Source: Pseudomonadota bacterium
GTDB lineage: Bacteria; Pseudomonadota; Gammaproteobacteria; Xanthomonadales; Rhodanobacteraceae
Reading direction: 5' to 3'
Assembly (NCBI GenBank): GCA_021793575.1
Contig: JAJYSM010000030.1
Coordinates: 1-36,953, forward strand
Length of the DNA: 36,953 bases
Shown here: piece after piece, positions 1 to 36,953 of the stretch
How the letters are laid out: each line of letters opens with the position of its first letter
Numbering within the stretch: position 1 is the stretch's first letter
Notes under the pieces: model-generated
Databases searched by the model: none
The model's input: only the letters and a program-made list of their open reading frames with translations
Told to the model about the DNA's origin: nothing
Made by a program: the position numbers and the translations under genes

Positions 1-2
1 GC

Positions 3-425
3 CATCGCCCAAGCACGCTGCCGCGTGCAACCGAACCGCCTCTACCCCAGACCACCTCGACCCAAACCCCATCTCCACCTCGCGTACAAGCTGGCGTGCT
101 GAGGCTTAAGTTGAGAGCATTGGGTGGTTGGACGCTGGGTCTCAGCGGTCATTTCAATCCGACCGCCCACTGGTACATCTCCGCGCGCGGCGGTGCATTC
201 TTGTGGAAGCTCGACGCCAAGGCGACCGTGGTCAACCTGAACAACACTACGACGACTATCTCTGGCAGCCAGCAATCACTGGGCTGGTACACGGGTGTAG
301 GCACAGGTTACGACATCAGTCGCCACTGGAGCGTGGGAGCCAATTTCGATTACTACAAAATCCACAAGTCCAGCTATGACATCGGCACCAAACTGCTGAC
401 CGTCAGCGCGGAATACCGCTTCTGA
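3..425 (+). CDS. Outer-membrane beta-barrel protein, 3' part only
   Basis: The frame is open from the window edge to a TGA at 423-425, so the true start is not visible. The last ~95 residues look like a small outer-membrane barrel of the OmpW/OmpA-barrel type: alternating aromatic and polar residues (GLSGHFNPTAHWYISARGG, then LGWYTGVGTGYDISRHWSVG) and a terminal AEYRF, whose final Phe is the usual signal for BAM-mediated insertion. The residues encoded before about position 95 are rich in Pro and Thr and do not look like barrel strands, so the 5' part may be frameshifted or rearranged. A GTG at 96 gives only 109 aa, too short for a full 8-strand barrel. Ligand or transport role cannot be told. 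A strong terminator follows at once. Confidence 0.6.
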   Translation, partial: HRPSTLPRATEPPLPQTTSTQTPSPPRVQAGVLRLKLRALGGWTLGLSGHFNPTAHWYISARGGAFLWKLDAKATVVNLNNTTTTISGSQQSLGWYTGVGTGYDISRHWSVGANFDYYKIHKSSYDIGTKLLTVSAEYRF

Positions 426-454
426 TTCCATTGGCTTTGATCGCAAGATCACGT

Positions 455-496
455 AAAAAAGGCCAGGAGCACCGGAAGGTGCCCTTGGCCTTTTTT
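455..496 (+). terminator. Rho-independent terminator after the barrel gene
   Basis: A-run plus GGCCAGGAGCACC pairs with GGTGCCCTTGGCC followed by TTTTTT, around a short GGAA-type loop. The stem is long with one small mismatch region. It lies 30 bases after the barrel stop codon. The A-run on the 5' side means it could also work on the other strand, toward the convergent aldolase. Confidence 0.85.
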
Positions 497-666
497 CTTG
501 TACGCATTGCCAGCCTCGCACACTGGTAACCCAGTCCGCTCATGCGCCGAGAGCGCGATTTTTTATCGGACGGGCACTGCTCGCACTACGTCACGAGGCG
601 GCTGGTAGCCCGAGCTGGTTGCACGACAGCACGCTGCCAGAGGCGAGGTGCTGTCGCCTGCGAGGC

Positions 667-1671
667 TCAGCCGTTCCACTGCCCCAGCGCAGCTTGCCCG
701 TTGGCGCGGGCGCGGGCGTGCACGGTTTTCTGGGCGTCGGCGTAGTTCGCCTGCATGTCCTTCGCCCACAGCTTCAGCGCTGCCTGCTGCATCGCGCGGC
801 CGTAGGAGAACGACAGCGGCCACGGGTGCGGCCCGATCTGGTTCATCGCATTGAGGTGCGCGGTGGACTGCTCGTCGGTCTGCCCGCCGGAGAGGAACAC
901 GATGCCTGGCAGCGAGGCCGGCACGGTGGTCTTGAGCACGCGCACGGTGGCCTCGGCCACTTCCTCGACGTCGACCTGCTCGTCGGAATCCTTGCCCGGG
1001 ATGACCATGCTGACCTTCAGGATGGTGCCTTCCAGCATCACGTTCTGCTCGTACAGCGCGTTGAACAGGCTGCGCAGCACCGCCTCGTGCACCTCGTAGC
1101 TCACCTCGATGCTGTGGTCGCCGTCCATGATCACCTCGGGCTCGACCATCGGCACGATGCCTGCTTCCTGGCACAGCGCGGCATAGCGCGCCAGCGCGTG
1201 GCAGTTGGCCTCGATCGCGGTGGAGCTGGGGTTGTCCTCGGAGATGTTGATCACCGCGCGCCATTTGGCGAACTGCGCGCCAAGCCTGGCGTATTCCTGC
1301 AGGCGCTCGCGCAGGCCGTCGAGGCCTTCGGTGACCACGTCGCCGGGGAAGCCGGCCAGCGGCTGCGGTCCCTTGTCGACCTTGATGCCGGGAATGATGC
1401 CGAGCTTCTTCATCAACTGGGTGAACGGCACGCCGTCGCGGGTGGACTGGCGGATCGTCTCGTCGTACAAGATCGCGCCGGAGATGTGCTCGTTCAGGCC
1501 CGGCGTGGTCAGCAGCAGCTCGCGGTAGGCGCGACGATTCTCTTCGGTGTTCTCGATGCCGACGGCTTCAAAGCGCTTCTTGATGGTGTTGGTCGACTCG
1601 TCGATGGCGATGATGCCCTTGCCGGGCGCGACCATGGCCAAGGCGATGCTTTCGAGATCTTCAATACTCAT
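667..1671 (-). CDS. Class I fructose-bisphosphate aldolase
   Basis: Cleaves fructose 1,6-bisphosphate to dihydroxyacetone phosphate and glyceraldehyde 3-phosphate in cytosolic glycolysis, or the reverse in gluconeogenesis, by a Schiff-base mechanism without metal. The 334-aa protein matches the animal-type class I family, not E. coli FbaB (DhnA type). It shows the AIDEST loop near residue 23, KWRAVI near 136, EPEV near 177 and the Schiff-base lysine K219 in EGTILKVSM. The start was set at ATG 1671 because GGAG lies just upstream and the family begins with SIEDLE; an upstream in-frame ATG at 1743 would add an unrelated 24-residue tail. It is the last gene of a run pyk, TonB-like gene, aldolase on the same strand. 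Function is secure; the symbol is left blank because usage varies. Confidence 0.95.
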   Translation of the reverse strand: MSIEDLESIALAMVAPGKGIIAIDESTNTIKKRFEAVGIENTEENRRAYRELLLTTPGLNEHISGAILYDETIRQSTRDGVPFTQLMKKLGIIPGIKVDKGPQPLAGFPGDVVTEGLDGLRERLQEYARLGAQFAKWRAVINISEDNPSSTAIEANCHALARYAALCQEAGIVPMVEPEVIMDGDHSIEVSYEVHEAVLRSLFNALYEQNVMLEGTILKVSMVIPGKDSDEQVDVEEVAEATVRVLKTTVPASLPGIVFLSGGQTDEQSTAHLNAMNQIGPHPWPLSFSYGRAMQQAALKLWAKDMQANYADAQKTVHARARANGQAALGQWNG

Positions 1672-1794
1672 GACGACTCCGTAGGGCGAGGGCGCGGCGG
1701 GCCCGCACGCAAGGTGGTGGCCGCCCCGGGAGCGGAGCGGCACGATGCAAAACGTGCATTGTAAACCTGAACTCGCCGGCGCGTCGCCGCAGGC

Positions 1795-2235
1795 TTACGG
1801 GGCGTAGCCGGGCAGCTTGCAGGCATCCACCATGGCCTGGCGCTGCGCCTTGTCCGCGGGCGCGTTGAACGGCACCACGTAATAGGTGGACACCGGCCGG
1901 CCGACGCGGTTGGTGAGCGACGGGCCGTAGCGGAAATTGGCCACCGCGCTGCGCGCCGCCGGACCCAGATCGCTGCGCGGCACCACCTTGGCCACCTGCA
2001 CGTTCATCGGCACGCCGTCCGAGCCGATGGTGTAGGTCACCGCCACGCAGCCGGGCTTGTCCAGGTTCAGGCCGCTGTTGGGCGCATCCATCTTCACCGA
2101 GGTATTGAGCAGGATCCAGTAGTGGAACAGGTTCTGCTGCTCGACCATGCGCGATTGCGCCAGCACCGGGGTGGCGCAGCCCAGCGCCAGTGCCAGCGTC
2201 AAAGCCTTGCGCAGCGGACGGAATATCGATTTCAT
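1795..2235 (-). CDS. Secreted TonB C-terminal-domain-like protein
   Basis: A 146-aa protein with an N-terminal signal peptide (RKALTLALALGCATPVLAQ, cut near residue 26) and a single domain resembling the TonB C-terminal fold: a VTYTIGSDGVPMNVQVAKVVP strand pair followed by AARSAVANFRYGPS and a final strand YYVVPFN. It has no membrane-anchored Pro-rich spacer, so it is not a classical TonB energy transducer; after cleavage it should be a free periplasmic protein. Two cysteines (63 and 139) could form a disulfide. The start ATG at 2235 has an AGGAGG at ideal spacing. It lies between pyruvate kinase and aldolase on the same strand (about 100 bases from each), so it is probably co-transcribed. 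Function unknown. Confidence 0.8.
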   Translation of the reverse strand: MKSIFRPLRKALTLALALGCATPVLAQSRMVEQQNLFHYWILLNTSVKMDAPNSGLNLDKPGCVAVTYTIGSDGVPMNVQVAKVVPRSDLGPAARSAVANFRYGPSLTNRVGRPVSTYYVVPFNAPADKAQRQAMVDACKLPGYAP

Positions 2236-2336
2236 GGCAACCTCCTGGGGATTCGGTGGGTGTTTTCCCGGAGTGTAGTCGTCGCGCGGGCCGGCGGCGG
2301 TATCTGCCCGCGCGCCGGGACAGCGTGGCGTCAGCC

Positions 2337-3809
2337 TCACAGGTCGCGCAGGCTTTCGACCATGCCGTCGGCCCCGACCGAGAGCAGCTTGAGGGTGTTG
2401 GTGCCGCCGCCGCGGCCCACGTGATCGCCATGGGTAAGCACCACGCGGTCGCCCTCGCTGAGGCGACCCTGGGCGAACAGCTGCTGAATCGCGGCGCGCG
2501 CGGTGGCGGCCGAATTCTGCCCCACGTGGGCGAACGCCACCGGCTGCACGTCGCGCAGCATCAGCATGCGCCGCCGTGCGTCGGCCAGCGGCGAAAGCGC
2601 ATAGATCGGCACCGCGGTCTGGTAGCGCGAGAGCCACTGCGCGGTGGCGCCGGATTCGGTCAGCGCCACGATCGCGCGCACGCCCAACTCGCCGGCCAGC
2701 AGCATCGCCGCCAGCGCAATCGCCTGATCGGTGCGATCCAGCCGATGGCCTCCGCCGGTCAGATCCACCTTCGGCTCGAACTGGCGCTCGGCGCCGAGGC
2801 AGATGCGGCGCATCGCCGCCACCGCCTTGTCCGGATGCGCGCCCGCGGCGGTCTCCTCCGACAGCATCACCGCGTCGGTGCCGTCGATCACCGCGTTGGC
2901 CACGTCGAGCACCTCGGCACGGGTGGGGATCGGCGAGCGCACCATCGACTGCAGCATCTGCGTGGCGGTGATCACCGCGCGGTTACGCTGCACCGACTCG
3001 CGGATGATCTTCTTCTGCAGGCCGGGCAGCTCGGCGTCGCCGATCTCCACGCCCAGATCGCCGCGCGCCACCATCACCACGTCGGAGGCGTCGATGATCT
3101 CGCCCAGCACCGGGATCGCGTCGGCGCGCTCGATCTTGGCCACCAGCGCAGCGCTGCCGCCGGCTTCCTTCAGGAGCCGGCGCGCCTGGTGCATGTCGTC
3201 GGCCGAGCGCACGAACGATACCGCCAGGAAATCCGCGCCGATCTCGGCGGCCAGCTTGATGTCGGCCTTGTCCTTGTCCGACAGCGCGGTCACCGACAGC
3301 CCGCCGCCCTGCCGGTTGAGGCCCTTGCGGTTGGACAGCCGGCCGCCGATCAGCACCTGGCAGCGCACCTCGGCGCCGACCACCTCGAGCACGCTCAGCG
3401 CGACCAGCCCGTCATCCAGCAGCAGCACGTCGCCGGCATGCACGTCCTGCGGCAGTTCGTAGTAGCTCACGCCGACGCGGGTGACGTCGCCGGTGGGCGC
3501 GCCCGGGCGGCAATCGAGCACGAAGTGGGCGCCGTCGACCAACTCCACCGGGCCGCTGGCGAACGTCTCGATGCGGATCTTCGGGCCCTGCAGGTCGGCC
3601 AGCACGCCGACCTCGCGGCCGGCCGCCAGCGCCGCCGCGCGCACCGCGTTGGCGCGCGCGCGATGGTCATCGGGCTGGCCATGCGAGAGGTTCAGGCGCA
3701 CCACGTCGACGCCCTCGGCGATCAGCCGTTCGAGCATGCCCGGCGCGTCGGTGGCAGGGCCGAGGGTGGCAACGATCTTGGTGCGGCGCAGAGCGGTTTC
3801 AGTAGTCAT
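2337..3809 (-). CDS. pyk: Pyruvate kinase
   Basis: Transfers phosphate from phosphoenolpyruvate to ADP, giving pyruvate and ATP, in the last step of glycolysis. The 490-aa length is normal. Visible motifs are the N-terminal RRTKIVATLGPAT, substrate-binding R38 and N40 in VVRLNLSHG, the catalytic lysine K225 in VAKIERADAI, metal ligands E227 and D251 in MVARGDLGVE, and TATQMLQSM near 281-289. The C-terminal allosteric domain runs from about 340 to the end. The gene is first in a same-strand group with the TonB-like gene and aldolase. The promoter is not obvious in the ~60 bases between it and the nuclease gene upstream. Confidence 0.97.
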   Translation of the reverse strand: MTTETALRRTKIVATLGPATDAPGMLERLIAEGVDVVRLNLSHGQPDDHRARANAVRAAALAAGREVGVLADLQGPKIRIETFASGPVELVDGAHFVLDCRPGAPTGDVTRVGVSYYELPQDVHAGDVLLLDDGLVALSVLEVVGAEVRCQVLIGGRLSNRKGLNRQGGGLSVTALSDKDKADIKLAAEIGADFLAVSFVRSADDMHQARRLLKEAGGSAALVAKIERADAIPVLGEIIDASDVVMVARGDLGVEIGDAELPGLQKKIIRESVQRNRAVITATQMLQSMVRSPIPTRAEVLDVANAVIDGTDAVMLSEETAAGAHPDKAVAAMRRICLGAERQFEPKVDLTGGGHRLDRTDQAIALAAMLLAGELGVRAIVALTESGATAQWLSRYQTAVPIYALSPLADARRRMLMLRDVQPVAFAHVGQNSAATARAAIQQLFAQGRLSEGDRVVLTHGDHVGRGGGTNTLKLLSVGADGMVESLRDL

Positions 3810-3873
3810 CGTGGGAGCCTAGCAGAATGGATTGCGGGTGCCTTGCGGATTCCGGCCGGCGTGGCGACGTCGT

Positions 3874-4683
3874 TCACAGCGTGCGGTTGAGCACGTCGGC
3901 GAGACGCCGGCCGGCCTCGCGCAGCCGCTGATCGGCCAGCGGCAACTCGGCCTGCACATAGGCCGGCGTGATGGTGTGGCCGGCCGGATAGAAACCGGGT
4001 TCCGCGGTGAACCGGCATGACTCCTCGGCCCACTGCGCGTAGGGGTTGTCCAGCGGCGCGATCGGCGCCGGCAGCGCCACCGGCGAAGATGTCTGCAGCG
4101 CCTGCGCGTAGCGCTGCCAGTCGAGGCCGCGGGTCTCGAGCATGCCCGAGTCCCATACCCGGTGCAGGTTGCTGCCCTTGCCCTCAAACTGCACCTGATA
4201 GGTGTTACCGCCCTTGTCGTCGCGGTAGCCCGCATGCAGCGGCTGATGGATGTCGCCGACGAAATGCACCACGAATTTCAGCGCCTCGCGGCGTGCTACG
4301 TCGGGCTGGCGGCGATCGCCCAGCACAGCAACGTAGTGCTGCAGCGCGGCCACCACACAGCGGCCATCGCGGCAGTCGCGCGCCGGCACGTAGCGGCAGT
4401 GCGGATCGTGGAAATTGATGTAGTGGTCGGGGCGCGTCTGCTGCCAAAGCGCGGCCTGCGCCGGATCGTCCTGGATCTGGTCGGCCCAGTTGGCCACCTC
4501 GGCCAGCGAGCGGGTGTGGTCCGGTGCCAGCAGCCGCTCCACCTCGGCCTCGGCGGCCGGGCTCAGCTGCCGCTGCGCCAGCGCGGCGACCACGCTGTGG
4601 CCGAGCGGCCCCCAGGCCTGGGCGGCTGGCGCCAGCACGAGGCAGGCGGCGAGGCAGGCGGCGAGACGACGCAGCAAGGGCAT
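3874..4683 (-). CDS. S1/P1-type zinc nuclease, secreted
   Basis: A 269-aa protein of the S1/P1 nuclease family, which hydrolyses single-stranded DNA or RNA and 3'-nucleotides with three zinc ions. The signal peptide ends AQA, leaving Trp24 as the mature N-terminus, as the family needs because that residue ligates zinc. All nine expected ligands are present with the right spacing: W24, H29, D68, H87, H140, D144, H150, H174 and D178. Start ATG 4683 gives this exact signal peptide. It follows the OsmC-like gene by 73 bases on the same strand, so it may be the tail of the RND operon or have its own promoter. A likely role is periplasmic or extracellular nucleic-acid scavenging. Confidence 0.9.
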   Translation of the reverse strand: MPLLRRLAACLAACLVLAPAAQAWGPLGHSVVAALAQRQLSPAAEAEVERLLAPDHTRSLAEVANWADQIQDDPAQAALWQQTRPDHYINFHDPHCRYVPARDCRDGRCVVAALQHYVAVLGDRRQPDVARREALKFVVHFVGDIHQPLHAGYRDDKGGNTYQVQFEGKGSNLHRVWDSGMLETRGLDWQRYAQALQTSSPVALPAPIAPLDNPYAQWAEESCRFTAEPGFYPAGHTITPAYVQAELPLADQRLREAGRRLADVLNRTL

Positions 4684-4756
4684 GGCGGGCACGGGGTGGG
4701 AAGGGACGGCCGAGTTTGCCACAGCCGGCCGCGTCGGCAACCGCTGTGGTTGGGAC

Positions 4757-5224
4757 TCAGGGCGCGCTGGCCGGATGCAGCAGCACGCCGCTGCCGTCGC
4801 GCACGCGCACCTGCACCTCGATGCCCTGCCGCACGCTCTCGGTGACCACGCAGAAATCCTCGAACTGGGCCAGCAGCCGGTCCAGATGCTCCAGCGAGCC
4901 GGCGGCGGCGCCCATCGCCAGCTCCACCTCGATGCGCTGCACGCGCAGGCGGCCGTGCTCGTTGCGCGCCAGCGTGGCGCGGGCGTGCGCCGTGAGCCTG
5001 CCCGGATCATTCCTGAACTTGCGCAGCGAAAACAGCAGGCTTGCCGACAGGCAGTTGGCCACCGCGGCAAGCAGCAGACGCGAGGGATTGGGGCCGGCGC
5101 CATGACCCAGCGGGGCCGGCTCGTCGGTGAGCAGATCCGGCGCATCGGTGTCGTCGAAGCGCAGGCGGAATTCGTAATCGGTGACCTGTTCGAGGGTCAG
5201 TTCGATCGACTGTTCGTCACTCAT
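4757..5224 (-). CDS. OsmC/Ohr-family protein
   Basis: A 155-aa member of the OsmC/Ohr fold. These proteins are usually thiol peroxidases that reduce organic hydroperoxides, and some act on or bind persulfides. The two family cysteines are present: C58 in VANCLSASLLF and C125 in DFCVVTESVRQGI. Its ATG (5224) overlaps the TGA of the RND pump in an ATGA, so translation is probably coupled. The position next to a pump controlled by an ArsR protein of the persulfide-sensing type suggests a role in reactive sulfur or peroxide detoxification; that is inference. It is too divergent to call OsmC or Ohr specifically. Confidence 0.85.
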   Translation of the reverse strand: MSDEQSIELTLEQVTDYEFRLRFDDTDAPDLLTDEPAPLGHGAGPNPSRLLLAAVANCLSASLLFSLRKFRNDPGRLTAHARATLARNEHGRLRVQRIEVELAMGAAAGSLEHLDRLLAQFEDFCVVTESVRQGIEVQVRVRDGSGVLLHPASAP

Positions 5225-8200
5225 GCGGGCTCTCCTTCGGGAGGTGGCGAGGCGCGACGGTCGTGGCTGAGCCACGCGTAATACAGCAGCGGTATCACCA
5301 GCAGGGTCAGCACGGTCGAGACCAGCACGCCGAACACCAGCGACACCGCCAGCCCCTGGAAAATCGGGTCGCTGAGGATGAAGAATGCGCCCAGCATCGC
5401 CGCCAGCGCGGTCAGGATGATCGGCTTGGCGCGCACCGCGCCGGCCTCGACCACCGCCTGCTCCAGCGTCCGTCCGGCCGCCAGCGCGTGGTTGATGAAG
5501 TCCACCAGCAGGATCGAGTTGCGCACGATGATGCCGGCCAGCGCGATCATGCCGATCATCGAGGTGGCGGTGAACTGCGCGCCCATCAGCCAGTGCCCGG
5601 GCATCACACCGATCACCGTCAGCGGAATCGGCGCCATGATGATCAGCGGCACCACATAGCTCCTGAACTGGCCGACCACCAGCAGGTAGATCAGCAGCAG
5701 GCCCACCGAATAGGCGATGCCCATGTCGCGGAAGGTCTCGTAGGTGATCTCCCACTCGCCGCCCCACTTGATCGAGTAGCGTGCATCGCTGGCTGGCGGC
5801 GCGATGAAATGCTGCTGCAGCTGATGACCGTCGATGCGGGTGTGGCTGATCTTGCTGACCAGCCGGAACATGCCGTAGACGGGACTGTCCTCGCTGCCGG
5901 CATCGTCGCCGGTGACGAAGGTGTAGGGCAGCAGGTCCTTGTGGTAGATCGCGTCGGCCCACGGTTCGTCGACCACCTTGACCACCTCGGAGATCGGCAC
6001 CAGCTGCCCGTTCTGCGCGCGCACGCGCAGGCTGAGGATGGCATCCATCGAGCCCAGTGCCGCCGGCGACAGCCGCAGCATCAGCGGCACCGCGTAGCGG
6101 GCGTTGTCATCGGCCAGATAGCTGGCCGGATCGCCACCCATGCCGGCCCGCAGCGCGGCGACAATCTGGCCCTGGTTCACGCCCAGGGCGGCGGCGCGCG
6201 CGCGGTCGATCACGACGCGCTGGCGCGTGGCCTGCGGGTTCTCGACGCTCAGGTTGACGTCCGCGATGCCCGGGGTCCGGTTGAACAGCCGCTCCAGCGA
6301 CAGCGCGATCGCGCGCTGGCCGCGGTAGCTGGGGCCGAAGATCTCGGCCACGATCGGCGCCTGCACCGGCGGCCCCGGCGGCACCTCGGCCACCACCAGG
6401 TGCGCGTGGAAGCGCTGCGCCACCTCCGCCAGCGCCGGGCGCACCGCCATCGCGATCTGATGACTTTGCCGCGTGCGCTGATCCTTATCGACCAGGTTGA
6501 CCTGGATATCGCCCTGATACGGCTGGCTGCGCAGGTAATACTGGCGCACCAGCCCATTGAAATTCATCGGCGCCGAGGTACCGGCATAGAGCTGGTAGTT
6601 GCTGACCTCGGGCACCCGGTTCAGCACCTGGCTCATGTCGACCAGCGCCCGGTTGGTCTGCTCCAGCGTCGAGCCCTCGGGCATGTTCAGCACGATCTGG
6701 AACTCGGACTTGTTGTCGAACGGCAGCATCTTCAGGATCACCGCCTTGACCCCGACCAGCCCCACCGCCAGCAGCACCAGCAGCCCCATGCCGAGGAACA
6801 GCCAGCGCCGCTTGCGCGCAGCCTTCGGGCCGCCCAGGAACGGCGTCATCAGGCGGGTGAACAGACGCTGCAGGAAGCCGTCGATCTTCGACTCCGGCGC
6901 CACCGGCGCCGGCGCCAGCTCACCCTGCGGCCGCGGCGCGTGCGGGCGGAACAGCCGGTACGCCAGCCACGGCGTGACGATGAACGCGACCGCCAGCGAG
7001 ATCAGCATGCCGGCCGAGGCATTGATCGGAATCGGCCGCATGTACGGCCCCATCAGGCCACCGACAAATGCCATCGGCAGCAGCGCCGCGATCACCGTGA
7101 AGGTGGCTAGAATGGTCGGCCCGCCCACTTCGTCCACCGCGGCGGGAATCGCCTCCAGCAGCGGCTTGTCGCCGCGCGCCATGTGCCGGTGGATGTTTTC
7201 CACCACCACGATGGCGTCGTCCACCAGGATGCCGATCGAGAAGATCAGCGCGAACAGCGACACCCGGTTGATGGTGAAGCCGATCGCCCACGAGGCGAAC
7301 AGGGTGATCGCCAGCGTCACCACCACGGCGGTGCCGACCACGATCGCCTCGCGCCAGCCCAGCGCCAGCAGCACCAGCAGCACCACCGCCAGCGCGGCCA
7401 GCCCCAGGTGCAGCATCAGCTCGTCGGCTTTCTGGTTCGCCGTGAGGCCGTAATCGCGGGTCACGCTGGCGTGCACGCCGGCGGGGATATCGATGCCGCG
7501 CAACTCGGCCAGCCGGGCGCGCACCAGGGTGGCGATGGTGTGCGCGTTGCTGCCGGCCTTCTTGGCGATCGCCAGGGTCACCGCAGGTGCCAGACCGGCG
7601 AGCGGGCCGGCACGGCCCGGCGGCGTGCCGTAGGAGGCCATGCGCGTCGGGTAGTCGGCGCCGGAGACGACCCTGGCGACGTCCGCCAGGTAGATCGGCT
7701 TGCCGCCGGCCAGGCCGATGACCAGCTGCGCCACCTCCTGCGCGTTCATCAGCAGCGTGCCCGCCTTGACCGGCGTGTCGCGGTTGCCGCTGATCCGGTC
7801 GCCCACATCCGCCGCCACGTTGGCGGATTTGAGGGTCTGGGCCAGATCGCCCACGGTGAGGTGGTAGCTAGCCAGCTTGCCCGGATCGATCTCCACCATC
7901 ACCGCACGATCCGGCGCGCCGAGGGTGTAGACATCGCGGGTGCCAGCCACCCGCTTGAGATCGGTTTCTAGCGTATGCGCGACCTTGGCCAGCTGCAGCG
8001 CGCCCAGATCGGCGCGATCCGACCACAGCGTGACGGCCATCATCGGCACGTCGTTGATGCCGTAGGGTTTCACCAGCGGCTGGCCGACGCCCAGCCCGGG
8101 CGGCGCCCAGTCGGCGTTGGAGTAGACCTTGTTGTACAGGCTGACCAGCGCCTGCTGGCGCGGCACGCCGACCCGGAACTCGACCGTGACCACCGCCATG

Positions 8201-8487
8201 CCCGGCTGGCTCACCGAGTAGACGTGCTTGATGCCCTGGATCTCGGCCAGCTTCTGCTCCAGCGGAAACGCCACCAGATTCTCGACGCGGCGCACGCTGG
8301 CGCCGGGAAACGGCACCAGCACGTTGGCCATCGTCACCTCGATCTGCGGGTCCTCCTCCTTCGGCGTGATGATCGCCGCGGCGATCCCCAGCAGCAGGCC
8401 GGCCAGCGCCAGCAGCGGAGTGATCTGCGAGGCCTGGAAGGCGCGCGCGATGCGCCCGGAGATGCCCAGCTTGCCTGGCTCAGTCAT
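5221..8487 (-). CDS. RND efflux transporter, inner-membrane pump
   Basis: A 1088-aa RND permease. It has the standard plan: an N-terminal membrane helix (about 23-41), a large periplasmic loop, a block of helices from about 358, a central linker, a second loop and C-terminal helices. The proton-relay pair D423-D424 lies in GILVDDAIVVVEN, the form seen in drug/hydrophobe pumps of the HAE1 type; heavy-metal pumps have DGAVV there. The adaptor gene overlaps its start by 8 bases and OsmC overlaps its stop by 4, so the operon is tight. No outer-membrane channel gene (TolC type) is in the window, so the pump must borrow one. The natural substrate cannot be read from sequence. Confidence 0.95.
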   Translation of the reverse strand: MTEPGKLGISGRIARAFQASQITPLLALAGLLLGIAAAIITPKEEDPQIEVTMANVLVPFPGASVRRVENLVAFPLEQKLAEIQGIKHVYSVSQPGMAVVTVEFRVGVPRQQALVSLYNKVYSNADWAPPGLGVGQPLVKPYGINDVPMMAVTLWSDRADLGALQLAKVAHTLETDLKRVAGTRDVYTLGAPDRAVMVEIDPGKLASYHLTVGDLAQTLKSANVAADVGDRISGNRDTPVKAGTLLMNAQEVAQLVIGLAGGKPIYLADVARVVSGADYPTRMASYGTPPGRAGPLAGLAPAVTLAIAKKAGSNAHTIATLVRARLAELRGIDIPAGVHASVTRDYGLTANQKADELMLHLGLAALAVVLLVLLALGWREAIVVGTAVVVTLAITLFASWAIGFTINRVSLFALIFSIGILVDDAIVVVENIHRHMARGDKPLLEAIPAAVDEVGGPTILATFTVIAALLPMAFVGGLMGPYMRPIPINASAGMLISLAVAFIVTPWLAYRLFRPHAPRPQGELAPAPVAPESKIDGFLQRLFTRLMTPFLGGPKAARKRRWLFLGMGLLVLLAVGLVGVKAVILKMLPFDNKSEFQIVLNMPEGSTLEQTNRALVDMSQVLNRVPEVSNYQLYAGTSAPMNFNGLVRQYYLRSQPYQGDIQVNLVDKDQRTRQSHQIAMAVRPALAEVAQRFHAHLVVAEVPPGPPVQAPIVAEIFGPSYRGQRAIALSLERLFNRTPGIADVNLSVENPQATRQRVVIDRARAAALGVNQGQIVAALRAGMGGDPASYLADDNARYAVPLMLRLSPAALGSMDAILSLRVRAQNGQLVPISEVVKVVDEPWADAIYHKDLLPYTFVTGDDAGSEDSPVYGMFRLVSKISHTRIDGHQLQQHFIAPPASDARYSIKWGGEWEITYETFRDMGIAYSVGLLLIYLLVVGQFRSYVVPLIIMAPIPLTVIGVMPGHWLMGAQFTATSMIGMIALAGIIVRNSILLVDFINHALAAGRTLEQAVVEAGAVRAKPIILTALAAMLGAFFILSDPIFQGLAVSLVFGVLVSTVLTLLVIPLLYYAWLSHDRRASPPPEGEPA

Positions 8488-9577
8488 GCGCCGGTGCGCC
8501 TGCGCGGTGCTGTTGATCCAGATACTTCAGCGCCGCCATCGGGTCGCTGGCGATGCGTTCACCATCGTCGAGCCCGGCCAGCACTTCCACGCGATCGCCA
8601 TAGCGGTAGCCGGTGCGCACCTGGCGCAGCGTCACGCCATGCTCCCCCAGCACGTAGACACCGACGATCTCGCCGCGCTGCACCAGCGCGCTCGCCGGCA
8701 CCAGCAGGCGCTGCGCCTGTCCGGTGGCAAACGCCACCTTCACCGTCATGCCGGGATACAGCCCGGTGGAGTCGCCCGGCAGCTGCAGCCGCACGTTGAA
8801 GCTGTGCGTGTCCGGATCGGCATACGGAAACACGCTGACGCTGCTGGCCGCCACGCGGCGGCCGCTGTCACCATCGGGCAGCACGTCGGCGACATGGAAG
8901 CGGCGGATCGCCTCGACCGCACTCTGCGGCACCTGCACGTTGACGCGCAGGCCGTCCAGCGACTCCAGCGCGATCAGCGGTTGCGGCGAGGGCGGACCCG
9001 ACTGCACCGCCTGCCCCACCTGCACGTAGCGATGCGTGATGATGCCGGCGTAGGGGGCGCGCAGCACGGTGTAATCCAGCTGCTGGCCGACCTGATTGCG
9101 CTGGGCCCGGGCCGACTGCAACGCCGCCAGGCTGGCATCGCGCCGCGCGCGCTGCTGGTCCAGCTGCGCTTTCGACACGTAGCCCTGCGGCGCGATCGCC
9201 GCGAAGCGGTTGTACGAGGCAAGCGCCTCGTCGTAAGTCGCCTGCGCCGAGGCGATCTGCGCCTGCGCGGCGCTGCGTGCCGACTTCTGCTCGACGTCGG
9301 TGAAGCGCACCAGCACCGCGCCCTTGGCCACCACGTCGTTGACCTCGTACGGCAGTGCAAGCACGCGGGCATTGGTCTGCGCCGCCAGGGTGACCTGATG
9401 CACCGCCTCGACCACGCCATCCCACACCTGTTCGCGCTGCGCCGGTTCGGCGCGCACCACCAGCGAGGCCAGCGGCACCGCCGCTGCCCTGGCAGCTGTG
9501 GGCGGGGGTTGCTGGCCGCATGCCGCCAGCGCAGCCAGCACCAGCGTCACGGCAACCACACGCAGGGAAAGCTTCAT
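8480..9577 (-). CDS. RND periplasmic adaptor lipoprotein
   Basis: A 365-aa membrane-fusion protein that links the RND pump to an outer-membrane channel. The N-terminus is a lipoprotein signal with lipobox LAAC, so C20 should be lipidated and the protein anchored in the inner membrane. A biotinyl/lipoyl-like half-motif (VHQVTLAAQTNARVLAL), a coiled-coil hairpin (about 95-165), the second half-motif (YTVLRAPYAGIITHRYVQVG), then a beta-barrel and membrane-proximal domain follow in normal order. The start ATG 9577 was chosen because it begins the signal peptide; an upstream in-frame start at 9622 would run into the preceding gene. Its 3' end overlaps the pump gene by 8 bases. Confidence 0.93.
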   Translation of the reverse strand: MKLSLRVVAVTLVLAALAACGQQPPPTAARAAAVPLASLVVRAEPAQREQVWDGVVEAVHQVTLAAQTNARVLALPYEVNDVVAKGAVLVRFTDVEQKSARSAAQAQIASAQATYDEALASYNRFAAIAPQGYVSKAQLDQQRARRDASLAALQSARAQRNQVGQQLDYTVLRAPYAGIITHRYVQVGQAVQSGPPSPQPLIALESLDGLRVNVQVPQSAVEAIRRFHVADVLPDGDSGRRVAASSVSVFPYADPDTHSFNVRLQLPGDSTGLYPGMTVKVAFATGQAQRLLVPASALVQRGEIVGVYVLGEHGVTLRQVRTGYRYGDRVEVLAGLDDGERIASDPMAALKYLDQQHRAGAPAHD

Positions 9578-9605
9578 GAAGATCACTCGCTGTACGGCAC
9601 GGGTA

Positions 9606-9812
9606 TCAGGATGTGAACGCACAGCCGGACTTCACTCCCAGCTTGCGCAGCAGCAGCGCCAGCGGACAGAAGCCGGTGAAGGCCGACTGCAGCAGATTAG
9701 CACCCACGAACAGGGTGAGCAGCAGCCACCACGGCGAGACAAAATGGGCCAGCGCCACGCTGAGCAGCACCATGCTGCCGGCGAATGCGAGGACGATGCG
9801 ATCAGTGTTCAT
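9606..9812 (-). CDS. DUF2892 (YgaP-type) small membrane protein
   Basis: A 68-aa protein with two hydrophobic helices (about 6-24 and 27-46) and the family signature FTGFCPLALLLRKLGVK; this is the membrane part that in E. coli YgaP is fused to a rhodanese domain. Stand-alone DUF2892 proteins are often next to sulfur-transfer genes and to ArsR-type persulfide sensors, as here. Cysteines at 49 and 64. ATG 9812 is preceded by GGAGAAAT at good spacing. It is the first gene of the leftward operon (DUF2892, adaptor, pump, OsmC) and divergent from the ArsR-type gene at 10110. A rhodanese partner is not in the window. Confidence 0.85.
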   Translation of the reverse strand: MNTDRIVLAFAGSMVLLSVALAHFVSPWWLLLTLFVGANLLQSAFTGFCPLALLLRKLGVKSGCAFTS

Positions 9813-9987
9813 GCGATTTCTCCAATGAAAGGTAAGCGCTGCTGCAACCTCACGGCGCCCGTCGCCGGGGGCCTTGAAAACTTCCTGTGCACGGTGTTGC
9901 GCTCCCGACACCGCGGCACAAGCCACGACGGCAGCCGGCCAGGCCCGCAGCCGCAGCCGCAGCACGGGCCTTTGCCCGATTCAGCCG

Positions 9988-10001
9988 TTGACCTGAATCA
10001 A
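9988..10001. promoter_or_regulatory. FNR/Anr-like box upstream of the ArsR-type gene
   Basis: TTGACCTGAATCAA matches the FNR consensus TTGAT-N4-ATCAA at 9 of 10 fixed bases. A TAAATT at 10025-10030 lies 33 bases from the box centre, close to the distance expected for a class II FNR promoter reading right into the ArsR-type gene. Nothing similar is seen on the left side. Confidence 0.5.
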
Positions 10002-10017
10002 CCCGCGCGTGAAACAC

Positions 10018-10065
10018 AATATACTAAATTAGAGTTAGCTTAATTAGATGCGCATGCTAAAGTCA
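10018..10065. promoter_or_regulatory. AT-rich operator candidate for the ArsR-type repressor
   Basis: This is a short AT-rich stretch in otherwise GC-rich DNA. It holds CTAAATTAG (10024-10032) and CTTAATTAG (10039-10047), which form an imperfect inverted repeat. BigR/SqrR-type repressors bind AT-rich palindromes between divergent genes, which fits this site. TATACT at 10020-10025 and TAAATT at 10025-10030 are possible -10 elements inside the repeat. The rest of 9813-10109 holds only the FNR-like box. Confidence 0.5.
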
Positions 10066-10109
10066 ATCCGGCCGATGCATGCAAGGGCCTGAGCCCGGGA
10101 GAGCCACCG

Positions 10110-10487
10110 ATGTCGCTGCCTGACAACCCCGATCTGACCGCCATGCAGGCGCGCGCCGAGGACGCCTCGCGGCTGCTCAAGGCGCTCGGCAACGCGCAGC
10201 GGCTGCGCGTGTTGTGCCTGCTGGTACATCAGGAAATGTCGGTGGGCCAGATCAACGAGGAGCTGCCCGACCTCAGCCAGTCGGCGCTGTCGCAGCACCT
10301 GGCCAAGCTGCGCGAGGAGGGGCTGGTGCGCACCCGGCGCGAAGCGCAGACGATCTGGTACACGCTCGAAGATGGCCCGGCGCAGCAGATCATCGCCACC
10401 CTCTACGGCATCTACTGCGTGCCGAAGCGGGCCACGGGGCGCGCTGCGTCAATGCGCCGCAGCCGCCTCCCGGCGCCAGCCGGCTAA
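10110..10487 (+). CDS. ArsR-family repressor, SqrR/BigR/YgaV-like
   Basis: A 125-aa winged-helix regulator. The recognition helix region LSQSALSQHLAKLREEGLV (about 55-73) and the wing RREAQTIWYTL follow the ArsR plan. The protein resembles E. coli YgaV and Xylella BigR: it keeps two cysteines at equivalent places, C36 in LRVLCLL (helix 2) and C103 in TLYGIYCVP (last helix). In SqrR and BigR these form a disulfide or polysulfide bridge when persulfides are present and release DNA. ATG 10110 has GGGAGAG upstream. It faces the DUF2892-RND-OsmC operon across an AT-rich intergenic region. The ~20-residue tail after C103 is rich in Arg, Ala and Pro and unusual. Ligand is inferred. Confidence 0.88.
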   Translation: MSLPDNPDLTAMQARAEDASRLLKALGNAQRLRVLCLLVHQEMSVGQINEELPDLSQSALSQHLAKLREEGLVRTRREAQTIWYTLEDGPAQQIIATLYGIYCVPKRATGRAASMRRSRLPAPAG

Positions 10488-10587
10488 CCACGCACCCTGA
10501 TGCCAGCTGAGCCGCCCGCATGCCTGGCATGGAGGCGGCGGATGCGCGTGCAGCGTCACGCGACCGTGGGAGCGCCGCCGCTTCAGG

Positions 10588-10593
10588 TAAAAT
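10588..10593 (+). promoter_or_regulatory. Possible -10 element of the gap promoter
   Basis: TAAAAT in GC-rich DNA, 64 bases before the gap start codon. No convincing -35 hexamer is found 17 bases upstream. Confidence 0.35.
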
Positions 10594-10656
10594 GCCGGCT
10601 TCCGCGCTCCTGTGCGACCGCGGTCTGCCCATCATCGAACCGGAGGAAGCTTGCCC

Positions 10657-11670
10657 ATGGCCATCAAGGTCGCCATCAATGGTTACGGCCGCATCGGCCG
10701 CAATGTCCTGCGCGCGCTGTACGAATCCGGCCGCACCGGCGAGATCCAGATCGTCGCGATCAACGACCTGGGCGACGCCGAGACCAACGCGCACCTGACC
10801 CAGTACGACACCGCGCATGGCAAGTTTCCGGGCTCGGTCACCGCCGAGGGCGGCTTCCTGCTCGTCAATGGCGACAAGATCAAGGTCTGCGCCGAGCGCG
10901 ATCCGGCCAAGCTTCCATGGGACGAACTGGGCGTGGACGTGGTGCTGGAATGCACCGGCCTGTTCACCACCAAGGCCAAGGCCGGCGCGCACCTGACGGC
11001 CGGCGCGAAGAAGGTGATCATCTCCGCCCCCGGCGGCAGCGACATCGACGGCACCTTCGTGTTCGGCGTCAACGACGACCAGCTCACCGCGCAGCTGCAG
11101 GTGATCTCCAACGCCAGCTGCACCACCAACTGCCTGGCGCCGCTGGCCAAGGTGCTGGACGCGAAGGTCGGCATCGTGCACGGCCTGATGACCACCATCC
11201 ACGCCTACACCAACGACCAGGTGCTGACCGACGTCTATCACTCGGACCTGCGTCGCGCGCGCTCGGCCACCATGAGCCAGATCCCGACCAAGACCGGCGC
11301 CGCCGCCGCGGTCGGCCTGGTGCTGCCGAAGTTGAACGGCAAGCTGGACGGTTTCGCGATGCGTGTGCCGACGATCAACGTGTCGGTGGTCGACCTCACC
11401 TTCGTGGCCGCCCGCGCAACGACCAAGGAGGAAATCGATGCCGCCATCCATGAAGCCGCCAACGGCGCGATGAAGGGCATCCTGGCGGTCAACACGAAAC
11501 CGCTGGTGTCGATCGACTTCAACCACAACCCCGCCTCCAGCACCTACGACGCCACCCAGACCCGCGTGATGGGCGGCACCCTGGTGAAGGTGCTGAGCTG
11601 GTACGACAACGAGTGGGGCTTCTCCAACCGCATGCTCGACATGACCGTGGCGCTGATGGCGGCGAAGTGA
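10657..11670 (+). CDS. gap: Glyceraldehyde-3-phosphate dehydrogenase
   Basis: Oxidises glyceraldehyde 3-phosphate to 1,3-bisphosphoglycerate with NAD in glycolysis. The 337-aa protein has the Rossmann motif [10 protein letters not shown] (7-16), the catalytic C155 in [12 protein letters not shown], the base H182 in TTIHAYT, and [11 protein letters not shown] near the C-terminus. The SAPGGSD and TNDQ loops favour true GAPDH over erythrose-4-phosphate dehydrogenase, which it otherwise resembles in places. ATG 10657 follows GGAGGA. It lies ~170 bases after the ArsR-type gene on the same strand. No pgk gene follows; instead an island of mobile remnants begins about 60 bases after the stop codon. 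Confidence 0.97.
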
Positions 11671-11833
11671 TCGGCTGAGGCCGCGCACACCGCTGGCGGC
11701 GCGGCATGCCACCAGCACTCCGAACGGGGTCAGCATGCCACGCTTCCGTCGTACCGGTCAGTGAAAGTGAACCTCATGGTGCTCGGCGGAGTGGGAGTGA
11801 ACAAGCGTCTGTGCGGCGCGCGCACGATACAGT

Positions 11834-12303
11834 CCGTCGGGCGCGGTTATGTGGGCAGCTTCAACGCGCGCTACCGGCGCACCGCCCTCCTGTGGGAGCG
11901 GTGCGTTTCAAGGCAGCGTTGGTCGACGCCGCGCGTTACCTGATGGGGTGCTACCGCCATCGAACTCAATCCGGTTTGCGCCGGCATGATCACCGACCCG
12001 GCGGACTATCGCTGGTTGAGCCACAGCCACAACGTCAGCGGCGGGGAGCATTCACTGATCACGCCGCATCCGGAGTATCTGCACCTGGGATCAACACCCG
12101 CCGCGCGGCAGGCTGCCTATCGCGCCCGGATTTGCGAGCACCTGGACGAACAGCAGCTCGCCGAGCTGCGCCTGCACACCCGGCAGCAGCGCGCCTGGGG
12201 CAGCGATCGCTTGCGCCAACAGATCGAAACGCTGACTCAGCGAGCGGCGGGCGTCAGGCCTCGCGGCAGGCCATGCAAGCTGCCCATCACGCCTGGAAAA
12301 TGA
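11834..12303 (+). pseudogene. RAYT (IS200-like Y1) transposase remnant, copy 1
   Basis: Lacks the N-terminal HUH half altogether. It begins at the tyrosine region (VGRGYVGSFNARYRR) and carries the same two frameshifts as the fuller copy at 14740. One is after LLWER, where a base seems missing; the second is in CYRH/IELNPV, where two bases seem missing. The last frame (MITDPADYRWLSHS... to PCKLP) is open from 11986 to 12303. Not functional. Confidence 0.85.
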
Positions 12304-12317
12304 ACCTGACCCTTTTT
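11834..12317 (+). repeat. 484-bp direct repeat, copy 1 (broken RAYT)
   Basis: Matches 14975-15458 over the whole length without gaps; I count only about five substitutions. It covers the 3' two thirds of a RAYT gene. A GGGGTCAG at 11726-11733 and AGTGAACCT at 11767 resemble pieces of the element ends seen at copy 2. Confidence 0.95.
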
Positions 12318-12336
12318 CGGCAGACCCTTTTCGGCA
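12308..12336 (+). repeat. Tandem duplication at the end of RAYT copy 1
   Basis: GACCCTTTTTCGGCA (12308-12322) is followed at once by GACCCTTTTCGGCA (12323-12336). The first copy lies at the element end and matches the GACCCTTTTT end of copy 2. It may mark the junction with the next DNA segment. Confidence 0.8.
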
Positions 12337-12337
12337 G

Positions 12338-12964
12338 ATGACCCAAATCATAAATCAAGCTCAACCATTAACAGCAAGAACCACATCAAACACAAGCGCT
12401 TCTGTAGGTACGTCAAGTGTCCAACTACCGGCAATGGCAATGCTGGTTGGACAGGCGCAAATAATGCTTGGTATCGCTACCGGAGAACCTACCATGTTGA
12501 TCCCGTTCGCACCACCAACCCAAATTGACCAGAGTTTTTCACCTATTATTGTCGCCGTATCGGGGGAAGCTAACCGAGCGTCCATTCACACCATCGGCGA
12601 ATGCCAACTTGTCGACAATGAACCAACGGCTGGGCTCAACGGCGAGTCAATTCCGAACAGCACAGTCACGTTTACGCTGGAGTCCGCCACTTCTTATCTC
12701 CAGAAATTTGACCATCGCAACAACATCACGTTAGATGACCTTTCTACCGCTACAGTTTCCGTCATACAAAAACCATCTCACGGCGTCATCGTGATCGACA
12801 AAGATGACCCATCGGGTACTACCCTCCTGTACCAGCCAAATCCGGGATATTTTGGCAACGATTTTGCTGTAACCGTGGCAAAGCTAATGGGTACGGTAGT
12901 TAAGGTTTTTCATTTCTTCCATGTGCTTAGCGGCCCTACAGTTAACCAGTATGGTTCTGAATGA
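12338..12964 (+). CDS. Fragment of a large secreted Ig-like/cadherin-like repeat protein
   Basis: A 208-aa open frame starting right after the RAYT remnant. The C-terminal third fits a bacterial Ig/cadherin-like repeat: VSVIQKPSHGVIVIDKDD, then LLYQPNPGYFGNDFAVTV, close to the usual 'pxhGtvtv...YtPnpgyfGtDsFtytv' pattern. There is no signal peptide and no good ribosome site before ATG 12338, so this is probably an internal piece of a long adhesin or protease. The DNA is clearly more AT-rich than its neighbours, a sign of foreign origin. The TGA overlaps the next ATG as ATGA. Expression is doubtful. Confidence 0.5.
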   Translation: MTQIINQAQPLTARTTSNTSASVGTSSVQLPAMAMLVGQAQIMLGIATGEPTMLIPFAPPTQIDQSFSPIIVAVSGEANRASIHTIGECQLVDNEPTAGLNGESIPNSTVTFTLESATSYLQKFDHRNNITLDDLSTATVSVIQKPSHGVIVIDKDDPSGTTLLYQPNPGYFGNDFAVTVAKLMGTVVKVFHFFHVLSGPTVNQYGSE

Positions 12965-13908
12965 GGAAAGGAGGCGAATGGAAAATAGCTTCGTCGTCGA
13001 GCACACTATTTAACGACGTCAATTACAATCAATCAAATACAACGATAAGCTTTGAAAATTTGCCCAGCGGGTTGCTGGGGGAGACTCAAGGCCAATCGAT
13101 CACGCTTAACCCCACAGCGGGAGGATATGACTGGTTCACCGACGGAAACCTGGCCGACACTTCAACCTACTTCCTTCCCACCGCCAACCCCGACGTCTGG
13201 ATGGCCAAACCCGGCAGCGCCGCCGCCGGCAAGATGGACCTGCTCTCCGTGCTGCTGCACGAGTACGGCCACGTCCTGGGTCTGGACCACAGCCCAGACA
13301 GCAACGACTTCATGGGCGCTGTGTTGCAGCCCGGCGAGCGGCGCCTGCCCTCGCAAGCCGAACTCGCCCTGATGACAAAGCTGGTCGCCCAACTCAAGGG
13401 AGACAGTGCCGCGCCGAATACGCCAGTGCCGGGCGCACCCAACCCCCTGCCCCTCGGCGGCGGTGCGCTGGCCCTCGTACTGGCCGGCCGCCTGCGCCGC
13501 AATGGCTATGGCGCAAGCACGATGGACGTGCAGAGCGCCCGCCTGGAGCCCCAGGCGGGGTCTGCGGCGAATCCCGCGCTGACAAATGGCACCTTCAACA
13601 GCAGCACCGGCTGGTCGACCTCCGGCACGGTGCAGGTCGCCGCTGGCACGGCCACACTGAGCGACAACACCTCCGCGCAATCGCGCCTGAGCCAGGCCTT
13701 CGTCCTTGGCACTCACGACCGCTTCCTGCGCTTCACCCTCAGCAACGTCGCCCCGAGGATGCGTTCGAGGTTCCTGCTCAACGCCCGCAGCGGCGTATTG
13801 GTCCGCATACTGAGTGGAAGTGAACCTGACCGCGTTCCGCCGTTCCGCGACCACGACGTGCTCGATGCGCTGGAGGCCGAAGGCGACGGGGAAGGATGCT
13901 CGGCGTGA
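12961..13908 (+). CDS. Truncated matrixin-like (metzincin) metalloprotease
   Basis: A 315-aa frame. Residues ~25-50 (NTTISFENLPSGLLGETQG) and 60-80 resemble the region before the catalytic helix in bacterial matrixins. The zinc site HEYGHVLGLDH (about 100-110) fits HExxHxxGxxH, followed by SNDFMGAVLQPGERR as the Met-turn. After ~155 comes a Pro/Gly linker and a domain with NGTFNSSTGWSTSGTVQVAAGTATL, typical of carbohydrate-binding-like modules. The last ~50 residues run into a sequence containing GTGAACCTGACC, the RAYT end motif, so the C-terminus is cut off. No secretion signal is present. Probably a remnant of a giant secreted protein. Confidence 0.6.
   Translation: MRKGGEWKIASSSSTLFNDVNYNQSNTTISFENLPSGLLGETQGQSITLNPTAGGYDWFTDGNLADTSTYFLPTANPDVWMAKPGSAAAGKMDLLSVLLHEYGHVLGLDHSPDSNDFMGAVLQPGERRLPSQAELALMTKLVAQLKGDSAAPNTPVPGAPNPLPLGGGALALVLAGRLRRNGYGASTMDVQSARLEPQAGSAANPALTNGTFNSSTGWSTSGTVQVAAGTATLSDNTSAQSRLSQAFVLGTHDRFLRFTLSNVAPRMRSRFLLNARSGVLVRILSGSEPDRVPPFRDHDVLDALEAEGDGEGCSA
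13820..13831 (+). repeat. RAYT end-like motif
   Basis: GTGAACCTGACC, the same core as the right end of the 14617-15453 element. It lies within the truncated protease frame and precedes the toxin-antitoxin genes. Confidence 0.6.
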
Positions 13909-13965
13909 CCTTCCTTTACCGCTGGCTGCTAAGATGAAATCTCGATGTAAACAAGAGGTTCCACC

Positions 13966-14205
13966 ATGAGCGCCAAGCACGTCACGCTCGCTGAGGCCAA
14001 CAGCCACCTAGCCGAGTTGATGGAGGCCGCCTGGCGCGGCGATGAAATCTTCATTGAGGCGGGGAATCACACGCAGGTGAAGCTGGTAGCGGTCACGCCA
14101 GTACGCCAGGCGCGCGTGCTCGGCGCCTATCGCGGCAAGTTGCACATGCGCGCGGACTTCAATGCACCACTCTCCGACGAGTTCTGGTTGAGTGGTCATC
14201 CGTGA
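13966..14205 (+). CDS. Phd/YefM-family antitoxin
   Basis: A 79-aa protein with the Phd/YefM N-terminal DNA-binding pattern (VTLAEANSHLAELMEAAWRGDEIFIEAG, residues 6-33) and a C-terminal toxin-binding tail that ends LSDEFWLSGHP. The PLSDEFW tail is typical of antitoxins paired with PIN toxins. It should neutralise the downstream VapC and repress the pair's promoter. ATG 13966 follows AAGAGG at suitable spacing. Its stop overlaps the toxin GTG start by four bases. It lies in a small island between RAYT end motifs. Confidence 0.93.
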   Translation: MSAKHVTLAEANSHLAELMEAAWRGDEIFIEAGNHTQVKLVAVTPVRQARVLGAYRGKLHMRADFNAPLSDEFWLSGHP

Positions 14206-14588
14206 GGTTGCTGCTCGATACCCACGCCTTTATCTGGATGCTGGAAGCGCCGGAGAAGCTCTCCGCCAGGGTGATCCAGGCCCACAACGACCCGACCACC
14301 ACGCTGGTCGTCAGCGTCGTTTCGTTATGGGAGATCCAGATCAAGCATGCACTGGGCAAGCTGGACATGGAGGTGTCGCTGGAGCAGATCGTGCGCGAGC
14401 AAATCGATACGTATCGCTATGAACTGCTCGACATCCGTGCCGCGCACGTGTTGGCACTGGACGCGCTGCCGCGTCATCACGGCGATCCGTTCGACCGGTT
14501 GTTGATGGCGCAGGCACAGACCGAACGGGTGCCTCTGGTCAGTACCGACAACGTATTTACGTACTATCCCGTGGAGCTGTTCTGGTAG
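14202..14588 (+). CDS. vapC: VapC-type PIN-domain toxin
   Basis: A 128-aa PIN-domain ribonuclease; VapC toxins cleave tRNA or rRNA to stop translation. The acidic metal-binding residues are all present: D6 in LLLDTHAFIW, E44 in SLWEIQIK, D95 and D98 in HHGDPFDRLL, and D116 in STDNVF. Length is normal and the frame intact, so it looks active. The start is GTG 14202, overlapping the antitoxin TGA (GTGA), which couples their translation. The specific RNA target cannot be told. Confidence 0.94.
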   Translation: MRLLLDTHAFIWMLEAPEKLSARVIQAHNDPTTTLVVSVVSLWEIQIKHALGKLDMEVSLEQIVREQIDTYRYELLDIRAAHVLALDALPRHHGDPFDRLLMAQAQTERVPLVSTDNVFTYYPVELFW

Positions 14589-14616
14589 TGCGGGGCGTGC
14601 AGTGCCGCTCTCGGCG

Positions 14617-14631
14617 GGGTCAGGTTCATTT
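14617..14631 (+). repeat. Left inverted repeat of RAYT element copy 2
   Basis: GGGTCAGGTTCATTT, a perfect 15-base inverted match to AAATGAACCTGACCC at 15439-15453. It lies ~30 bases after the toxin stop codon. Confidence 0.85.
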
Positions 14632-14739
14632 ACCTACGGCCTGACAAGGCACGCCGCCTTGTGCATGGTCGCGTCTGCCTACAGCAGCGCGGCACCGGCA
14701 TCGGCATGCTGAGGCTGGTTATCGCAGCGGAAGCTCACC

Positions 14740-15444
14740 ATGGCTCGCCAGCCACGCATGGACCTACCCGGAATTTCGCAGCATGTCGTGCAGCGCGGCA
14801 ACGACCGCAAGGCCTGCTTCGCCGCCGAGGTCGACTACGGGCAATACCTGCTGGAGCTGCGAGAGGCCGCACGCAAACACGGCTGCGCCGTGCATGCCTT
14901 TGTGCTGATGACCAACCACGTCCATCTCTTGGTGACACCTGCCGGCGCGGGCAACGTCTCGCGCATGATGCAAGCCGTCGGGCGCGGTTATGTGGGCAGC
15001 TTCAACGCGCGCTACCGGCGCACCGCCCTCCTGTGGGAGCGGTGCGTTTCAAGGCAGCGTTGGTCGACGCCGCGCGTTACCTGATGGGGTGCTACCGCCA
15101 TCGAACTCAATCCGGTTTGCGCCGGCATGATCACCGACCCGGCGGACTATCGCTGGTTGAGCCACAGCCACAACGTCAGCGGCGGGGAGCATTCACTGAT
15201 CACGCCGCATCCGGAGTATCTGCACCTGGGATCAACACCCGCCGCGCGGCAGGCAGCCTATCGCGCCCAGATTTGCGAGCACCTGGACGAACAGCAGCTC
15301 GCCGAGCTGCGCCTGCACACCCGGCAGCAGCGCGCCTGGGGCAGCGATCGCTTGCGCCAACAGATCGAAACGCTGACCCAGCGAGCGGCGGGCGTCAGGC
15401 CTCGCGGCAGGCCATGCAAGCTGCCCATCGCGCCTGGAAAATGA
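14740..15444 (+). pseudogene. RAYT (IS200-like Y1) transposase, double frameshift, copy 2
   Basis: Starts MARQPRMDLPGISQHVVQRG. The HUH motif is seen in TNHVHLLVTP (about residues 58-67) and the catalytic tyrosine region in AVGRGYVGSFNARYRR. The frame breaks after TALLWER (near 15050), where GAGCGGTGCG seems to lack a base. It continues in another frame as FKAALVDAARYLMGCYRH and breaks again near 15100 before IELNPVCAGMITDPADYRW, which runs to 15444. An intact protein would be ~230 aa. Both breaks are shared with copy 1, so they predate the duplication. Confidence 0.9.
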
Positions 15445-15458
15445 ACCTGACCCTTTTT
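14975..15458 (+). repeat. 484-bp direct repeat, copy 2
   Basis: Partner of 11834-12317 at a constant offset of 3141 bases. The two copies bracket 12318-14974, which holds the protease fragments and the toxin-antitoxin pair. Confidence 0.95.
15439..15453 (-). repeat. Right inverted repeat of RAYT element copy 2
   Basis: AAATGAACCTGACCC, inverted partner of 14617-14631. The same sequence ends copy 1 (12298-12312). Confidence 0.85.
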
Positions 15459-15491
15459 TGCTGTACCGACAGCAACGGCTTCTGGGAATTA

Positions 15492-15505
15492 TTGACTCAG
15501 ATCAA
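15492..15505. promoter_or_regulatory. FNR/Anr-like box upstream of azurin
   Basis: TTGACTCAGATCAA matches TTGAT-N4-ATCAA at 9 of 10 fixed bases. CAGCAT at 15528-15533 sits 32 bases from the box centre, as in class II FNR promoters. In Pseudomonas the azurin gene is known to be under Anr control. The box is only 34 bases from the end of the RAYT repeat. Confidence 0.65.
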
Positions 15506-15578
15506 GGCCAGCCTCGCACAAACGCCCCAGCATACGCATGACTTCACCACCATCACTCATCCACCGGATCTTTTCATC

Positions 15579-16025
15579 ATGCGCAGACTTATTGCACTGG
15601 TCGTACTGGCACTGCTGTCCACCCCGCTGTGGGCCGCCCAATGTTCGACCACCGTCGAAGCCAACGACGCGATGCGTTTCAACAAATCCACCATCGTGGT
15701 GCCGAAGGACTGCAAGACGTTCTCGGTGACGCTGAAGGACACCGGCACCATGTCGCGCGAAGCAATGGGCCACAACTGGGTGCTTTCGCACACCGGCGAC
15801 GAGGGTGCCATCCTCTCCTCCGGCATGGCCGCCGGCCTCGCCGACAATTTCGTCAAGCCGAATGACCCGCAGGTGATTGCCCACACCAAGCTGATCGGCG
15901 GCGGCGCCTCGGATACGACCACCTTCAGCGTGGCCAAGCTCAAGGCCGGCAAGGTTTACGCGTTCTTCTGCACCTGTCCGGGACATGCCGCGCTGATGCA
16001 CGGCACGCTGAGCCTGGGCTCCTAA
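15579..16025 (+). CDS. azu: Azurin
   Basis: A 148-aa periplasmic blue-copper electron carrier. The signal peptide ends PLWA, giving a mature protein that starts AQCSTTVEAND. Type 1 copper ligands are visible: H65 in AMGHNWVL, then C131, H136 and M140 in FFCTCPGHAALMHG. C22 and C45 should form the structural disulfide. Oddly, the residue two after the ligand cysteine is Cys (TGT) where azurins usually have Phe (CTFPGH). Start ATG 15579 opens the signal peptide; the longer frame upstream is a chance fusion to RAYT sequence. An FNR-like box lies ~75 bases upstream and a terminator follows. Likely donor to nitrite reductase or a peroxidase. Confidence 0.95.
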   Translation: MRRLIALVVLALLSTPLWAAQCSTTVEANDAMRFNKSTIVVPKDCKTFSVTLKDTGTMSREAMGHNWVLSHTGDEGAILSSGMAAGLADNFVKPNDPQVIAHTKLIGGGASDTTTFSVAKLKAGKVYAFFCTCPGHAALMHGTLSLGS

Positions 16026-16078
16026 GCCCCAGCGCCGCGGCAGCGATGCCACGGCGCCGTTGAATGCCACAGCAATCC

Positions 16079-16109
16079 GGCCGGCCTCGTCAGAGAGCCG
16101 GCCGTTTTC
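16079..16109 (+). terminator. Rho-independent terminator after azurin
   Basis: CGGCCGGC pairs with GCCGGCCG across an 11-base loop, followed by TTTT. It lies 54 bases after the azurin stop and before the convergent tpx gene. Confidence 0.75.
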
Positions 16110-16144
16110 ATGCCGGTCGCCTGGCTGCATGACCTACCTTGGCG

Positions 16145-16645
16145 TCACCGCAACGCGGACAACGCGGCCTCGTAGTCGGGTTCCTCGGCGATCTCGCCCA
16201 CCATCTGGGCGTGCAGCACCTTGTCGTGCTCGTCCAGCACCAGCACCGCGCGCGCGCTGAGGCCGGCCAGCGGACCGCTGGCGATCGCCACGCCGTAATC
16301 GCGCAGAAACCCTTGGCCGCGCATGGTCGACAGCGTCACCACGCGATCGAGCCCCTCGGCGCCGCAGAAGCGCGCCTGCGCAAACGGCAGGTCGGCCGAA
16401 ATGCACAGCACCACGGCGTTGTCGACCTGACTGGCGGATTCGTTGAAATGACGCACCGACATGGCGCAGGTCGGTGTGTCCACGCTTGGAAAGATGTTCA
16501 GCACCTTGCGCTTGCCGGCAAAGCTGGCCAGTGTGACGTCGGCCAGCCCTTTGCTGACCAGCGAGAACGCTGGCGCCGGGTCGCCACGGGTGGGGAAATG
16601 GCCATCGACCTGGGTCGCCTGGCCCTTGAGCGTGACTTGCGCCAT
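16145..16645 (-). CDS. tpx: Thiol peroxidase Tpx (atypical 2-Cys peroxiredoxin)
   Basis: Reduces hydroperoxides, especially alkyl peroxides, in the periplasm or cytosol using thioredoxin. The 166-aa length is typical. The peroxidatic cysteine is C60 in [16 protein letters not shown] and the resolving cysteine C94 in [11 protein letters not shown]. They form an intramolecular disulfide in this family. ATG 16645 follows GAGGTGATT; an in-frame ATG at 16720 would add 25 unrelated residues. It is convergent with azurin and ~180 bases after the receiver gene on the same strand. Confidence 0.96.
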
Positions 16646-16828
16646 GGGAATCACCTCGCGAGATTGGAGCCTGCCAGTAAAACATGGCGGCCGCCGGATG
16701 GCGACGCTCGCCGTGCTCATTCCGCCAAAATCCTGCCTCGCGAGACTCTGGCGTGCGCGAAGTTCAGCGCTGCTGTCGCGGGTGCCCCGGGGCGCCCCGG
16801 CAGATCCCCGACACGCAGCCCGCCGGCA

Positions 16829-17350
16829 TTACCGTCGAGCCGGTTTCCAGTCCGCCCCGGGCAGGGTGATGCCGGGGTATTTCGCTTCCAGTGTCGCCAG
16901 TGCGCCCCGGGGCCTGGTCACGGGCGGCGCCACTTCGAGTGGCTGGGGTTTGGCCGTGCCGCGTGCCCTCAGCGCCTTGTGAATGGTGGCGCGGAGCTCG
17001 GCGGCGTCGCATGGCTTGGTCAGGAAATGGAAGCCTTCTGTCACGCCACGCGTGGCCATGCTGGCCCGCAGATCGGCCAGCCCGCTCAGCATGATCACGA
17101 TCAGCCCGGGCTGAAGTTTCTTCAACGCCTTGACCAGACTCAGACCGTCCATGCCGGGCATCCGGTAGCCCGTGATCAGCAGATCGAAGGCGGCACTGCC
17201 TGCCCTGAGCAGCGCCTGTCGGGGCTGGGTGAAGGCTTCCATGTCGCCGTGCAAGGGCGCCAGATCGCGCTGCCATGCGGTGAGCACGGTCGGCTCGTCG
17301 TCAACCAGCAGGATACGCAGCATCGGCGACACTCCCGCTGCACCGCTCAT
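16829..17350 (-). CDS. Receiver-domain protein lacking the phospho-acceptor Asp
   Basis: A 173-aa protein with one receiver domain (about 10-130) and a 40-residue tail with no known output domain. The acidic pair D17-D18 (LLVDDEP), S89 and K112 (FLTKPCD) are in place. The acceptor site reads LLITGYRMPGMDG: Gly61 (GGC) stands where Asp (GAC) is expected, so normal phosphorylation should be impossible. The ATG overlaps the wspR stop (ATGA), making this the last gene of the wsp operon. It may act as a constitutive binding partner or decoy for WspE or WspR, or be a recently inactivated regulator. This gene is not part of the standard seven-gene Wsp set. Confidence 0.9.
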   Translation of the reverse strand: MSGAAGVSPMLRILLVDDEPTVLTAWQRDLAPLHGDMEAFTQPRQALLRAGSAAFDLLITGYRMPGMDGLSLVKALKKLQPGLIVIMLSGLADLRASMATRGVTEGFHFLTKPCDAAELRATIHKALRARGTAKPQPLEVAPPVTRPRGALATLEAKYPGITLPGADWKPARR

Positions 17351-18375
17351 GCGCGCATCAGTGGTGCGACGGCATAACGATTGCGCCCGGCTTCCTTGGC
17401 TGCGTAGAGGGCGGTGTCGGCCTCGGCCAGGAGCCGTTGCGCCTGTTCGTGCTGCGTCGGTACCGTGGTCGCCACGCCCAGGCTCACCGTGACGACTGGT
17501 CCGGTAGCGGATCGGGCATGCGGGATGGCGAGGGCCTCGATCGCCTTGCGCATGTTCCCGGCGACGATCTCCGCGCCCGCCTGATTGGTATGGGGCAGGA
17601 TCAGGACAAACTCCTCGCCACCATAGCGGGCAGCCAGATCCGTGGGGCGCAGCAGGCTGCCGGCGATGACCTGGGCCACGGCCTTGAGACACTCATCGCC
17701 CGCCATGTGCCCGTAGCGGTCGTTGTACAACTTGAAATGATCGACATCCAGCATGATCAGCGAAAGCCAGTCCTGCTCGCGCGCGCCACGCTTCCACTCC
17801 TCCTCGAGCCGTTCGTCGAAATAGCGCCGGTTGGGAATGCCGGTCAGCCCATCCACGGCCGCCTGGCGCTGCAGCTTGAGATTGCTTTCCGCCAGCTTGC
17901 GCTGGCTCACCCGCAGTGCGCGAAATGCCTCGTCGCGTTGCTGCATGTTGCTGTACCACTGGGAGTGGTAGCGCAGGCGTGCCAGCAATTCGATCCGATC
18001 CGGCCATTTGATCAGGTAGTCATTGGCGCCGACGGCAAAGGCTTCCGCCTTCATTGCCGCGTCCTCCCGGGACGACAACACCACGACCGGGACAATCCGG
18101 GTGGCCGCGTGCGCGCGCAACGCACGCAGCACCGTCAGCCCGTCAATATCCGGCATGACCAGATCAAGCAGGATCACCGACGGTTTGATTTCCTCCGCCA
18201 TTTTCAGGGCATTGCCGGGGTCGCTGCAGTAGTGGAAATCCATATCCGATTCCACCGTCAGGATGCGCCGCAGCGCTTCGGCCACCATCGGCTGGTCATC
18301 GATCAGCATCACCAGGTACGGCGGGTAACTGGCCAATTCGGGCTCATTGATGAGCGGCTCATTCATCTCGTCCAT
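17347..18375 (-). CDS. wspR: WspR: receiver-GGDEF diguanylate cyclase
   Basis: Makes cyclic di-GMP from two GTP when phosphorylated by WspE, promoting biofilm growth and surface attachment. The 342-aa protein has a receiver (about 20-138) with acceptor D71 in ILLDLVMPDIDG, a coiled-coil-like linker (about 145-172), and a GGDEF domain starting DGLTGIPNRR. The active site is GGEEF (252-256). The inhibitory I-site RxxD is present as RPTD (243-246), five residues before the active site, so product inhibition is expected. It lies 12 bases after wspF and overlaps the next gene by four. Length and layout fit P. aeruginosa WspR. Confidence 0.95.
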   Translation of the reverse strand: MDEMNEPLINEPELASYPPYLVMLIDDQPMVAEALRRILTVESDMDFHYCSDPGNALKMAEEIKPSVILLDLVMPDIDGLTVLRALRAHAATRIVPVVVLSSREDAAMKAEAFAVGANDYLIKWPDRIELLARLRYHSQWYSNMQQRDEAFRALRVSQRKLAESNLKLQRQAAVDGLTGIPNRRYFDERLEEEWKRGAREQDWLSLIMLDVDHFKLYNDRYGHMAGDECLKAVAQVIAGSLLRPTDLAARYGGEEFVLILPHTNQAGAEIVAGNMRKAIEALAIPHARSATGPVVTVSLGVATTVPTQHEQAQRLLAEADTALYAAKEAGRNRYAVAPLMRA

Positions 18376-18387
18376 AACCTGTCCTCG

Positions 18388-19410
18388 TCACTGCGTGGAA
18401 ATCGACTGCTGCGCCGCCGCCATTCTGACCAGCTCGCGGCCGATCGCGGATGGATTCATCTGTACCATCGCCGCGCCGAACTGTGCGGCCGTGCCCGGCA
18501 TGCCGTAGACGGCCGAGCTCTGCTGATCCTGGGCAAACGTGAGGTGGCCCAATCGGCGTAATGCCAAAAGACCGCGCGCGCCGTCCTGCCCCATGCCGGT
18601 GAGCAACACACCGATGATCGGCCCCTGCCAGTAGAGCGCCGCACTCGCGAAGAGTTCGTCCACCGACGGTCGGTAAGGCTGCTCTCGCGGTTCTGCCGCA
18701 TACAGCAGCTCGCCATTATCCCGCATTACCAGATGCTGGTTGGTGCCGGCCAGCATCACGCGACCCGCTTGCGGTCGATCTCCTGGCTGCGCAACGACCA
18801 CCGACAAACGGCTGACCGATGACAGCCATTCGGCCATGCCGCCGGCGAATTTCTCGTCCAGATGCTGGGCAATGACGATGGGCACGGGATAGGTCGCGGG
18901 CAATTCCGCCAGCAGCATGCGCAGCGCAGCCGGCCCTCCTGCGGAAGCACCGATGACCACCAGCGGGGCGCGTGCAAGCGTCTTCGCGGGTGCCCCGGGC
19001 ACGACCCGCCCGGGGCGCGGCGCATGGCCCGTCAGCCTGCCGATGAGCTGGATCTTGGCGATCAGGCCATGCTGATCTGACTGGCTCGGGCTCGCCGGGC
19101 AATTCACCACATCCAGCGCGCCGGCGGACAGCGCCTCGAACGCCAGCGGATCATGCCCGGCCACTTCCGCCATCACCACCAGGATGGGACACGGGCTGGT
19201 CGCCATGATGGTCCGGGTGGCCTCGACGCCATTTATCCCGGGCATCAGCAGATCCATCAGGATCAGGTCGGGCGTGTCCTGCGCGCACCGGCGGATCGCT
19301 TCCTCGCCATCGCGCGCCTCCCAGCTGATCTGCCAGCCGGGCTGGCTGCACACGATGTGGCGCAGCAAACGCCTGACGACCTCCAGATCATTGACGATGG
19401 CAATACGCAT
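18388..19410 (-). CDS. wspF: WspF: CheB-like methylesterase
   Basis: Removes methyl groups from the WspA receptor and so resets the Wsp system; loss of WspF in Pseudomonas locks it on. The 340-aa protein has a receiver with acceptor D53 ([13 protein letters not shown]) and a CheB esterase domain from about 148 with triad S156 (IGASAGGP), H183 (IAQHLDE) and D276 ([10 protein letters not shown]). The linker region is 25-30 residues. ATG 19410 is preceded by GGAAG; a longer frame to 19482 adds an unlikely N-terminus. It lies 117 bases after wspE, the widest gap within the operon. Confidence 0.95.
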
Positions 19411-19527
19411 GGCAGGCTTCCGGCCGGAGGGAATCAGTGGCAACCACACGCCGTCACCGGCCACCACGACATCGACCTCCACGCATCCGGATCGCCGTGC
19501 GCGAAGACGTGGGGCAACCGCACCATG

Positions 19528-21795
19528 TCAGGGTGCGCCGATCAGGGACGCGACGGTGTGCACGAAAGTGTCATCCTGGAAACTGCCCTTGGTCAGATAA
19601 CGATCCGCGCCGGCCTCCAGTCCGGCGAGCAGGTCCTCCTCGCGATCCTTGTAGGACACGATGATGACCGGCAGGCGCTGCAACCTGGCGTCGGCGCGGA
19701 TCAATTTCACCAGTGCGATGCCATGCATGCGCGGCATATCCACGTCCGTCACCACCAGATCGTAGTCGCCCGTACGCAGTGCATTCCAGCCTTCCACGCC
19801 ATCGACTGCGACGTCAACGGCATAGCCTTGCAAGCTCAGCAGGCTGCGTTCCACTTCGCGCACCGTGATCGAGTCATCCACCACCAGGACACGCTTGCAC
19901 CGGGTTTCCTGCCCGTTTTGCACGGCTTCGCCAACCCGCCGCAAGCCACGTCCACTGGTCAGCTGTTCGATCGCATGCAGGATATCGTCGACATCCAGGA
20001 TCAGCACCGGGGATCCATCGTCCAGCAGCGACGCCGAAGCGATCCCCTCGACGCTGCCCAGCCTGGCGTCCAGCGGCCGTTCGACCAATGGCCTTTCGCC
20101 CACCAGGCGGTCGACCACCAGGCCATAGCGCTCCTGCCCCTTGGCCAGCACCACCACGGCGAGGTCGCCCGTGGCCGACGCCTCCCCTGACAGCTGCAAC
20201 AGTTCGGCGGCACTGACCAACCCGGTCTGGTAGCCGTCGAGCATCAGGTACTGGCGGTTTTCCAGCGCAAGCACGCTGCGGCGGTCGACCTGCACGACGC
20301 GCTCAATCCGGCCCACCGGCAGCGCGAACAATTCACCGGCGATCGAGAGGATCAGGCAGCGCAGCACGATCAGGGTCACCGGCAGGGTGATTTCGATGCG
20401 CACTCCGCCACCGGCCCGGGTAGCCATGCGGATGGAACCGCGCACCTCGCGCAGGGTGTGGCGCACCAGATCCAGTCCGACGCCACGACCGGAAATGTCG
20501 GAAAGCTGCCGGCTGAGGGTGAAATTGGGCAGGAACAGGAACTCGATCAGCTCCTGTTCCTGCAGGGCGCCGGCCACCCCCTCGCCCGCCAGCTTCCGCT
20601 CCACCACGACCTGACGAACCTGCTCCAGGTCGATGCCGCGACCATCGTCCTCCAGCACGATCGACAACAGTCCGCCGCGGTGTTGGGCCGACAACCGGAT
20701 CGTGCCAGTCTCCGGCTTGCCGGCCGCCACGCGGTCCGCCGGGCTTTCGATGCCGTGATCAACCGCATTCTGGATCAGGTGGGTAAGCGGCGCGTTGAGC
20801 CGTTCCAGAATATCCCGGTCGACACCGACCTCACTGCCGCTGACCTCAAGCAGCAGATCCTTTCCCAGCGTCTGGCCCAGATCCCGCACCAGCCGCCGGA
20901 AGCCCTGCAACCCATCGCCGAATGGCTGCATCCGATGCGCGATGACCTCGCGCTGCAGCTGCCGGGTGATGCTCGCGATATGCGCATCGTGGCTCTCCAG
21001 GGCGCCAGCGCCCCGGATCAGGAATTCATCCGCCTCTCCGATCCTGGTTGTGGTCTCGTCCAGCGCAGCCAGCCAGCGCCCTGCGGATACCTGATCATGG
21101 AGTTGCTGACGCAGCCCGTGCAGCGCGACCGTGGCCTCGCGCAGCTGCCGCCGCGCCTGCAGCGCTTCACGGCGAATCGCCGCCGCCGCACGATCCTTGA
21201 CGCTCAATTCGCCGACCAGCGCCATCAACCGGTTCATGCTGTCAACGCTGACCCGCACCGTGCGGACCACCCCGGATGGCGCGCCAGCGGCAGGCTCCGC
21301 TGCTTCGGCGGCGCGTGCCTGGATCAGGTACGGCGGCGCTCCGGGCGGAGCAGCGACAGCGCTGCCGGAGGCGACGGGATCCACGGCCGAATCCGGCGTC
21401 AGCACAGCCTCGCGCATGCTCGCGGCACGTGCTACCAGTTCGGCCGGCAGCACGTCCTGGATGGCGCCGACCCGCGCCAGTTCTATCAGCAGGTCGACCG
21501 CCTCCAGCAAGGCATTCACGCGTTCCCGATGCAGCGCCACCTGCCCACCGCGGGCCGCCAGGAACAGATCCTCCATCACGTGAGCCAGCGCCACCATCGC
21601 CGGCAGTTCGGCGATGCGCGCGCCGCCCTTGACGGAGTGGGCGGCGCGCATCATCGCCTCCAGTTGGCGGTCGTCCACGGCGCCCTGCTCCAGCTGCAGC
21701 AGTGTGTCGATCAGCACACGGGATTGCGTATCCACCTCCAGGCGCAGCAGTTCGCGCATGGACATGGCCGCAAGGTCTGGCCCGTGCGCGGTCAT
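19528..21795 (-). CDS. wspE: WspE: CheA-type hybrid histidine kinase
   Basis: Phosphorylates WspR and WspF when the WspA complex is active. The 755-aa protein has an Hpt domain with H53 in [10 protein letters not shown], a dimerisation region (about 185-320), and an ATPase domain with the N box [17 protein letters not shown] and [11 protein letters not shown] CheW-like domain (about 480-610) and a C-terminal receiver with acceptor D684 in [10 protein letters not shown] complete it. This order matches Pseudomonas WspE. The ATG overlaps the wspD stop (ATGA). All catalytic motifs look intact. Confidence 0.96.
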
Positions 21796-22487
21796 TTCAG
21801 GGCCTGCCCGACGGCATAGGCAAGCAGCTCGAAATCCAGCACGCCCACACGCCGACCCGCCACCTCCAGCGTGCCACGTACGTAGCGCGGCACGGCCTTT
21901 TCCAGTGTGCTGGGCACCGGCGCAAGCCGGATTTCCTCGTAACGGTGGGTGCCTGACACTTCATCGGCTTCAAAGGCGAACGAGCCGGTTTCGCCGCGCA
22001 TCCACAGCAGGCGGGAGATCGGCTGGGCGCGCAGGGGTTCCACCGGCAAGGCCGGCGCCGGCTCATCGGTGATGCCAAGCAGGGCGGCCAGCGACACCAC
22101 CAGCGCCAGTTCGCTGGTCAGATTGGCCATGCCGCGCAGCACCGGATTGCGCCGATGCGGGATCCGCCGTACCGGCACCGGTGCAGCGACGCTCTTGATC
22201 GCCAGCGTGGGTAGCGCCAGCCACTCCTCGCCAATGCGAAACACGGTGCAGGAGGTGCCCTTGCGCAGCTGCTGCACGTTCGGCTGGTCATAGCACGTGT
22301 CCCATTGCCGGCGAGCCTCCGGCGACAGCGGTCGATCCAGCAGAACGCGCCCGGCGGCGCTGTAGACCTCGCAGTGGTGGCAATGCACCGCATCGATCAG
22401 CCGCGGGCAGCTGGCGCCAGTTGCTGACCGGACACCAATCCGGTTCCAGCAGTCGTCAATGTGCAGGTCATCCGTCATGGCGTTCAC
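21792..22487 (-). CDS. wspD: WspD: CheW-like coupling protein
   Basis: A scaffold protein linking receptor and kinase. It is ~231 aa with a CheW-like domain (about 85-230: KGTSCTVFRIGEEWLALP at its start and RVGVLDFELLAYAV at its end). The N-terminal ~75 residues contain several Cys and His (DDCWN, CPRLIDAVHCHHCEVY), as in other WspD proteins. GTG 22487 was chosen because AGGAGA lies 4-5 bases upstream; ATG at 22478 (MTDDLHI) is possible but badly spaced, and ATG 22505 is a third option. The gene starts within the last codons of wspC and ends in an ATGA overlap with wspE. Confidence 0.88.
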   Translation of the reverse strand: MNAMTDDLHIDDCWNRIGVRSATGASCPRLIDAVHCHHCEVYSAAGRVLLDRPLSPEARRQWDTCYDQPNVQQLRKGTSCTVFRIGEEWLALPTLAIKSVAAPVPVRRIPHRRNPVLRGMANLTSELALVVSLAALLGITDEPAPALPVEPLRAQPISRLLWMRGETGSFAFEADEVSGTHRYEEIRLAPVPSTLEKAVPRYVRGTLEVAGRRVGVLDFELLAYAVGQALK

Positions 22488-23739
22488 GCTGTCTCCTGTC
22501 GTCATGCGGCATCCGCTCACCCGCGACGCGGCGCTCCACGCCGCTGCGCTGATCCACCAGGCTCATCTGCCAGCGGGCATCGGCATGCGCCGGATCCAGA
22601 TACAGCGCCTTGCGGAAGCACTCGCGCGCGGCGGCCGTGTTGCCTTGTGCATGGCATACCAGTCCCTGCAGACAGTACAGCTCGGCGCTGTGCATGCCGG
22701 CACGAACGTGTTCCGCGCAGCGCGCCGCAGCTTCTTCCAGCTGACCGGCATTGGCGAGGACGCGGATCTGGCCGAGGTCATCGCCGCGACGGTCAGCCGT
22801 GGCGTGGCCAGCCGTAGTCGCGACAGCCGCAACCTCCGGCGGTGCACCCGGCGTGGAAAACGGCATCGTCCCGGCTGCCGGCAACCGGGCCGCTGCCCTG
22901 GTTGCGCCGGGCAGCGGCGGCTGACGGCGGGTGGGCGGCGGCGGCAAGGCCGCCACGCGCCCGACGCGCAGGGCACCGTTGGCGCTGCGCACAAAACCGT
23001 CGTGCAGAACGATGGACGTTTCCGAATGCCCCACCAGCAGGATGCCATCCGCAGCCAGCATGCCTTTCAATCCCGCCACCACGCGCTGCCGCGCCTCGGC
23101 ATCGAGATAGATCAGCATATTGCGGCAGAACACCACGTCGTAGGTCAGCGCGTTGAACGGGCTGGGCAAGGCCAGTGCGCTGCCCTGATAAAAACTCACC
23201 TGGTCGCGAACCGCCTGGTCGACCTGATGCGCATCGGCTGCCGCCTGGAAATAGCGCGTGCGCAAGCGCTGGTCGGCACCCCGAAAGCTGTAGTCGCCAT
23301 ACAGGCCTTGCTGCGCCCGCACCAGAGCGCGATAACTGATGTCGAGGGCATGCACCCTGAACCGGGCCGGCGGCAGCCCCATGTCCAGCAGGGTCATCGC
23401 GATGCTGTAGGCCTCCTCGCCGGTGGCGCATGGCAGACAGGCGAAGTGGAAGACGCGTGGTTTCCCGTCCGACTGCAGAATGTGCTGCACGTGCTGGCGC
23501 AGACACTCGAAGGCACTGTCTTCACGAAAGAACCAGGTTTCCGGAACCGCGACCTCCTCGATCAGCTCCTGCAGTTCATCCTGCGATGCACCCAGGCGGG
23601 ATGCGTAATCTGCCGCATGGGTGCAACCGACGGCAGCCATGCGACGGCGCATGGCGTGCGCGACCGTGTTCTCGCCTACCGAGGCGGGATTGAGGCCCAT
23701 CTCCCGACGCAACAAGGCAAGTACCGGCGCCAGATTCAT
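22468..23739 (-). CDS. wspC: WspC: CheR-like methyltransferase with TPR tail
   Basis: Methylates glutamates of WspA using S-adenosylmethionine. The 423-aa protein has an N-terminal CheR helical domain (1-75), VPETWFFREDSAFECL (about 75-90) typical of CheR, the SAM site ACLPCATGEEAYSIAM, then ALDIS and DVVFCRNMLIYLD. A Pro/Ala-rich linker (about 285-340) leads to a TPR-like C-terminus (NAGQLEEAAARCAEHV and CLQGLVCHAQGNTAAARECFRKAL), as in WspC of Pseudomonas. ATG 23739 overlaps the wspB stop in an ATGA. An open frame extends to 24036 but only through wspB shadow sequence. Confidence 0.95.
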   Translation of the reverse strand: MNLAPVLALLRREMGLNPASVGENTVAHAMRRRMAAVGCTHAADYASRLGASQDELQELIEEVAVPETWFFREDSAFECLRQHVQHILQSDGKPRVFHFACLPCATGEEAYSIAMTLLDMGLPPARFRVHALDISYRALVRAQQGLYGDYSFRGADQRLRTRYFQAAADAHQVDQAVRDQVSFYQGSALALPSPFNALTYDVVFCRNMLIYLDAEARQRVVAGLKGMLAADGILLVGHSETSIVLHDGFVRSANGALRVGRVAALPPPPTRRQPPLPGATRAAARLPAAGTMPFSTPGAPPEVAAVATTAGHATADRRGDDLGQIRVLANAGQLEEAAARCAEHVRAGMHSAELYCLQGLVCHAQGNTAAARECFRKALYLDPAHADARWQMSLVDQRSGVERRVAGERMPHDDRRQRERHDG

Positions 23740-24200
23740 GACAGCGTCGCGGCCTCGGGATAGAGCAGCTCGGCGACCGCTGCCGGCAGCAGGCGGGAGA
23801 CTTCGAGCAACTGCACCAGCCCGCCGGCCGCCACGGCCAGGTCTGCCAGGTAAGGGGTTGCATCGACGCGCAGCGGCGGCGGCGTCAGGCTTTTCGGGTC
23901 GATGCGCAGTTCGCTCACCGCCCGTTCGACCATCAACGCCAGCAGCCCGACCTCGCGCCCGGTCCGTTGCCAACGCAGCACCAGCAGACGCGTGCTGAAC
24001 CGTTCCACGCAGGGCTGGCCCAGCGCCAGCTGACACAAATCGAGCACGGGGACGACCTGGCCGCGATAGTTGATCACGCCGACTACGCCGGCCGGCGCGT
24101 GGGCCAGCGCGCGCACCGGCAGCAACGGCAGCACCTCGACCAGCTCGCTCAGCGGCAATGCAAAGTGCCCTTCACCCAGCTGAAAGGCGATGCAGCGCAT
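23736..24200 (-). CDS. wspB: WspB: CheW-like coupling protein
   Basis: A 154-aa single-domain CheW-like scaffold that couples WspA to WspE. The CheW pattern is clear: FQLGEGHFALPLSELVEVLP, then GVVGVINYRGQVVPVLDL (about 48-66), and GLLALMVERAVSEL. Start ATG 24200 lies one base beyond the wspA stop (24202), and the gene ends in an ATGA overlap with wspC, so all are translated as one operon. Confidence 0.93.
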   Translation of the reverse strand: MRCIAFQLGEGHFALPLSELVEVLPLLPVRALAHAPAGVVGVINYRGQVVPVLDLCQLALGQPCVERFSTRLLVLRWQRTGREVGLLALMVERAVSELRIDPKSLTPPPLRVDATPYLADLAVAAGGLVQLLEVSRLLPAAVAELLYPEAATLS

Positions 24201-24201
24201 G

Positions 24202-25824
24202 TCAGGCGGAGACCTGGAACTTCGCCACCGCATCCTGCATGCGATGCGATGCTTCGTTGAGCTGATCCACCACCTGGGTCGATTCGCGCATCGCCTCCGC
24301 CGTGCCTTGCACCGTCTGGTTGAATTGCTCCAGCGCTAGGCTGATCTGCTCCGAACTCTTCGATTGCTCCTGCATCGCCTCATACACGGACTCGAAATGC
24401 GGTGTCAGGGTTTGCACGCTTTTCACGATCCTGGCCAGGCGCTCGCCCACCTGCCCGACCTGGGCGACCCCCTGGCGCACTTCCTCGGAAAATTTCTCCA
24501 TACCCATCACGCCGGAGGACACCGCCGACTGCATCTCCTTCACCATCTGCTCGATATCCCAGGTGGCGACTGCCGTCTGGTCGGCCAGGCGCCGGATTTC
24601 GGTCGCCACGACGCCGAAACCCAGGCCATGTTCACCGGCCTTCTCCGCCTCGATCGCGGCGTTCAACGAAAGCAGGTTGGTCTGATCGGCGACCTTGTTG
24701 ATGGTCTTCACCACGGTATTGATGTTGCCCGCCTTCTCGCTCAGCACGGCGAGACGGGAAGCGATGCCGCGGGTGGCTTCCATCATCTGGTTCATGGTCG
24801 TTTCCATGCGGCCGAGATCCTCGCGTCCGCCCTCGGCCAGCGCGGAGGCGGCATCGGCCACGTGCGCCACCTCGTCCATGTTCTTCACCAGTACCCGCGA
24901 GGTGCTGGCGATCTCCCGGGTCGAGGCCACGATCTCGGTGGTGGTGGCGGCCTGTTCGGTGGCCGTCGCCTGCTGCTCCCTCACCGAGGCGGCGATTTCA
25001 GTGGCCGAGCTTGCCACCTGGATGCCGCTGCGCTGCACGCGGGAAACCAGCTCCTGCAGGCTGTCCGCCATCTGGTTGAAGGCTCGCCCCAGCCGGCCCA
25101 GTTCGTTGCCGGCGACCACCGTCACGCGCACGCTCAGATCACCCTCGGCGAGCTGCCCGGTCTTCTGCACCAGCTGTTCGAGCGGCACGTTCAGCGCCCG
25201 CAGGATCCAGTAGCCGAAGGCCAGCGCAAGCAGCACACCCACCAGCACCGCCAGCACGTAAGTCCAGCGAGCCACACTGAACTCGCGAGCCTGCTGCTGC
25301 TCGGTGCTCTTGGCCTGCAGGTCGTGGTAGCCGATGGCCACAGCCATCTTCTGCGTGATCGGGGCCAGCGCCGGCTGCAGCACATCCAGCCGGAACTGGT
25401 CGAGCGCGGCGCGATTGTGTGTGCGCAACAATTCCTTCAACTGATCCACCGCCAGATCGGCGTTCCGGAGGATCGGGTTCATCTCGCCGACCAGCTGGAT
25501 TTCCCGCTCATCCAGCGGCGTCCGGTTATAGGCATCCCATGCCGACCTGGCGAGCATCTCGGCTTGCGTCACCCGGGTCAGCGCCGGCTCCCAATCCAGC
25601 TTGCCGGTCTGCGCCAGATAGGCGGCGGCGGGGATCTCGATGCCGTAGCTGGTTTGGACCAGATTCAACTCCCGCACCGGAACGATCCGGTCCGTGTAGG
25701 TCAGCCGCAAGGCAGCGGAGCCGTCCGCCATCACCTTCAGGCCCACCGCAGCGACCACCAGCAGCGTCACTCCCAGCGACATGGCAAACAGACTGAGTTG
25801 CTGCCTGATCGAAACCTTCGACAT
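24202..25824 (-). CDS. wspA: WspA: membrane-bound chemoreceptor-like surface sensor
   Basis: A 540-aa methyl-accepting receptor that senses surface contact or envelope stress and starts Wsp signalling. It has one helix at 11-31, a periplasmic four-helix-type domain (32-187), a second helix (about 188-210), a HAMP domain (about 211-263) and a long cytoplasmic coiled coil. The conserved hairpin tip reads KVADQTNLLSLNAAIEAEKAGEHGLGF with the usual GVVATEIRRLADQT after it. No C-terminal NWETF tether is present, so methylation does not rely on that site. Length is close to P. aeruginosa WspA. First gene of the leftward operon; the promoter in 25825-25990 is not obvious. Confidence 0.95.
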   Translation of the reverse strand: MSKVSIRQQLSLFAMSLGVTLLVVAAVGLKVMADGSAALRLTYTDRIVPVRELNLVQTSYGIEIPAAAYLAQTGKLDWEPALTRVTQAEMLARSAWDAYNRTPLDEREIQLVGEMNPILRNADLAVDQLKELLRTHNRAALDQFRLDVLQPALAPITQKMAVAIGYHDLQAKSTEQQQAREFSVARWTYVLAVLVGVLLALAFGYWILRALNVPLEQLVQKTGQLAEGDLSVRVTVVAGNELGRLGRAFNQMADSLQELVSRVQRSGIQVASSATEIAASVREQQATATEQAATTTEIVASTREIASTSRVLVKNMDEVAHVADAASALAEGGREDLGRMETTMNQMMEATRGIASRLAVLSEKAGNINTVVKTINKVADQTNLLSLNAAIEAEKAGEHGLGFGVVATEIRRLADQTAVATWDIEQMVKEMQSAVSSGVMGMEKFSEEVRQGVAQVGQVGERLARIVKSVQTLTPHFESVYEAMQEQSKSSEQISLALEQFNQTVQGTAEAMRESTQVVDQLNEASHRMQDAVAKFQVSA

Positions 25825-26359
25825 ATGTCGCCCCTAACGAATGGCGTTGATCGCCGCTGCAGATGAACCAGGAAAGTGCGCGCGGACATGCCGGCGGACC
25901 AACCCGGTTGAATGGCGCCGCCGCACGGACGGCCAGAAACCCGCAGGCTCTTGCCCGGGATAGTAAGCGTGGCGCAGCGGATTTCAAATGACTATCGCAG
26001 ATTCTGCGCGGTCGATGATCGGCGCGCGCGGCGGCCGGCACGGGCTGCCCACACGCCGAGGCGCAAGCACATGCGCGCAGCCGGCCGAGAACAAAATCCG
26101 CTGGCGGAAGCTCGTCTTGCCCGCCTGCGTCGAGCGTCTTGCCGCGGCATCGGCCACGCCGTGCCTTGCAGTTGCTTGATTTGCATCATGGCAATCACGG
26201 CACCCAAGGCCGAGGATGCAGACATCTTTACTTGACGATACGCGCGATGCACACCCCCCGAAAATTCTGGCCGGAACCGGCACCACTGCTCGCCCGGGTG
26301 CCGCCGCGTGGCAGCGTCGGCATGGCTGCTTCAGCGGGCACGCTGCCTGAGCCCACGAC
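25825..26359. other. Divergent intergenic region, wspA / decarboxylase
   Basis: 535 bases with no credible gene. It should carry the leftward wsp promoter and the rightward decarboxylase promoter. The only clear motif is the FNR-like box at 26176-26189. I see no sigma-54 site and no convincing sigma-70 pair for wspA. Confidence 0.6.
26176..26189. promoter_or_regulatory. FNR/Anr-like box upstream of the decarboxylase operon
   Basis: TTGATTTGCATCAT matches TTGAT-N4-ATCAA at 9 of 10 fixed bases. It sits within a longer imperfect palindrome (TTGC before it, GGCAA after it). GAGGAT at 26212-26217, 32 bases from the centre, is a weak -10 candidate. The leader to ATG 26360 would be about 135 bases. 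Confidence 0.5.
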
Positions 26360-28342
26360 ATGAGCGCGGCCGTGCCGATGCCGACGCCGGAGCCGCGCGA
26401 CCACACGCTGGACGCGTGCTTCCTCGGCCCCTACGGCGAGAACGACGCGCTGCTGGAAAGGCTGATGGTGGAGTTTCTGCGCGACCACGTGTACTGGCGG
26501 CGCAACTTTCATCCGGAGGATCCGCCGGCGATCGCCACCGCCGCTGCACACCATCCCGATTACCTCGCGTTCGAGGCGCGCATGCGCCGCGAGCTGCATC
26601 AGCTGTCCGCCGCGCTGAAGAAATCGGTGCCGTTCCACAGCCCGCGCTACATCGGCCACATGGCCTCCGACCTGCTGCTGCCCGGGCTGGCCGCGCAGAT
26701 GCTGACATTGCCGTACAACCCCAACAACGTCAGCGAGGATGCCGCGCCGGTCACCGTGGACATGGAGGTGCAGGTGGGCCTGCAGCTGGCGCGCATGCTC
26801 GGTTATCCGCACGACCCGGCACAGCCGGCGTGTGCGTTCGGCCACCTCGCCTCCGGCGGTTCGCTGGCGAACTACCAGGCACTGCGGCTGGCGCTGGCGC
26901 TGAAGGCGTTTCCGGTGGCGCTGCGTGCCGCCGGCGTGCCGGAGCTGGCGTTGCCGGTCGACGACTGGAGTGCCTTCAACCTGGCGGCGGCGGACACCAT
27001 CGTGCTGCTGGAACAGTGGCACGCATGGCTGGCCGCGCAGTCGCCGGAGCAGCGCGCGCACTGGCTGACGCGGGTGGAGGCGGAGCGGATCGAGCAGCGC
27101 GGGCTGGTCGGCTTCTTCGCCGCGCATCCGGAGCTGCGCGTGCCGCTGGTGCTGGCGCCGGTCACCGCGCACTACTCGTGGAGCAAGGGCCTTAAGCTGC
27201 TCGGCCTCGGCCGCGAGCAACTGCACCTGCTGCCGACCTGCGGCATGCGGCTGGATCTGGCGGCACTGCGTGACACGCTGGCACGCTGCGCGCACGAACG
27301 CCAGCCGGTGCTGATGTGCGTGGCGGTGCTGGGCAGCACCGAATACGGCACCATCGACCCGATCGACGCGGTGCTCGCCGCACGCGCACACGCGCGCACG
27401 CAGGGCGTGGATTTTTCCGTGCACGTGGACGCGGCGTGGGGCGGCTACCTGGCCACCCTGTTCCGGCACGAGGACGGCAGCCTGCGCAGCCGCGCCGAGG
27501 TGGCATCGGACTACGTGCAGTTTCCCACCCCGGCGGTGCATGCGGCGTTTGCCGCGCTGGCCGATACCGACTCGGCCACGGTCGATCCGCACAAGCTCGG
27601 CTATCTGCCCTACGGCGCCGGCGCCTTCATCTGCCGCGACCATCGCGCGATGGCGCTGCTGGCCGAGCGCGCCGACTACGTGTTTCACGGCAGCACGCCC
27701 GACAGCTACCTCGCGCGCTATCGCAGCCTGGGCCAGTTCGTGCCGGAGGGCTCCAAGTCCGGCGCGGCGGCGGCGGCGGTCTACGTCACGCACAAGGTGC
27801 TGCCGCTGGATCATCGCCACTTCGGCCGGCTGCCGCGCGCCACCGTGCGCGCGGCCGAGGCTTTCCACGCCTGCGCGCAGCGGTTTGCGCTCGACATCGC
27901 CGACCAGCTGCACGTGCTGGTGCCGTTCGCGCCGGACAGCAACCTGGTCTGCCTTGCGCTCAACCCCCGCGGCAGTCACAGCGTGGCGCAGGCCAACGCC
28001 TACGTGCGCGCGCTGCACGACACGCTGCGCTGCGACCCGAGCCAACCGCTGCAGACGAAGGAGTTCTTCGGCTCGGTGACCAGCCTGCGGCCGCAGATGC
28101 TGGGCGCGGCCGACACCGCGCGCATTCTGGCGGCCCTGCAGCTGGATCCGCACAGCCTGACCCCGGACGAGGGCAGCGACCGGCTGGTGATCCTGCGCCA
28201 TACCTTGATGAACCCGTACCTGATCGATCACGAGAACGGCATCAGCTACATCGAACGCTACTTCGAGTTCCTCGGTCACCGCGCGCGCGCGCTGGCCGTC
28301 ACCGCCAGCACCGGCATCCCCGCCGATCGGAGCCTTCCATGA
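26360..28342 (+). CDS. Group II PLP-dependent decarboxylase
   Basis: A 660-aa fold-type I decarboxylase, which removes CO2 from an amino acid to give an amine. The PLP lysine is K412 in VDPHKLGYLPYGAGA, and the cofactor-contacting Asp is in VHVDAAWGGY (about 355-364). The N-terminal part has SPRYIGHMASDLLLPGLAAQ, a substrate-pocket region of this group. Length exceeds plain glutamate decarboxylase and is nearer bacterial tyrosine decarboxylases (~620 aa). Substrate is not known; aromatic amino acids are plausible because a prephenate dehydrogenase lies two genes on. Its stop overlaps the next start (ATGA). An FNR-like box lies upstream. The ribosome site before 26360 is weak. Confidence 0.85.
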   Translation: MSAAVPMPTPEPRDHTLDACFLGPYGENDALLERLMVEFLRDHVYWRRNFHPEDPPAIATAAAHHPDYLAFEARMRRELHQLSAALKKSVPFHSPRYIGHMASDLLLPGLAAQMLTLPYNPNNVSEDAAPVTVDMEVQVGLQLARMLGYPHDPAQPACAFGHLASGGSLANYQALRLALALKAFPVALRAAGVPELALPVDDWSAFNLAAADTIVLLEQWHAWLAAQSPEQRAHWLTRVEAERIEQRGLVGFFAAHPELRVPLVLAPVTAHYSWSKGLKLLGLGREQLHLLPTCGMRLDLAALRDTLARCAHERQPVLMCVAVLGSTEYGTIDPIDAVLAARAHARTQGVDFSVHVDAAWGGYLATLFRHEDGSLRSRAEVASDYVQFPTPAVHAAFAALADTDSATVDPHKLGYLPYGAGAFICRDHRAMALLAERADYVFHGSTPDSYLARYRSLGQFVPEGSKSGAAAAAVYVTHKVLPLDHRHFGRLPRATVRAAEAFHACAQRFALDIADQLHVLVPFAPDSNLVCLALNPRGSHSVAQANAYVRALHDTLRCDPSQPLQTKEFFGSVTSLRPQMLGAADTARILAALQLDPHSLTPDEGSDRLVILRHTLMNPYLIDHENGISYIERYFEFLGHRARALAVTASTGIPADRSLP

Positions 28343-29457
28343 AAAGCATCATGCGACTCGTCAACCCGCGCGGTGAATCCGAGCGCAGCTGGGTGCATCA
28401 GGCGCTGGAGCGACTGGCGCAGGAATCGGCGCGCGCGGCCGACACGCATCTGCTGAAGCTCAATTTTCCCGGTTTCCACGGCATCGACTTCTACTTCAAG
28501 GACGAGGCCGCGCATCCCACCGGCAGCCTCAAGCACCGCCTCGCGCGCTCGCTGTTCCTGTACGCGCTGTGCAACGGCCGGTTGAGCGACGGGCAGACCG
28601 TGGTGGACGCATCCACCGGCTGCACGGCGATTTCCGAGGCCTGGTTCGCGCGCATGCTGGGACTGCCGTTCATCGCGGTGATGCCGGCCGCCACCGCGCC
28701 CAGCAAGATCCACGACGTGCAGGCACTGGGCGGCAAATGCGACCTGGTCGACGACCCGGCGCAAGTACATGCGCGTGCCGCCGGGCACGCGGCCAGCGGC
28801 GCCTGCCACCTCGACCAGTTCGGCCTGGCCGAGCGCGCCACCGACTGGCGCGGCAACAACAACATCGCCGAGTCGATCTTCGGCCAGCTGGCCAGCGAGG
28901 CCGCGCCAGAGCCGGCCTGGATCGTCTGCGGCGCCGGCACCGGCGGCACCTCCGCCAGCATTGGCCGCTACCTGCGCTACCGCCGGCTGGGCACGCGGCT
29001 GTGCGTGGCCGAGCCGACCGGCAGCGGCTTCGTACACGGCTGGCGCACCTGCAATCCCGATGCGGTGGCGAGTCAGCCGACGCTGATCGAGGGCATCGGC
29101 CGACCGCGGGTGGAGTCGGGCTTCCTGTTCGATGTGGTCGATCGGGTGATCGAGGTACCCGACCGCGCCTCGATTGCCGCAACCTGGCTGCTGGAAGAAC
29201 TGCTCGGCCGCCGCTATGGCGGCTCGTCCGGTACCAACCTGGTCGCGTGCCTGCAACTGGGCGCCGCGATGCAGGCGCGCGGCGAGCGCGGCAGCATCGT
29301 CAGCCTGCTGTGCGACCGCGGCGAGCACTACGCACAGACCCTGTTCGATGCGCCGTGGCTGGCCGCGCGCGGCATCGACACCACGTCCTGGGACGCCGCC
29401 CTGCGCGCTACCCTGCAGGACGGCCAGTGGCAGCGGGCGAGCGGCAACGCATCATGA
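28339..29457 (+). CDS. PLP-dependent cysteine-synthase-family enzyme
   Basis: A 372-aa fold-type II PLP enzyme. K65 in HPTGSLKHRLARS is the Schiff-base lysine. ASTGCTAISEAW is the substrate loop (usually TSGNTGI), CGAGTGGTSASIGRYLR is the phosphate-binding glycine loop, and GGSSGTNLVA is the C-terminal serine site. Family members make cysteine, cystathionine or diaminopropionate, or act as lyases; the altered substrate loop (STGCTAIS) and long N-terminus suggest a substrate other than O-acetylserine. It is translationally coupled to the decarboxylase, so the two PLP enzymes probably act in one pathway. Exact reaction unknown. Confidence 0.85.
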   Translation: MKSIMRLVNPRGESERSWVHQALERLAQESARAADTHLLKLNFPGFHGIDFYFKDEAAHPTGSLKHRLARSLFLYALCNGRLSDGQTVVDASTGCTAISEAWFARMLGLPFIAVMPAATAPSKIHDVQALGGKCDLVDDPAQVHARAAGHAASGACHLDQFGLAERATDWRGNNNIAESIFGQLASEAAPEPAWIVCGAGTGGTSASIGRYLRYRRLGTRLCVAEPTGSGFVHGWRTCNPDAVASQPTLIEGIGRPRVESGFLFDVVDRVIEVPDRASIAATWLLEELLGRRYGGSSGTNLVACLQLGAAMQARGERGSIVSLLCDRGEHYAQTLFDAPWLAARGIDTTSWDAALRATLQDGQWQRASGNAS

Positions 29458-29570
29458 GGCATCATCATCGGCGTGACGCCGGCGCTACGCTGCCACACCG
29501 GCCGCCGGCGCCGGCGTCGCGGATGGCTGCCCCGGCAGCGCCTGCCAGCTCCGATCCAAGGTAACCGACC

Positions 29571-30350
29571 ATGTCGTTTGCGATCCTCGGCTTCGGCCGC
29601 TTCGGCCGCGCCCTCACCGACCTGCTGCTCGACGCCGGGCATCGCGTGCGCGCCTACGACCCCCACGCCAGCGTACCGGGCGCGCTGGCCGCCGACTCCG
29701 CGACTGCCGCGATCGACGGCGTGCCATGGGTCGTGCTGGCCATGCCGGTGCCACACATGCGCAGCGCGTTGCAGGCGCTGCGCCCGCATCTGCACGCCGG
29801 ACAGACCGTCATCGACGTGGGCAGCGTGAAGATGCACCCTTGCGCGATCATGGACGAGCTGCTCGGCGCGGAGATCCCGCATGCCGGTACGCACCCGCTG
29901 TTCGGCCCGCTCAGCCTGGCCCGCGGCGAACGCCCGTTGCGCACGGTGATCTGTGCCAGCCCGCGGCACCCCGATGCTGCTGCGCGCGCGCAGCAGCTGT
30001 TTGCCGATCTCGGCTGCGAAGTGATCGGGCAGGATCCGGCCACCCACGACCGCGCCATGGCAAACACGCACGCACTCGCCTTCTTTCTCGCCAAGGGCCT
30101 GGTCGACATGGGCGTGGATGACGACATGACGCTGGCACCGCCCTCGTTCCAGGGCCTGAAGCACATGCTGGCCGCGGTGCGCGGCGATGCCGGCCACCTG
30201 TTTGCCGCGATCCAACAGGAAAACCCCTTTGCCACCGAGGCCCGCGCGCGGCTGCTGGAGTCGCTGCAGCTGATCCATCGCAAGCTGCTCACCGAAGGCG
30301 ACGAGAGCGGTCAGCTGGCCATCCCCAACCATCCCGAGTCCGCCGCATGA
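29571..30350 (+). CDS. Short prephenate/arogenate dehydrogenase (TyrA-like)
   Basis: A 259-aa NAD(P)-dependent dehydrogenase that would turn prephenate into 4-hydroxyphenylpyruvate, or arogenate into tyrosine. The Rossmann motif is [11 protein letters not shown] (residues 4-14); Asp in RAYDPH after the second strand suggests [14 protein letters not shown] and [11 protein letters not shown] are TyrA motifs; the latter resembles plant-type short TyrA. It lacks both a chorismate mutase domain and an ACT domain, so feedback by tyrosine may be absent. It lies 113 bases after the PLP enzyme and overlaps ubiD by four bases, which suggests a link with aromatic or quinone metabolism. Confidence 0.88.
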
Positions 30351-31819
30351 GCTTTCACGACCTGCGCAGTTTTCTCGCGTCGCTGGAGCACCAGCGGCAG
30401 CTGCAGCGCGTGCGCGCGCCGGTGGATCCGCATCTGGAATCCACCGCGCTGTGCCTGCGCGCACTGCGCGAGAGCGGGCCGGCCTTGCTGATGGAGCAGC
30501 CGGCCGGCTCGTCGCACGCGCTGCTCGGCAACCTGTTCGGCCATCGTTCGCGCATCGAGGCGGCGCTGGCCGGGCGGCCGCTGGCCAGCCTGCGCGAACT
30601 GGGCCAGCTGCTCGCCTCGATCAAGGAGCCGCGCTGGCCGTCCAGCCTGCGCGAGGCCCTCGCCACTTGGCCGGAGCTGGCCCAGCTGGCGCACGTGGCG
30701 CCGCAGCGCATGCGCGAGGCGGCGTTCGAGCATGAAACGCTGGGCGGCAGCGAGATCGACCTCGCGCGCCTGCCGATCCAGCACTGCTGGCCCGAGGACG
30801 CCGGCCGCCTGATCACCTTCGGCCTGGTGGTGACGCGCGGCACGCGCAAGCCGCGGCAGAACGTGGCGATCTACCGCCAGCAGGTGATCGGGCCGAACCG
30901 GGTGATCATGCGCTGGCTGCCGCATCGCGGCGGCGCGCTGGACTACGCCGACTGGCAGGCCGCGCATCCGCACCAGCCGTTTCCCGTGCTGGTCGCGATC
31001 GGTGCCGATCCGGCGACGATGCTGGCCGCGGTGGCGCCGGTGCCCGACACGCTGTCCGAATACGAATTCGCCGGCCTGCTGCGCGGCCAGCGCACGCGCG
31101 TATGGCGCAGCGAACTGACCGGGCTGGACGCGCCGGCCGGGGCGGAGATCCTGCTGGAAGGTTTCATCCACCCCGGCGATACCGCGCTGGAGGGACCATT
31201 CGGCGACCACACCGGCTACTACAACGCGCAGGACCACTTTCCGGTGCTCACGATCGAGCGCATGCGCCTGCGCCAGGACGCGATCTACCACGGCAGCTAC
31301 ATGGGCCGCGCGCCGCACGACGAACCGTCGGTGCTGTCGATGGCGCTGAACGACATCTTCGTGCCGATCCTGCAGAAGGTGTTTCCGGAGATCGTCGACT
31401 TCCACCTGCCGCCGGAAGCCTGTTCCTACCGCATCGCGGTGGTCAGCATCCGCAAGCAGTACGCCGGCCACGCGCGGCGCGTGATGATGGGCGTGTGGTC
31501 GTACCTGCGCCAGTTCACCTACACCAAGTTCGTCATCATCACCGACGACGACATCGACGTGCGCGACTGGTCGCAGGTGATCTGGGCGATCGCCACCCGC
31601 GTCGATCCGGCGCGCGACAGCATGCTGGTGGAGAACACGCCGATCGACTATCTCGACTTCGCCAGCCCGACCGCCGGCCTCGGCTCCAAGCTGGGCATCG
31701 ACGCGACCAACAAATGGCCGAGCGAAACCAGCCGCGCCTGGAGCAAGCCGATCGTGCCCGATGCGGCGGTGGACAAGCGCGTCGATGCGCTGTGGACGAT
31801 GCTGAGCAGCGCGCGCTGA
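30347..31819 (+). CDS. ubiD: UbiD: 4-hydroxy-3-polyprenylbenzoate decarboxylase
   Basis: Decarboxylates the polyprenyl-hydroxybenzoate intermediate of ubiquinone synthesis using prenylated FMN. The 490-aa length matches UbiD. Visible are [20 protein letters not shown] (the prFMN- and metal-binding region near 167-186), and [11 protein letters not shown] near 284-294 with the conserved Glu and Asp residues, then [21 protein letters not shown]. The prFMN maker UbiX is not in the window. It is coupled by ATGA to the TyrA-like gene and lies 0.7 kb from ubiU/ubiV, placing several quinone genes together. Confidence 0.95.
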
Positions 31820-31866
31820 GCGTCGCGGGACAGCATGGAATAATCACCTCGTGCATGAAGCCTTTT

Positions 31867-31970
31867 GTGGGAGCGACTTCAGTCGCGATGCTCTTGTTCC
31901 GATGCTGCATCAAAGCAAAGGCATCGGTGCTGCATCAAAGCAAGAGCATCGCGACTGAAGTCGCTCCCAC
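31867..31970. repeat. REP-type inverted pair (BIME-like hairpin)
   Basis: Perfect 30-base inverted arms, 31867-31896 and 31941-31970. Each arm starts GTGGGAGCGACTTCAGTCGC and has its own small hairpin (GCGACT/AGTCGC). The 44-base loop holds a second inverted pair (CCGATGC at 31899, GCATCGG at 31921) and a direct repeat of TGCTGCATCAAAGCAA. This is the type of element spread by RAYT enzymes. It lies 48 bases after the ubiD stop and could act as a terminator or mRNA stabiliser. Confidence 0.9.
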
Positions 31971-32017
31971 CCCACCCCACCCACCCCACCCGGATCAATC
32001 GCGCACAGGGTGCGCTC

Positions 32018-32308
32018 CTACACGGGAGCCGGGGTTGCGGGTACCGGCAACGCCCGCGCGCGCACCTGCAGGGCGCGCCAGGAGCTCTCCCACTGACCGT
32101 CGCGCGGGGTCGACCACGCCAGCTGCGACAGCACCGCCTGTGCGGCCAGCAGCTGCTGCCGCAGCTCCTGCATGGCGTCCAGCACGCGCTGATGCTCGTC
32201 CTTGCCCACCATCAGGATCTTGCGGTCGCGACAGACGCCGATGCACGGCTGCGGCGCCTCGATCTTGCCGCAGCCGATGCATTGCCATGCCTCGATGTAT
32301 CCGCTCAT
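32018..32308 (-). CDS. Small four-cysteine protein divergent from ubiU
   Basis: A 96-aa protein I do not recognise. The N-terminus has four cysteines, C10, C13, C22 and C26 (WQCIGCGKIEAPQPCIGVCRD), a pattern suited to zinc or an iron-sulfur centre. Residues 38-62 form a likely helix (HQRVLDAMQELRQQLLAAQ), and the C-terminal third is less ordered. ATG 32308 starts MSGYIEAWQC; an upstream in-frame start at 32380 would add 24 Arg-rich residues. It is transcribed away from ubiU across a 181-base gap holding an FNR-like box. TAGCAT (complement of 32396-32401) lies exactly 32 bases from the box centre on its side. An accessory role in anaerobic ubiquinone synthesis is inference. Confidence 0.75.
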   Translation of the reverse strand: MSGYIEAWQCIGCGKIEAPQPCIGVCRDRKILMVGKDEHQRVLDAMQELRQQLLAAQAVLSQLAWSTPRDGQWESSWRALQVRARALPVPATPAPV

Positions 32309-32423
32309 GCCCGCCACCCCGCCGCTGTCGCGGCCAACCCGTATTTCTTCACGTCGACTCCGTGGATCCTGGCAACACATCTCTCACCCGCATGCATGCT
32401 AGTCGCTGTGGCGACCGCCGCAG

Positions 32424-32437
32424 CTGATCCATATCAA
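32424..32437. promoter_or_regulatory. FNR/Anr-like box between the four-Cys gene and ubiU
   Basis: CTGATCCATATCAA matches TTGAT-N4-ATCAA at 9 of 10 fixed bases. Leftward, TAGCAT (complement of 32396-32401) is 32 bases from the centre, right for class II activation. Rightward, GATACA at 32463-32468 is 35 bases away, slightly long. In E. coli the ubiUV genes are under Fnr control. Confidence 0.65.
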
Positions 32438-32489
32438 AGCGCCGACGCCCGGCAAGCCCCACGATACACACTGCCCTCCATACGCCGAG

Positions 32490-33494
32490 ATGCCCATGCA
32501 ACTGGTTTGTCCTGCTGGCAACCTGCCGGCGCTGCAAGCAGCGATCGACGCCGGCGCCGATGCGGTCTACGCAGGCTTGCGCGATCAGACCAACGCGCGC
32601 GCCTTCCCCGGACTGAACTTCGATGACGCGGAGTTGCGCGCCGGCATGGCCTACGCGCATCAGCGCGGGCGGCAGGTCTATCTGGCGCTGAACACCTACC
32701 CTGACAGCGCGCGGATGAGCCAGTGGTATGCGGCGGTGGACAAGGCGGCCGAGTTCGGCTGCGACGCGATCATCGCCGCCGAGCTGGCGGTGCTCGATTA
32801 CGCCGCGCGCACGCATCCGGCGATGAAACGGCATCTGTCGGTGCAGGGTTCGGCCACCACCGCCGCGGCGCTGCGCTACATGCACGAACGCTTTGGCATC
32901 AGCCGCGCGGTGCTGCCGCGGGTGTTGTCGATCCAGCAGGTGGAGCGCCTGTGCGAAGGCTCGCCGGTGCCGCTGGAAGTGTTCGCGTTCGGCAGCCTGT
33001 GCATCATGGTCGAGGGGCGCTGCCAGCTGTCCAGCTACGTCACCGGCGCTTCGCCGAACCGCCAGGGCGTGTGCTCGCCGGCGAAGTTCGTGCGCTGGGA
33101 AGAACACGCCGACGGCCGTCGCAGCGTGCGCCTGAACCACGTGCTGATCGACCGCTTCGAGCCGCAGGAACCGGCCGGCTATCCGACCGTGTGCAAGGGC
33201 CGCTTCGAGGTCGGCGGCGAGATCTTCCACGCGCTGGAGGAGCCGACCAGCCTCAACACGCTGGAGCTGCTGCCGCGCCTGGCGCAAGCCGGCGTGGCGG
33301 CGCTGAAGATCGAGGGCCGCCAGCGCGGCGTGGCTTATGTCGGCTCGGTCACCCGCACCTGGCGCGCGGCGCTGGACCGCTACCGCGACGCGCCCGCCAG
33401 CTGGAGCCTGCAGCCGGGCTGGCAGCCGTCGTTGGCGCAGCATGCCGAAGGTCACCAGACCACGCTCGGCCCCTACCACCGCGCCTGGCATTGA
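32490..33494 (+). CDS. ubiU: UbiU: oxygen-independent ubiquinone hydroxylation subunit
   Basis: A U32-peptidase-like protein that with UbiV hydroxylates the ubiquinone ring without oxygen, using prephenate as donor in E. coli. The 334-aa protein begins LVCPAGNLPALQAAIDAGADAVYAG. The four 4Fe-4S cysteines are C171, C178, C195 and C235 (GSLCIMVEGRC, RQGVCSP, PTVCKGR); counted from the internal ATG at 32496 they are 169, 176, 193 and 233, nearly the E. coli numbering, so either start is possible. It is 13 bases from ubiV on the same strand. ubiT, usually nearby, is not in the window. Confidence 0.93.
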   Translation: MPMQLVCPAGNLPALQAAIDAGADAVYAGLRDQTNARAFPGLNFDDAELRAGMAYAHQRGRQVYLALNTYPDSARMSQWYAAVDKAAEFGCDAIIAAELAVLDYAARTHPAMKRHLSVQGSATTAAALRYMHERFGISRAVLPRVLSIQQVERLCEGSPVPLEVFAFGSLCIMVEGRCQLSSYVTGASPNRQGVCSPAKFVRWEEHADGRRSVRLNHVLIDRFEPQEPAGYPTVCKGRFEVGGEIFHALEEPTSLNTLELLPRLAQAGVAALKIEGRQRGVAYVGSVTRTWRAALDRYRDAPASWSLQPGWQPSLAQHAEGHQTTLGPYHRAWH

Positions 33495-33507
33495 GAGGCT
33501 GACGAAC

Positions 33508-34386
33508 ATGCAACTGAGCCTGGGACCCCTGCAGTATTTCTGGCCGCGCGAACGCACGCTGGCGTTCTACCGCGAAGCCGCCGACTGGCCGGTGGAAATC
33601 ATCTATCTGGGCGAGACGGTGTGCAGCAAGCGGCGCGAGCTGGGCACACGCGACTGGATCGCGCTGGCCGAGGAGCTGGTCGGCAGCGGCAAGCAGATCG
33701 TGCTGTCGTCGCTGGCCCTGATCGAGGCCGAGTCGGAGCTGGGGGTGCTGAAGCGACTGGTCGGGCACGGCGGATTCTGGATCGAGGCGAACGACCTGTC
33801 GGCGGTGCAACTGTGCCGCGAGCAGGGTCTGCCATTTGTCGGCGGGCCCACGCTCAATATCTACAACCACCACGCCCTCGCCCTGCTGATGGACGACGGC
33901 CTGCGCCGCTGGGTGCCCGGCGTGGAGCAGGGCCATGTGCTGCTGCGCGAACTGCGCGAGGCGATGCAGGGCGCCCAGCGCAACATGCCGCAGCTGGAGC
34001 TGATCGCATTCGGCCGGCTGCCGCTGGCGTATTCGGCGCGCTGCTTCACCGCACGCGCGCTCGACGTGGCCAAGGATCAGTGCGATTTCCGCTGCATCGA
34101 ATACCCCGACGGCATGCCGCTGGCCACCCGCGAGGGCACCCCGTTCCTGCGCATCAATGGCATCCAGATCCAGGGCGAGGAAATCACCGATCTCGGCCCC
34201 GAGCTGCCCACCCTGCGCGAGCTGGGCGTGGACATCCTGCGGCTGTATCCGCAGCTCGACGGCATGGCCGAGGTGGTCGCGCATTTCGACGCCGCCCGCC
34301 GCGCGCCAGCGGCGCCATCGCGCATCGGCGCCCGCAACGGCTACTGGCACGGCGAGCCGGGCATGCAGCCAAGCAGCTTGGCGTAA
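33508..34386 (+). CDS. ubiV: UbiV: oxygen-independent ubiquinone hydroxylation subunit
   Basis: Partner of UbiU in the heterodimer that adds ring hydroxyls under anoxia. The 292-aa protein starts [12 protein letters not shown]. The four iron-sulfur cysteines are C39 (GETVCSKR), C179 (YSARCFTA), C192 and C196 ([11 protein letters not shown]), almost the same numbers as in E. coli UbiV. ATG 33508 follows GAGAGG. The C-terminal 25 residues are Ala/Pro/Arg-rich and probably disordered. Together with UbiD just upstream this makes a quinone-synthesis neighbourhood. Confidence 0.93.
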
Positions 34387-34472
34387 CCCACGCCCGGTAC
34401 GGTCTGGCGGCAGTGCGCCCGCCATGGCAGGCCGATCGTGTGCGTCGGCCGCGCGCCAGTATCATGCGCAGG

Positions 34473-36863
34473 ATGACCACCACCCGCCTCACCCTCAGTC
34501 AGCTTTCCAGCCTGCTCTTCCGCGCCTGCGATGCCCTGCGCAACAACATGGACGCCTCGGAGTACAAGGAATTCATTTTCGGCATGCTGTTCCTCAAACG
34601 GCTGTCGGATCTGTTCGATCAGGAGAGCGAGAAGATGGCGGCCGATCTGCGCCGGCGCGGCATGGCCGAAGCGGTCATCGCCGAGCATCTGGAAAGGTCG
34701 GATCAATACGACTTCTATGTGCCGGAAGAGTCGCGCTGGGCGCACATCCGGCATTTGAAAACCGACGTGGGCAGCGCGCTCAACACGGCGCTGCATGCGC
34801 TGGAAGACGCCAATATCGACCAGCTGCAGGACGTGCTGCAGCACATCAACTTCAATCGCAAGATCGGCCAGCGCGTGCTGGACGACGACACCCTGGCCGA
34901 TTTCATCCAGGTGTTCGAACACATCCCTCTGCGCGACGAGAACTTCGAGTTTCCCGACCTGCTCGGAGCGGCCTACGAATACCTGATCAAGTTTTTCGCC
35001 GACACGGCCGGCAAGAAGGCCGGCGAGTTCTACACCCCGGCCGAGGTGGTGCGCACACTGGTGGAGATCGTCGAGCCGCAACCCGGCATGAGCGTGTACG
35101 ACCCCACCTGCGGCTCCGGCGGCATGCTGATCCAGACCCGCGATTACATCCGCGAATGCGGCGGCGACCCGCGCGACCTTGCCTTGGCCGGGCAGGAAAG
35201 CATGGGCACCATCTGGTCGATCTGCAAGATGAACATGCTGCTGCACGACATCGCGCATGCCGACATCCGCCAGGAAGACACTCTGCGCAAACCGCAGCAC
35301 AAGAGCGAGGACGGCGAGCTGCAGCGCTACGACCGCGTACTCGCCAACCCGCCGTTCAGCCAGAACTATCTTCGCAAGGAAATCGACTACCCCGGCCGTT
35401 TCGCCGTGTGGCTGCCGGAGAAAGGCAAGAAGGCCGACCTGATGTTCGTGCAGCACATGCTGGCCGTGCTCAAGGCCGACGGCAAGCTGGCCACGGTGAT
35501 GCCGCACGGCGTGCTGTTCCGCGGTGGCGAGGAGCGCGAGGCGCGCCGGCACTTTATCGAGCATGGCTGGCTGGAGGCGATCATCGGCCTGCCGGCGGGC
35601 CTGTTCTACGGCACCGGCATCCCCGCCTGCGTGCTGGTGATGAACAAGCACGGTGCGCGCGAACGCCAGCACGTGGTGTTCATCAACGCCGACCGCGACT
35701 ACCGCGAAGGCAAGGCACAAAACCACCTGCGCGCCGAGGACATCTCGCGCATCGTGCATGCCTACCGCGTGCTCACCGGCGGCGAGGCCGAGGCATTGCC
35801 CGGCTACGGGCGGCGGGTGCCGGTCAGCGAGATCGAAGCGGAGGAGTTCAACTGCAACATCCGCCGCTACGTCGACAATGCGCCGGCGCCGGAGCCGCAC
35901 GATGTGCGCGCGCATCTGCACGGCGGCGTGCCGCTGGCCGAGGTCGAGGCGCTGGCGTACACCTGGCACAACTACCCGGGATTGCGTGCGCGCTGTTTCC
36001 AGCTACGCCCCGGCGCGACCGACTACGTGGACTTCACCCCCGCCATCACCGACCGCCGCGCCATCGCCGACCTCGTCAATCACGACGCCAGCGTGGCGCA
36101 GGCGCACGCTGCGTTCCTGGACACGCTGGAAAGCTGGTGGCGCGCGCAGGTGCGGCACATCGAGGCGCTGGCGCCGGTGCGCGATGCGCAAGGGCAGATC
36201 GTGGAACAGGGCAACGTCTACACGCTGCGCCGCACCCTGCTCGCCTCGATCGAGCCGGCGCTGGCCGGCACCACCCTGCTCACCGGCCACCAGATCCGCG
36301 GCGCGCTGGCGCGCTACTTCAGCGAGCTGAAGGCCGACCTGAAATCGGTGGCCGCCAGCGGCTGGGGCGCCGAGCTGATCCCCGACGCCGAGATCCTGCA
36401 AAGCCAGTTCCCCGACGTGCTGGCCGAGATGGAAAGTACCCGGCTGCGGCTGGCTGAACTGGCCGCGCTGTTCGCCGCCGCCGACGAGGAAGACTACGAA
36501 GACGAGGACGACACCGGCGTGCTGCCCGGCAGCGAGGTCAAGGCGCTCAAGGCCAGGCTGAAGGAGCTCAAGGGCAACGCCAAACTGGCGCGCCGCGATC
36601 CGGCGCTGGGCGATGCGGCCGCGCTGCTGCAGCAGGCTGCCGTGATCGATCAGCGGCTGGCGCGGCACAAGGCGCTGGAGGACGAGGCGAAGCGGCTCAA
36701 GGCCGAGCTGCGCGCCACCGAGAAGAAGCAGGACGAACTGGTCGCCGCCGCCCGCGCCAGGATCGACCGCGACGAAGCGCGCATGGTGATCCTGCAACGC
36801 CTGCATCGCCTGCTGATCGACACCTACCGCTCTCATCAAACATCACGTAAGCCGTTGATTTAA
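34473..36863 (+). CDS. hsdM: HsdM: type I restriction-modification methyltransferase subunit, 3' end altered
   Basis: The DNA adenine methyltransferase subunit of a type I system. The 796-aa frame begins [19 protein letters not shown], the usual N-terminus; an in-frame ATG at 34464 is possible. The helical N-domain (to ~165) is followed by [15 protein letters not shown] motif [10 protein letters not shown] and the catalytic NPPF motif in [13 protein letters not shown]-terminal extension (about 530-790) includes an acidic run EEDYEDEDD and coiled coil. Homologues usually continue after LLIDTYRSY for 50 or more residues; here TYRS is followed by HQTSRKPLI and a stop, so the end looks replaced. 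hsdS and hsdR are not in the window. Confidence 0.92.
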
Positions 36864-36884
36864 GCATTTTCCATACTCAAGCGA

Positions 36885-36953
36885 TCAGGCCACATGGACG
36901 AGCGCGAGGCCAAGTTGCCTGGCCTTGTGTTGAAGTGCGCGAAGCTGTTTGTC
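36885..36953 (-). mobile_element. Possible insertion-sequence end with transposase C-terminus
   Basis: On the minus strand an open frame enters from the window edge, encoding DKQLRALQHKARQLGLALV and a few more residues before TGA (36885-36887). The Lys/Gln/Ala-rich ending with LG.LV resembles C-termini of several transposase families. It lies just past the point where hsdM loses homology (about 36830), so an inserted element is plausible. The window is too short to name the family. Confidence 0.3.

Follow-up and report, generated by a model that had tools for sequence, protein, structure and literature searches.

This locus raises the question why P1, a small four-cysteine protein, is encoded back to back with ubiU, and which anaerobic process it serves. 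The window, i.e., the whole stretch of DNA that was analysed, comprises 36,953 nt (Table 1). According to the original prediction, a metal-binding protein made under the same signal as the iron-sulfur proteins UbiU and UbiV could be their assembly or electron-transfer factor.

Table 1. Features of the P1-ubiU region, with positions in the window.
Feature	Position	Strand	Description
P1	32018..32308	minus	96 aa; CxxC-x8-C-x3-C, then a predicted helical hairpin
FNR/DNR-type box CTGATCCATATCAA	32424..32437	none	9/10 consensus positions; probable shared operator of two divergent class-II promoters
-10-like TAGCAT, putative P1 promoter	32396..32401	minus	22 bases from the edge of the box, 32 from its centre
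-10-like CACGAT, putative ubiU promoter	32460..32465	plus	22 bases from the box, on the opposite side
ubiU	32490..33494	plus	NCBIfam NF047963, 528.7 bits (cut-off 440)
ubiV	33508..34386	plus	NCBIfam NF047965, 349.7 bits (cut-off 275)
ubiD-type decarboxylase, convergent with P1	30347..31819	plus	PF01977, PF20695, PF20696; TIGR00148 over cut-off

A small protein family with four invariant cysteines

Translation of the P1 reading frame places its cysteines at C10, C13, C22 and C26. A longer reading of 120 aa from an upstream ATG is likewise open, and the alignment described below favours the 96-aa start as the probable one. P1 is the only match to itself in its 3.2-Mb genome. A collection of genomes was scanned for relatives with two peptide patterns, which contain C10, C13 and C22 and leave out C26 and P68. 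This yielded 159 relatives among 170 pattern matches. The best 80 of the 159 were retained as loci for the alignment and the study of neighbouring genes; they are the nearest to P1, which biases any count on this set towards Rhodanobacteraceae. Alignment of P1 with relatives from 57 of the 80 loci (58 sequences) showed that W8, C10, G12, C13, G14, C22, G24, C26 and P68 are invariant, where the conservation of C10, C13 and C22 is partly selected for by the scan patterns. A recount found the motif CxxC-x8-C-x3-C in 58/58 rows. The predicted 96-aa protein with this motif is thus borne out by translation and alignment, as is the conservation of its cysteines, which was among the proposed checks.

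Searches of Pfam, NCBIfam, PHROGs and the PDB sequences gave no significant match to P1, in line with its original description as unrecognised, and the best Pfam E-value across the 58 aligned members was 0.0044. No paper describing the family was found in the literature searched, where a nameless family can be found only via its neighbours and their names; the excerpts of PMC8575079 and PMC6747719 contained nothing relevant to the neighbours of P1. P1 is a real family without a name. Its relatives occur in records titled Rhodanobacter, Dyella, Frateuria, Fulvimonas, Tahibacter, Dokdonella, Oleiagrimonas and Sinimarinibacterium, and in metagenome-assembled genomes labelled Burkholderiales, Rhodocyclaceae and Betaproteobacteria. 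P1 is present in 54 of the 147 genomes searched from its own taxonomic family and in 4 of 398 genomes of a phylum-wide sample. No homologues were found on plasmids.

Two genomes of another family encode a protein with two P1 domains in tandem, both of which keep the cysteine spacing (L113-L116). Two distant stretches of a single Dyella jiangningensis record (CP007444.1; L048 and L049) have identical match positions and identities, which reflects either a duplication or an assembly artefact.

The AlphaFold2 model of P1 has a mean pLDDT of 81.4, with means of 74, 72 and 66 for the 10-residue blocks of residues 1-30. It predicts strands at residues 5-10 and 28-33, which flank the cysteines, followed by helices at 36-64 and 74-86. 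A Foldseek search of the PDB with this model gave nothing significant (best E 3.1), nor did a comparison with viral fold libraries. The first knuckle of P1 is an invariant CxxCG, the second is CxxxC. Zinc-ribbon and rubredoxin-like knuckle proteins share with P1 an aromatic residue and a CxxCG first knuckle as well as short flanking strands, which in P1 are predicted. P1 differs from them in its CxxxC second knuckle, its loop of 8 residues and the lack of a significant profile or fold match. The apparent likeness to a zinc ribbon comes from the CxxCG knuckle and from a sequence match to 2lcq that is not significant (E 1.9).

Alternatively, P1 might be a ferredoxin-like electron carrier with a 4Fe-4S or 2Fe-2S cluster, as its four invariant cysteines, its anaerobic context and a weak Fer4_2 match (E 0.35) could suggest. 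However, this match reaches 11.4 bits, far under the cut-off of 24.5, the predicted fold consists of two strands and a helical hairpin, and the cysteine spacing differs from the motif of ferredoxin domains. Among the 58 aligned members, Fer4_2 is matched at E up to 0.1 in two (best 0.039). We consider a ferredoxin unlikely. Zinc is favoured over an iron-sulfur cluster, as the CxxCG knuckle and the ferredoxin-unlike spacing would suggest. P1 most likely binds one zinc (or iron) through its four cysteines, which would form a short, ribbon-like knuckle on the helical hairpin.

The control region between P1 and ubiU

The FNR-like box that had been predicted between P1 and ubiU is real, and TAGCAT is found at the predicted 32 bases from its centre. 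Boxes were scored against the consensus TTGATNNNNATCAA, which has 10 scored positions. The 181-bp gap was shuffled 20,000 times by dinucleotides. A box as good as CTGATCCATATCAA arose in 0.135% of the shuffles, and the combination of a box with a -10 hexamer (4/6) at a spacing of 21-23 on either strand in 0.005%. The window has four boxes with at most one mismatch, versus 0.14 or 0.33 expected in two estimates.

The box is conserved in relatives. With a threshold of at least 7/10 and the centre of the box allowed at 52-81 bp from the ubiU Met at residue 3, a box (7-9/10) was detected in 18 of the 24 loci with a confident ubiU, namely the window and 17 relatives. Its centre lies 63-66 bp from this Met in 16 of the 18; the other two, L044 and L082, have their highest-scoring box at 81, and a further box (8/10) lies at 66 in L044. 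No box was found in the searched range at L043, L045, L048, L049, L052 and L092.

The -10 hexamers recur at the same spacing. On the side of P1 or of A3, a His-rich neighbour of P1 discussed below, a hexamer matching TATAAT in at least 4/6 positions is found at offset 22 in 9 of the 18 box loci, and no other offset between 14 and 33 gives more than 1 of the 18. On the ubiU side, 11 of the 18 have exactly CACGAT at offset 22. CACGAT is a 3/6 match to TATAAT, and 0/18 loci reach 4/6 at this offset; the mean TATAAT score on the ubiU side nevertheless peaks at offset 22 (2.39, next 1.83). This is further supported by a comparison within the same loci, in which a box scoring 8/10 or better, together with a -10 (4/6) at 21-23, preceded 17 of 79 P1 or A3-P1 units versus 37 of 961 other genes (p 9e-8, uncorrected for relatedness, with the 961 genes including genes inside operons and not only first genes). 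At other spacings between box and -10, the number of P1 or A3-P1 units was 0-2 of 79, and 62 of the 79 lack a box with a well-spaced -10. A plain count of 9/10 boxes gave a weaker signal (13 of 64 P1-cluster genes versus 100 of 1078 genes overall). In L044, L075, L082, L083 and L090, a separate box also lies 60-65 bp upstream of P1 itself.

Because the distance from the box to ubiU is constant, we considered that the box might belong to ubiU alone. This was dropped, since the -10 hexamer on the P1 side recurs at its exact spacing. The sequence has the features of class-II FNR/DNR promoters, namely a box near the consensus and a -10 hexamer at a conserved, fixed spacing, and CTGATCCATATCAA appears to be one operator serving two mirror-image, divergent class-II promoters. 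Judged by this predicted geometry, the proposal of an FNR-type control region shared with ubiU and ubiV holds for the window locus and its close relatives.

FNR and DNR recognise nearly the same box, and the candidate regulator of CTGATCCATATCAA is either of the two. As oxygen becomes scarce, one of these two related regulators would bind the palindrome and activate both divergent promoters, ubiUV and P1, with the box at about -41.5 for each. Both regulators are treated in PMC1274295, and PMC11707229 concerns FNR sites across Pseudomonadota. In Escherichia coli, the divergent ubiT and ubiUV operons are reported to be under FNR, with two FNR sites, F1 and F2 (PMC10470549). The P1-ubiU locus, with its predicted box, resembles this arrangement in having FNR-type control between divergent genes with ubiUV on one side. 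It differs in that the divergent gene is P1 instead of ubiT, and in that one box was found for both sides where E. coli has two sites.

A second 9/10 FNR-type box is located at 26176-26189 of the window, 171-184 bp upstream of a pyridoxal-dependent decarboxylase gene at 26360. A 9/10 box is also found in 9 of the 26 relatives of this gene for which 250 bp upstream were available. No -10 of 4/6 was found at class-II spacing from the box at 26176-26189.

Genes for ubiquinone synthesis and nitrite/NO respiration

The original prediction stated that ubiT was absent, which leaves room for a different partner of UbiU and UbiV. This is correct for the window but not for the genome. Contig C37 carries a reading frame (L118:1015-1872) in which a UbiT-type SCP2 domain (NF047962, 126.1 bits, cut-off 46.9) is fused to a chorismate mutase domain of type II at the N-terminus (PF01817, 48.4 bits, cut-off 27). 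Since the genome carries ubiT, the argument for a different partner falls. The same contig also encodes NirK and NorB, both over cut-off, a DGC-domain protein, a C-terminal fragment of HemN (TIGR00538, 220 bits, cut-off 325) and an Fnr-like regulator that scores below cut-off (NF008365, 186.8 bits versus 228).

The chorismate mutase-UbiT fusion is not confined to this genome, as both domains are over cut-off in five of six fusion-sized relatives as well (L032, L037, L046, L075 and L090); the sixth, L070, has SCP2 only. Members of the chorismate mutase/UbiT cluster are 279-306 aa long in 13 of 21 cases. Prephenate is the product of chorismate mutase. It is also reported to be the source of the hydroxyl groups in anaerobic ubiquinone synthesis (PMC11574389), and hence the fusion may supply UbiUV with their oxygen donor. 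This would fit the observation that three stretches without ubiU and ubiV carry a lone chorismate mutase domain (PF01817 over cut-off, no SCP2; L042:6754-7113, L047:6831-7127 and L050:6839-7135). No paper combining 'chorismate mutase' and 'ubiT' was found in the literature searched. The fusion bears on how the hydroxyl donor for anaerobic ubiquinone synthesis is supplied.

The window also has a prephenate-dehydrogenase-like gene at 29571-30350 (PF02153, 43.3 bits, cut-off 26.5), which lies just upstream of ubiD and ~2 kb from ubiU. The 3' ends of ubiD and P1 are separated by a 50-nt inverted repeat at 31867-31970 (86% complementary, 4 nt between the arms), resembling an extragenic palindrome.

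Co-occurrence of P1 with ubiU and ubiV, proposed as a check, was confirmed in the family but not in the class. Among the 147 family genomes, 54 have P1 and 39 have UbiV; both are found in 32, UbiV only in 7 and P1 only in 22. Hence, the tie between P1 and UbiUV is real inside the Rhodanobacteraceae genomes. In contrast, a class-wide sample of 369 genomes contains 94 with UbiV, 3 with P1 and 2 with both, counting P1 from at most 14 scored candidates per genome, so that divergent copies may be missed. These two are the window's own genome and G680, where P1 and UbiV are on different contigs. The 92 of 94 UbiV genomes without a detectable P1 imply that P1 is not a general need of UbiUV.

The association with nitrite and NO reductase genes is stronger. 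NirK is over cut-off in 70 of the 147 family genomes and in 48 of the 54 with P1; for NorB the numbers are 68 and 43. NirK is present in 21 of the 22 P1 genomes without UbiV, and in 17 of the 86 that lack both P1 and UbiV. On the other hand, 6 of the 54 P1 genomes lack a NirK over cut-off, and 4 lack both NirK and NorB. Among the 39 UbiV genomes an association of P1 with NirK is absent (p 0.59), and among the NirK genomes UbiV is found in 27 of 48 with P1 versus 5 of 22 without (p 0.011), where the relatedness of the family genomes means that such Fisher p-values overstate the evidence. Taken together, P1 appears to track nitrite/NO respiration more closely than ubiquinone synthesis.

These patterns bear on the proposal that P1 serves the Fe-S proteins UbiU and UbiV exclusively, in their assembly or in electron transfer. 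Its divergent position and shared promoter region are as expected for such a factor, and so are its presence in 32 of the 39 family genomes with UbiV, its association with UbiV within the NirK genomes, and the presence of UbiV in 5 of the 6 P1 genomes outside the NirK group. However, P1 went undetected in nearly all UbiV genomes of the class (92/94), 22 of the 54 P1 genomes have no UbiV, and the tie to NirK (48/54) is the stronger one. Adjacency, the other proposed check, also failed in most other genomes, as no more than 2.5 kb separates UbiV from P1 in only 14 of the 54 P1 genomes, and no more than 20 kb in 18. Moreover, the genome has its UbiT, and P1 itself has no U32 or SCP2/UbiT match in Pfam or NCBIfam, which argues against a component of UbiUVT. 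A factor dedicated to UbiUV is therefore improbable.

The genes around P1 in its relatives give a similar picture. Clusters of neighbours were named from one searched representative each or from the window's own protein, and some of the retained contigs are only a few kilobases long. Among the best 80 of the 159 loci, recurrent neighbours were A3 (30), UbiD (27), SirB (24), UbiU (23), UbiV (22) and Fnr (22), followed by qNor (20), HemN (19), NnrS (15) and NirK (12). The chorismate mutase/UbiT cluster (21) and the prephenate-dehydrogenase-like gene (18) are also found near P1. Just as frequent are two fatty-acid-synthesis-like clusters (29 each), which resemble fabA and fabB, and the pyridoxal-dependent decarboxylase (27); these are unrelated to denitrification and speak against a specific tie to it. 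At least one of Fnr, NorB, HemN, NnrS and NirK occurs in 41 of the 80 loci and ubiU or ubiV in 24, with both groups in 16 and neither in 31.

An alternative explanation might be that P1 is part of a quinone-supply cluster of Rhodanobacteraceae (ubiU, ubiV, ubiD and the prephenate-dehydrogenase-like gene), and that its tie to denitrification merely reflects the need for ubiquinone. The frequencies of ubiD (27/80) and of the prephenate-dehydrogenase-like gene (18/80) would fit such a cluster, as would four loci (L035, L047, L050 and L051) in which P1 lies beside ubiD with no ubiU in the stretch covered. Yet, in the betaproteobacterial and more distant loci inspected, 19 of them listed, the genes close to P1 either belong to nitrate/NO metabolism or are unrelated; a single ubiU was found there, a partial copy at the edge of L092 and 9.3 kb from P1. 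Moreover, the commonest immediate neighbour of P1 is A3, not a ubi gene. We therefore see little chance that P1 belongs to quinone supply as such.

Outside Rhodanobacteraceae, P1 is found at L096 near NarL (over cut-off), a NarQ/NarX-like kinase and NnrS, while the NarL-like and kinase genes near P1 at L093 score just or well under cut-off. Hemerythrin is encoded near P1 at L099 and a COX1-family protein at L101. L085 has hemerythrin, an Fe-S assembly protein and DUF2249, presumably the same as COG4309. Rodionov et al. linked COG4309 to NO reductase (PMC1274295). At the other distant loci inspected, no genes of these kinds were found near P1.

Possible roles of P1 and its neighbour A3

P1 is probably a small, cytoplasmic, metal-binding accessory protein of the regulon for anaerobic nitrite/NO respiration. 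It would act there as an accessory, adaptor or protective factor; no match to a family, fold or experiment names its function. A nameless but strictly conserved family would thereby join the proteins likely to take part in denitrification in Rhodanobacteraceae and some related bacteria. The locus also points to an FNR-type operator that apparently serves two divergent promoters with mirror-image geometry.

Alternatively, P1 could be a small regulator that senses redox state or NO and tunes the anaerobic response by binding Fnr, DNR or a different regulator. The precedent is AnvM (PA3880) of Pseudomonas aeruginosa, a DGC protein of 131 aa with 11 cysteines, which is strongly induced by anoxia, encoded near narXL and reported to bind Anr (PMC6650552). 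P1 has the same kind of regulon context, it is likewise small and cysteine-rich, its AlphaFold2 model has a helical segment suited to protein contacts, and an Fnr-type gene is found in 22 of the 80 retained loci. However, P1 is not AnvM, and a DGC protein is encoded elsewhere in the window's genome. A regulator of this kind seems rather unlikely.

The regulon had suggested that P1 might be AnvM itself. This was rejected, as the DGC domain PF08859 of AnvM was not matched by P1 and is missing from the 22 families that the 58 aligned members hit. The names 'DnrO/DnrP' may stand for A3/P1-like genes. DnrP of P. aeruginosa (PA0526) appears in one table row of PMC8575079 as an uncharacterised protein among the anaerobic-regulon genes, a setting similar to that proposed for P1.

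Returning to P1 as an accessory protein of nitrite/NO respiration, many of its relatives are the second gene of a pair, of which the first encodes A3. A3 is the commonest immediate neighbour of P1. In 28 of the 54 P1 genomes of the family it is the next gene upstream, no more than 700 bp away and on the same strand. Overall, A3 is found in 42 of the 147 family genomes, 32 of them with P1. The window's genome gave no match to A3, and P1 probably came to face ubiU directly through the loss of A3. Two genomes of the same genus, G126 and G146, have A3 near ubiV and no P1 match.

A3 is rich in histidine and looks exported by its hydrophobic N-terminus. Its residues C96 and H107 are invariant in 26 aligned members, and it is predicted to form a helical bundle (mean pLDDT 85.1). 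No Pfam family was over cut-off. A fold search against the PDB gave nothing significant (best E 0.29), although NiSOD and cytochrome c' ranked high; this result is suggestive of a four-helix bundle only. Possibly, A3 and P1 form an undescribed two-compartment module for nitrite/NO, in which an exported, cytochrome-c'-like four-helix bundle with conserved His and Cys and a cytoplasmic Cys4 protein are tied to anaerobic ubiquinone synthesis through a single bidirectional FNR/DNR operator. We put this forward tentatively, as a less likely extension of the accessory role of P1. If it is true, quinone supply and NO handling would rise together from one binding site.

A3-like matches occur in six plasmid records, three of which were inspected for their context; it was uninformative in two. 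In the third, from Thiothrix, the A3-like match lies ~5 kb or less from genes of the NorQ family and with a VWA domain, and is next but one to a truncated hemoglobin.
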